The position numbers and the translations under genes were made by a program. Below, one piece after another: positions 1 through 42,235 of a stretch of DNA of 42,235 nucleotides (within the stretch, counting starts at the first letter, position 1; every line of letters starts with the position of its first letter). The DNA is from a virus. The stretch lies in IMG/VR virus record IMGVR_UViG_3300031566_000119, positions 1-42,235 of that record; one strand, 5' to 3'. Under the pieces are notes generated by a model. The model was given only the letters and a program-made list of their open reading frames with translations. It was not told the DNA's origin and searched no databases.

Positions 1-387
1 ATGATGTTTGCACGGACCTATAATGTTCTGGTTATACTTGTAGCGCACCCGCGTAAGATGGGAAAAGAAGCAGGACGGCACGAAGTACCAACTCTTTACG
101 ATATAAACGGATCGGCTAACTTTTACAATAAGTGCGACTATGGGGTAACGGTTTACAGAATGATGGGGCAACAAGAAAACGAAGTACATGCACATATTCA
201 GAAAATAAAATTTAAGCATTTAGGCGAATGTGGAACGGTCCAAATGAAGTACAACTATAAAAACGGACGCTACGAACATTTCGAAAGCGATATTAATTCG
301 TGGGATTACTCGAACTACCTAAACGCACCTATTGAGCCAGTACCTCAAGTAGATGAATTTTGGAACAAGTTAACCCCGAACAAATAA
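1..387 (+). CDS. Primase-helicase, C-terminal part (wraps from the window end)
   Basis: The last ~128 residues of the helicase that begins at 40746. The segment carries a sensor-like VILVAHPRK stretch and DINGSANFYNKCDYG, typical of the C-terminal half of phage DnaB/gp4-type helicases. The ATG at base 1 is not a real start: in the other copy of the overlap the first codon is ACG (Thr) and the frame is open upstream. The gene ends with TAA at 385-387. Confidence 0.9.
   Translation: MMFARTYNVLVILVAHPRKMGKEAGRHEVPTLYDINGSANFYNKCDYGVTVYRMMGQQENEVHAHIQKIKFKHLGECGTVQMKYNYKNGRYEHFESDINSWDYSNYLNAPIEPVPQVDEFWNKLTPNK
3..128. repeat. Terminal direct repeat, left copy
   Basis: These 126 bases are identical to 42110-42235. 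The helicase gene reads straight through the overlap, so the contig represents a circular or circularly permuted genome of about 42,109 bp cut inside that gene. Base 2 (T) differs from its counterpart 42109 (C); the latter keeps a Thr codon in the helicase. A physical terminal repeat is possible, but an assembly overlap explains it more simply. Confidence 0.93.
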
Positions 388-426
388 TTTGACCCATTTT
401 AACTAACAGGCACAAGCCACAACACT

Positions 427-807
427 ATGACTTTGGAAGCAAAAGAATTGAGGATTGGGAATTACTTACAAACGAAAACAGGCGACTTAACGTGTGTAAC
501 AGATATAGAAGCAGTAAATGCGTTTGATGGAATGTATATATTTTGGTGTTATGGGTATAGCGAAAGCCAAATTGAGCCAATCGAGCTAACCGAGGATTGG
601 CTGCTTAGATTAGGGTTTAAAAAGACACCAACGAAATATTATATTGGTGAATTAAATGAACTACATAATAGGCTTTTAGATTTAGTATTATGTACGGATA
701 AAAATGTAATATCATATCAAGATTATTTGCATCCGATTTTATACGTTCACCAACTCCAGAACCTTTACTTTGCGCTAACCAATAACGAACTAACACTAAA
801 GCGATGA
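427..807 (+). CDS. Conserved hypothetical protein, RIGN...YVHQLQNLYFAL type
   Basis: 126 residues. It starts with MTLEAKELRIGNYL, has PIELTEDWLLRLGF in the middle and YVHQLQNLYFALTNNEL at the end. This combination belongs to a small protein family I know from Bacteroidota phages and prophages; no function is known to me. The frame could continue after the TGA stop into an open stretch (808-906), noted separately. Confidence 0.8.
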   Translation: MTLEAKELRIGNYLQTKTGDLTCVTDIEAVNAFDGMYIFWCYGYSESQIEPIELTEDWLLRLGFKKTPTKYYIGELNELHNRLLDLVLCTDKNVISYQDYLHPILYVHQLQNLYFALTNNELTLKR

Positions 808-906
808 GCCTACCCCCACGAATTAAAGCCCGCAAGAATTAAAAGAGGGTGGAGCGTTGATGATGCTTTTGATAAGCCTATTAAAAAAGGCAATATAAAC
901 TACTGA
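808..906 (+). pseudogene. Possible 3' remnant downstream of the 427 gene
   Basis: After the TGA at 805-807 the same frame stays open for 32 codons and includes ARIKRGWSVDDAFDKP. This resembles the C-terminal DNA-binding tail of phage endonucleases (the R-x-x-x-G-W-S-x-x-x-A pattern). It has no start codon of its own, so it is either a remnant or chance. A 12-codon ORF beginning at ATG 804 lies in another frame and looks meaningless. Confidence 0.25.
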
Positions 907-962
907 ACCATAGTACTAATATCGGAAATGTTTTGTTAATTTGAAACCAAATACTATTAACC

Positions 963-1355
963 ATGAAGACAATTGAAGAAGCAGCAAAAGGGCTTCCAGA
1001 AAATAAAGGGCTATTAATGTCAAGCACTATGCAAATAGCAGAAGTGTCGTTTATGTCAGGCGCTGCCTTCGCTCAAAGGGGGATTCCAATTGAAGAGGAA
1101 TTACCGAAAGTTAAAGGGATAGTAATCAAATCAAGAAACAATTCTGGAGAAAAATGTAAAACATATATATTCGATTGTGGTAATAATTTAGTATTTCACA
1201 AATACACTCTTGTCAAACCAAATGAATTTGAAAGCATGATAGGGGGCGAAACAATAATAAAAACAACAGAAAGATATATGCTAACATTCCATAGGTTCTC
1301 AATTAAAAAATCTACATTGAGGGAATCTATTATTGAACTTGGTTTATTATTATAA
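963..1355 (+). CDS. Hypothetical protein with a DUF551-like N-terminus
   Basis: 130 residues. The first half (MKTIEEAAKGLP... FMSGAAFAQRGIPIEEELP) resembles the start of small Bacteroidota phage proteins that carry a DUF551-type W/G-I-P-x-E-E-x-L-P motif. The second half is beta-rich and unrecognised. The stop lies one base before the start of the next gene, so the two are probably co-translated. Function unknown. Confidence 0.7.
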   Translation: MKTIEEAAKGLPENKGLLMSSTMQIAEVSFMSGAAFAQRGIPIEEELPKVKGIVIKSRNNSGEKCKTYIFDCGNNLVFHKYTLVKPNEFESMIGGETIIKTTERYMLTFHRFSIKKSTLRESIIELGLLL

Positions 1356-1356
1356 A

Positions 1357-1653
1357 ATGAGAGCCAAGAAAAAGGACACTAACCACAACGAAATCGCAGC
1401 CGAGTTTGAGCGACTTGACTGCTACGTGCTGGACTTGTCAGCAATGGGTAACGGTACACCCGATATGTGGATAGCAGATTTTAGCAAAGGCATTAGTTAC
1501 TTTGTGGAAGCGAAATCGAAGTACGGAAAGCGAAACCCGCTACAAATCGCATGGGCGCAAAATTGCCCTATTCCAGTCTATATTATGAGAGATGCCGCCA
1601 AAGTGAATGACTTTGTGCTGAAAGGGATTTACGATGAACCAGAGGCAATCTAA
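1357..1653 (+). CDS. Small PD-(D/E)XK nuclease (VRR-NUC/Hjc-like)
   Basis: 98 residues from ATG 1357. The frame is open back to a TTG at 1333, but that start would overlap the previous gene. The order GNGTPDMWI, then YFVEAKSKYG, then a Q...W segment fits the D...E-x-K core of minimal PD-(D/E)XK nucleases such as VRR-NUC domains or archaeal-type Holliday junction resolvases. Likely role: processing branched or recombination intermediates during phage replication. The exact substrate cannot be read from the sequence. Confidence 0.7.
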   Translation: MRAKKKDTNHNEIAAEFERLDCYVLDLSAMGNGTPDMWIADFSKGISYFVEAKSKYGKRNPLQIAWAQNCPIPVYIMRDAAKVNDFVLKGIYDEPEAI

Positions 1654-1666
1654 AACAATTTAGATA

Positions 1667-1891
1667 ATGAATAAACTAACCGAACTAAAGAACCAACTCG
1701 TATTGGTTAACTACCAAAACAAGAATAACAACACGAACGAGCAAAGCGGCCAAATTATCGAAGTGGACACGAACAAAATAGTCCTGCAAATCGACGACAA
1801 TGGATGCGTTAACATTGCAAGAGGTAAGATAAACTACATTAGCGATGCTTCACTATCGATTGTTTGGAGAAGAGAAGTGGTGCAAAGTTAG
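1667..1891 (+). CDS. Hypothetical small protein
   Basis: 74 residues. Four predicted beta strands (VLVNYQ, GQIIEVD, KIVLQID, SLSIVW) suggest a small SH3-like barrel. No family is recognised. It follows the nuclease gene at 14 bp, in the same operon. Confidence 0.6.
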   Translation: MNKLTELKNQLVLVNYQNKNNNTNEQSGQIIEVDTNKIVLQIDDNGCVNIARGKINYISDASLSIVWRREVVQS

Positions 1892-1942
1892 GTTTAGGCT
1901 TCGTATAAACAAAACATAATCAAACTAATAACTAAAACGAAC

Positions 1943-2104
1943 ATGGAAAATGAATCTGCATACAAGCAATGCTTAAACTGTAAGCATAGAAGATGGAAAC
2001 TGTTTGGCAAAATATATTGTAAACAGTTCGGGAAACAAAGCGTTAAAGAGTTAAAAGAGTTACATCATTGCGCTGGACAATCAATGAAATACATGAGTAA
2101 GTAA
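1943..2104 (+). CDS. Small zinc-ribbon-like protein
   Basis: 53 residues, starting at ATG 1943 (MENESAYKQC) and ending with TAA 2102-2104. Four cysteines (CLNC near 10-13, C33, C45) form a compact treble-clef or ribbon pattern like the small CxxC...C...C proteins common in Bacteroidota phages. It lies in the gap between the 1667 gene and the terminase promoter. Confidence 0.6.
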   Translation: MENESAYKQCLNCKHRRWKLFGKIYCKQFGKQSVKELKELHHCAGQSMKYMSK

Positions 2105-2109
2105 CTAAA

Positions 2110-2141
2110 TTTGACATTCAACGTAAAATAAACTATATTTG
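2110..2141 (+). promoter_or_regulatory. Bacteroidota-type promoter for the terminase/late genes
   Basis: TTTG at 2110-2113, a 20-bp spacer and TATATTTG at 2134-2141. This fits the Bacteroidota sigma-ABfr consensus TTTG-N19-21-TAnnTTTG exactly. The next ATG is only five bases downstream, so the first transcript may be nearly leaderless. Confidence 0.75.
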
Positions 2142-2145
2142 CGAC

Positions 2146-2298
2146 ATGAACTTTTTGAACTATAACACTATTTCAAACGAGGTCGAAGCCAAAGAAAGGC
2201 TTAACGGGTTTGTTGTGAATGTTGTTGCAGTTCAAATGATGCAAAAGGAATACTTCGAAGTAAGAAAGTATATTTATTTACTTGATTGGACAAAATAA
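2146..2298 (+). CDS. Hypothetical 50-residue protein ahead of the terminase
   Basis: Starts at ATG 2146 just after the promoter and ends with TAA 2296-2298, overlapping the terminase start by one base (TAATG). That layout supports a real, coupled gene. The sequence (MNFLNYNTIS... LLDWTK) shows no known domain. Confidence 0.55.
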   Translation: MNFLNYNTISNEVEAKERLNGFVVNVVAVQMMQKEYFEVRKYIYLLDWTK

Positions 2299-2669
2299 TG
2301 GCACACAACCGAGCGAAGATATTTAAACAGGCTAAAGAAGTAATTGTAAAGCACAACCTTTTTTTTGTTGAGGACATTGTGGCATTTATACCGTGCAGCA
2401 AAGCGACTTTTTATGAATTTTACCCTTTAGATTCTGACGAATTAAACACCCTTAAGGCTTTACTCGATGAAAATAAAGTACGTACTAAATCGGCTATTCG
2501 AAGTAAACTGTTTAAGTCCGATAAAGCAGCTGAACTATTGGCGTTATACCGTTTAATTTGCACTAAAGAGGAGCACCAACTATTAAATCAGCAGTATATC
2601 GACCACAGCAACTCGGACGGGACGCTTCGAAACATAGAAGTAAAAATAGTAAAGGATGGCAACAGTTAG
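2298..2669 (+). CDS. Terminase small subunit
   Basis: 123 residues from ATG 2298; the frame is open back to TTG 2286, but ATG overlaps the upstream stop. Basic, helical N-terminus with a helix-turn-helix-like stretch (VEDIVAFIPCSKATFYEFYP) and a helical oligomerisation region (KSAIRSKLFKSDKAAELLALYRL within it). The gene overlaps the large terminase by 14 bp. It should recognise the packaging site and deliver DNA to the large subunit. Confidence 0.75.
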   Translation: MAHNRAKIFKQAKEVIVKHNLFFVEDIVAFIPCSKATFYEFYPLDSDELNTLKALLDENKVRTKSAIRSKLFKSDKAAELLALYRLICTKEEHQLLNQQYIDHSNSDGTLRNIEVKIVKDGNS

Positions 2670-3891
2670 CCATGTAGCAACAGAATCATTTGAGGTGCTT
2701 TACAACAATCAGCACCCGAATTACTACGATAGGTATAAGATATTTTTAGGAGGTAGAGGAGGTCGCAAGTCGTGGGAGATTGCGACCGCTTTAATTTTGA
2801 AAGCCTACAAATCAAAGTTGCTATTTCTTTGCACCCGTGAAATACAGAACTCAATAGGCGATTCCGTTTTAAGTTTGCTTTCAAATCGAATTGAAGCACT
2901 AGGCTTAACCGATTACTTTGACATTCAAAAAACTACAATCATAGGCAAAAACGGCAGCGAATTTAAGTTTAAAGGTTTGAATGGTTTAACAATTGATAGC
3001 ATAAAATCATTTGAGGGTGTAGATGGTTGTTGGGTTGAAGAGGCGCATTCAGTTAGTCAAAAAAGTTGGGAGGTTTTAATACCTACCATTCGAAAGCAAG
3101 GGAGCGAGATTTGGGCTTCGTTTAACCCCGACTTACCGACAGACCCCGTGTATGTTCGATTTGTTTTAAACCCTCCGGAAAATGCCTATGTAAAGAAAAT
3201 TTCATATTTAAACAATCCCGATTGTCCACAAACGCTAATTGACGAAGCCGAATATCTTAGAAAAATAGATTACGAAGCGTATAGCCATGTTTACCTAGGC
3301 GAAGTTAGACAGCATTCAGAAGCTCAAGTATTCAAAGGCAAATATAAGGTTGAGAGTTTTGAGGTTGATAATACATATGGCTACCCATTGCAAGGGTGCG
3401 ATTGGGGCTTTGACCCTGACCCAACGGTAATTGTAAGAAGTTACATAAAGGAAAAGAAACTTTACATTCATTATGAATCTTATAAGGTGGCATGTGAGAT
3501 TGAGAACTTGCCAGCATTATTCAGCGTAATCCCAGATGTTAAGAAGTGGGTAATACAACCGGACAGTTCTCGACCCGAACTAATAAATTACTTAGCAAGG
3601 GCAGGGTTTGCGATTAACAGGAACGCCGGGCAGCTTAAATGGCCGGGGTGTGTTGAGGATAGAATTGACTTTATGCGTAACTTTGAAGAAATAATTATAC
3701 ATCCTGACTGCAAGCATACAGCCGAAGAGTTTAGGTTATACAGCCGAAAGGTTGATAAGCGAACAAGCGAAATACTCCCGATACTTGAGGATAAGCACAA
3801 CCATTGTATTGATGCGATAGGGTACGCATTAACGCCAATAATTAAGCGTCCTGTGTCGGCTCCAAAATTTAAAGTACCTAAATATCGTTAA
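2656..3891 (+). CDS. terL: Terminase large subunit (ATPase + nuclease)
   Basis: 411 residues, Terminase_3/PBSX-like. Walker A is LGGRGGRKSW (31-40) and Walker B plus catalytic Glu is GCWVEEAH (124-131). The C-terminal RNase H-like nuclease shows DWGFDPDP near 249, a D-S-S-R segment in the middle and EDKHNHCIDAIGYAL near 379-393, giving the expected acidic metal ligands. It powers DNA packaging into the prohead and cuts the concatemer. Length is normal for the family. Only tail genes follow it; the portal lies 16 kb away. Confidence 0.95.
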   Translation: MATVSHVATESFEVLYNNQHPNYYDRYKIFLGGRGGRKSWEIATALILKAYKSKLLFLCTREIQNSIGDSVLSLLSNRIEALGLTDYFDIQKTTIIGKNGSEFKFKGLNGLTIDSIKSFEGVDGCWVEEAHSVSQKSWEVLIPTIRKQGSEIWASFNPDLPTDPVYVRFVLNPPENAYVKKISYLNNPDCPQTLIDEAEYLRKIDYEAYSHVYLGEVRQHSEAQVFKGKYKVESFEVDNTYGYPLQGCDWGFDPDPTVIVRSYIKEKKLYIHYESYKVACEIENLPALFSVIPDVKKWVIQPDSSRPELINYLARAGFAINRNAGQLKWPGCVEDRIDFMRNFEEIIIHPDCKHTAEEFRLYSRKVDKRTSEILPILEDKHNHCIDAIGYALTPIIKRPVSAPKFKVPKYR

Positions 3892-3907
3892 TAAGCAAAA
3901 AACAACT

Positions 3908-3915
3908 TATATTTG
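3908..3915 (+). promoter_or_regulatory. Possible -7 box upstream of the tail block
   Basis: TATATTTG lies 14 bases before ATG 3930, in the 38-bp gap after the large terminase. The -33 position does not show a clear TTTG, so this is a weaker candidate than the one at 2110. Confidence 0.4.
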
Positions 3916-3929
3916 TCAAAACTTAAACG

Positions 3930-4556
3930 ATGCACGTAAAGCACTTAACACTAAAACGGTTAATCAACTTAGCATCGAAGCACGATTGCTCAATTCTGCT
4001 TAACCAGTTAGCAGAACTGCCATGTCCAACCAAGTTACGAATCGGAGTAAGAGAGTACGCAATTCCAAACAGCATCGAACAGTTTACCGATAACATTTGC
4101 TGGGGCCAACGCCTATACATGGCAAGCAAGCAAACTAATGAGTTTGAATCTATACTATACCTAATCGCTTCGTTCTACCAGCCTATACTCGACAAGTCAA
4201 AGTTTGACGATGAGAAAGTATTGAACACATTTGTAAGGTTACTCAACTGTAATGCCGACGAAATACTACCGGTTCTAAATCGCTTTTCGATATTCTTTGC
4301 CGACATGATTGCAAACGAAATGGCAAAACTTAACCGGGAAGTAACGCGCGAAATGAGAGCCGCCGAAATAAATAAACTGCAACCATTTTCGGATATGAGT
4401 ATATTAGAACTCATTGCAGAACGCTGCAAAGTGCCATTATTAGAAGCTCACCTAATCAACTACAATATTGTTTTGGTGCTACTTTGGAAGGATAAAGAAA
4501 CCGATGAATTTGGTAAACGCTATAACGAACTAATGACGAGCCGCAATGGTAAATGA
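3930..4556 (+). CDS. Hypothetical protein of the tail block
   Basis: 208 residues, largely helical, with no recognised domain. The position right after the terminase and before small tail-completion-like genes suggests a neck or tail assembly role, possibly a chaperone. That is inference from context only. It overlaps the next gene by 11 bp. Confidence 0.6.
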   Translation: MHVKHLTLKRLINLASKHDCSILLNQLAELPCPTKLRIGVREYAIPNSIEQFTDNICWGQRLYMASKQTNEFESILYLIASFYQPILDKSKFDDEKVLNTFVRLLNCNADEILPVLNRFSIFFADMIANEMAKLNREVTREMRAAEINKLQPFSDMSILELIAERCKVPLLEAHLINYNIVLVLLWKDKETDEFGKRYNELMTSRNGK

Positions 4557-4971
4557 GATTAAACGAATAGCCTTATTGGCTGGTGCTGACTTGGTGATTT
4601 ACGACACCTCAGAGATGCAAAATATACTTGCCGATGCTACGAATATTGGTAAGGTAGTTTGTTTATTTGATGAAGTTAACACCATAAAGCAAACGATTAA
4701 AGCCAATGGGGTAAAAGAAACCTATCCGATAGTAGTAACCTTTGCCAAACAAGTAGACTTTCAGAATATAGCTGACAATAACGCAGCAACAATGAACGCT
4801 ATGCTTACTTGCACTCGAAGTTTCTTAATGAACATTTCTCGAAGCGAGTACTTTGGCAAGTTAATTGAATCGACAACAACTAAGTTTACTGAGGACAATA
4901 CCGACGCTAATTTGATTGGTTGGAAAATGAGCATTGAAATTGAGTTGATTGATGGCTACACAGAATGTTGA
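4546..4971 (+). CDS. Hypothetical tail-completion/terminator-like protein
   Basis: 141 residues. Alternating helix and strand, ending in a beta hairpin (IGWKMSIEIELIDGYTEC), as often seen in small tail terminator proteins. No firm family match. It overlaps its downstream neighbour by 20 bp, so both are likely translated together. Confidence 0.55.
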   Translation: MVNEIKRIALLAGADLVIYDTSEMQNILADATNIGKVVCLFDEVNTIKQTIKANGVKETYPIVVTFAKQVDFQNIADNNAATMNAMLTCTRSFLMNISRSEYFGKLIESTTTKFTEDNTDANLIGWKMSIEIELIDGYTEC

Positions 4972-5443
4972 TATAAAGAAGAGCTGTGAGAAACTTGTTG
5001 ACGACATATTCAGCAAGGGGAAAACTGTACACGGTAATAAAATATCCAGTAAGATTAAGGACATGGTAGTAGTTGAAGGCAATAAGACTTCTGCACGGGT
5101 ACTGGTTCCTTATTGGTTCTCAGTTACGCAGTACGGAAGGGGTAAGCGTAGGACTACAAAAACAGAATGGACAAACGTACAAGGGTATGAACTTTCATCA
5201 TTTCAATTGGCCTTGTACGAATGGATGAAGAAGTACAACCGCTTTCGCAGTAAGACCCTTTCTGGACAAATTAACGATGCTAAAAGACTTGCATACTACA
5301 TTAATGCCAATGGCAATTATCACTACAGACAAAAGATATACATTGACATTTACGACACGTTAACTAAGCAATTGGTCGACGACTTACAAAAAGAAGTAGC
5401 GACAATAGCGTTAAAGATAACCTCAGACCTCATAAAGTTATGA
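4952..5443 (+). CDS. Putative neck/tail completion protein (HK97 gp10-like)
   Basis: 163 residues from ATG 4952 (an upstream TTG at 4949 also fits). It has a basic centre, VPYWFSVTQYGRGKRRTT, and a helical C-terminus. YGRG-R patterns are common in gp10-like neck proteins of siphoviruses. It overlaps both neighbours, in line with a morphogenesis operon. Assignment is from pattern and position only. Confidence 0.5.
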   Translation: MATQNVDIKKSCEKLVDDIFSKGKTVHGNKISSKIKDMVVVEGNKTSARVLVPYWFSVTQYGRGKRRTTKTEWTNVQGYELSSFQLALYEWMKKYNRFRSKTLSGQINDAKRLAYYINANGNYHYRQKIYIDIYDTLTKQLVDDLQKEVATIALKITSDLIKL

Positions 5444-6381
5444 TTGAAGTAGTTAGCACCCCCGCCGCCGTAATTGATGCCACGGTATCACCAGCCGAGA
5501 TAAGCCGCTTGGTTGCTACTGAAAGCCCTGTTGTGTTTGGCATTCAAAGAAAGGATGGAATACCGCTTGCTATTACCGCAACCGTTAGCCCTCCTGATGA
5601 AACAAACATTGAATATAGCGGAGGCTTTGAGGCAACTGTTGGCGATTCTATTGCGCTTTACGATTCACTAAACGACGTAATGATTAATGCAACGGTTTTA
5701 ACGGTAGTAAGTGTAAGTGAATTTGTATTAGATTTAGCCTACGATGCAAGATACGATGCCGATTTAACCTATTTCCTAAACCTAACCCAGCGGTCTAACT
5801 ACTACATTGAATGCAGATTGAAAGTTAACGGAGCTTATCAAGCCACGACTATGCGATTCTCTCCGAACACGAAAGGGTATGTTAAAGCAGATATTGCTCA
5901 ATTCATTTCGAGTGAAATAGTAAACGACAAGTCAGGTAATTATATTGAAGATTCGGCTGCCGAAACTAATCAAAGTGGATCGTTTACTTTTGAGTACCGT
6001 GAGCGATACTTAGGCGATTCAAATACATGGACTGAGGAGGGTAACACATGGTACTACATTTTCTTTGTTCGCAGTAAAGAGCAAGGTAGTAATTTATACG
6101 AGTATGTAGCAACTGCAAACAGTGAAGGTGCGTTTGTTAATATGTTTGAGAAAATACCTTGGACAATTGGCACTCCTTTAGATGTTCAGTTCTGGTGGAA
6201 TCCTGCTTTTGCCTCACTAAAAGGAACACTAAAGATTTACAGCGCAGCCAATGTATTGCTAGATACGATAACTATTCCACTAGATAACGCTTCGAAAGGA
6301 TATTTAACAAGCGTTAAGATTTCACAGGACACTATCCCATCACTTGCCGATCACATGACCATTGAAATCGAAGAAGTATAA
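5440..6381 (+). CDS. Tail structural protein (beta-rich)
   Basis: 313 residues, almost all beta-strand, with repeated Ala/Thr/Val-rich segments and no membrane part. It overlaps the previous gene at ATGA and the next at TAATG. Context between tail completion and tail tip genes points to a distal tail or baseplate component. No family name can be given. Confidence 0.6.
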   Translation: MIEVVSTPAAVIDATVSPAEISRLVATESPVVFGIQRKDGIPLAITATVSPPDETNIEYSGGFEATVGDSIALYDSLNDVMINATVLTVVSVSEFVLDLAYDARYDADLTYFLNLTQRSNYYIECRLKVNGAYQATTMRFSPNTKGYVKADIAQFISSEIVNDKSGNYIEDSAAETNQSGSFTFEYRERYLGDSNTWTEEGNTWYYIFFVRSKEQGSNLYEYVATANSEGAFVNMFEKIPWTIGTPLDVQFWWNPAFASLKGTLKIYSAANVLLDTITIPLDNASKGYLTSVKISQDTIPSLADHMTIEIEEV

Positions 6382-7289
6382 TGGCAATAATTACCCCCAT
6401 ACGTGTTAATTTAGACTGTCGTAACCGAGGGCAGTACCTTCGGTGGTATTACAACGGATGGCATCACTACTTCTTTGCGAGTGCCGATGAAAACTTTAAT
6501 ACGTCGGGTGAAAAGTATCGAACAAAATTAACTTATAAGTTAACATTAGGTGATGAGGCAATAAACAAAAAGATACTAACTGCTATTAGCGGGTTGGTTA
6601 AAGGCAAGGTAGCGCAGATGCTAACAAGCGATGGATGGAAAGCAATTACCATTGACGACCAAGCAATCGATTATGGGCGTAACGATTTGACAGGCGCAGG
6701 GGTTGCGCTATCGATTAGCATATGGGCAAAAGTTGGGGTTTATACTCCGATGCTGCCCGTTGTGATTACACCGCCAGAACCAGAGCCAGTTTATGAATGG
6801 TACTTACCAAGCAAAGATGAGTTGACCGCTATTTATACTAACTTACATTTAGAGGGAATTGGAGGTTATTCTACTTTTAAAAGATATTGGACATCAACTG
6901 AGGTTTATGCTTTTAGCGCATGGCGAACAAAATCAATATCTTTCGCAGATGGAGGAGTTAATAACTCATTAAGAGATGTTAGTTATAGTTATTATACAAT
7001 TCCAGTTAGGTCGTTTATCTCAAATGACGTATATGCTTTAAAAGAATTTGTAGTTAATGGGTGGGTGTTTGAAAAAACAGATTTAGGAGGAGGTTCTTTT
7101 AAGTACTATGTTTCAGCTGTTAGCAGTTCTGTTGTTCTAAAGCAATTTGGATGTATGGGTGTAGAGATTGGCTCTACGGGAGAGTTAGTTGGAACAGGAG
7201 ATTCAAACACGGAATTAATTCTTGCTAAACTAACTGAACTAGGAGAAACAAACAAAGCAGCGCAATACTGTAAAAATTACATTGCATAA
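6381..7289 (+). CDS. Tail-tip protein with a C-terminal DUF1566 (Lcl-type lectin-like) domain
   Basis: 302 residues. Residues 1-125 (MAIITPIRVNLDCRNR, then LRWYYNGWHHYFF) are paralogous to the start of the 7661 protein. A Pro-rich hinge (PPEPEPVYEWY) follows, then a DUF1566-like region at about 133-215 (LPSKDELTAIY, RYWTSTEV, VRSF), a C-type-lectin-like fold. The layout suggests a tail base with an exposed ligand-binding head, perhaps for host glycans or adhesion. DUF1566 is called from the W-L-P-S/T-x-x-E-L...Y-W-T/S-S-T-E pattern. Confidence 0.65.
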   Translation: MAIITPIRVNLDCRNRGQYLRWYYNGWHHYFFASADENFNTSGEKYRTKLTYKLTLGDEAINKKILTAISGLVKGKVAQMLTSDGWKAITIDDQAIDYGRNDLTGAGVALSISIWAKVGVYTPMLPVVITPPEPEPVYEWYLPSKDELTAIYTNLHLEGIGGYSTFKRYWTSTEVYAFSAWRTKSISFADGGVNNSLRDVSYSYYTIPVRSFISNDVYALKEFVVNGWVFEKTDLGGGSFKYYVSAVSSSVVLKQFGCMGVEIGSTGELVGTGDSNTELILAKLTELGETNKAAQYCKNYIA

Positions 7290-7292
7290 ACT

Positions 7293-7670
7293 ATGAAAAC
7301 TAAACTACTAACCATTTTAGCAGCGTTCCTTTTAATCGGATGCGAATCCATCGAAGTCGAGCCAATAGTAATTGAAAAAACCTTTACGGTAAAGGTAGGG
7401 ATATTGAGCGTTGAAACATGGGAGGTTGAGTTTTACAACTTGCAGCCCAGCGAAACAAATCCTATTAAGTTTTCTAAGTTTCAAACATCGACGTACAAAC
7501 GAAACTACGAGCAAACTATAACAACCAGCGAAGCGTTAATTGTAAGGGTTAAGCACTTCAGCGATGCTGCAACCGTTTACATTCAAGTATTCGAAAACGA
7601 TTCTTTACTAGTTGAAAAGAGTGGATCGGGTCGATACAAAGAAATATATCTAAACTACGAATGGGAGTAA
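7293..7670 (+). CDS. Small predicted lipoprotein inside the tail block
   Basis: 125 residues. The N-terminus is a lipoprotein signal (MKTKLLTILAAFLLIGC, Cys17), followed by a beta-rich domain. It lies between two paralogous tail-tip genes, 4 bp after the first, and overlaps the second by 10 bp. Phage lipoproteins next to receptor-binding genes sometimes block superinfection (T5 Llp is the known case); that role here is inference. Confidence 0.7.
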   Translation: MKTKLLTILAAFLLIGCESIEVEPIVIEKTFTVKVGILSVETWEVEFYNLQPSETNPIKFSKFQTSTYKRNYEQTITTSEALIVRVKHFSDAATVYIQVFENDSLLVEKSGSGRYKEIYLNYEWE

Positions 7671-8497
7671 TAGCACCTATAAGAATTAACATTAGCAACT
7701 GCGAAGGGGTAACGCTTCGCTGGTACTTTAACGGATGGCATACTTACACCTTCAGTAAGAAGTTTAAGCTGAATGACGAAGTGCAAACTATCGACACGCA
7801 GGTAACTGAACAGTTCAGTATGATTAGCCGTGTCGAAGTCCCAACATCAAAGAAAGTAAAGTATTTTATTGAGTATGGTGAGGAGGGAATGACCAGTGTA
7901 ATCTTTGAAGGAGTCAAGGGGTTGATGCTTGCCGAAACAGCACAAATATACTTGAATGGGTTTTGGTTTGAAATTGACATTGAGAGGACTAGTCATAAAG
8001 TTAGGACGAACAATCAAAACTCTTACGACATAGTATTTCGAAGTGAGATTAAGGATGGCGTTGGATTTATTGCCACGTTGCCTGACCCTAATATTATTCT
8101 TTACGATCAATTTAACGCATCCCCAATTGATTGGATAATACATGAAGAGTACGGCGGTGTTGTTTCAGCCGAAGAAATAAGCGGTGATAACTACGTAGTT
8201 TTAACTACGACTGCCGCCGCTAATAGTTTAGCCTACATAAAGAAAACGTTTAATCCTAATTTCTTTGGCACCATTAAAATTACTTGCAGCGTTATATTTA
8301 CAAGCGGGAATAACTTTAAAATATGGCTACATTTAACTTCAGGAGCATGGGTTTATTTTGATATTGAAGGAACGCAAGGAGAAAAGGCATATCAAACAAC
8401 AATACTTGAATCAGCAAAAGTTGATTACATTATGATTTGGGGCAGGGGTGGCAGCGGAGCCAATAAAATATCCTACATTAAAATAGAAAAGATATGA
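7661..8497 (+). CDS. Tail-tip protein, paralogue of the 6381 product
   Basis: 278 residues. The first ~130 match the start of the 6381 protein in pattern (MGVIAPIRINI, LRWYFNGWHTYTF), while the C-terminal half is a different beta-sandwich-like module (LYDQFNASPIDW... YIKIEKI), perhaps carbohydrate-binding. It overlaps the next gene at ATGA. Likely part of the tail tip; specific role unknown. Confidence 0.6.
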   Translation: MGVIAPIRINISNCEGVTLRWYFNGWHTYTFSKKFKLNDEVQTIDTQVTEQFSMISRVEVPTSKKVKYFIEYGEEGMTSVIFEGVKGLMLAETAQIYLNGFWFEIDIERTSHKVRTNNQNSYDIVFRSEIKDGVGFIATLPDPNIILYDQFNASPIDWIIHEEYGGVVSAEEISGDNYVVLTTTAAANSLAYIKKTFNPNFFGTIKITCSVIFTSGNNFKIWLHLTSGAWVYFDIEGTQGEKAYQTTILESAKVDYIMIWGRGGSGANKISYIKIEKI

Positions 8498-10404
8498 GCC
8501 TAGTCGAAATTTACTATAACGATATTCTGCTCGACCTTGCCGATAACGAGGTAATTCCTATTACCAAACAAGTTAATGAGGTTGGCGACCTTAATACGCT
8601 AAAGAGCGACTATACACGGGAGTTTAAGATTAAGCGTACTCGCCAGATGGAGTTGCTATTTGAAAACGCTGGGCTTATTAGTTCGACTACTCGTGTGCCA
8701 TATACCGAACTTCAGGTTTATGTTTACATTGATGGACTTGAAGTAATCCCGAAAGGCAGATTAGCACTAAATAGAGCCGATGAACTATACTATTACTGCA
8801 ACGTTTACTCAGGGGCTAAAAACTTCTTTGATAGCATTAAGGATAAGAAGTTAGGCGAGTTGGATATTAGCGAACTTGACCATACATGGAATGCCTCAAC
8901 GGCTGCAAATAGCATAGTATTTGACCGAAATTATAAATACCTTGCTTGCGACCACTCCGACGACGGGCTTATGATTGCACTTGACGGGGCTAACTTTAAA
9001 ATGGACGACTACACGACACGCCCGTTCGTTAAAGCGAAATATTTGTTTGATAAAATAATGACGGCCGAGGCGGTTGTATTGGAAAATGACATTGAAACCG
9101 ATGAGTTATTTGTTAAGATGTACTTAAATATTGTGACATTGAAAGCGAACAATCCGAATATGGATGCGTATTTATCTGAAATGAAATTTATGAGTATACT
9201 CCAAATCCCAATTGAAGGAGAAACACAAATAATATTAGATTCAGATGTAACATATATACACAATCCAAAGGGGGTAATTTTTCTAGACAGCGATGCTATA
9301 ATAGTTCCATTCACTGGTAAGTATAGATTTATTATTAATATGTTTAGATTAACAACAAATCTTTTACAATATTATGAAATAAGATTAAAAGAGAGTGGTG
9401 TTTTAATTGACTCTAGTTTTACGCTAACAGAGACAGGAATAGTCACAGGAGGAAGTACAGGATTTTTTACAGTAGAGGCAGATTTGACATTTGGTAGTAT
9501 TATTAATTTCTATATAGCACTAACTTTTGCCGCTGGGTCAAAGGTATATATAGACGGGTTTAAAGTCGATTCAATTGAATACGATAAAGTAGCCATAGGC
9601 TCAACATTCTTTCTTGCAAACCACTTGCCAGTTATGAGCCAAAGCGATTACGTAAAGGCAATATGCAAGTTCTTTGGTTTAATTCCAGACTACGATATTA
9701 TAACCAACACGCTACGACTTTGGAATATAAACCGAGTAATCGACAATAAGAACATAGCATACGATTGGTCTAAATACCTATCCGTTTCGGATTACGAGTT
9801 AACTTATTCATTAGACTATGCGAAAGTAAATAGGCTAAAATGGAAAGCCGATAAAGACGTAGTTGAAGGGCTGGGCAACGCAGCCATTAACGTTAACGAC
9901 GAAACGCTGCCAAATGAAAAAACAATACTTGACATGCCGTTTTCATTTTGCCGAACAGCATCGAGAACCATTCCAACTTCTCCAAGTTTCATAGCAGCAT
10001 TAGCCAGTATCGGTTGGTATCAAACAATTCCAGATAGTGCCGACTATAAAGAAAATGAAAATGTTGCTCCAAGGTTGGTTACAGCTGAAGCCGTTGGCAC
10101 GGGCGTTGGCTATTATGACATTGACGGCACCACAACATATCTAACAACCGAATCGCAAGCATTGAAAGCAAGCGTCGACCTATTGAGTTTAAACACAGCA
10201 ATAAGTTACAATGCGGCTTTAATTAATATGTTGGATAACACAAAGGTTCTAAAATTAAAGTTTAACTTGCCAGCAAAAGTAATTGCTGGACTTGACCACT
10301 CAATACCGATTTACCTTGAACAGTACACAGAATATTTCTTTATAAAAAAGGTTAGCAACTGGATTGCTGGCAAACTTTGTGAGGTCGAACTAATTAAAAT
10401 ATAA
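8494..10404 (+). CDS. Large tail-tip/hub protein
   Basis: 636 residues. The N-terminus (MSLVEIYYNDILLDLADNE... DYTREFKIKRT) matches a protein type I associate with the tail tip of Bacteroidota siphophages. The middle (about 230-370) is a beta-rich insert, and the C-terminal part again resembles a hub. It comes directly before the tape measure gene. Function inferred from context. Confidence 0.65.
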   Translation: MSLVEIYYNDILLDLADNEVIPITKQVNEVGDLNTLKSDYTREFKIKRTRQMELLFENAGLISSTTRVPYTELQVYVYIDGLEVIPKGRLALNRADELYYYCNVYSGAKNFFDSIKDKKLGELDISELDHTWNASTAANSIVFDRNYKYLACDHSDDGLMIALDGANFKMDDYTTRPFVKAKYLFDKIMTAEAVVLENDIETDELFVKMYLNIVTLKANNPNMDAYLSEMKFMSILQIPIEGETQIILDSDVTYIHNPKGVIFLDSDAIIVPFTGKYRFIINMFRLTTNLLQYYEIRLKESGVLIDSSFTLTETGIVTGGSTGFFTVEADLTFGSIINFYIALTFAAGSKVYIDGFKVDSIEYDKVAIGSTFFLANHLPVMSQSDYVKAICKFFGLIPDYDIITNTLRLWNINRVIDNKNIAYDWSKYLSVSDYELTYSLDYAKVNRLKWKADKDVVEGLGNAAINVNDETLPNEKTILDMPFSFCRTASRTIPTSPSFIAALASIGWYQTIPDSADYKENENVAPRLVTAEAVGTGVGYYDIDGTTTYLTTESQALKASVDLLSLNTAISYNAALINMLDNTKVLKLKFNLPAKVIAGLDHSIPIYLEQYTEYFFIKKVSNWIAGKLCEVELIKI

Positions 10405-10407
10405 GCG

Positions 10408-12606
10408 ATGGCTGATGAAACTAAAAAGGTATTAATCGACATACAAAGCAATCTTGACGAATATCGCAAGCAAGCAGTCGAAGCAGCCAAAGAAACTGAA
10501 AGGCTAAAAGGTAAAATCAAAGACCTTCAAGAAGCAAGCGGGGATAATACAGCAGAAATTGAGCAAAACAAAGAGGCGTTAAGGGCTTCGCAAACGCAGT
10601 ACCGAGAATCTACTAAATCGGTTGAGCAACTAAACAAAGCGTTAAATGCAGAATCAGGCAGCCTAGAAGAATTACAAGCACAATTAAGAGTAGCTGAAAA
10701 AGAACTAAAAAAGCAAAGCGGGCTAATTATAAAGAACGCAGACGGAACACTTCAAATGTCCGAAGGTTACAAGCAAGCAAGTGTCGAAGTAGCACAAGCC
10801 CGTGAAGCAGTTAACGAGTTTAACTTAGGCATTGGTAACGGAAGTACTAATGTAGGTCTTTACGAGAAGTCTATTGTTTCGGCCATGTCGAACGTTAAGA
10901 TACTTGGCGTTGATGGGAGTAAGGCGTTTGGGGCTTTAGGGCAAGGCATGGAGGTTATGTCGAAGGTTGGCTCAATGTCGTTTAAATCTTTGGCCGCTGC
11001 GTTTATTGCTACCGGTATTGGTGCTATTATCATAGCCATTGTTGCAGCGATCGCTTTACTATCAAAAGCTTTTCAACGTTCGGAAACTAACATGAATAAG
11101 CTGAAAAAGGTAATGGGAGGTTTAAGCGGTGCGTTTTCGGGGTTGCTTAAAGTACTTGAGCCCGTTGTAGAATTTATTGCCGATTACGTTATATTCTACT
11201 TTGATGCTATGGGTAAGGCAGCAGAAAAGGCAATGGCATTAGTTTCAAAAGCGTTAAGGTTTGTGGGGCTTGACGAAACAGCCGATAAGTTAGATAAGTT
11301 TACTCAAAAAATAAAAGATAGTGTAGCGGCTGGAATGGAATTAGCAGCGATGGAAGCCGAACTAGAAAAGGCTCAACGGCTATCAAGAAAAACACAGTTA
11401 GACTACCAAAAGGAAGCCGAAAAGTTAAGGCAGTTACGTGATGACGAAAGCCGCTCAATTGACGACCGTATGAAAAAGAATGAGCAATTGGGGGCGGTAC
11501 TTCGGAAGCAGTCGGATGAGGAGTTAAAGATTGCAAACTTAGCGGTTAAGTTAGCAGAGCGAAGAATTGAATTAGAGGGAGAAAGTTCCGATAATTTGGA
11601 TGCATTGGCAGAAGCACAAACAGAGGTTTCCGATATTGAAGAGAGAATCCTAGGGCAACAATCCGAGCAACTTTCAAACCTTAACGGATTACGTAGGGAA
11701 CAAAAAGCCTACTATGAAGAGCTCTCTGCTAATATGCAGAAAGAAGAATCAATACGTAGGGCAAGGGTTGACGCTGAATTAGCAGCAGAAGAAATGCTTG
11801 CCGAACTAACAGAGGCAGCTCGTAGGGAAGCAAGGCAAAAGCGGATTGATGCCGAAGCAGCCGAGCGCGAACTCGATAAGCAGCAAATGGCTAAAGATTT
11901 TCAAGATTCTTTAGATATTGCAATATTAAAAGGACAAACAGAATTTGAAACAAGAAGACTAGAATTAGACGCTTTACAAAAGCAAGAATCCGAAGCCGCA
12001 AAAAAAAGGCATATGGATACTGCGCTAATAGATGAAAAATACACATTACTTAGAATCCAATTAGCAGAAAAGGAAAGGGATGCTAAACTATCTGCTTATG
12101 CGGGTTTCGCAGGTGATTTAGCAAGCCTATTCGGGGAGCAAACAGCAGTAGGCAAAGCAGCAGCCGTTGTGCAAGCAACAATAAGCACATGGCTTGGAGC
12201 GCAACAGGCATTCACAAAAGGAACAGAAATAGGAGGATTGCCTTTTGGTATTGCAAGTGCAGCCGTCGCAGTAGCAACTGGTTTGGCTAACGTTAAAAAG
12301 ATACTTGCTGTAAATCCTAAAGGAACAGGCACAAGCGGAGGTGGTGGTGGTGCGCCCACCCGCCCTTCAAATGTTGTAACTCGAATAACAGGAGCAACAT
12401 TGGCAGGGGCAAACACGCTAAACAACGTTAGCCAAGGCAACGTAGGAACAACGGTTGGGAGTGTATCGCAGCAAGCGCAAGCAGTAAATAGTAATAACGA
12501 CAACTTAGTTGAAGCCATAAGCAATATAAAGGTGATAGCAACCATTGAGGATATACAAAGAGAGGCAGATAGAAAAAATATGATGGAAATAAAAGCGAAT
12601 TACTAA
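10408..12606 (+). CDS. Tape measure protein
   Basis: 732 residues. It has a long N-terminal coiled coil (1-150), a hydrophobic segment near 191-220 (AAAFIATGIGAIIIAIVAAI), more charged coiled coil (about 300-545) and a Gly/Ala-rich hydrophobic C-terminal part with a GGGGG stretch. This is the classic layout of a siphovirus tape measure, which sets tail length and is ejected into the host envelope. A length of 732 residues suggests a tail of roughly 100 nm by the usual rule (inference). Confidence 0.9.
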   Translation: MADETKKVLIDIQSNLDEYRKQAVEAAKETERLKGKIKDLQEASGDNTAEIEQNKEALRASQTQYRESTKSVEQLNKALNAESGSLEELQAQLRVAEKELKKQSGLIIKNADGTLQMSEGYKQASVEVAQAREAVNEFNLGIGNGSTNVGLYEKSIVSAMSNVKILGVDGSKAFGALGQGMEVMSKVGSMSFKSLAAAFIATGIGAIIIAIVAAIALLSKAFQRSETNMNKLKKVMGGLSGAFSGLLKVLEPVVEFIADYVIFYFDAMGKAAEKAMALVSKALRFVGLDETADKLDKFTQKIKDSVAAGMELAAMEAELEKAQRLSRKTQLDYQKEAEKLRQLRDDESRSIDDRMKKNEQLGAVLRKQSDEELKIANLAVKLAERRIELEGESSDNLDALAEAQTEVSDIEERILGQQSEQLSNLNGLRREQKAYYEELSANMQKEESIRRARVDAELAAEEMLAELTEAARREARQKRIDAEAAERELDKQQMAKDFQDSLDIAILKGQTEFETRRLELDALQKQESEAAKKRHMDTALIDEKYTLLRIQLAEKERDAKLSAYAGFAGDLASLFGEQTAVGKAAAVVQATISTWLGAQQAFTKGTEIGGLPFGIASAAVAVATGLANVKKILAVNPKGTGTSGGGGGAPTRPSNVVTRITGATLAGANTLNNVSQGNVGTTVGSVSQQAQAVNSNNDNLVEAISNIKVIATIEDIQREADRKNMMEIKANY

Positions 12607-12836
12607 TGACAGTTTACGAATGGGTTAATGAAAATTTAAGCCTTGTTAAGCAACTCGAAAAGGCTGGGGTTATAAAGTATAAAGCCCCGTTATACTATGC
12701 AATTTACAGCCGCTATTCATACTACGTAGCACGGGGTAACTTAAAAACCCCAGCGATAAAACAAGCATGTATGGATTTTAATACATGCGAGCGAACAGGT
12801 TTTACAGCAATCGACGAAATGGAAAAAGAGATATGA
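12606..12836 (+). CDS. Hypothetical small protein after the tape measure
   Basis: 76 residues with a Tyr-rich helical centre (YYAIYSRYSYYVARG). It starts at TAATG overlap with the tape measure and ends at ATGA overlap with the glycosyltransferase, so it is clearly within the operon. No domain recognised. Confidence 0.65.
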   Translation: MTVYEWVNENLSLVKQLEKAGVIKYKAPLYYAIYSRYSYYVARGNLKTPAIKQACMDFNTCERTGFTAIDEMEKEI

Positions 12837-15001
12837 AAATTGGAACAGTAACCCCAACGCTGGGCAATAGACCAAAGTTTTTAAACTTTCTTAAATCGAG
12901 GTTAGAACGGCAAACACGAAAATCCGATTACTCGGTATTTATTGATTATCAAAATACAAGCGGAGCAGTTGACATAAAGGAGCGATTTGTAAAAGGTATT
13001 TCGGAGTGCTTCGCTAATGGCTGCGACTTGGTTTTAATGATTGAGGACGACGACTACTATCCCTTAACTTACATCGAGGAAATGACTGCAGCATGGGCCC
13101 GATTAGGTAAGCCTAATCTGTTCGGGGTTAAAACCACTACCTACTACCATATCGAAAGCAACCGATTCGTTAACATGGCACCAAGCCATTGCTCTGCTTT
13201 TTGCTCGGCACTTGCAAAGGGTGCTAATTATAACGTTGGAGAAAACGGCTCGCCATACTACGACATAGCACTTTGGAAAGCAAACAAAGGGGTACAGGTT
13301 GATATAAATCACCCGCCTTTAGGGATTAAGCACGGACAAGGTGTTTGCGGTGGCGTTGGTCATAATCCTAATGCTAGATTGTACGGTAATAATATTGACA
13401 AAGAACTTCTCCTACTAAAGCAGCGAGTAGATGCCGAAGCTTTTGGTTTTTATAATCAAATAACAAAGTCCGACACTACTGCTATTATAGTTAACTTTGA
13501 AACCCCAGAGCTAACCAAGCGAGCAATTGATAGCCTAATAGGTTTTGAAAGGCTGAAAATAATTGTAGTAGATAACTCAAGCGAAGCAAAACGCTTCAAA
13601 GATGAACGAGTAACTGTATTGGCCCCTAAAGAAAACTTATTCCACGGCAAAGGGTTAGACTATGGAATCACTCATGCTGATACCGAGTATATAATTGTAA
13701 TGGATAGCGATGCTTACGTAAAGGATTTAAACATAATTCGAGAGGCAAAACAAATACTTGAAGGTAATGTTTATGCCGTAGGTTGCCTAGTTGAGAATGT
13801 GCCTAAAACATCATTTTATAAATGCGAGTTTGACTACTTAAAACCTTACTTTGCTGTTTTTAAAAAAGATGTTTGCAAAAGGTTCTCTCCTTTTTTCCAT
13901 CATGGTGCGCCTTGGTGTCAAGCAATGATTGATATTTATGGGATTATGCCAGTAATTGCAATAATGCCTGAAGCAGTTGTGCACGATGAGAAAGGTACAA
14001 TAAAAATAACAGGCAAGGCATGGCAGTTAAATTGGGAAAAACATAAAGTAAAAACTAAAATAACCAAACCTACAGAGATGGAAAAGTTTGAACTAAAAAG
14101 CGGTATTGCTATTCCTAGAGAGTTTGGCGACCCTACCCCGATAACAAAGGATAATATCACCGACGAAATTGCGGTTAAGCTATTAAGGCGTTGGCCTACC
14201 TATCGTAGTTTATTCAACTCGATTCCGAGTTGGTATGATGATCCTAAAAAAGAAAATAAAAAAAAGGTAATTACCGTATTTTGCTTTGTTTACAACGAAC
14301 GGGATTACTTACCTCATGTTTATGAATTTTGGAAGCGACAAGGTATTGGAATGTACGTAATCGATAACATGAGTAACGATGGCACATGGGAATGGCTGCA
14401 AGAAAACAATATCCCTTCACACCGATTCGACACGCAAGATATGTTTCAGTTGGCATGGCTGCAAAAGGAACTGGTAAGAACGCTGCACGTTGTTAAGCCA
14501 GATTGGATAATTTACGGAGCCGCTGATTTGTACTACGCATTCGACGAAAGCATACAAAAGGTTATTGAGAAAGCAGAACTAGGCGGGTTTAACCAAGTGA
14601 GGACCCATTGCTGGTTTACGTGTCCAACAGATAGGAAAAAGAGAAAACTGCCCTTAATTGAAAACTACCCATACTGCCAGCCGTTTTCCGATTTGAACAT
14701 GATTTCAAAGTATGACGAGAAAATAATATTTAACGGCGACCATATAGGGCTGCCAAACGCACGGGCGTTATTTGTTGAAGGAATGATTATCAACACAGGC
14801 AATTGCAAACCGATTGCAATTCAAGAGGAAAAACTTGCACGAAGAAAAAGAGCATGGGAAAGCGGAATGCATAAAGGTTGGGGCGTTCACTATACGGCTC
14901 AAAAAGCAAAAAACTGGGAGCATAAAAAAGAGGATTTACAAGACATTAGGAAAAGTCCATATCATAAATATTACCTAAAAATTAAGGAACTATGCGAATA
15001 G
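12833..15001 (+). CDS. Three-module glycosyltransferase (GT-A folds)
   Basis: 722 residues from ATG 12833 (a longer frame from 12785 would run deep into the upstream gene). Module 1 (about 1-200) has IEDDDYYPLTY, a DxD-like site. Module 2 (about 212-420) is a family-2-like domain with VVDNSSEAKRF and VMDSDAYV. Module 3 (about 478-720) starts ITVFCFVYNERDYLPHVYEF with IDNMSNDGTWEW. It probably adds sugars in sequence to a phage protein or host surface polymer. Three fused catalytic modules in one phage protein is unusual. Confidence 0.85.
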   Translation: MKIGTVTPTLGNRPKFLNFLKSRLERQTRKSDYSVFIDYQNTSGAVDIKERFVKGISECFANGCDLVLMIEDDDYYPLTYIEEMTAAWARLGKPNLFGVKTTTYYHIESNRFVNMAPSHCSAFCSALAKGANYNVGENGSPYYDIALWKANKGVQVDINHPPLGIKHGQGVCGGVGHNPNARLYGNNIDKELLLLKQRVDAEAFGFYNQITKSDTTAIIVNFETPELTKRAIDSLIGFERLKIIVVDNSSEAKRFKDERVTVLAPKENLFHGKGLDYGITHADTEYIIVMDSDAYVKDLNIIREAKQILEGNVYAVGCLVENVPKTSFYKCEFDYLKPYFAVFKKDVCKRFSPFFHHGAPWCQAMIDIYGIMPVIAIMPEAVVHDEKGTIKITGKAWQLNWEKHKVKTKITKPTEMEKFELKSGIAIPREFGDPTPITKDNITDEIAVKLLRRWPTYRSLFNSIPSWYDDPKKENKKKVITVFCFVYNERDYLPHVYEFWKRQGIGMYVIDNMSNDGTWEWLQENNIPSHRFDTQDMFQLAWLQKELVRTLHVVKPDWIIYGAADLYYAFDESIQKVIEKAELGGFNQVRTHCWFTCPTDRKKRKLPLIENYPYCQPFSDLNMISKYDEKIIFNGDHIGLPNARALFVEGMIINTGNCKPIAIQEEKLARRKRAWESGMHKGWGVHYTAQKAKNWEHKKEDLQDIRKSPYHKYYLKIKELCE

Positions 15002-15723
15002 AACAGGTACACTTTGCGCCTAGCGTAAAATTCTTTGAGAGTAAGTTTTTGCAACGCTGGGATATTAGTAGGTATTTTGACCCATTAGCCCCTGCTTTAT
15101 TTGTAGGAGCTTATAATATCGATGATGTAAATATCATCAATAAGCATAAGGGTAAGAAATTAATGAAGGTAACGAGCAAGAGATGGGACTGCTTAGACGA
15201 ACTAAACCCTAAAGACCTTGTTATATTAAGAGGGAATGGGATGCCGTTTGAAATGGATGCCAGTAAGTACAAGATAAAGGCAATGAATATACAGCTAAAG
15301 GATTTTAGCAAGTTCGTGCCAACATTTTTAGGGGATAAAATATATTGTTATCTCGGAAATGATGCTACTAAAAAAAGATACGGGTATGATTTAGCAATTG
15401 AAATACAAAGGCATATAGAGCATGAAATTGTATTCGGGAAAATCGACAAAAGCAAACCTGAAACATTAACTGATGACTATTTAAAAAATACATTTTACGA
15501 AAAGTGCTTCTGCAACCTAGAGTTATCTACTCACGGAGGAAGGGTGAGCAGGGTTGAGATGGGCTACATGGGTCGTAAAACGATAATGCTAGATTCAGTA
15601 GAAAATATGGTTAATGCGATTAAAGTAGAGAGTGAGAAAATAGGCACAATGCAAGCCGCTACAATAGCAAGTGATTACTTTACTAACGACTGGCAAGATG
15701 TTGATTTCTGGAATGAGGTGTAA
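14992..15723 (+). CDS. Putative glycosyltransferase (GT-B-like)
   Basis: 243 residues, overlapping the upstream glycosyltransferase by 10 bp. It has Rossmann-like segments (PALFVGAYNIDDV; KIYCYLGND) and a C-terminal stretch ELSTHGGRVSRVEMGYMGRK, reminiscent of the nucleotide-sugar-binding half of GT-B enzymes. The order of parts and the neighbours support a glycosyl transfer role, but the family is not certain. Confidence 0.55.
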   Translation: MRIEQVHFAPSVKFFESKFLQRWDISRYFDPLAPALFVGAYNIDDVNIINKHKGKKLMKVTSKRWDCLDELNPKDLVILRGNGMPFEMDASKYKIKAMNIQLKDFSKFVPTFLGDKIYCYLGNDATKKRYGYDLAIEIQRHIEHEIVFGKIDKSKPETLTDDYLKNTFYEKCFCNLELSTHGGRVSRVEMGYMGRKTIMLDSVENMVNAIKVESEKIGTMQAATIASDYFTNDWQDVDFWNEV

Positions 15724-16231
15724 GGATAATGCATTAACGCTTTTGGTTAACGATTTGCCTTCGGGTATAACCATGGCCGAGGTTGGGTGCTTCGCAGGTG
15801 AGAGCACTGCTATATTTTTAAACTCGGGTAAGATTAATGAACTGTTTGCAATCGATCCATGGGAAAAGCAATTTGTTGATCCGAACGACGACATGGCTAG
15901 TAGCTTAAATGCCATGTATTCCAAAATAAGATGTGCCGAGCAATCATTTGAGGAACGGGTTAAAGGCAAAAGTGTAATTAAGTTAAAGATGCTATTTAGC
16001 GAAGCAGTTAAGTTATTACCTATGCTCGATTTTATTTACATTGATGCCGATCACCGATATGAAAGCGTAAAGGCAGACATTAAACTTGCACTAACTCGAT
16101 TAAAGCCTAACGGAATAATTGCTGGACATGATTACTACAATCAATTCGAAGGAGTAATTAAAGCCGTTAATGAAACACTTGGAAAGCCAGATAATGTTTA
16201 CGCAGATACAAGTTGGATTAAGCGGCTATGA
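15713..16231 (+). CDS. Class I SAM-dependent methyltransferase (Methyltransf_24-like)
   Basis: 172 residues from ATG 15713, overlapping the previous stop. Motif I is MAEVGCFAGESTA, the acidic end of strand 2 is AIDPWEK, and the post-I region is LDFIYIDADHRYESVKADI followed by NGIIAGHDYY. This pattern is typical of Methyltransf_24/cephalosporin hydroxylase-like enzymes that methylate sugars or small molecules in polysaccharide clusters. Here it probably decorates the glycan made by the neighbouring glycosyltransferases. Confidence 0.8.
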   Translation: MRCKDNALTLLVNDLPSGITMAEVGCFAGESTAIFLNSGKINELFAIDPWEKQFVDPNDDMASSLNAMYSKIRCAEQSFEERVKGKSVIKLKMLFSEAVKLLPMLDFIYIDADHRYESVKADIKLALTRLKPNGIIAGHDYYNQFEGVIKAVNETLGKPDNVYADTSWIKRL

Positions 16232-16731
16232 TAGTAGATGTTTTAGGGCTTGGCGAAAGTTTGGCACTCCACGACGGCAATAATATAACTGTTGGGGTAA
16301 ACGATATATTCAAAGTTAAACCTGTTGATGTGCTGGTTTGCGTTGACTACAAATCATCGTTTACTCCCGAGCGTTTAAAGTGGATTGAAGAGGCGAATGA
16401 TTGCGCTTTTTTTTCACACCTCGACGAATGGAAAAGCAAACCGAACTTTAGTAAGATTGAACTTCAAACATTTTATCCGAAGCAGGTTGCTAACCTCGAC
16501 ATCCAACAACTTCCGAAATCTGTATTCTCTCCTTACGTTGCGGTTGCTTTAGCTTATAAACTATTTACCCCTTCGCTTATTCGGGTGTTTGGAGTTGACA
16601 TGACGAATCACCAGCATTTATCAAAAGAAAAAGAAAGAATACAAAAGGACTGGAAAGCGTTGGTTATTGCGCTTCGCTTGAAGGGTTGTGAAGTTGAGGT
16701 TTTTGGGAGTGGAATGTTAACTGCAAAATAA
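16228..16731 (+). CDS. DUF115-like Rossmann protein of the glycan island
   Basis: 167 residues. The start MIVDVLGLGESLALHDGNN and VGVNDIF...VDVLVCVDY resemble the nucleotide-sugar-linked DUF115/MptE-like fold, where a G-x-G-x-S-L loop follows strand 1. It overlaps the methyltransferase at ATGA and closes the island. Likely role in glycan transfer or recognition, inferred from context. Confidence 0.5.
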   Translation: MIVDVLGLGESLALHDGNNITVGVNDIFKVKPVDVLVCVDYKSSFTPERLKWIEEANDCAFFSHLDEWKSKPNFSKIELQTFYPKQVANLDIQQLPKSVFSPYVAVALAYKLFTPSLIRVFGVDMTNHQHLSKEKERIQKDWKALVIALRLKGCEVEVFGSGMLTAK

Positions 16732-16770
16732 AGTCAGTTTATACTTAGTCTAAATAAACACGCAGCAATG

Positions 16771-16778
16771 TATATTTG
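16771..16778 (+). promoter_or_regulatory. -7 box before the head genes
   Basis: TATATTTG lies nine bases before ATG 16787, in the 55-bp gap between the glycan island and the head block. No good TTTG at -33 (closest is TTAG at 16745-16748). A second promoter here would separate strong capsid expression from the tail genes. Confidence 0.5.
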
Positions 16779-16786
16779 TCAAAAAT

Positions 16787-17902
16787 ATGCGTATGACTGC
16801 AACCTTTCTACTTTATGGCGACATACTCCCATTCGAAGAGAAGCAAGAAAACGAAATGTTCGGGGTAAATATCGGGGTGAGTTCTAAAGATATATCCTAT
16901 TTTATTGAAGCCAATAAAGAAGCCGAAGAATATATTATACGAATTAACTCTAGGGGAGGAAGCGTTTCAGAGGGGTTTTTAATTCACGACCTTTTGGTTA
17001 ATAGTGGTAAGAAAGTCACAACCATTGGTGAAGGCAAAATATTTTCTATTGCAACTGTTGTGTTTTTAGCAGGGAACAAAAGGGTAATGCTTGAAAACTC
17101 CGACGGATTAATTCACATGCCATTTATTCCGCCTTATACCCTTGCTGATTCCTACGATTCAAAAGAACTTGCCGAACTATCCGAAAGCCTAAAGCAAGAA
17201 GAAGAAAAAATATTGCAGTTTTACGTGCAAAAAACTGGACACGGCAAAGAAGAACTAAGGGCGTTTATGGAAAAAGAAACCATGCTTTCAGCCTCAGACA
17301 TGCTAAAACTTGGATTCGCAACCGAAATAAAAGAACAACTCAAAGCAGTTGCTTTTATAAATAATTCACTAACAAACAAAAAACCAAATGAAATGGCAGA
17401 GAAAACTGTAATGGAAAAAATTCTCGACCGTGCCGATGCTATCCTTGCTAAGTTTAGTAGGATTGATGCAAAGAACATGGAACAGACCGACGTAAACGGA
17501 AACGTGTTTACGGTTGAACGTGAGGAGGGTGATATTCAAGTGGGGGATAAAGCAAGCCCCGACGGTGAGTACACGCTCGAAAACGGCACAAAGGTAGTAG
17601 TACTCGAAGGAGTAATTACCGAAATGGTGCCAGCAGCCGAAGAAGGCGACGGCGAAATGGAAGCCTTAAAAGCCGAGAACGCCGAACTAAAGGAAAAGAT
17701 TGCAGCAATGGAGGCGAAAGTTTCTAACGTGGCAACTTTGGAAACCGAAATGAAGGCTTTAGTCACTGACCTTCGTGCGCAAAAATCGCTGGTTACTATT
17801 GGCGGGCGTACTCAAAACTTTAAAAAAGTTGAAACAGCTGCTGTTGACAAGAAATTCAGCAAAGAAGAATATGCCAAACTTGAAGACAAAACTAAAAAAT
17901 AA
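16787..17902 (+). CDS. ClpP-like prohead protease with C-terminal scaffold
   Basis: 371 residues. Residues 1-200 are a ClpP/S14-type serine protease: INSRGGSV (53-60) matches the oxyanion-strand motif, Ser87 lies in KIFSIAT and His110 in GLIHMPF. Residues about 210-371 are acidic coiled coil (EMEALKAENAELKEKIAAME), as in protease-scaffold fusions. It shapes the prohead and cleaves itself and perhaps capsid N-termini. The next gene, 13 bp on, is the capsid. Confidence 0.9.
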   Translation: MRMTATFLLYGDILPFEEKQENEMFGVNIGVSSKDISYFIEANKEAEEYIIRINSRGGSVSEGFLIHDLLVNSGKKVTTIGEGKIFSIATVVFLAGNKRVMLENSDGLIHMPFIPPYTLADSYDSKELAELSESLKQEEEKILQFYVQKTGHGKEELRAFMEKETMLSASDMLKLGFATEIKEQLKAVAFINNSLTNKKPNEMAEKTVMEKILDRADAILAKFSRIDAKNMEQTDVNGNVFTVEREEGDIQVGDKASPDGEYTLENGTKVVVLEGVITEMVPAAEEGDGEMEALKAENAELKEKIAAMEAKVSNVATLETEMKALVTDLRAQKSLVTIGGRTQNFKKVETAAVDKKFSKEEYAKLEDKTKK

Positions 17903-17908
17903 GGAGGA
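17901..17908 (+). promoter_or_regulatory. Strong Shine-Dalgarno before the capsid gene
   Basis: AAGGAGGA ends seven bases before ATG 17916. Most genes in this genome lack such a site, as usual for Bacteroidota, so it marks the gene expected to be translated most. Confidence 0.75.
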
Positions 17909-17915
17909 ACAATAA

Positions 17916-18992
17916 ATGGCAACAACTAAAGTAGATTTTAGTGCTTTCAGGTTTGGAGCGGAAGAGGTAAAAGCCTTTAATGAGATAATTATTAAAAAGG
18001 TTTTGGAATCGCCTGAACTGAACTTGATTCACACTTTTGAAACAAATATCCGAAACGACCAAGAAATTGGCTTTATTGAAGGCTCGTTAGGATTAATTGG
18101 CAAGGCGGCTCAAGGCTGCGGAACTCGAACCCCTGACGAAAAATCGTTAGCAACTTCGGTTAAGACATGGTCTCCAAAACGCTGGGAGGTTTACCTTCAA
18201 ATGTGCTGGACAGACTTAGAAAGTAATTTCGGTCGCTACCTTCGCAATTTAGGCGTTGACGTTTCTGACTTAACAAACACCGAGTATGCAAAATTCTTAG
18301 AGCCTTTTATCATAAAAGGTATCAAAAACATGCTATTCCGTTTGGTTTGGATTGGCGACACTACCGCTGCAACAACCGCTGATAGTCCTGCTGGCGTCTT
18401 CACGGCTGGAACTAACACTGCTTACTTCAATTTGATTGATGGAATTTTCAAGCAACTTGGCGTAATTATCGCAGCAACACCAGCCCGTAAAACTACTATC
18501 GCAGCCAATGGAGAGGCAACTTTTGCGCTTCAAGATTCAGCATTCACAAACGCTTTGGCTTGGAGTACTTTCCTTTCACTAATTGATGACGCACCAACCG
18601 AACTAAAAGAACTGGACAACACAGTGGTTATTATGACTGATTCTTGCCGTCGTAGGATTAAGCGTCATTTGCAATCCGAATCGATTGACTTTACCCTTGA
18701 GCAATCAATCAACGGTATGCAGTTACTGAAAGCCGATGGGTACGAAATTATAGGCGTGCCAATGTGGGATAAACTTATTCGTACTTACCAATCGAACGGC
18801 ACGAAGTACAACAGCCCTCACAGAATGCTATTCACAACCAAAGATAACTTGCCCGTTGGGTTTGAGGGAAATGAGGCATTTGGAGCATTCAAACTTTGGC
18901 AAGACGACGTTACCGAGTACACTTACATCAAAACTAAAGATGCTCTTGATGCAAAGGTACTTGAGGACAATTTGATTCAGTACGCAATCTAA
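17916..18992 (+). CDS. Major capsid protein (HK97 fold)
   Basis: 358 residues, directly after the protease-scaffold gene and preceded by an unusually strong ribosome binding site. It lacks membrane or catalytic motifs and has the mixed alpha/beta composition and C-terminal strand (GFEGNEAFGAFKLWQDDV) of HK97-type capsids from Bacteroidota phages. Position and expression signals make the assignment firm even without a diagnostic motif. Confidence 0.85.
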   Translation: MATTKVDFSAFRFGAEEVKAFNEIIIKKVLESPELNLIHTFETNIRNDQEIGFIEGSLGLIGKAAQGCGTRTPDEKSLATSVKTWSPKRWEVYLQMCWTDLESNFGRYLRNLGVDVSDLTNTEYAKFLEPFIIKGIKNMLFRLVWIGDTTAATTADSPAGVFTAGTNTAYFNLIDGIFKQLGVIIAATPARKTTIAANGEATFALQDSAFTNALAWSTFLSLIDDAPTELKELDNTVVIMTDSCRRRIKRHLQSESIDFTLEQSINGMQLLKADGYEIIGVPMWDKLIRTYQSNGTKYNSPHRMLFTTKDNLPVGFEGNEAFGAFKLWQDDVTEYTYIKTKDALDAKVLEDNLIQYAI

Positions 18993-19007
18993 AACAAAAA
19001 ATCCGAT

Positions 19008-19607
19008 ATGACAACATGCGGAAAAATAGCGAGCGGTATCGTGCATAATTGCCCCGATACCCTCGTATCGGGCTTGCAAGACGAAGCGATTTTAATCAAT
19101 GCCGCCGATATTGATTATGATAACTGCGTTTTTGATGGCACGAATAAAATGATTCTTACGGACATCGTTCTGAAAACTGCAAGCCCAGTCCTAACAGGGT
19201 TTAAGATTGAGGGCTACAACTTTTCAAACGAACACGACACCGCTTTAGTAAAGCGTAGATTCATCGACGGCTGGGAGCATAACTTTCTTTTCCGTATCTT
19301 TGACAACACTCCAGAAATTAAAGAGTGGGTTAAGAATGCCGTTGGTAGTAGGTTTATTGTAATTACAAAAAATAAGTACAATAACCGAAATGCAATATTA
19401 CCCGGAACAACTGTTTTTGAGGTGCTAGGTTTTTGGAACGGTTTGGAAATACTTGAAGCAACCCGTAATGCAAGCGATGAGGAAACTCAAGGCGGTTGGG
19501 TATTAAAGGCAGGGTGCGACGAATCGAATAAAGAACCCTATCCACCTTATGCATTCTTTAAAACAAGTTTAGCAGTTAGTCAAGCAGCTTTTGACGCATT
19601 TGCGTAA
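19008..19607 (+). CDS. Virion structural protein, probable tail tube
   Basis: 199 residues beginning MTTCGKIASGIVHNCPDTLV. This start belongs to a protein type found after the capsid gene in Bacteroidota phages, with GLQDEAILINAADID next. It is beta-rich, of about the size of major tail tube proteins. I favour tail tube, but a head decoration or connector protein is possible. Confidence 0.5.
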   Translation: MTTCGKIASGIVHNCPDTLVSGLQDEAILINAADIDYDNCVFDGTNKMILTDIVLKTASPVLTGFKIEGYNFSNEHDTALVKRRFIDGWEHNFLFRIFDNTPEIKEWVKNAVGSRFIVITKNKYNNRNAILPGTTVFEVLGFWNGLEILEATRNASDEETQGGWVLKAGCDESNKEPYPPYAFFKTSLAVSQAAFDAFA

Positions 19608-19612
19608 ACGGT

Positions 19613-20083
19613 ATGATCGAACAGCTTAAAGAGTTAATTAAGCAGGTATGCAAAGGGGAAGCCACGGTAGAACAAGAGAAGTTTATCGTGGCTTCTTACC
19701 AAAAGATATACGGTAAACCATTCTCGAATTGCAAATGTCAACTTTGCGACGCAATATTTCAAATGCTAAAAACCATTGAAACTATGAATAGTCAAACTTT
19801 CAAACTTAAAAAAGGGATTGCCCTTACACGATTTGGACAACCCGAAATATACACGTCGGAAACATTGACCGATGAAGCGGCTATTGCGCATTTAAAAGAA
19901 CGCCCTCAAGATGTGCGTTTATTTGATGTGATTCCAGATAGTTACTATAAGCAGCCACGCAAACTTGCGGATATGCTGCCTAAAGAAGAAGTAAAAGAGG
20001 TTGCTATTGTTTCAGAACAACCCATAACGCAAGAAATTCCAGCACCAGTAAGTTACGTAAAGCATAAAAGGCGTAGGAAATGA
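19613..20083 (+). CDS. Hypothetical head-block protein
   Basis: 156 residues. The N-terminal half is helical with a C-x-C-x-x-C cluster (NCKCQLC near 39-45). The C-terminal half carries KLKKGIALTRFGQPEIYTSE, a short beta domain recurring in Bacteroidota phage proteins near the portal, and a basic tail. It overlaps the portal by 4 bp. Function unknown. Confidence 0.6.
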   Translation: MIEQLKELIKQVCKGEATVEQEKFIVASYQKIYGKPFSNCKCQLCDAIFQMLKTIETMNSQTFKLKKGIALTRFGQPEIYTSETLTDEAAIAHLKERPQDVRLFDVIPDSYYKQPRKLADMLPKEEVKEVAIVSEQPITQEIPAPVSYVKHKRRRK

Positions 20084-21237
20084 GAGTAGCAAAGTTAAAA
20101 ACAACTAATCGCAAAACCGACGGGCGGCTTCAAACGTATGGTGTCATGACCTATGGGGATAATAACGATTATCCAGAAAAGGTTAAGGAGGTTTTCAATG
20201 CGTCGCCAACTGGCAAAGGGTGTTTAAACACATCAATACGGTTTGTTTTTGGCGGTGGTTTTAGCGATGTTGCTTTAGCAAACTACATTATTAACCGCAA
20301 AGGGCAAACTGGCAACGCGCTGCTTAAAAAGTGCGTTGAGGACAAACAGGAACATGACGGCTTTGCGTTGCATGTTAATTATAACGGGCTTTATGAAATT
20401 GCCGAAGTTCAGCATATCCCTTTTGAACATTGTCGAATTGGTATCGACGAAGAAGGCATCCCCAACGGATTAATAGCAGTACACCCCGACTGGACGGCTC
20501 GCAATAAGGTAAGGCGTAAAGCACTGCGCAAGGAGGACATTAAGTATTACCCAGTTTTCAATCCTATTAAAGAGGTTATCGATGCTCAACTTAAAGGCAA
20601 GCCAATAACTGAATTTACTGGCCAAGTATTCTACTTTTCGAATGAAGGTGAATTGGTATATCCTCTTTGCCCTTTTGATTCGACTGTAACCGACATGGCA
20701 ACAGAAGAAAGTATATCGACCGTTTTGCATCGTAATGCAAAGCATAACTTTCTACCAGCCGGAATGATCGTTAAGAAAAAGAAAACCGAAACGACCAACG
20801 CAGAAAACCAAGATTCAAACAGCCCCGACGACGACGGACTTGCTAATGAGATAACCGAATGGCAAGGCGACGAAAGAGCCGCTAAAATGATACTCGTAGA
20901 AACGGAGTTCGACGAAGAAGTCCCAACCTTTGTGCCGTTTACTATTCAGAACTTTGACCGTATGTTCGATTCAACGTCGAAGTATGTACAAGATACGATT
21001 GGTCGAATGTTTATGCAGCCACCTATACTTAGGGGCGTTGATGTTGGAGCAGGTTTTGGTGCTGACTTACTAAAAAACGCTTACGACTTTTATAACTCAA
21101 TCGTTGAGGGCGACCGCAAAACCGTAGAAAGCGAAATGAAAAAGGTATTAACTTTGCTACCTGTAAAGTTTGCAAATTACGATATTATGCCGTTAACGTA
21201 TTTAAGCCAAGCCACAAATGAAAAACTGGATAAATAA
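20080..21237 (+). CDS. Portal protein
   Basis: 385 residues. N-terminal wing (VMTYGDNNDYPEKVKEVF), a stem/clip region with LRKEDIKYYPVFNP, and a C-terminal crown region (MFDSTSKYVQDTIGRMFMQPPIL, GADLLKNAYDFYNSIVEGDR) typical of Bacteroidota phage portals. It forms the dodecameric channel for DNA entry and exit. Its place downstream of the capsid gene rather than next to the terminase is unusual. Confidence 0.8.
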   Translation: MRVAKLKTTNRKTDGRLQTYGVMTYGDNNDYPEKVKEVFNASPTGKGCLNTSIRFVFGGGFSDVALANYIINRKGQTGNALLKKCVEDKQEHDGFALHVNYNGLYEIAEVQHIPFEHCRIGIDEEGIPNGLIAVHPDWTARNKVRRKALRKEDIKYYPVFNPIKEVIDAQLKGKPITEFTGQVFYFSNEGELVYPLCPFDSTVTDMATEESISTVLHRNAKHNFLPAGMIVKKKKTETTNAENQDSNSPDDDGLANEITEWQGDERAAKMILVETEFDEEVPTFVPFTIQNFDRMFDSTSKYVQDTIGRMFMQPPILRGVDVGAGFGADLLKNAYDFYNSIVEGDRKTVESEMKKVLTLLPVKFANYDIMPLTYLSQATNEKLDK

Positions 21238-21739
21238 ACAGTACATAAGCAAGTTTAGGTACATGGCAGCTTCGGTCAATAACGAGAATCTACTCGACCA
21301 ATGTATAACCGAAGCGATGCTATTCGACTTACAGCCGTTTCTTGGGGCTGCGTTCTTTCAGGAACTAATCACGGCATACGATGCCGACACGCTAACAGCC
21401 GACCAATCTAAACTACTTGAGGGAGGTAACTATACTTACAACACCTATACCTACGGATTCCAAGGAATTAAAACAGCCCTTTGCTACTTTGCATTTTCTC
21501 GTTACGTTTCAAGGGATGGCATTCATCACACCGCTACTGGAATGGTTACAAAGGACGGGGCATTTTCCGAGCCTGTAAGCGATAAAACTAGGCAGCGTTT
21601 GGCATCACAGGACGCAGCACTTGCCGAGGGGTTGAAGTTGGAAATTATCGACTACCTAAATCGAAACTGTTTACTTTACACCCTTTGGGGTGGTACTCGC
21701 AAGATACGTAAACCACAAATGAGGAGCATTGGAGAATGA
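21218..21739 (+). CDS. Putative head-tail connector
   Basis: 173 residues, overlapping the portal gene by 20 bp. All-helical, with FDLQPFLGAAFFQELITAY, GGNYTYNTYTYGFQGIKTALCYFAFSRY (central helices) and a C-terminal helix. This matches the type of adaptor protein that follows the portal in Bacteroidota siphophages. Assignment rests on pattern and position. Confidence 0.55.
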   Translation: MKNWINKQYISKFRYMAASVNNENLLDQCITEAMLFDLQPFLGAAFFQELITAYDADTLTADQSKLLEGGNYTYNTYTYGFQGIKTALCYFAFSRYVSRDGIHHTATGMVTKDGAFSEPVSDKTRQRLASQDAALAEGLKLEIIDYLNRNCLLYTLWGGTRKIRKPQMRSIGE

Positions 21740-22065
21740 GCGAAATATACGCAGGGCTAAAGGGAGCGATTACGTTCACGACAGCAACAGAATGGGAGCA
21801 ATTAGTAGCGCACATAGTCGAAAAGACTGGCCGAAGGGTTCTCGGGATGTACTCTTACCCAGCCAGAACAGGTTACAACACACTGACAAAAGATGGCAAT
21901 GTTTATACGGGGAAAATGCTCCCAGAGGTCACTAAGCTGGCAGCAACCGAAATTCTTGAAATAGAAATTAAAGCCTTTGTTGACGAGAATAACGAATCAA
22001 CAGGTGTTGCAGAAATTGCTAGGATAAAAGATAATACCCTTAAATCAGTTCAACGTGTATCGTAA
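21736..22065 (+). CDS. Hypothetical protein
   Basis: 109 residues, overlapping the connector gene at ATGA and the fibre gene at TAATG. Mixed alpha/beta, no recognised family. Likely a virion or neck component from context. Confidence 0.6.
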   Translation: MSEIYAGLKGAITFTTATEWEQLVAHIVEKTGRRVLGMYSYPARTGYNTLTKDGNVYTGKMLPEVTKLAATEILEIEIKAFVDENNESTGVAEIARIKDNTLKSVQRVS

Positions 22066-23084
22066 TGAGTGTAACCGTTTATTTTCCTGCCGCTCTCGAA
22101 GTAACCGCTGAATTTAGCAATAGCAGTATTGCCGTTGAAGTGGAATTTGCAGCACCTCTTGAGGTTGCTGTAACTATTGGAATTGGCTCGACAGGTACAC
22201 TTGACCATTCAAAGTTGACCGAGGAGAGCCGAGCAATGGGAGGGCAGCACCCAATAGGGGCTATTACAGGTCTTGCGGAACTACTGCCAACACCAGACCA
22301 ACTAAAGGCTATGGATCTTGCGTCTTTGCCATCGATTGACAACCCATTTGCAACAGTTAATGATATACCGGAAATACCTGCAATCCCAACCAAAACAAGC
22401 CAACTCGAAAACGACAGTAACTTTATTACCGCTGACGATATTCCTGCTATTCCCACAAAAACAAGCGAATTAGAAAACGACAGTGGGTTTATAACTTCGG
22501 CTGCAATACCTACTAATGCAAGCCAAATAACCGTTGACACTCCATTTACCCCAGCCAACACTCCTGTAGTTGCTGGCATTAGCGCACAGGTAGCATTTGA
22601 GAAGGTGCAGGGGCAAATAAATGATATAAAAGATAATTACCTTTTAAAGTACACAGTACCATCGAACGTGGCATCTATTACGCTATCAGTCGATAAGAAT
22701 AATGCTAATTTTAATTTTGTCGAAGGGGATAAGATTGAAATAATATACAAACTAATAAACTCAGAAGATACAATAGAGCGTTTTCGAATTAACGAAAATA
22801 CATCTTTAATATATGTTAGAGAGACAGTGGTCAACAGTTCAGCGTGGATAATCAGCGGAACTGCTGGGGTAGAGCAGTTTGGATTTATTGACCTGTTATT
22901 GCTCGGAAATGAGGCTTTAGGCTCTTTAATCAACAATACAGAAACAGCTGCAACTTCAAGGGCGATAACCAAATATGGACTTAAAACTGTAGGGTTAGGC
23001 GCAGGAATTAGCTCATTCACTTTCTATGTCACCTCGGGCACTATTAATCAGAATAGCGTAATTATTATAAAAAAAATAAAGTAA
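22065..23084 (+). CDS. Tail fibre/appendage protein with repeats
   Basis: 339 residues. The centre holds tandem copies of a repeat of the form IPTKTSELENDSGFIT (around 105-150), a motif common in trimeric phage fibres. A Val/Ala-rich N-terminus precedes it and a beta-rich C-terminal tip with hydrophobic VTSGTINQNSVIIIKKIK follows. Probably a receptor-binding fibre or attached appendage. Confidence 0.75.
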   Translation: MSVTVYFPAALEVTAEFSNSSIAVEVEFAAPLEVAVTIGIGSTGTLDHSKLTEESRAMGGQHPIGAITGLAELLPTPDQLKAMDLASLPSIDNPFATVNDIPEIPAIPTKTSQLENDSNFITADDIPAIPTKTSELENDSGFITSAAIPTNASQITVDTPFTPANTPVVAGISAQVAFEKVQGQINDIKDNYLLKYTVPSNVASITLSVDKNNANFNFVEGDKIEIIYKLINSEDTIERFRINENTSLIYVRETVVNSSAWIISGTAGVEQFGFIDLLLLGNEALGSLINNTETAATSRAITKYGLKTVGLGAGISSFTFYVTSGTINQNSVIIIKKIK

Positions 23085-23431
23085 TGGCAATAAGATGGGT
23101 TTGTGTACAGGATGCAGATGGCGATCCGTGCGTGCGAGAGGTGACGACAAGCGAAATTGAGAATATGCAGCCTGAGCCTATTGTATGGCATAAAGATCGT
23201 CCTATGAGGGTGCAGGTTCCCATGCAGTTAGTTCGCGAAAACGACGAGAAAATTAAGTACGGGGCAGTCGATAACCCATATTTGTCGGGGCTATTAACTT
23301 ATATGCTTGCAACCGACACCATTGAGCGCAAAATTGAGAATGAGACGCTATATGCTTACTTCGATACCATTTTCCCTGAACACGAAGCGATATTGAATAC
23401 CATTAATTTAACCGTTGAAACCAAATCTTAA
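23084..23431 (+). CDS. Hypothetical protein after the fibre
   Basis: 115 residues, overlapping the fibre stop by one base. No membrane segment, no recognised domain. The place after the fibre suggests an appendage partner or chaperone, but nothing in the sequence proves it. Confidence 0.55.
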   Translation: MAIRWVCVQDADGDPCVREVTTSEIENMQPEPIVWHKDRPMRVQVPMQLVRENDEKIKYGAVDNPYLSGLLTYMLATDTIERKIENETLYAYFDTIFPEHEAILNTINLTVETKS

Positions 23432-23440
23432 ACTACGACC

Positions 23441-23839
23441 ATGCCTTTGAAAGCCCCGTCAACATTTAGTTCAATATCCCGAACCGTATCGGCTTCGTTA
23501 ATTACTGCATTGATAATTGGATTAGCAGGGGTAGGATATGCATTTATTGACGGCAAAGCAAGCATAGAGGATTTGCAAACCCATTGCGAGGAAAATAAGC
23601 GTGTAGAAAATGCGATGTACTGGCAGATTGGCGAACAACGGAGCGCAAACAATGAGAAGTGGGTTAAGCAAGAAAAGGTAAACGATAATGTAGATGATAA
23701 GCTGGACAAAATTATATCAATTCTTAACGAAATTTCAGGCGACAATAAGGCTATAAAAGTCGAAATTAAGTACCTTAGCGAAAGGAAAAGGGGGCTTTCC
23801 CTTATTACTGAAAGGACATTCGATGAAAAATTTAACTAA
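23441..23839 (+). CDS. Single-pass membrane protein with coiled coil, lysis block
   Basis: 132 residues. One transmembrane helix near 14-35 (SLITALIIGLAGVGYAFI), then a charged coiled coil (residues 45-115). This shape is common among accessory lysis proteins or holin partners. It lies 9 bp after the previous gene at the start of the lysis block. Confidence 0.6.
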   Translation: MPLKAPSTFSSISRTVSASLITALIIGLAGVGYAFIDGKASIEDLQTHCEENKRVENAMYWQIGEQRSANNEKWVKQEKVNDNVDDKLDKIISILNEISGDNKAIKVEIKYLSERKRGLSLITERTFDEKFN

Positions 23840-23981
23840 ATTAGTGGAACGGTTACAACTCGAAGAGTTATCTTTGACAAGTAAGCGGTTCAAGAAATTT
23901 GAAAAGGAGTTATTTAATGGAAAGCGCAAACGAGTTAATAGTAAAAAAAGCAAGGCAGTATCTAGGACAAAAGGAAATTAA
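23823..23981 (+). CDS. Small basic protein between membrane protein and endolysin
   Basis: 52 residues, ATG 23823 to TAA 23979-23981, overlapping the previous gene's end by 17 bp and the endolysin start by 65 bp. The first 30 residues form an amphipathic helix (MKNLTKLVERLQLEELSLTS) and the tail is very Lys/Arg-rich. It is open and well placed but could be chance; no family known. Confidence 0.4.
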   Translation: MKNLTKLVERLQLEELSLTSKRFKKFEKELFNGKRKRVNSKKSKAVSRTKGN

Positions 23982-24441
23982 GGGTAATACTGGCTGGATC
24001 GATAAGTTTTTCCAAGATAAAATGACAGCCGTTGGCTGGGGTGAAGGTCAGGCATGGTGTTCATACTTTGCTGAATTGGTTTGGCGCGAGGTTTATGGTT
24101 CCTTAAATTCAATTATCGAAGGGGATTTACGGACTTTATTCAGTGCTGGGGCGACCAAAACATTTAACAACTTTGAAAGTTCAAGTAAGTATAAAAAGTA
24201 CGTTTCTCGAAAGCCTATAATAGGGGCTTTAGCAATTTATCGCTATGGAACAGGATGGCAGGGGCATGTTGGTATTGTTACTGCTATTCGTGGCACCCAG
24301 ATAAAACTAATTGAAGGCAATACAAACGCAATTGGCGGGCGTGAAGGCGAAGAAGTTGCTGAGAAAACGCGAATAATTGACTGGCATATTATTGATAAAA
24401 GACTAAACCTAATGGGGTTTATACACCCTCCTGAATATTAA
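23917..24441 (+). CDS. Endolysin, CHAP/NlpC-P60-like (TIGR02594 type)
   Basis: 174 residues from ATG 23917, preceded by AAAAGGAG at a good distance (the TTG at 23899 is rejected). Catalytic Cys48 sits in GEGQAWCSYFAELVW, His117 in GWQGHVGIV, and EGN at 133-135 may give the third residue. This fits cysteine peptidases/amidases that cleave peptidoglycan. Neighbours are membrane proteins and a spanin. Confidence 0.85.
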   Translation: MESANELIVKKARQYLGQKEIKGNTGWIDKFFQDKMTAVGWGEGQAWCSYFAELVWREVYGSLNSIIEGDLRTLFSAGATKTFNNFESSSKYKKYVSRKPIIGALAIYRYGTGWQGHVGIVTAIRGTQIKLIEGNTNAIGGREGEEVAEKTRIIDWHIIDKRLNLMGFIHPPEY

Positions 24442-24457
24442 CTTTAAAGCTTAAATT

Positions 24458-24787
24458 ATGATAAACTGGATTCTAAACCTAATTGGCATATTTGCCTATT
24501 TTCTTAATCGGTTTAATAACCGTAAGAATAAAACGAAGTTAAACTTTAACTTCTGGCTTAATGACAACTGGCCGGAACTATTCCAAACGCTGCTAATTAA
24601 CGTCGGGTTAATGCTGCTATTAAGCATGAAAGGGGCGGGGGCTGTTGTGGATAAGTTTTTAGAAACCGGACTACCTTGGAATATTACCATTGATCCGACA
24701 TTAGGCAAAGCAATTATAGCATTTGCGCTCGGTCTTGGCTTAACATCTTTGATCTATTCGGTATTCAAAGCAAAGGTAAAGCAATGA
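24458..24787 (+). CDS. Holin candidate
   Basis: 109 residues with about three hydrophobic helices (3-17, 48-63, 83-103) and a short basic C-terminus (KAKVKQ). Size, topology and position between endolysin and spanin fit a holin, which releases the endolysin by making holes in the inner membrane. It overlaps the spanin start by 4 bp. Confidence 0.65.
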   Translation: MINWILNLIGIFAYFLNRFNNRKNKTKLNFNFWLNDNWPELFQTLLINVGLMLLLSMKGAGAVVDKFLETGLPWNITIDPTLGKAIIAFALGLGLTSLIYSVFKAKVKQ

Positions 24788-25299
24788 AAAAACTAGCCAT
24801 TTTAAGCCTGGTTATTGCCGTTATCATTTTCGGTGGGCAATCCTGTACGAAAAGGTATTGCGCTGCAAAATACCCCCCGCAATCAATCGTTAACACGGTA
24901 ATAAAAGAGGTTGAGAAAACAATCATTCGAGATACTACGATAACTGTTCACGTAAAAGGCGACACGGTTAAAGTTACGGAAATTGTTTATGTTGATCGCG
25001 AGGGTAAAATAAACATGAAGCCGGTTAACAAAGAAACGGAACGGGTAAATGTAACGGCCTCAATTAAGGATGGAAAATTGCAGATTGATATTGTTAATAA
25101 ACCTCTTAAAATTGAAGTAACACTTAAAAAGGCGTTAGTCGATCGGAATTACTGGAAGGAAAAGGCCGAAAGCAAGCAGGAAGCAATTAAGGTAAACGAG
25201 AAAACATGGTTCGACAAGTTTGCTAGGAAATGGTTTTGGATTACGGCCCCGCTACTTTTAATTATTATAGCCTTATATTTGCGAAAGTTATTTAGTTGA
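24784..25299 (+). CDS. One-piece spanin (u-spanin) candidate
   Basis: 171 residues. A lipoprotein-like signal with Cys21 (IIFGGQSC) at the N-terminus, a periplasmic region that is mostly beta with a short coil, and a C-terminal transmembrane helix (WFWITAPLLLIIIALYL, about 150-166). An outer-membrane lipid anchor plus an inner-membrane C-terminal anchor in one chain is the u-spanin design (phage T1 gp11), which fuses the two membranes at lysis. It is the last gene before the terminator. Confidence 0.7.
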   Translation: MKKLAILSLVIAVIIFGGQSCTKRYCAAKYPPQSIVNTVIKEVEKTIIRDTTITVHVKGDTVKVTEIVYVDREGKINMKPVNKETERVNVTASIKDGKLQIDIVNKPLKIEVTLKKALVDRNYWKEKAESKQEAIKVNEKTWFDKFARKWFWITAPLLLIIIALYLRKLFS

Positions 25300-25309
25300 C
25301 ATATATTTG
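25278..25309 (+). promoter_or_regulatory. Consensus promoter at the end of the lysis block
   Basis: TTTG 25278-25281, a 20-bp spacer, TATATTTG 25302-25309. A perfect match to the Bacteroidota consensus, yet a terminator lies only about 35 bp downstream and no normal gene lies between. The -33 box is inside the spanin's last codons. Confidence 0.5.
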
Positions 25310-25343
25310 CTTTATTCATGGTTTTCTTGTTGATTTTTTTTAA

Positions 25344-25374
25344 GCCCCGTTGCTGAAAAGTAGCGGGGTTTTTT
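25344..25374 (+). terminator. Rho-independent terminator after the late operon
   Basis: The stem GCCCCGTTGCT / AGTAGCGGGG with a GAAA-like loop is followed by six Ts. It ends the late (lysis) transcript and separates it from the accessory region. Confidence 0.85.
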
Positions 25375-25498
25375 ATTGCTATTTATTGAAAAACGTAAAA
25401 AAATGACGTCTTTTGGCCCAAAAAAAACCTTAGAACGATTATAAATAACTATCATACTATATATCAACGAAATAAAATTGTTCTATTTAACATAATAA

Positions 25499-25530
25499 TT
25501 TGCATAACGTATATATTATATATATCTTTA
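25499..25530 (+). promoter_or_regulatory. Candidate early promoter of the accessory region
   Basis: TTTG 25499-25502, a 20-bp spacer, TATCTTTA 25523-25530 (last base A instead of G), in a very AT-rich 180-bp gap. ATG 25556 lies 26 bases downstream. It would drive the small early genes and perhaps the cassette array. Confidence 0.6.
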
Positions 25531-25555
25531 CATTAACAAACAAAAACAAAACGCC

Positions 25556-25834
25556 ATGAACCTTCAAGACTTAACCGAAAATAGAGAAAGAATCATGAAA
25601 AACATAAAAAAACAATCTTCTGAAAAAGAAGCAATTGTAGGGGTGATGAATAAAATGGTTGCATGGTTAAATAGTAGGGAGGACATTCAAGAGATGAAAC
25701 CAACAATGGGAAATGTAGATAAATTCACATCTATGTGTATTGCTTCTTGGATAAAAAATGATTATAAGCCAATTATTACAGAAGAATGGCTTGAGCATAG
25801 GGAGCAAGTAAAATGGGAAACAATATCATTATAA
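25556..25834 (+). CDS. Hypothetical early protein
   Basis: 92 residues, first gene after the late terminator and early promoter. Helical, no membrane segment, no recognised domain. First-gene position suggests early host takeover or regulation, but that is inference only. Confidence 0.6.
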   Translation: MNLQDLTENRERIMKNIKKQSSEKEAIVGVMNKMVAWLNSREDIQEMKPTMGNVDKFTSMCIASWIKNDYKPIITEEWLEHREQVKWETISL

Positions 25835-25842
25835 ACCAAACT

Positions 25843-25888
25843 TGAAAACACTAAAATCAATACGAACATGAAAACACTAAAATCAATA
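25843..25888 (+). repeat. 20-bp direct repeat at the start of the 25868 gene
   Basis: TGAAAACACTAAAATCAATA occurs at 25843-25862 and again at 25869-25888, the second copy covering the start codon. A tandem slip or an operator pair are both possible. Confidence 0.7.
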
Positions 25889-26065
25889 ACAGGGCGAGAA
25901 TTTAAAATAGCCTCAAATAAGAGAAATCGAACATTCACTATCATGGTTGATAGCGTAAGATACAGAACCTGCCAGATGTCTAAAGATGAATTTAATAGTT
26001 GCCTAAATAATACAGGTAACGACTGGTCTAATTTTCTAAAATCTAATGAATATTATAAAGTATAA
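25868..26065 (+). CDS. Small conserved hypothetical protein
   Basis: 65 residues with YRTCQMSKDEF, CLNNTGNDW and a terminal EYYKV. I know similar short proteins from Bacteroidota phages, function unknown. Starts inside the second copy of a 20-bp repeat. Confidence 0.65.
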   Translation: MKTLKSITGREFKIASNKRNRTFTIMVDSVRYRTCQMSKDEFNSCLNNTGNDWSNFLKSNEYYKV

Positions 26066-26069
26066 CCCA

Positions 26070-26312
26070 ATGGCAAAAAAACACGAGTTCACAGAAACCA
26101 AGCTGATTAAACTTAGCAGTGTTCAAAAGAAGTACCTTGAAACTATTCCTAATTCTTGCGGGTATATCCGAAGCTTAATTGATGCCGAAATGCTAAAGAT
26201 TTGGCAAGAGAAGCAAGAGCTTGCATGGGTCGATAATGACTGCTTGATTCAAGAATCCTGCTCTTCGTTTAAAACAGTAATTTGTAATAAGAATTGTAAA
26301 CTTTATCTATAA
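26070..26312 (+). CDS. Hypothetical small protein
   Basis: 80 residues from ATG 26070 (an upstream ATG 26046 adds eight residues but overlaps the previous gene). Charged helical N-terminus, Cys-rich C-terminus (five Cys in the last 30 residues). No recognised family. Confidence 0.55.
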   Translation: MAKKHEFTETKLIKLSSVQKKYLETIPNSCGYIRSLIDAEMLKIWQEKQELAWVDNDCLIQESCSSFKTVICNKNCKLYL

Positions 26313-26317
26313 AAACC

Positions 26318-26560
26318 ATGCTACTAACCGAACAACAGATTGAAGCAGCCAGAAACGAAATGGCAGCGCAGCTAAAAAAGCGAAACAACTACGTTTTAAA
26401 GCGTACCGAGTTCGAGCTAAAAGAACAGGAAATACTAATCGTAATAACTTACTACTACAATGCCGATGAAAACTATCAATGCGCGAAATATGAGAGCGTG
26501 GATGGCAGCGGAAGGGATGTTGTAGTTGATAATATCGGAAGGTTGAATTTGTATGAATAA
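26318..26560 (+). CDS. Hypothetical small protein, last gene before the cassette array
   Basis: 80 residues, acidic, with a predicted helix (EQQIEAARNEMAAQLKKR) and a beta hairpin. Its TAA stop is inside AATAACGG, the first possible left box of the cassette array. Confidence 0.6.
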   Translation: MLLTEQQIEAARNEMAAQLKKRNNYVLKRTEFELKEQEILIVITYYYNADENYQCAKYESVDGSGRDVVVDNIGRLNLYE

Positions 26561-26740
26561 CGGCTGGAAATATATACTGATTTTTAACCGATTTAAAAGC
26601 ACAAAGCTATGATAACAGAATTATTTGAAAAATACGGAAACCAAAAACCAATGGACTTCGGCGATACGGCGGATTTTTTCCTAGAAGGATACAATTACGT
26701 ATTGAAGCTTTTTAGTGAATTAAATACAACCCGTGTTAGC
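26556..26740 (+). repeat. Possible attC-like site S0 (weak)
   Basis: Left box AATAACGG 26556-26563, right box GTTAGC 26735-26740 preceded by CCGT. The boxes fit the array but I cannot find good internal stem arms, so this is the least certain site. ATG 26609 lies between the boxes. Confidence 0.4.
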
Positions 26741-26860
26741 AAGTGGGGCGGATTGGGGAGTAAGCCTTCGGTTTGCGATGGGGAAAAATGTTTAGACTGC
26801 AAAATTTGGGCAAAGAATAAAAATGGGTGTGCTGATTGTCATCTGTTTAATAGGTGCTAA
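26609..26860 (+). CDS. Cassette protein: helical N-terminus joined to a Cys-rich module
   Basis: 83 residues. Residues 1-42 (MITELFEKYGN... LNTTR) are encoded between the boxes of site S0. The frame then crosses GTTAGC as Val-Ser into a cassette module with seven cysteines (CDGEKCLDCKIW, CADCHLFNRC), probably zinc-binding. The module has no start codon of its own. The stop TAA is part of the next GCTAACG box. Function unknown. Confidence 0.6.
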   Translation: MITELFEKYGNQKPMDFGDTADFFLEGYNYVLKLFSELNTTRVSKWGGLGSKPSVCDGEKCLDCKIWAKNKNGCADCHLFNRC

Positions 26861-26985
26861 CGTTTGAGTATAACCGAAGTTGGCGATTAAAAAGCAATAA
26901 CTTTCAAAATACAGATAAATATGAATAAAAGTACAGAAGTATCGAAAACGCAGAAACCCGCCAATTGCGGCTCTGCTGTGTTAGC
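26856..26985 (+). repeat. attC-like site S1
   Basis: Left box GCTAACG 26856-26862, right box GTTAGC 26980-26985. Internal arms CCGAAGTTGGCG and CGCCAATTGCGG pair imperfectly. The loop holds the start codon of the 26921 gene. Confidence 0.7.
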
Positions 26986-27304
26986 GCCCGTTGATGATAT
27001 TAATACTGAGTGTTACGAGTGCGAGGCTGGAATGTGTAATATATGTCCATATAGAGATAATTGGTATGATTGGCAAAGCGCTAATTATGAGCCGACAGAA
27101 AAAGACAAAGAGGAAATCAAAGAACCTGAAATGGTTAACAAAGATATATTGGTGTGTGATTCAAAGTGTGGGTGGCAACACGATAATCCGAGCGAATGGC
27201 ATCATTACGAAAGAGCCACAAATGGACAATTATGTAAGACGTGTGGAACTTGTTCAGCATTCTGCCATATAGAAACCGTGCGTGTGCCTTTCAATGGGTG
27301 CTAA
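26921..27304 (+). CDS. Cassette protein: site-encoded N-terminus joined to a Cys-rich module
   Basis: 127 residues. The first ~20 (MNKSTEVSKTQKPANCGSA) are encoded by site S1; the frame crosses GTTAGC as Val-Leu-Ala. The module contains CYECEAGMCNICPYRD and a second cluster (CDSKCGW, CKTCGTCSAFC), suggesting two zinc-binding knuckles. It ends with NGC and a TAA supplied by the next GCTAACG box. No family is recognised. Confidence 0.65.
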   Translation: MNKSTEVSKTQKPANCGSAVLAPVDDINTECYECEAGMCNICPYRDNWYDWQSANYEPTEKDKEEIKEPEMVNKDILVCDSKCGWQHDNPSEWHHYERATNGQLCKTCGTCSAFCHIETVRVPFNGC

Positions 27305-27433
27305 CGTTTGGCGGTAAACTCTCGTTGCCGTGCTAAATACGAGGGGTGAATTTTTAAAATACAACAAAATGAAAAACGAAGCAGAAAATATTAATAAACC
27401 ACAAGGCAATGGAGTTTTACCGTGTGTTGTAGG
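27300..27433 (+). repeat. attC-like site S2
   Basis: Left box GCTAACG 27300-27306, right box GTTGTAGG 27426-27433. Arms GGCGGTAAACTC and GAGTTTTACCG pair. The loop holds ATG 27369. Confidence 0.8.
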
Positions 27434-27566
27434 CAGTGCTTTATTGCCCCAATACTGTAAAGACTGTAATAACCACCCTTGCGATAACCACGATAAACAC
27501 ATAAAATGTAAACAATGCTATTTTATAGGCAATCAGCAATCAAACTTTGAACGTAAGTCTGTTTAG
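27369..27566 (+). CDS. Cassette protein: site-encoded N-terminus joined to a zinc-finger-like module
   Basis: 65 residues from ATG 27369; the frame is open to a GTG at 27330, which is less likely. Residues 1-18 come from site S2. The frame crosses the right box as Cys-Val-Val-Gly into a module with CKDCNNHPCDNHDKHIKC and CKQC, a clear Cys/His metal-binding pattern. The module lacks any Met, so it depends on the site for its start. It is followed by site S3. Confidence 0.65.
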   Translation: MKNEAENINKPQGNGVLPCVVGSALLPQYCKDCNNHPCDNHDKHIKCKQCYFIGNQQSNFERKSV

Positions 27567-27571
27567 CATTG

Positions 27572-27778
27572 CCTACAACGGAGGCAAGTGTATTTAGTTT
27601 TTAAACCGACCTAAAAGAAAAGAAGATGAAAACAGCTAAAGAATTTTATAAAGATGAAAAGGGTTATTGTGATGAAGCGATGGAGGGAGTTCCATCCGCA
27701 TTCTTTACTATAATGGAACGATATGCTATTGAATACCATAATAGTGAGGTTAAAAAATTAAATGTACTTGCTGTTAGC
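27572..27778 (+). repeat. attC-like site S3, long coding loop
   Basis: Left box CCTACAACG 27572-27580, right box GTTAGC 27773-27778. Arms GCAAGTGTATTTAG and TTAAATGTACTTGC pair. The loop of about 150 nt encodes the first ~45 residues of the 27626 gene. The left box matches the complement of this cassette's own start (GTTGTAGGCAGTGC versus GCATTGCCTACAAC). Confidence 0.85.
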
Positions 27779-27907
27779 AAGAGCGAGGGCATTGAGCGTG
27801 AGGCTCAGTTAAATTGCGACCACGAATGGGAATATGATACGTTTGACCATTTTGGTTACCCAAAAGAAAAATACTGTATAAAATGTGGAGAAACACAAGC
27901 AACTTAA
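27626..27907 (+). CDS. Cassette protein: site-encoded N-terminal domain joined to a zinc ribbon
   Basis: 93 residues. Residues 1-49 (MKTAKEFYKDEKGY... KKLNVLA) lie in the loop and right arm of site S3. The frame crosses GTTAGC as Val-Ser-Lys. The module has CDHEWEYDTFDHFGYPKEKY and CIKCGETQ: a Cys...His...CxxC zinc ribbon. The module has no internal start codon. Role unknown. Confidence 0.7.
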   Translation: MKTAKEFYKDEKGYCDEAMEGVPSAFFTIMERYAIEYHNSEVKKLNVLAVSKSEGIEREAQLNCDHEWEYDTFDHFGYPKEKYCIKCGETQAT

Positions 27908-27912
27908 TTGAT

Positions 27913-27974
27913 GCTAACGGAGGGCGGTGTATAGCGTTGCCGTCCTTTGGCAATGATATGCAACGCTTGTTAGC
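27913..27974 (+). repeat. attC-like site S4 (short, near-perfect hairpin)
   Basis: Left box GCTAACG 27913-27919, right box GTTAGC 27969-27974. Arms AGCGTTGC 27933-27940 and GCAACGCT 27960-27967 pair exactly, with a GGCAA/TTGCC inner stem. No coding in the loop. Confidence 0.9.
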
Positions 27975-28017
27975 AGTAGGCGTTTAACGAACTAATTGAA
28001 ACTAAAAACTAAATAAA

Positions 28018-28389
28018 ATGAAAATTGAAGACTTCTTTAATATGGAAAGTGAGCTTGGTGACACTATAAAAATGACCAATGAGCAATTTATTTCTAAAAC
28101 AAGAGACTTTCTAACGAAGATAGAAGCCGAATACAGTCACTGCTGGGGAACAAGAAGGATTAGGGATGAAGAATATGAGTTAGCCGATTGTGATAACTGT
28201 AAAGGAGAATGCAACCTGAATGTAAATGGAAAAGAAATAAATTGCGTTGTTGATAATATAGAGGGTGAATGTTTTACCATAGAATTTGATAGCGAACTAT
28301 TTGCCGAAGAAATAGAGAATATTATGTTCCACGATGACAAATTTTCATTTTATGAGTTATTACAGTGTGAAATTTCCAACGAAGCATAA
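28018..28389 (+). CDS. Cassette gene: acidic hypothetical protein
   Basis: 123 residues, strongly acidic, with a central Cys cluster (CDNCKGECNLNV) and a C-terminal helical part. The start lies 44 bp after the right box of S4, so this is a complete cassette gene with its own start. Acidic small phage proteins sometimes mimic DNA; that is only a thought here. Confidence 0.65.
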   Translation: MKIEDFFNMESELGDTIKMTNEQFISKTRDFLTKIEAEYSHCWGTRRIRDEEYELADCDNCKGECNLNVNGKEINCVVDNIEGECFTIEFDSELFAEEIENIMFHDDKFSFYELLQCEISNEA

Positions 28390-28400
28390 TAACGCTTGCT

Positions 28401-28496
28401 GCTAACGGTCGGCGGTATGGTTAGTAAAGCCACCCACTACCGCAACCTATGAAACATAAACTTAATTGGCTTTATTAACTATGACCGCTTGTTAGC
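28401..28496 (+). repeat. attC-like site S5
   Basis: Left box GCTAACG 28401-28407, right box GTTAGC 28491-28496. Arms GCGGTATGGTTAGTAAAGCC and GGCTTTATTAACTATGACC pair imperfectly. Very similar to site S10 (30718-30816). Confidence 0.9.
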
Positions 28497-28536
28497 GGTT
28501 CGTTATTGAGCGTGGGCGGTGCAAAACTTAAATAAA

Positions 28537-28722
28537 ATGGAAGAAATTTTAAAAGACTTACAAAAGTATGAAGAACCTAAGTTTGGCTCTTTTAAATGGT
28601 TATCATGTCAGGCTGGACTACAAAAAGTATCTAAACTTATTGAAGAAGATAAGGACATCAAAGAGGCATTACATAACCTAATTGCAATGAGCGTTCAGAG
28701 TGCGTTGGCAAATGAACGCTAA
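28537..28722 (+). CDS. Cassette gene: helical hypothetical protein ending ALANER
   Basis: 61 residues from ATG 28537 (a GTG at 28519 would extend it by six). All helical. It ends in ALANER with the TAA stop given by CGCTAACG. The 30858 cassette has the same flanks and the same last six residues around a different gene. Confidence 0.6.
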   Translation: MEEILKDLQKYEEPKFGSFKWLSCQAGLQKVSKLIEEDKDIKEALHNLIAMSVQSALANER

Positions 28723-28815
28723 CGAATGGTTGTATGTGTTCGGTTTTGCCACGCACGTACTCCGGTTCAAAGCTATACAGCCAATTGGCAAAACTGACAT
28801 ATACAACGTGTTAGC
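28718..28815 (+). repeat. attC-like site S6
   Basis: Left box GCTAACG 28718-28724, right box GTTAGC 28810-28815. Arms CGGTTTTGCC and GGCAAAACTG, plus GGTTGTATGTG and CATATACAAC, form a long stem. Confidence 0.9.
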
Positions 28816-28853
28816 ACCATGTACGGATTATTAACAACTAAAATATAATTGAA

Positions 28854-29087
28854 ATGAAAAACCAAAAGTATTACCAAAAACAAAGAGAGGCTATTTTAAA
28901 CGATAGCCACAGAAAAGACCTATTTAAGGCATTATTTGACTTATATGCAAATGCAATGCCGATAGCATTAAAAAAAGATGATGGAACAGTTTCGTGTTCT
29001 TATTCTGATGAAGTAGAGGAATTAGCCGACAAAATAAGAGAGCAAATACGATTAAGGGACAATCAGGTTTTTGAAGCGCATTCGTAG
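28854..29087 (+). CDS. Cassette gene: hypothetical helical protein
   Basis: 77 residues, charged and helical, no recognised domain. Complete cassette gene with its own start 38 bp after the right box of S6. Cassette start GTTAGCACC matches its end GGTGCTAAC. Confidence 0.6.
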   Translation: MKNQKYYQKQREAILNDSHRKDLFKALFDLYANAMPIALKKDDGTVSCSYSDEVEELADKIREQIRLRDNQVFEAHS

Positions 29088-29094
29088 TATTGGT

Positions 29095-29186
29095 GCTAAC
29101 GTTGGCGGTAAGAGTAGGCCGCTTTAAGACTGCTCAAATTAAGTACAAAACTATCCGCGGCTTACTTTTACCGCGTGTTATAAAAC
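29095..29186 (+). repeat. attC-like site S7
   Basis: Left box GCTAACG 29095-29101, right box GTTATAAAAC 29177-29186. Arms GGCGGTAAGAGTAGGCCGC and GCGGCTTACTTTTACCGC pair. The right box is the complement of the next left box (GTTTTATAAC), the clearest cassette signature in the array. Confidence 0.9.
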
Positions 29187-29193
29187 GGCCTTT

Positions 29194-29469
29194 ATGATAC
29201 TTGAAAGAAAAGAATGGAAAGAATATCATCCGAACGGGCAAGTTTGGATAACGGGCGAAATCGGAATAATTGCGGATATGTGGAAGCACTTATATAATTA
29301 TAGAACTGGATTTAAAGGATATGAAGATAAAGCAGTTTGCAGGCTTGGAAAATGGACAAAGCAATTCGATAATGGTCAATTAGCTTGGACTATCGAATAT
29401 GATGATTATGGAAATGAAAACGGCAAAAAATATCCATCGTTCAGAAAAGATGGAACAGGGATTTCTTAA
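29194..29469 (+). CDS. Cassette gene: MORN-like repeat protein
   Basis: 91 residues. Two stretches, EYHPNGQVWITGE and KQFDNGQLAWTIEYDDYGN, fit the F/Y-x-x-N-G-Q-x-x-x-x-x-x-Y MORN-type repeat (MORN_2/YwqK-like). These form beta hairpins used for binding. Complete cassette gene whose start is eight bases after the right box of S7. Confidence 0.65.
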   Translation: MILERKEWKEYHPNGQVWITGEIGIIADMWKHLYNYRTGFKGYEDKAVCRLGKWTKQFDNGQLAWTIEYDDYGNENGKKYPSFRKDGTGIS

Positions 29470-29472
29470 GCT

Positions 29473-29613
29473 GTTTTATAACGGCTGGCGGTATGCTTAG
29501 TTGGCGTACCAATTAGTAATAACTTAAATTAAAAGACATGAAAGATTCAAATTTACACCCAGTTTTTAAAGATATACTTGATAGCCAATTAAGTATACAT
29601 AGTGTTGTGGGTA
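29473..29613 (+). repeat. attC-like site S8, coding loop
   Basis: Left box GTTTTATAAC 29473-29482, right box GTTGTGGGTA 29604-29613. Arms GGCGGTATGCTTAGTTGGC and GCCAATTAAGTATACATAG pair. The loop holds ATG 29538. Confidence 0.85.
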
Positions 29614-29846
29614 GTACGGGAAATACACCTGCACACGTATTAGATAATATAAAATTTCAAATAGGCAATGATGAGTTTTTAATTTTCATGATAGCACACA
29701 AAGGCATAAGCACGAAAGGGCAAATATTTTACAACGGCGAACTTGGTTACGTGCTAATTAAAAACGGTCGAACAATGATGAAAGAAGAATTTGATGAAAC
29801 AATGATAAATACTATGCTAAGGTGGAATTTAAAACCAAGGCAGTAG
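29538..29846 (+). CDS. Cassette protein with site-encoded N-terminus
   Basis: 102 residues. The first 22 (MKDSNLHPVFKDILDSQLSI) come from site S8; the frame crosses the right box as Ser-Val-Val-Gly. The module is beta-rich (FQIGNDEFLIFMIAHKG...) without a known family. A Met at 51 is too late to keep the fold, so the site start is probably used. Confidence 0.6.
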   Translation: MKDSNLHPVFKDILDSQLSIHSVVGSTGNTPAHVLDNIKFQIGNDEFLIFMIAHKGISTKGQIFYNGELGYVLIKNGRTMMKEEFDETMINTMLRWNLKPRQ

Positions 29847-29850
29847 TATT

Positions 29851-30700
29851 ACCCACAACGGAGGCGGGTAGGTAAAGTGCTGACTACCGAAACAGAACAT
29901 TTGAAACAACTAATAGTATTAATAATTTTTAGAGAGGGCAATTTTTATGGTTAATTTCTTTAATGTAGATTGTATAGAGTTTATGAAGTCGAAGCCTGAC
30001 AAGTGCTATGACCTTGCTATTGTTGACCCACCGTATGGGATTGACAATAGCAAGACATTATCGCTAAGAGGATATACTGGAAAAGGATGCCCGATGAATA
30101 GACGAATGAGAGAAGCTAATTCGGATTGGGACATAAAACCAACATTGGAATACTTTAACGAACTATTCAGAATTTCTAAAAATCAAATAATATGGGGCGG
30201 AAATTACTTTACCGATTTAATACCCCCAGCAAGGGAGTGGCTTTTGTGGGATAAAGATAAATATTCATTTAAGCATAGCGCATTTGAATTAGCGTGGACT
30301 TCATTCGGGGGGGTGTGTAAAAAAGTAAAAATACAGCACCACGGTTTTTTGGTAAAAGACAAATATACAATACATCCAACACAGAAGCCAGTTATGTTAT
30401 ATCAATTTATTTTAAGGGAATATTGCAAAAATGGAGATAGCATATTAGACACTCACGGAGGGTCAATGAGTATAGCTATTGCATGCGATATTGAGGGATT
30501 TGATTTAGATGTTTGCGAAATTGATAAAAAATACTTTAACGATGCCATTAAGCGATTTAATATTCATAAACTACAAACCGTTCTTAAATTCTAATTGCCG
30601 TAAGGCAAAAGTGGGGGGGGCAAAAAAATATTAATATGACCATACGAATAGACCAATCATTGAAACGAATCAGACAGCATTTTATACACTTGCTGTTAGC
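29851..30700 (+). repeat. attC-like site S9, loop expanded by an adenine methyltransferase gene
   Basis: Left box ACCCACAACG 29851-29860, right box GTTAGC 30695-30700. Arms GCGGGTAGGTAAAGTGCTG and CAGCATTTTATACACTTGC pair over 19 positions, though 800 bp apart. The whole methyltransferase gene lies between them. The left box pairs with this cassette's own start (GTTGTGGGTA). Confidence 0.75.
29947..30594 (+). CDS. DNA methyltransferase (N6-adenine/N4-cytosine type) nested in site S9
   Basis: 215 residues. Catalytic DPPY at 27-30 (AIVDPPYG), a target region in the middle (MRREAN-like and WLLWDKD), and the SAM-binding part at the C-terminus (HPTQKP, then ILDTHGGSMSIAIACDIEG, then DVCEIDKKYF). 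This order fits phage beta-class-like enzymes; the usual F-x-G-x-G is THGGS. It would protect phage DNA from host restriction. It has its own leader (GAGAGGGCAATTTTT before ATG) shared with two other large genes in the array. Confidence 0.85.
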   Translation: MVNFFNVDCIEFMKSKPDKCYDLAIVDPPYGIDNSKTLSLRGYTGKGCPMNRRMREANSDWDIKPTLEYFNELFRISKNQIIWGGNYFTDLIPPAREWLLWDKDKYSFKHSAFELAWTSFGGVCKKVKIQHHGFLVKDKYTIHPTQKPVMLYQFILREYCKNGDSILDTHGGSMSIAIACDIEGFDLDVCEIDKKYFNDAIKRFNIHKLQTVLKF

Positions 30701-30722
30701 AAATCGTTTTAATGTTTGCTAA
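30636..30722 (+). CDS. Doubtful 28-residue ORF in the right half of site S9
   Basis: MTIRIDQSLKRIRQ... VC. It crosses the right box of S9 and the 29-bp empty cassette and stops in the next GCTAAC. The first bases are shared with the region after the cytosine methyltransferase (ATGACCA...GACCAATC), so this may be structural sequence of the site rather than a gene. Confidence 0.25.
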   Translation: MTIRIDQSLKRIRQHFIHLLLANRFNVC

Positions 30723-30723
30723 C
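30695..30723 (+). mobile_element. Empty 29-bp cassette
   Basis: From GTTAGCAAA to TTTGCTAAC with no gene. The two ends are perfect complements of nine bases. It looks like a cassette that has lost, or never had, a gene. Confidence 0.7.
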
Positions 30724-30816
30724 GGCTGGCGGTATGGTTTAGTAAAGGCTGACCACTACCGACCAATCGAAGATAAAAACTTTAAACAGCCTTTATTAAC
30801 TATACCGCTTGTTAGC
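30718..30816 (+). repeat. attC-like site S10
   Basis: Left box GCTAACG 30718-30724, right box GTTAGC 30811-30816. Arms GCGGTATGGTTTAGTAAAGG and CCTTTATTAACTATACCGC pair. Close relative of S5; the loop has GACCAATC, also present in S9 and S11. Confidence 0.9.
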
Positions 30817-30857
30817 GTTTCGTTTTTGAGCGTTGGCGGTGCAAAAAATAAATAAAA

Positions 30858-31067
30858 ATGCAAATACAACTTATTGAATCGAATTACAATCCAATAAATG
30901 AATTTCATACATGGACATTTGTATTTGGATTTTATAATAGCAATAATGAATCAAAATTTATTGTAAAATCAAGTACCCCAATTGGATTTGAAAAAATAAA
31001 AAACAGAATAATAGAATTTGATGAGTTTATAGAATTTTATAAGGGTGCGTTGGCAAATGAACGCTAA
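30858..31067 (+). CDS. Cassette gene: beta-rich hypothetical protein ending ALANER
   Basis: 69 residues, beta-rich N-terminus (WTFVFGFYNSNNESKFIVKS) and a helical end. The flanks (GTTAGCG, then GAGCGTTGGCGGTGCAAAA before it; GCGTTGGCAAATGAACGC at its end) match those of the 28537 cassette, but the gene inside differs. The stop is in the next GCTAACG box. Confidence 0.6.
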   Translation: MQIQLIESNYNPINEFHTWTFVFGFYNSNNESKFIVKSSTPIGFEKIKNRIIEFDEFIEFYKGALANER

Positions 31068-31140
31068 CGTTATCGGGGTGTGAAACGTACCCTTTGAGTA
31101 AAGAGATTAATTGAAACAGTAAACTAAATAATTTTTAAAA

Positions 31141-31221
31141 ATGTGCGAGGGCAAATTTAAACACGGTAGTTTATTTAGCGGAATAGGGTTTGCATATGTC
31201 AATTATATATTATATCTTTGA
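31141..31221 (+). pseudogene. N-terminal stub of a C5-cytosine methyltransferase
   Basis: 26 codons from ATG 31141: MCEGKFKHGSLFSGIGFA, then unrelated residues and TGA. HGSLFSGIGF is the SAM-binding motif I of C5-methyltransferases (F-S-G-x-G). The frame is cut exactly after motif I, where the HNH gene begins, so this is the front of a methyltransferase split by the HNH insertion or an older lost copy. Confidence 0.7.
31189..31220 (+). promoter_or_regulatory. Chimeric consensus promoter of the HNH gene
   Basis: TTTG 31189-31192 lies in the motif I codons (GGG-TTT-GCA) of the methyltransferase stub. A 20-bp spacer and TATCTTTG 31213-31220 come after the break. The match to the Bacteroidota consensus is exact and ATG 31225 is five bases on. 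Confidence 0.65.
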
Positions 31222-31224
31222 GGC

Positions 31225-31662
31225 ATGGGACAAAAAAGAAAACCTGTTTATGACAATGCTTATCAAAGTTACTTAGACGGACTATCGCTTGAACAGGTGG
31301 CGAATGAGATAGGTGTAACAAGGCAATGTGTTTATAAGGCATTTAAAAAAAGAGGGTATATTTTAAGAGGCCCTAACTTTAGACCTTATCAGATTTACGA
31401 CGGTAAAAAGTTTACGCTTAGGAATACGGGATATTATTCTTTGTCAAATGACGATAGATGCTTAATGCATAGGTATGTTTGGGAAAAAGAAAAAGGCATA
31501 ATACCATATGGCTGGGACATTCATCACCTAGATGAAAACAAGGCAAATAATGTAATTGAAAATTTAGAATGCTTGCCAAAAACAGAACATACAAGCAAGT
31601 ATAGTCCTCACAATAACCAGTACACTAAAGGCAGAAAACGTGATACACATAGGACTATTTGA
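31225..31662 (+). CDS. HNH homing-type endonuclease
   Basis: 145 residues. An N-terminal helix-turn-helix (LDGLSLEQVANEIGVTRQCV) and an HNH_3 core: LMHRYVWEKEKG, then WDIHHLDENKANNVIENL, then CLPKTEH. Free-standing HNH enzymes of this type cut phage DNA and spread with their flanks. It sits between a methyltransferase stub and the rest of a methyltransferase. Its last 23 bases also encode the start (GTG 31640) of the following methyltransferase frame. Confidence 0.85.
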   Translation: MGQKRKPVYDNAYQSYLDGLSLEQVANEIGVTRQCVYKAFKKRGYILRGPNFRPYQIYDGKKFTLRNTGYYSLSNDDRCLMHRYVWEKEKGIIPYGWDIHHLDENKANNVIENLECLPKTEHTSKYSPHNNQYTKGRKRDTHRTI

Positions 31663-32851
31663 AGGTATTGGGGGGTTTTCACTAGCAGCCGAATGGGTTG
31701 GGTGGAAAACATTAGTAACATGTGAAATAAACTCTTTCGGGCAAAAAGTACTTAGATACTATTGGCCTAATGCTTACCATCATGGTGATATACATACATT
31801 AACTTATGAGACAATTAACGCTGAACTTACAATACGATTTGGAACCCACTGGAGAAACGATGACATCATCGTTACTGGTGGGTTCCCGTAACTTTGCCAA
31901 CCCTACTCCGTTGCAGGGCAAAGAAAAGGCAAAGCCGACGAACGTCACTTGTGGCCCGAAATGTTGCGAGCAATTCGAGAAATTCAGCCGCGCTACGTCG
32001 TGGGGGAAAATGTTGCTGGGCTTATTAGTTGGAGCGGAGGGCTGGTATTCGACGAGGTGCAAACTGACTTGGAAAATGAAGGGTACGAAGTATGGCCGTT
32101 TATACTTCCAGCTGCAGGTGTCAACGCTCCGCATAGACGAGATAGGGTTTGGTTTATTGCCCACTCCAATGGCGCAAAACAGGGAAACGACATTAGAGCA
32201 AACACAGCAACGGCAGGTGATATACGGAGGGAAAACGAGAGCGATGTACTTGGAGAATTTTGCCGTACTGGGATTACTCCCGACGCCAACAACACAAGAA
32301 GCAGAATCGAGTTGCGAGCTAACGGAATCTGGCAGGAGAAAAACAAAGGACGGGAAGAACTCTCACAGTCTGAATTTGGGGCGAATTGTTGGGATGTTAC
32401 CAACACCGAGAGAAGCAGCAGCGAGGGGCAACACGAGCAACGACAGGAACAAAGGGAATTTGGAAGATGCAATTGCAAAAATGATGCTACCAACCCCGGA
32501 CTGCTCGGACAGGCGAAGTGCGAAAAGCAAACAGCAAGGGTTGAGCAATGTTGTAAAAACGTTACTACCAACACCAACAGCCGACGACAACCCAGCGAAG
32601 AACACGGGGAAACGAAATCAGGATGGGCTACAAAAAAGAGCGTACCAGGCAACTGGCAAAACTTCCCAACTCAACCCCCAATTTGTAGCGGAAATGATGG
32701 GATTTCCGAGCGACTGGACGGAATTACCTTTCCTAAATGGAGAAACGAAAGCATAAAAGCGTATGGTAATGCCATAGTTCCACAGGTTGCTTTACAGATA
32801 TTTAAAGCTATCCAAATTGCCGATAGGCAAAACAGGGAGGGAAATTTTTAA
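31640..32851 (+). pseudogene. C5-cytosine DNA methyltransferase interrupted by an in-frame TAA at its catalytic motif
   Basis: 404 codons from GTG 31640 with one stop at codon 84 (31889-31891). Before it: motif I HIGLFEGIGGFSLAAEW and motif IV start IIVTGGFP. After it the same frame continues LCQPYSVAGQRKG, then VVGENVAG (motif VI), NAPHRRDRVWFIAHS (motif VIII) and GNAIVPQV (motif X). Relative to GGFPCQ, six bases (TAACTT or an equivalent shift) are inserted between Pro and the catalytic Cys. A restart at ATG 31949 would lack motifs I-IV. Most likely inactive, unless readthrough occurs. Confidence 0.8.
31806..32756 (+). CDS. Long open frame overlapping the cytosine methyltransferase, LPTP-repeat protein
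   Basis: 316 residues in the +1 frame relative to the methyltransferase. It contains LLVGSRNFANPTPLQGKEK, GWYSTRCKLTWKMKGTKYGR and five LPTP elements (LLPTPMAQ, LLPTPTTQ, MLPTPREA, MLPTPDCS, LLPTPTAD), and ends LNPQFVAEMMGFPSDWTELP, a pattern I know from proteins annotated in Bacteroidota phages next to such methyltransferases. A 950-bp frame without stops and with a recognised C-terminus suggests dual coding. The six-base insert that stops the methyltransferase leaves this frame open. Confidence 0.55.
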   Translation: MRQLTLNLQYDLEPTGETMTSSLLVGSRNFANPTPLQGKEKAKPTNVTCGPKCCEQFEKFSRATSWGKMLLGLLVGAEGWYSTRCKLTWKMKGTKYGRLYFQLQVSTLRIDEIGFGLLPTPMAQNRETTLEQTQQRQVIYGGKTRAMYLENFAVLGLLPTPTTQEAESSCELTESGRRKTKDGKNSHSLNLGRIVGMLPTPREAAARGNTSNDRNKGNLEDAIAKMMLPTPDCSDRRSAKSKQQGLSNVVKTLLPTPTADDNPAKNTGKRNQDGLQKRAYQATGKTSQLNPQFVAEMMGFPSDWTELPFLNGETKA

Positions 32852-32917
32852 AAATTATGACCAAACCAAACGACCAATCCAATGAAACGAGAACCTAAAG
32901 TATGTTTTACACCCCGT

Positions 32918-32969
32918 GTTAGCATTAGGCTTTTAGCGTTAGCCTGTGGGTGGGAAGCTTGATGCTAAC
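32918..32969 (+). mobile_element. Empty 52-bp cassette
   Basis: From GTTAGCATTAGGCTT to AAGCTTGATGCTAAC with no gene. The ends are near-perfect complements. An inner GTTAGCC at about 32939 may be a remnant box. Confidence 0.65.
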
Positions 32970-33092
32970 GGTAACTTGTATGGCGTTCGTTGCGCCATAA
33001 TTAGAATTACAAACTTTTAAATAACAGATAAGATGACAAAAAAGAACGAAACTTCGAAAACCACAGCGCAATACGCTATACAAAATGTTAGC
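32964..33092 (+). repeat. attC-like site S12, coding loop
   Basis: Left box GCTAACG 32964-32970, right box GTTAGC 33087-33092. Arms TTGTATGGCGT and ACGCTATACAA pair, with GGCG/CGCC around a TTCGTTG loop near the left. The loop holds ATG 33033. Confidence 0.8.
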
Positions 33093-33305
33093 ATTTCGTT
33101 GCCTAATGATATTGATTTGGGTGCGTTGGCTAATCTTTTAAAATATTCAAACAAGTACGAAATAAGCATACAATTCTGGCCTGACCAAATAGCTGTTTAC
33201 ATTGCTAAAGATGGTGTAGATTTAAAAGATTTTGGAGGGGATTTCGAGTTTGCAATTGGTTGCAGCGTGGCATATCTTAACCGCATCACTGGCAATGAAT
33301 GCTAA
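33033..33305 (+). CDS. Cassette protein with site-encoded N-terminus
   Basis: 90 residues. Residues 1-18 (MTKKNETSKTTAQYAIQN) are encoded by site S12; the frame crosses GTTAGC as Val-Ser-Ile-Ser. The module is a small alpha/beta domain (DLGALANLLKYSNKYEISIQ...). It ends NEC with TAA given by the next box. Its own ends are complementary (GTTAGCATTTCGTTGCC versus GGCAATGAATGCTAAC). Function unknown. Confidence 0.65.
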   Translation: MTKKNETSKTTAQYAIQNVSISLPNDIDLGALANLLKYSNKYEISIQFWPDQIAVYIAKDGVDLKDFGGDFEFAIGCSVAYLNRITGNEC

Positions 33306-33584
33306 CGGTCGGCGGTGTAACCAGTTGCGACAATCCAAACATAAACAGAACGAACGAAGTATAAACCTAACAAATACAGTGCGATGGATGATGAATTTAT
33401 AAATGACTTAGCAAGAAAATACGCAAATGTGTGTATTTTCAAAAGCGACTTCCCACACGATTGGGATAGTGTATACGATGGATTTAAGGAAGGGTTTAAA
33501 ACTGCTGTAAGACTAATTGAAACACGAGCGTTGGCAGAAAATACTCCTACGAGCAAAGAGCAATTGGTTGCACCGCCTGTTAGC
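33301..33584 (+). repeat. attC-like site S13, loop encodes most of a protein
   Basis: Left box GCTAACG 33301-33307, right box GTTAGC 33579-33584. Arms GGCGGTGTAACCAGTTGC and GCAATTGGTTGCACCGCC pair at 16 of 18 positions. The loop encodes about the first 58 residues of the 33384 gene. Confidence 0.9.
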
Positions 33585-33671
33585 GTTGCGGTTTGCGACG
33601 TATGCAGAATACCACTAATTGAAGAGCCTGATTCATTTAGCCTTTACTGTCCAAAATGTGGAAAATATTAA
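33384..33671 (+). CDS. Cassette protein: loop-encoded domain joined to a zinc ribbon
   Basis: 95 residues. Residues 1-65 (MDDEFINDLARKY... KEQLVAPP) lie within site S13, the frame crosses GTTAGC as Pro-Val-Ser-Val-Ala, and the module is a 30-residue zinc ribbon (CDVC...YCPKCGKY). The ribbon has no start codon. The cassette start GTTAGCGTTGCGGTTTGC matches its own end GCAAACTGAACGCTAAC. This is the clearest case of a protein assembled across a recombination site. Confidence 0.75.
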   Translation: MDDEFINDLARKYANVCIFKSDFPHDWDSVYDGFKEGFKTAVRLIETRALAENTPTSKEQLVAPPVSVAVCDVCRIPLIEEPDSFSLYCPKCGKY

Positions 33672-33682
33672 GCAAACTGAAC

Positions 33683-33780
33683 GCTAACGGATGGCGGTAT
33701 GGTGTCGGTTTGCCTTGCAGACTTTTTCACCTTACCGCTACCGTAACTGGCAAACTGAACTATACCGCTTGTTGTGTGTC
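33683..33780 (+). repeat. attC-like site S14
   Basis: Left box GCTAACG 33683-33689, right box GTTGTGTGTC 33771-33780. Arms GGCGGTATGGTGTCGGTTTG and CAAACTGAACTATACCGC pair. No coding in the loop. Confidence 0.9.
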
Positions 33781-33855
33781 TGGTGCGGTCAAATTGCAAA
33801 ACAGTTAATTAAATGAACAGTAGTAATAATTTTTATTTTTTTAGGGAGGGAATTT

Positions 33856-34752
33856 ATGATTTCAATTAATAAAAACAGAAACAGAAGTAAATATACATTT
33901 GCAAACATAAACCTTTTAGGGAATTGTAATGCCGATTGCTATTTCTGTTTAGGAAAAGATATAAGCGAACAATTAAAGGGCAAAAACCAATTGAATATTC
34001 ATTTTTCAGAATGGTTAAATTTTGAGTATTTTTTACAGCAATGTAAAAACGAAGGAGTATCAAAATTATATTTAACAGGGCAGACAGCTGATGGTTTGCA
34101 ATACAAATATCTTAATGAAATTATTGATTATTTGCAAAACAATGGCTATACGGTTGGAGTTAGAACAAATGGATATTTGGCAAAACAAAAAATGATTTCA
34201 ATTCAAAAAATGAAAGATGAAATAGGTTATTCGATACATACGCTTATTCCCGAAAAAAACAAAATAATAATGGGTAAAGATTTTTTACCAAATTGGGAAG
34301 AAATAATTCCATTAAGTGGTGAAAATGTGAGAATTTCCATTGTTTTAAATAGATACAATATTGATGAATTTGAAAGCTTAATAAATTTTGCAACTTCTTT
34401 TAATAATGTGAAATACATACAAATTAGAAGGATTTCAACAGACACAAGAATTGAACTATTGCAGGAAGATATTGATTTGTATGAGAAATTTTATGACAAA
34501 TTTTCAAAAGAGAATAAACAAGTAGGTAATTTCTATTTAGCAGAGCAGTATAATTTGAATGGTAAAGAAGTAAATTTTTGGCGAACAGTTGAAACGTCTT
34601 GTAATTCTCTTAATTACTTTACCGATGGTACTTGTAGTAATGAATACTTTATTGTGGAAGGATATTTAAAAAACCTTAACAAGTTTGAAAAACTTGAAGC
34701 GGGTGGGCAAAAAAATAAAAATTATGGTCAAGTTCCTACAAATGTTTATTAA
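33856..34752 (+). CDS. Radical SAM protein, last cassette gene
   Basis: 298 residues. The cluster-binding motif CNADCYFC (Cys24, Cys28, Cys31) is near the N-terminus, followed by LYLTGQTADGLQY and GVRTNGYL, typical of the radical SAM barrel. The C-terminus has further Cys (SCNSLNYF, GTCSNEYF) that may bind a second cluster. Substrate unknown; peptide, nucleotide or RNA modification are all possible. It is much more AT-rich than its neighbours and carries the same GGGAGGGAATTT leader as the methyltransferase, which suggests recent gain. Confidence 0.8.
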   Translation: MISINKNRNRSKYTFANINLLGNCNADCYFCLGKDISEQLKGKNQLNIHFSEWLNFEYFLQQCKNEGVSKLYLTGQTADGLQYKYLNEIIDYLQNNGYTVGVRTNGYLAKQKMISIQKMKDEIGYSIHTLIPEKNKIIMGKDFLPNWEEIIPLSGENVRISIVLNRYNIDEFESLINFATSFNNVKYIQIRRISTDTRIELLQEDIDLYEKFYDKFSKENKQVGNFYLAEQYNLNGKEVNFWRTVETSCNSLNYFTDGTCSNEYFIVEGYLKNLNKFEKLEAGGQKNKNYGQVPTNVY

Positions 34753-34771
34753 ATGCACGAATGTAGCACTT

Positions 34772-34780
34772 GCACACAAC
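34772..34780 (+). repeat. Last left box of the cassette array (half site S15)
   Basis: GCACACAAC pairs with the start of the radical SAM cassette (GTTGTGTGTC, 33771-33780, allowing one G-T). No right half is visible, so the array ends here. Confidence 0.6.
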
Positions 34781-34817
34781 TACCTAGTAAATACTATTTA
34801 ATTAAACATTTCAGCAA

Positions 34818-35039
34818 ATGCAATGCTTTAGCGATAACGACAAGCGTAAATATTTACACATACTAGGGGTATTGAAATACACCCGTGTAGCATTATTTAC
34901 ACAATCGGAATTAGCCGAACTTTTAGAGGTTAGTCGAAAGACTTTAATTGATTTCGAGAAAGGCAAGCGGATCGACTTTGAATTACTAACCCAGTACGCT
35001 GCAATCTTAGGCCGAGATATTAGGTTTAATTTAGACTGA
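34818..35039 (+). CDS. Cro/CI-type helix-turn-helix regulator
   Basis: 73 residues. The HTH spans about 27-50 (FTQSELAELLEVSRKTLIDF), followed by EKGKRIDFELLTQYAAILG, a typical HTH_3 layout. It likely controls early promoters. With no integrase in the genome, it is not enough to call the phage temperate. First gene after the cassette array. Confidence 0.85.
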   Translation: MQCFSDNDKRKYLHILGVLKYTRVALFTQSELAELLEVSRKTLIDFEKGKRIDFELLTQYAAILGRDIRFNLD

Positions 35040-35134
35040 CTTCAAATAGCCTAAAAGTGATATTTTGCACTATCGAAACTAACCGAGTTATTAACATTTT
35101 TAGTAATTACAACCTGTAATCAAAGCTAACTACA

Positions 35135-36172
35135 ATGACAACACAACTAGTAAAAATTGACCCTAAAGAATTTGGGCTAGAAGAACAGAAAGCCGCTCAA
35201 ATCGAAGCGCAATTCAAGCCAATGCTTGAGAAAATGACCGAACTCGAAAACGAATTTAACGACGTTGTTAAGTTACCTATCGAGGACAAGCAGACTTCAA
35301 TTAAAGCCAAAGAATTGAGGTTAAAGTACGTAAAAATAAGAACTGGTACCGCTGATATTCATAAACAACAAAAGGCTTTTTACTTGGCTGGTGGTCGTTT
35401 TTGCGATGGCTGGAAAAACGCTCAAGAATTTGCCTCGTTAGGAATAGAGGAGAAATTAATGAGTATTGAAAAGTACGCTGAGAACATGGAAAAAGAGCGT
35501 ATATTAAAACTTGAAGAAGAGCGTAAGTCGCTGCTATTAAACTTAACGGATATTATGCCAGTTGGTTTAGGCACAATGGATCAATCTGTTTTTGATAATT
35601 ACTTACAAGGGGTTAAATTGGCTCATGCTGCACGAATCGAAGCAGAAAAGAAAGCCGAGGAAGAAATACAGGCTAAAATAAAAGCAGAAATAGAAGAAGC
35701 CGAACGCATGTTAAAGGAAAATGCAAGGCTAAAACTCGAAGCTGAAGCAAAGGAGAAACAATTGCTTTACGAACGACAACAAGCGCAAAAGCAAGCCGAC
35801 AAAGCAGAGGCAGAGCGCAAGAAAATAGCAGCCGAAAATGAAGCCAAATTAGCAAATGAAAGGGCTATTGCTGCTAAGAAATTACAAGAGCAACAAGCAG
35901 CCGCCGCTAAACTACAAGCCGAATTAAAAGCGAAGCAAGATGCAGAAAACGCACGAATCGAAGCCGAGCAACAAGCTGAGATTAAGCGCAAACTCGAAGC
36001 CGAAGCAAAAGCCGCCGCTCCAGATAAAGACAAATTAATAGAGTATATTAACTCGCTTTCATTTTCTGAACTGGATATTAAAACAGCAAAAGGCAAAGCC
36101 GCTTTAAGTATAATTACTACCAAATTTGAAGCATTTAAAGTTTGGGCAATTCAGCAAACCAATTCAATCTAA
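35135..36172 (+). CDS. Coiled-coil protein of the recombination module
   Basis: 345 residues. N-terminal globular part (MTTQLVKIDPKEFGL... FYLAGGRFCDGWKN), then a very long Ala/Glu/Lys-rich coiled coil (about 155-300) and a small C-terminal domain. Proteins like this are regularly found before phage annealing proteins and nucleases; their exact role is not known to me. Confidence 0.7.
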   Translation: MTTQLVKIDPKEFGLEEQKAAQIEAQFKPMLEKMTELENEFNDVVKLPIEDKQTSIKAKELRLKYVKIRTGTADIHKQQKAFYLAGGRFCDGWKNAQEFASLGIEEKLMSIEKYAENMEKERILKLEEERKSLLLNLTDIMPVGLGTMDQSVFDNYLQGVKLAHAARIEAEKKAEEEIQAKIKAEIEEAERMLKENARLKLEAEAKEKQLLYERQQAQKQADKAEAERKKIAAENEAKLANERAIAAKKLQEQQAAAAKLQAELKAKQDAENARIEAEQQAEIKRKLEAEAKAAAPDKDKLIEYINSLSFSELDIKTAKGKAALSIITTKFEAFKVWAIQQTNSI

Positions 36173-36177
36173 CGACC

Positions 36178-36870
36178 ATGAGCGAAAAAACTATTGAACA
36201 AAAACTAACCGAACTAAAAAAGACCATTGATTTTAAATGGAGGGTTCAAAGCACATTCCCGAAAGCAGCCCCAACCCACGCCATTATGATTCCCTACGTT
36301 GACGCAAGGGATGTGCAAGAGCGCCTCGATAAAGTTATTGGGGCTTCAGGATGGCAAAATGATTTTAAATCAGTTGGCGACCGCTTAATGGGGGGTATTG
36401 GTATTTTAATCAATAATGAATGGGTTTGGAAATGGGATAGGGGTATGCCATCGCAAACAGAAAAAGAAAAAGGCGAGGCATCAGATGCTTTTAAAAGAGC
36501 CGCTGTTCAGTGGGGTATTAATAGGGATGCATACTCAGTTGGCACTATTAAACTAAGCGTAAAAGAGTATAGCGGCAAATATTACCCATGCGATGGTAAT
36601 GGTCAATTTTTAAAAGGCGCAAAATTATATGCTGTTTGCAATACGCTGGCTAAAATAACCGACCTAGAGAATTACGATATTGACATATCGGAGGAGTACC
36701 TTTCAGAAATGGGGAAATTCAAACACTACGAAGAGTTAACCCCAACACATAAACGCTGGAAAGATGCGATTAAATCGCTAAAAGAAGGTAATGCAACTAT
36801 TGACGAGATATGCAGCAACTTCGAAGTATCAGAAGAGAACCGTTTAAAACTTATGAACCATGCAATTTGA
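36178..36870 (+). CDS. Rad52/Sak-family single-strand annealing protein
   Basis: 230 residues from ATG 36178 (a TTG or GTG further up would overlap the previous gene). The signature EKGEASDAFKRAAVQWGI sits near 104-121, preceded by VDARDVQERLDKVIGASGW. This is typical of Rad52-like phage annealing proteins. With the exonuclease that follows it forms a two-part recombination system. Confidence 0.88.
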   Translation: MSEKTIEQKLTELKKTIDFKWRVQSTFPKAAPTHAIMIPYVDARDVQERLDKVIGASGWQNDFKSVGDRLMGGIGILINNEWVWKWDRGMPSQTEKEKGEASDAFKRAAVQWGINRDAYSVGTIKLSVKEYSGKYYPCDGNGQFLKGAKLYAVCNTLAKITDLENYDIDISEEYLSEMGKFKHYEELTPTHKRWKDAIKSLKEGNATIDEICSNFEVSEENRLKLMNHAI

Positions 36871-37546
36871 ACCGTTTAAAATTAGATGCAGTCAAATCGG
36901 GAAGATTATGACACAGCCCCGCACAAAGTCGGATTTGATAAGTAAAACTACTCAAACCTATTTGGAACAATGGATAAAAGAACAGGTTTACAAACGCCAA
37001 AAAGACTTCTCCAGTAAATACACCGAGAAAGGTATTGAAATGGAAGATAAAAGCATTGAGTTTTTGAGCCAACATTTAGATATTGGGATGATATTCAAAA
37101 ACGAGCAATCTTTTGGCGACGAGTTTATGACCGGAACCCCTGACATTGTGCTTACTGATTGCGTTATTGATGTTAAAAACTCATGGGATTGCTTCACGTT
37201 TCCACTACTCGACACTGAATGCCCTAATTCAGATTACTACTGGCAATTACAAGGGTATATGGCACTGACAGGAAAGCAAAACGCTAAGCTGGTTTATACG
37301 TTAATGGATAGCCCGCAGCGATTAATCGACGATGAGATAAGGCGACAAGGTTGGAAGATGGGGTTTATCGACATTCCAATTGAATTTGAGCAGGAGATTT
37401 ACAGGCGTATGCTTTACGACGATATCCCCGACAGCCTAAAGATTAAAGTATTCGACATTCCGCGAAACGATGAGGACATTGCCAAGATATACGCACAAGT
37501 AGAAGTTTGCCGCCAATACATTAAATCAATAATTAATTTTAAATGA
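36860..37546 (+). CDS. YqaJ/lambda-exonuclease-like PD-(D/E)XK nuclease
   Basis: 228 residues. The core GTPDIVL (Asp), VIDVKNSWD (D-x-K) and the Gln motif YYWQLQGYMALTG form the YqaJ active site. It resects double-stranded ends to make single strands for the annealing protein next to it, whose gene overlaps by 11 bp. Confidence 0.88.
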   Translation: MQFEPFKIRCSQIGKIMTQPRTKSDLISKTTQTYLEQWIKEQVYKRQKDFSSKYTEKGIEMEDKSIEFLSQHLDIGMIFKNEQSFGDEFMTGTPDIVLTDCVIDVKNSWDCFTFPLLDTECPNSDYYWQLQGYMALTGKQNAKLVYTLMDSPQRLIDDEIRRQGWKMGFIDIPIEFEQEIYRRMLYDDIPDSLKIKVFDIPRNDEDIAKIYAQVEVCRQYIKSIINFK

Positions 37547-37770
37547 AAAAACTAAGAGAAACCGAATCCGCCAAGGCTCAAAGAGAAGTAAGCGAGGCGC
37601 GAAAATCAGAACCAAGCCCCTATGCTAAGTTTCATTTCAGGCTAAAGGGCTACCAATTATTTTACAGAGACAAACCTATTAGCAAGGACATTGCTTGGCT
37701 AAAGGGATGCCGAGACGCTGAGAAGTTGCTCGAAGGAAAATACAAACAAATCACATTTAAACTAAAGTAA
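37543..37770 (+). CDS. Hypothetical small basic protein
   Basis: 75 residues, basic, between nuclease and OB-fold genes, overlapping the nuclease stop at ATGA. No recognised domain; perhaps a DNA-binding helper of the recombination module (inference). Confidence 0.6.
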   Translation: MKKLRETESAKAQREVSEARKSEPSPYAKFHFRLKGYQLFYRDKPISKDIAWLKGCRDAEKLLEGKYKQITFKLK

Positions 37771-37771
37771 A

Positions 37772-38026
37772 ATGGAAATCACAGGAAAAATTATCAAAGT
37801 TTTGCCGATGCAAAGCGGGGCCGGAAAGAATGGCGAATGGAAAAAGCAGGAGTTTATAATTGAAACGCCTGGCGACTATTCCAAAAAGGTATGCATTGAG
37901 GCTATGAATGCAATGGCCGACACAGTATTCAGCATTGGAGAAACGGTTACATGCCATATCAACATTGAATCGAGGGAGTTCAACGGGAAATGGTACACTA
38001 CTGCTAAGTTATGGAAGTTAACCTAA
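37772..38026 (+). CDS. DUF3127 OB-fold protein, probable ssDNA-binding
   Basis: 84 residues. MEITGKIIKVLPMQSG, GEWKKQEFIIET, and the end FNGKWYTTAKLWKL match the DUF3127 family, an OB-fold often next to phage replication genes in Bacteroidota. Likely a single-strand DNA-binding protein. Confidence 0.85.
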   Translation: MEITGKIIKVLPMQSGAGKNGEWKKQEFIIETPGDYSKKVCIEAMNAMADTVFSIGETVTCHINIESREFNGKWYTTAKLWKLT

Positions 38027-38031
38027 CGGCC

Positions 38032-38238
38032 ATGAGAGAGAATATAATTGAAATAGTAGGCTTCGGGATGGAGCGAGAGCGAGCCGAACTAATGGCCGAC
38101 GAAATACTCGAACTTGTTAACCATAAAAAGTTAATACTCGACTTCTGTTTAGATTTATTCTACGTTGACGGTGAGTCCGAAAATGAAACATGCGAGCGAC
38201 TTGTTGACGATTATTTGAATAAAATTAATTTAGGCTAG
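38032..38238 (+). CDS. Hypothetical acidic helical protein
   Basis: 68 residues from ATG 38032; a start at 38011 would add seven residues and overlap the OB-fold gene. Acidic with two helices, no family known. Confidence 0.6.
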   Translation: MRENIIEIVGFGMERERAELMADEILELVNHKKLILDFCLDLFYVDGESENETCERLVDDYLNKINLG

Positions 38239-38246
38239 TTATAAAC

Positions 38247-38288
38247 TACATGGTCCTGCAAAAGTCGATTATCTTACAGGACCATGTA
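38247..38288. repeat. Perfect 12-bp inverted repeat
   Basis: TACATGGTCCTG and CAGGACCATGTA are separated by 18 bases in the 96-bp gap between two genes. No T-run follows, so it is not a normal terminator. It could be an operator, an RNA hairpin or a replication element. Confidence 0.85.
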
Positions 38289-38334
38289 TTGAGATAAAAG
38301 TTAATTTTAATCATTATTAACCAACACTAAAACC

Positions 38335-38625
38335 ATGGAATCAATATTTAACTACTTAGACACCAAAGCTGCGGAGAGTTGTATAACGGTGTTTTTTGTG
38401 CTAGTAATCTGTTTGCTTGGAATATGGGCTATTAAAGTAATGCGGGCTAGTTATAAAATTTCTAGGGAACTGGCAAAAAAGAACAACGGCAATACGCTGA
38501 ACTTCGAAACGATGCCAACGCCAGGAGAATTGACAGCCGTTTACGATATTCACTATCATAAATTTTGGAATAATAAGCACAATTGCCGATTAATCATAAA
38601 ACTTATCGACGATGATACCAATTGA
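38335..38625 (+). CDS. Small membrane protein
   Basis: 96 residues with one transmembrane helix near 17-36 (ITVFFVLVICLLGIWAIKV) and a soluble tail. No family known. It overlaps the next gene by 14 bp. Confidence 0.6.
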   Translation: MESIFNYLDTKAAESCITVFFVLVICLLGIWAIKVMRASYKISRELAKKNNGNTLNFETMPTPGELTAVYDIHYHKFWNNKHNCRLIIKLIDDDTN

Positions 38626-38962
38626 AAAGCTAATCGAGTTTACTGGGTTTACTAAAGATGAACTGAGTAAACCAAATAGAAAGGATTGTTACGTCGTTGC
38701 TCGGGCATGTGTTTATAAGCATATAGTAGATAGTGGATGTTCTTTTAAATATGCTGGAGAAGTATTTGACCAGGACCATGCAACAGTTATGAATGGGATT
38801 AAAAAATTGGGGTACATAATGGAAACAAATACCCCACTACTTCGTAAGCAAGCTGATTTGTTTTATTTAAACATGAAAGCATACATTTATGAAACAAACA
38901 TCAAAATAAATGATAGTGGATTTTACCCATTTATTAACCTCGAAGCACTAGAGCAATGCTAA
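38612..38962 (+). CDS. DnaA domain IV-like DNA-binding protein
   Basis: 116 residues. The C-terminal DnaA signature is visible: RKDCYVVARACVYKHIV, then YAGEVFDQDHATVMNGIKKL, compare D-H-S/T-T-V-x-x-x-x-x-K. DnaA's ATPase part is absent, so it can bind DnaA-box-like DNA but not drive melting alone. It could mark the phage origin or compete with host DnaA. Confidence 0.75.
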   Translation: MIPIEKLIEFTGFTKDELSKPNRKDCYVVARACVYKHIVDSGCSFKYAGEVFDQDHATVMNGIKKLGYIMETNTPLLRKQADLFYLNMKAYIYETNIKINDSGFYPFINLEALEQC

Positions 38963-39114
38963 AACTACTAATCGAAATTGCGCCGATAGCCCTAATCGTT
39001 TTAGCCCTAATCGGAGCGGGATTTGTTTTCAACCATATTGCTAACAATGCTAAAGCGTACCGAGATGCCAACAATAAAGCATACGAAGCCAAAAGACGGA
39101 GAAATATACGTTAA
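38956..39114 (+). CDS. Small membrane protein
   Basis: 52 residues from ATG 38956 to TAA 39112-39114. One strong transmembrane helix (LLIEIAPIALIVLALIGAGF) and a basic tail (AKRRRNIR). It overlaps both neighbours, as genes in this operon do. Unknown function. Confidence 0.6.
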   Translation: MLKLLIEIAPIALIVLALIGAGFVFNHIANNAKAYRDANNKAYEAKRRRNIR

Positions 39115-39283
39115 GGATAAACTAGAACGGCGCCATAAAAACAAGTGCCTTAAATACCCTAAAATGGGTAAAATGGTTTACATCCCAGAAGATCGGATTC
39201 TAGTCGATTCCAAAGGTCGAACCGAAGCCGAAACGATTAGCGATTACTTTGAGAAGCGAAAAATAACTAAACTAACTAAATAG
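39065..39283 (+). CDS. Hypothetical basic protein
   Basis: 72 residues from ATG 39065 (the TTG at 39023 is rejected). Lys-rich with GKMVYIPEDRILVDSKGR. No family known. It overlaps the upstream small membrane protein by 50 bp. Confidence 0.6.
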   Translation: MPTIKHTKPKDGEIYVKDKLERRHKNKCLKYPKMGKMVYIPEDRILVDSKGRTEAETISDYFEKRKITKLTK

Positions 39284-39285
39284 CC

Positions 39286-39756
39286 ATGACAAAAACAGAC
39301 CAAGCGAAGAATAAACTTCGCAAGCATTTAATAAGGCTAATTAATGAAAAGTGGATTTTGCCTTTACGATTAGTTGACGAAAAGGTTTACTACTCAAAAG
39401 AGGTATTCCCATTCCTTAAACAGTATGGAATAGTTAACGAATTTGGGCTACTAATCGAAGGTGCAACCGTTGACGTTGAAAAGATTATCGAAATGCTGCC
39501 AGACTTTAAGAAAAAGCCTGTTAAGCAGATTAGCCCACGACGAGCGAGGTCGATAGGTGAAACTATGCGTAAAACTTTGCAGGATGCCATCGACCAGAAT
39601 GTAACCAGCACCATGCCGCTACTCGAAATCGAACCAGAGGTGAAAGAAGATTATTATAGTAGCCGAATACGATTAGCCTCAGATGAGCAACTTTTCGACG
39701 AACTAAAGGCGAGGGGTTGGAGTGGCGAATTGACGAAAACTTCTAAACTTTTTTAG
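39286..39756 (+). CDS. Hypothetical protein with SDEQLFDELKARGWSGEL tail
   Basis: 156 residues. The C-terminal stretch LASDEQLFDELKARGWSGEL is a short motif common at the end of Bacteroidota phage and mobile-element proteins. The rest is helical and unknown. Starts 2 bp after the previous gene. Confidence 0.65.
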   Translation: MTKTDQAKNKLRKHLIRLINEKWILPLRLVDEKVYYSKEVFPFLKQYGIVNEFGLLIEGATVDVEKIIEMLPDFKKKPVKQISPRRARSIGETMRKTLQDAIDQNVTSTMPLLEIEPEVKEDYYSSRIRLASDEQLFDELKARGWSGELTKTSKLF

Positions 39757-39764
39757 CCAAACTA

Positions 39765-39794
39765 TTGTTTAATCCAAACTTTTAGCTAAATTTG
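39765..39794 (+). promoter_or_regulatory. Bacteroidota-type promoter before the initiator region
   Basis: TTG 39765-39767 (as ATTG), a 19-bp spacer, TAAATTTG 39787-39794. It precedes a short region that ends in a terminator-like hairpin, then the initiator gene. Confidence 0.6.
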
Positions 39795-39800
39795 TAATCG

Positions 39801-39907
39801 CAATACATCCACAATGAGAAACGAAAATAACATACTTAGAAATAATAGCCCCTTTATGGGCGAAATAAACACGGTCGGGAGTGGATGCCCATGCAGCCGT
39901 GTTTTTT
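39801..39907 (+). ncRNA. Candidate small RNA (promoter to terminator, about 107 nt)
   Basis: Starts about seven bases after the -7 box and ends at a hairpin with arms AAACACGG (39867-39874) and CCGTGTTT (39897-39904) running into Ts. A 37-residue ORF (ATG 39814, TAA 39925-39927) overlaps it but its codons run through the hairpin, so an RNA or leader role is more likely than a protein. Unproven. Confidence 0.4.
39867..39907 (+). terminator. Terminator-like hairpin with T-run
   Basis: Stem AAACACGG/CCGTGTTT with an inner GGG/CCC, followed by TTTTTT. It may end the transcript from 39794 or attenuate expression of the initiator gene. Confidence 0.55.
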
Positions 39908-39939
39908 CGTACCGTATTGGGGCTTAACCTTTTATAGTT

Positions 39940-40035
39940 ATGGAAGCAAAACAAACGGAGTACAGAGGGGTAGTGTTTCGCAGTAAATCGGAAGCGCAAT
40001 TAGCGCTGTTGATGGATTACACCAATTTTATATGA
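39940..40035 (+). pseudogene. Truncated, possibly frameshifted nuclease-like fragment
   Basis: 31 residues: MEAKQTEYRGVVFRSKSEAQ then LALLMDYTNFI. F-R-S-K-x-E-A is the start of the Tn7 TnsA-like/PD-(D/E)XK phage nuclease pattern. Another frame continues with ILYDELRKYRFDLNQ and stops at 40070-40072, so a frameshift may have broken a short gene. Confidence 0.35.
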
Positions 40036-40074
40036 CGAGTTAAGAAAGTACCGATTCGATTTAAATCAATAATT

Positions 40075-40749
40075 ATGAGCAAAGATTCATATTACTTCCA
40101 ACACGACTACGAACCATTGAGCGATCCAAAATTGAACGCTTTAGTAGCAGAATTTGGCGCAGTTGGTTACGGTATTTATTGGAGAATTGTCGAGATGTTA
40201 CATAGCGATTCAGAGCATAAGCTTTGCCATAAAAAGTATGTAATAATAGCACTTGCTAAACAAATGGCAACAAGTGTTGAACAAATAGAAAATGTGTTGA
40301 AATTTGCTATTGAGGTTTGCGAACTATTCGAGAGCGACGAACTATATTTTTGGTCCAATAGGGTGTTAAGAAATATGGATAAAAGAGTAAGCATTATCGA
40401 AAAGAGGTCAAAAGCGGGCAAAATTAGTGCTGAAAAGCGTAAAAATTCAACATGTGTTGAACATGTGTCAACAAGTGTGCAACACAATTCAACAAAGGAA
40501 AGGAAAGGAAAGGAAATAAAAGATAATAAAGAAGCAGCCAGTTATTTTGAAAGGTTTTTAAATGACGTTTCAAATACCGAAGCGATATGTATGAGAAAGG
40601 GAATTAATAAAATTTACTTTAACAGGGCTAAGAAAGATTTTACGATAGCAGCAAACGGTCAAAAAGAACATGAGAGGTATAATGATTTTTTAATGTACTT
40701 TGAAAACTGGCTTAATCTTAACAAAAAGAATTATATTGTAACGCTATGA
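40075..40749 (+). CDS. Replication initiator-like protein (DUF4373/Lin1244-like)
   Basis: 224 residues. The N-terminal ~105 residues (YYFQHDYEPLSDPKLNALV, GAVGYGIYWRIVEML) match the DUF4373 winged-helix family of phage replication proteins. A low-complexity linker (about 122-153) follows, then a small C-terminal domain. It likely binds the origin and loads the helicase encoded immediately downstream (ATGA overlap). The linker DNA holds repeats that may be the origin itself. Confidence 0.8.
   Translation: MSKDSYYFQHDYEPLSDPKLNALVAEFGAVGYGIYWRIVEMLHSDSEHKLCHKKYVIIALAKQMATSVEQIENVLKFAIEVCELFESDELYFWSNRVLRNMDKRVSIIEKRSKAGKISAEKRKNSTCVEHVSTSVQHNSTKERKGKEIKDNKEAASYFERFLNDVSNTEAICMRKGINKIYFNRAKKDFTIAANGQKEHERYNDFLMYFENWLNLNKKNYIVTL
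40268..40525 (+). repeat. Iteron-like repeats inside the initiator gene, candidate origin
   Basis: Copies of GTGTTGA at 40274, 40294 (20 bp apart) and 40454, with related GTGTCAA at 40465 and GTGTGCAAC at 40475, then four tandem AAAGG units up to about 40515 followed by AT-rich DNA. Iterons plus an AT-rich stretch inside the initiator gene is the lambda O arrangement. Confidence 0.5.
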
Positions 40750-42235
40750 AAATAATCGGATTAAAAAGCAAGCAGATATTTGAAATTGAGCCGCGTAAAT
40801 CGGGTGAAAATTCAATGCTATGCCCTGCTTGTTCAAGTAATAGAAAGCGAGGCAATCAAAGAAAGAAGCCTTTTTCGTGGAATGATACCGATAAGGTTGG
40901 TAATTGCATGAATTGTGATGAGAGTTTTGTTCTTTACATTAAGCCGAACGAAAAAGAATACATTGCTCCGGTATGGAAAAACATTACTTCGTTAAGCGAT
41001 GGGGCTGTAAAGTGGTTTACTGGGCGTATGATTAGCCAAGCAACATTGGAGGCTATGAAAGTGTACTCAGATACTGAATGGATGCCACAAACTGAAACCA
41101 GTGTTGGCGTTATTTGCTTTCCTTATTTCGATAACGGGAAACTTAAAAACATTAAGTTTAGGGATAAAGAGAAAAACTTTAAACTGGTTAAGGATGCTCA
41201 ACTTATTTTATACAACATTGACGGCATTAGGAATAAAAAAGAGTGCATAATAGTTGAGGGTGAAATGGACGCGCTTAGCTATATCACATGTGGGATTACA
41301 AACGTGGTATCAGTGCCAAATGGAGCCGGTGGCAATGTTGACTACCTAGACGATTGTATTGAGTTATTCGATTCAATGAGCAAGGTTTATATTGCAGTTG
41401 ATAACGACACGGCTGGGCTTAAATTAAGGGATGAGTTAATACGAAGGATAGGCCAAGAAAGGTGTTTAATAGTAAACTACAAAGATAAAAAGGACGCTAA
41501 CGAGTACTTAATGGCTTATGGTGGTATTCCATTAGCAGAAACAATAACCAACGCTATCGAAATTCCTGTTTCCGGAATCATAAACCTGAACATTGAATAT
41601 GATGAAATATTCGATTTGTTTATGAATGGGATGGAATGCGGGCTTGAAATTGGCATAAGCGAAATTGATAAACTGATAACGTGGGAAACTCGAAGGCTTG
41701 CAGTTATTACAGGGATCCCAGGACATGGGAAAAGCGAGTTTGTTGATTTTGTGCTAACCCGCTTGAACGTGGTCCATAAAATGAAGGTAGCCTATTTTTC
41801 GCCTGAGAACTATCCGGTAAAGTATCACCATGCCAAATTAGCAAGCAAGTTAATAGGCAAACAGTTTAAGAGTGGAATAATGAATGAAAAGGAATTTGAG
41901 CAAGCCTTTGACCATATCGAGGATAATTTCTTTTTTATATTCCCTGAAGAGGACATGCGATTTGAAACCATACTCGACAAAGCGAAATACTTAGTAAAGA
42001 AACGCGGCATTAAGATACTTGTAATCGACCCCTACAATAAGATTGAACACCTACGCGAGCGCAATGAAAGCGAAACGGAATACATAAGCCGGTTCCTAGA
42101 TAAGTTAACGATGTTTGCACGGACCTATAATGTTCTGGTTATACTTGTAGCGCACCCGCGTAAGATGGGAAAAGAAGCAGGACGGCACGAAGTACCAACT
42201 CTTTACGATATAAACGGATCGGCTAACTTTTACAA
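40746..42235 (+). CDS. Primase-helicase (TOPRIM + RecA-like/DnaB-like), N-terminal part, continues at base 1
   Basis: T7 gp4-like replication protein of about 582 residues once the circle is closed. An N-terminal zinc ribbon (C26-P-A-C29 and C54-M-N-C57) is followed by a TOPRIM-like region (IIVEGEMDAL near 168, VDNDTAG later). A RecA-type helicase core has Walker A GIPGHGKSEF near 321-330 and Walker B ILVIDPYNKIE near 423. It should unwind the replication fork and may prime the lagging strand. It starts at ATG 40746, overlapping the stop of the initiator gene by four bases (ATGA), so the two are probably translationally coupled, like an O/P-type initiator and helicase pair. It is cut only by the end of the contig. 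Confidence 0.93.
   Translation, partial: MKIIGLKSKQIFEIEPRKSGENSMLCPACSSNRKRGNQRKKPFSWNDTDKVGNCMNCDESFVLYIKPNEKEYIAPVWKNITSLSDGAVKWFTGRMISQATLEAMKVYSDTEWMPQTETSVGVICFPYFDNGKLKNIKFRDKEKNFKLVKDAQLILYNIDGIRNKKECIIVEGEMDALSYITCGITNVVSVPNGAGGNVDYLDDCIELFDSMSKVYIAVDNDTAGLKLRDELIRRIGQERCLIVNYKDKKDANEYLMAYGGIPLAETITNAIEIPVSGIINLNIEYDEIFDLFMNGMECGLEIGISEIDKLITWETRRLAVITGIPGHGKSEFVDFVLTRLNVVHKMKVAYFSPENYPVKYHHAKLASKLIGKQFKSGIMNEKEFEQAFDHIEDNFFFIFPEEDMRFETILDKAKYLVKKRGIKILVIDPYNKIEHLRERNESETEYISRFLDKLTMFARTYNVLVILVAHPRKMGKEAGRHEVPTLYDINGSANFY
42110..42235. repeat. Terminal direct repeat, right copy
   Basis: Exact copy of bases 3-128. Joining 42235 to 129 restores one uninterrupted helicase reading frame. 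Confidence 0.93.

Follow-up and report, generated by a model that had tools for sequence, protein, structure and literature searches.

A Putative Integron-Type Gene Cassette Array on a Bacteroidota Phage

What places long palindromes between the small genes of a phage that carries no integrase? This question is raised by the window, i.e., the whole stretch of DNA analyzed here (42,235 bases), which is of the tailed phage type with terminase, portal, and tape measure genes. The phage is assigned to Bacteroidota; its host itself was not identified. Between 26.6 and 34.8 kb, its genes are co-directional with imperfect palindromes between them, and an earlier note based on the DNA alone read this region as an integron-like array. 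That reading was upheld. With high confidence, we interpret the region as an integron-type gene cassette array; recombination itself was not observed, and the evidence is all comparative. Elsewhere in the window (12785–16731), glycosyltransferase-like and methyltransferase-like genes were seen amid the structural genes when translations were inspected.

Cassette Units and Sites in the Phage

A unit was defined as the stretch from one GTT to a later AAC. Fifteen gene-sized units were marked from 26735 to 34780 with all genes on the + strand, in agreement with the previous estimate of about 15 palindromes between small genes of one direction. Two qualifications apply to this count. Beyond 29858 and again beyond 31068, a hairpin lacks its second half and larger genes occupy the place; in addition, no hairpin closes the last unit, which ends at 34780.

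The start of each unit had been proposed to be complementary to its own end, as in integron cassettes. The three pairs quoted in support are present, namely GTTATAAAAC at 29177 with GTTTTATAAC ending at 29482, GTTGTGGGTA at 29604 with TACCCACAAC ending at 29857–29858, and GTTGTAGGCAGTGC at 27426 with GCATTGCCTACAAC ending at 27579. A permutation test over the 15 units supported the rule (z = 9.0, P < 1e-5). Unit starts scored a mean of 10.5 against their own ends, compared with 5.3 against other ends and 5.3 against the end that they abut in the linear array, and own-end pairing was still strong past the first 6–7 bases (z = 9.0 and 8.3). The inverted ends extend over 10–18 bp per unit, and their sequence is unit-specific except for GTT/AAC and position 11. 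T occupies position 11 of the end arm in 15/15 units, and the start arm carries G at position 11 or 12, also in 15/15. Joining a unit into a circle stabilized the hairpin relative to the linear form at 11/11 sites (P = 0.0005), and folding of the + strand surpassed that of the − strand at 11/11 sites (P = 0.0005). Own-end pairing beyond 7 bp was considered as a property unique to these sites; this was ruled out, as a Vibrio integron control has it too.

Covariance model R1, trained mostly on loci outside the window with one window site (S5) included, identified 10 sites in the window at E < 1e-4; every one of them is on the + strand and within the array. A strict scan with few mismatches and no bulges overlooked most sites. 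The attC-like site S1 spans 26849–26993, with R'' ending at 26861 and R' starting at 26980 (54.7 bits). Listing R'' end and R' start in the same order, S2 (27293–27439; 27305/27426; 67.6 bits) includes, as read from its sequence, the region in which the next gene has its start codon and is followed downstream by S4 (27906–27982; 27918/27969; 29.3 bits) and by the training set member S5 (28394–28504; 28406/28491; 79.4 bits). The hairpin of S6 (28711–28823; 28723/28810; 47.7 bits) and the leader following it also occur in LR756500.1. S7 (29088–29190; 29100/29177; 58.7 bits), S8 (29470–29617; 29482/29604; 39.0 bits), S10 (30711–30824; 30723/30811; 67.5 bits), and S12 (32957–33100; 32969/33087; 62.4 bits) are of the same kind, and S14 (33676–33784; 33688/33771; 44.3 bits) shares its hairpin and leader with three IMG/VR contigs. 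Two + strand sites are degenerate and rest on own-end pairing, S3 (27565–27786; 27579/27773) on this alone, with the next gene starting inside at 27626, and S13 (33301–33584; 33306/33579), where it starts inside at 33384.

Two further + strand sites are interrupted. S9 (29847–29963; 13.4 bits, E 0.45) retains R'' and L'' without R' and is followed by an N6/N4 DNA methylase gene within the array (29947–30594, + strand, PF01555). Of S11, the R'' half alone was recognized in the sequence (31063–31068); between it and an R' at 32918 lie genes for an HNH endonuclease (PF13392) and a C5-methylase (PF00145). A stop splits this C5-cytosine methylase (31640–32851) into frames 31640–31891 and 31949–32851, and the HNH endonuclease gene is located just upstream; a broken gene, an invasion, or an assembly error could be responsible. 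The last unit (33771–34780) carries a radical SAM gene (33856–34752, + strand, PF04055) and closes with a terminal AAC boundary (34770–34780, + strand) that pairs with the start at 33771, with no hairpin after this end of the array. The remaining cargo comprises many small unknowns. A leader-like motif, AGGGAGGG or GAGAGGG followed by AATTT and ATG, was observed at 29920–29947, 32830–32858, and 33830–33856; it is common to three larger genes or gene ends, near the places of interrupted hairpins.

The earlier claim that the genome lacks an integron integrase or other site-specific recombinase was borne out at the level of domain searches, in which neither PF00589 (tyrosine recombinase) nor PF00239 (resolvase) matched anywhere in the phage record. 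No attI was recognized at the array end in the window.

Site Architecture and the Point of Exchange

The sites follow the consensus ATKNNNN[AC]TAAC-G-N4-L''...L'-N2-GTTA[TG]NNNNNNG on the window strand. The layout AAC-N5-L''...L'-N2-GTT, which comprises R and L boxes, an unpaired spacer, and a variable terminal part, is present in the window and in about 220 sites elsewhere, with spacers fixed at 5 and 2 nt. Stem pairs 1–7 are 96–100% Watson–Crick despite variation in the letters, and G.T occupies pair 8 in 69%; the mismatches tolerated on the + strand are G.T. Bulges are exclusive to the 3' arm, the side of the canonical extrahelical bases (16 vs 0). Among 70 sites with (5,2) spacers, 16 have a bulge, always in the canonical L'' arm; the rest mostly have G.T at position 8, and in the majority of sites no clear extrahelical base is present. 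Rfam gave no match to the hairpins.

The R box of canonical attC sites has the consensus RYYYAAC/GTTRRRY. The sites here do not meet GTTRRRY; they read GTTA[TG]NN with T at position 5 in 47%, so the looser boxes described earlier are confirmed. In canonical attC, C precedes GTT in R', and the extrahelical bases sit on the R''-L'' arm (PMC2727003). The sites described here fit this arrangement only on the reverse strand, which identifies the window + strand as the canonical bottom strand.

Cassettes shared between loci break at AAC|G in 44 pairs, not all of which are independent. Where a hairpin is part of the shared stretch, the similarity begins at AAC and continues into the next gene, or it stops at the AAC that precedes the next hairpin. 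As exceptions, about five clear starts at GTT were found, and in two pairs the similarity takes in the following hairpin and ends at GTT. The earlier note suggested exchange at G/TT; on the + strand, most breaks instead fall at AAC|G (44 pairs against a handful at GTT), which corresponds to canonical C|GTT on the other strand. Since AAC|G is the reverse complement of canonical C|GTT, the breakpoints likewise designate the window + strand as the recombinogenic bottom strand. As predicted, the Vibrio integron control, whose sites read in the opposite direction, showed C|GTT and AAC|A. Exchange mainly at AAC|G implies that the mobile unit is a hairpin together with the gene after it, with genes inverted relative to canonical attC. 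A unit consisting of a gene plus the following hairpin, exchanged at GTT, was dropped on the breakpoints of shared cassettes. Units of phages recur in differing contexts, with 85–95% identity; a body-level comparison on chained sites yielded too few pairs.

Relatives, Chromosomal Integrases, and Gene Orientation

The same site type was found in dozens of phage contigs. The S6 hairpin shows 82% identity to one locus of LR756500.1, a 462-kb uncultured phage with a similar array, and the similarity starts at TAACG. No tyrosine recombinase was found in LR756500.1; in one place (394241–406395, reverse complement), more than a dozen sites were seen. No near relative of the window phage was available for a comparison of gain and loss, and megablast of the array in phages returned LR756500.1 only. 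In IMG/VR, no match was obtained with a pattern that included both hairpin arms or with capsid and Rad52-like queries. Other pattern scans detected further arrays in IMG/VR and in eight genomes, all labelled Bacteroidota. Among 296 evenly sampled Bacteroidota genomes, R1 sites at E ≤ 1e-6 occurred in 122; the false-positive rate on other phyla is unmeasured. On a phage-like contig of a Chitinophagales MAG (L203, G006:C166:12001-32000), six DNA methylase genes were noted in cassettes, three C5 and three N6/N4.

A search of Bacteroidota for such sites beside tyrosine recombinases, as proposed in the earlier note, was productive: arrays adjoin an IntI/XerA-like tyrosine recombinase gene. Relatives of one array-linked recombinase were sought in 22 array-bearing genomes, with the clade cut at ≥170 bits. 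Of the 17 full-length recombinases of this clade, 15 adjoin an array, always at the same end, which is the 3' end in the reading of the window and the attI end after polarity correction. The integrase gene mostly reads toward the array. The distance from the last cassette to this gene is 81–104 bp in ten arrays and 44–45 bp in two. In most arrays the junction is AAC followed by non-hairpin DNA, with AAC|T.. near the integrase. In three related integrons (L181, L188, and L212), identity across AAC| drops from 95% on the side of the attI-like sequence and integrase to background on the side of the cassettes, a switch indicating that exchange occurred exactly at that point. The array-linked enzymes scored 196–233 bits against TIGR02249, below the cut-off of 265, and near the cut-off against NF040815 (XerA/integron integrase), the best family for most of them. 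The IntI-specific insertion is absent from them. The previous inference that exchange would use a host enzyme is strengthened by this matching chromosomal family beside such arrays, and the integrase is probably supplied by the host. A tyrosine recombinase encoded on one phage contig (L070) belongs to a more distant type. Separately, a second, more distant tyrosine recombinase of about 300 aa was observed within arrays or directly after a site in L176, L140, and L141, as if cassette-borne.

Gene orientation distinguishes the phage and chromosomal arrays. The hairpin lies upstream of the gene in 75/75 decidable phage cassettes (a further 4 were ambiguous, and 2 lacked a frame), and in 26 phage cassettes the ATG of the gene is inside the hairpin. 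Chromosomal loci, sampled irrespective of phages, have the opposite orientation at about 56:1. Three genome contigs of phage-type orientation were examined, and all carry phage genes, namely terminase, DNA polymerase with ribonucleotide reductase, and transposing-phage genes, respectively. On one contig (L205, G007:C102), Mu-like transposing phage genes and phage-type cassettes were observed together. By these opposite orientations, the cassettes of phages and those of chromosomes appear to form two pools, the phage cassettes being a sub-pool with gene orientation inverted relative to attC.

Explanations, Known Systems, and Implications

The own-end rule, the conserved hairpin of fixed geometry, the chromosomal arrays ending at an attI-like junction by an integrase, and the breaks at AAC|G together point to an integron-type array. 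In the mechanism we propose, a hairpin site and its downstream gene would form the mobile unit. Upon excision as a circle, the two ends of the unit would meet and form a long imperfect stem, the folded attC. During infection, a host integrase of the array-linked family most likely acts on the folded + strand of the phage cassettes, which would thereby be inserted, deleted, and shuffled; this action of the host enzyme is inferred. The hairpin, 5' of the gene, often provides the start codon, and a secondary site was probably the entry point of the first cassettes. Counter-evidence consists of the atypical R box, the few extrahelical bases, integrases without the IntI insertion, and the few breaks at GTT.

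The alternative that survives best, unlikely as it is, holds that the array is a dead relic of a chromosomal integron in which recombination has ceased. A phage without an integrase, with two interrupted and two degenerate sites, would suit such a relic. However, phage genes are all opposite in orientation to chromosomal cassettes, so the array was not simply copied from a chromosome; the site structure is also kept, and the occurrence of phage units in different contexts at 85–95% identity disagrees with a relic. Far less probable are MITE-like elements with terminal inverted repeats, mobilized by a transposase in trans. Each body does have its own inverted ends of 10–18 bp, and some shared bodies, a minority, come without a hairpin in common, but these ends vary by unit except at GTT/AAC and position 11, the structured hairpin between units moves with the next gene, and chromosomal arrays adjoin an integrase. 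Terminators or RNA processing hairpins without any DNA recombination are likewise very unlikely. They would agree with palindromes between co-directional genes and with a + strand stem that tolerates G.T as RNA would, but can hardly be reconciled with start codons inside hairpins, units that pair over the length of whole genes with their own end rather than with the neighbor, unit exchange precisely at AAC|G, or an attI-like junction kept at a near-constant distance from an integrase; an Rfam match was also lacking.

Compared with known systems, the integron-type array of the window is closest in setting to the phage CALINs (clusters of attC lacking integron-integrases) described by Qi et al. 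2023 (PMC9892861), where 5/6 tested phage attC sites were recombined by IntI1. They share attC cassettes in phages without an integrase and methyltransferase cargo (P12002L CALIN). They differ in having few attC per described phage vs about 14 here and another attC type, and the genes here are inverted. R1 found zero sites in the CALIN phages P12002L, TJE1, and MW202573. The statement in the earlier note that attC sites have been reported in some phages agrees with this published work, and these three phages do not have the present site type. Sedentary chromosomal integrons of the Vibrio type are alike in integrase, attI or attI-like junction, same-direction array, own-end rule, and C|GTT exchange. 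The chromosomal arrays here differ from them in boxes and spacers and in an integrase that is without the IntI insertion and is mostly oriented toward the array; R1 gave one match on the Vibrio integron, which was not significant. For Bacteroidetes proper, the IntegronFinder 2.0 survey of the same phylum lists no more than In0 elements and a single complete integron, that of Salinibacter ruber (PMC9024848), compared with sites in 122/296 sampled genomes here. XerA and the "integron-like" subgroup of simple tyrosine recombinases (NF040815; PMC8138268) are the best family match of most array-linked enzymes, and the papers searched contained no prior tie between them and such cassette arrays. In the open-access literature searched, which excluded preprints, the attC type, the Bacteroidota arrays, and the orientation rule were undescribed. 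The relatives of the phage sites apparently constitute a large, undescribed integron family in Bacteroidota chromosomes.

With moderate confidence, we further propose that Bacteroidota possess a large integron system of their own, with a distinct attC type and an integrase without the IntI insertion, which existing models have missed. Phages would carry an inverted cassette pool in which the hairpin serves as 5' leader or start, shuffled by the host integrase. The reversal of orientation between phage and chromosome is a new and unexplained rule. If this proposal is true, integrons would be common rather than rare in Bacteroidota, which are dominant in gut, soil, and water, and their integrases would act without an insertion thought essential for attC recognition, offering a testable case. 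Phages would circulate cassettes for Bacteroidota integrons, providing a route by which small genes, DNA methylases among them, could be exchanged rapidly between phage and host.
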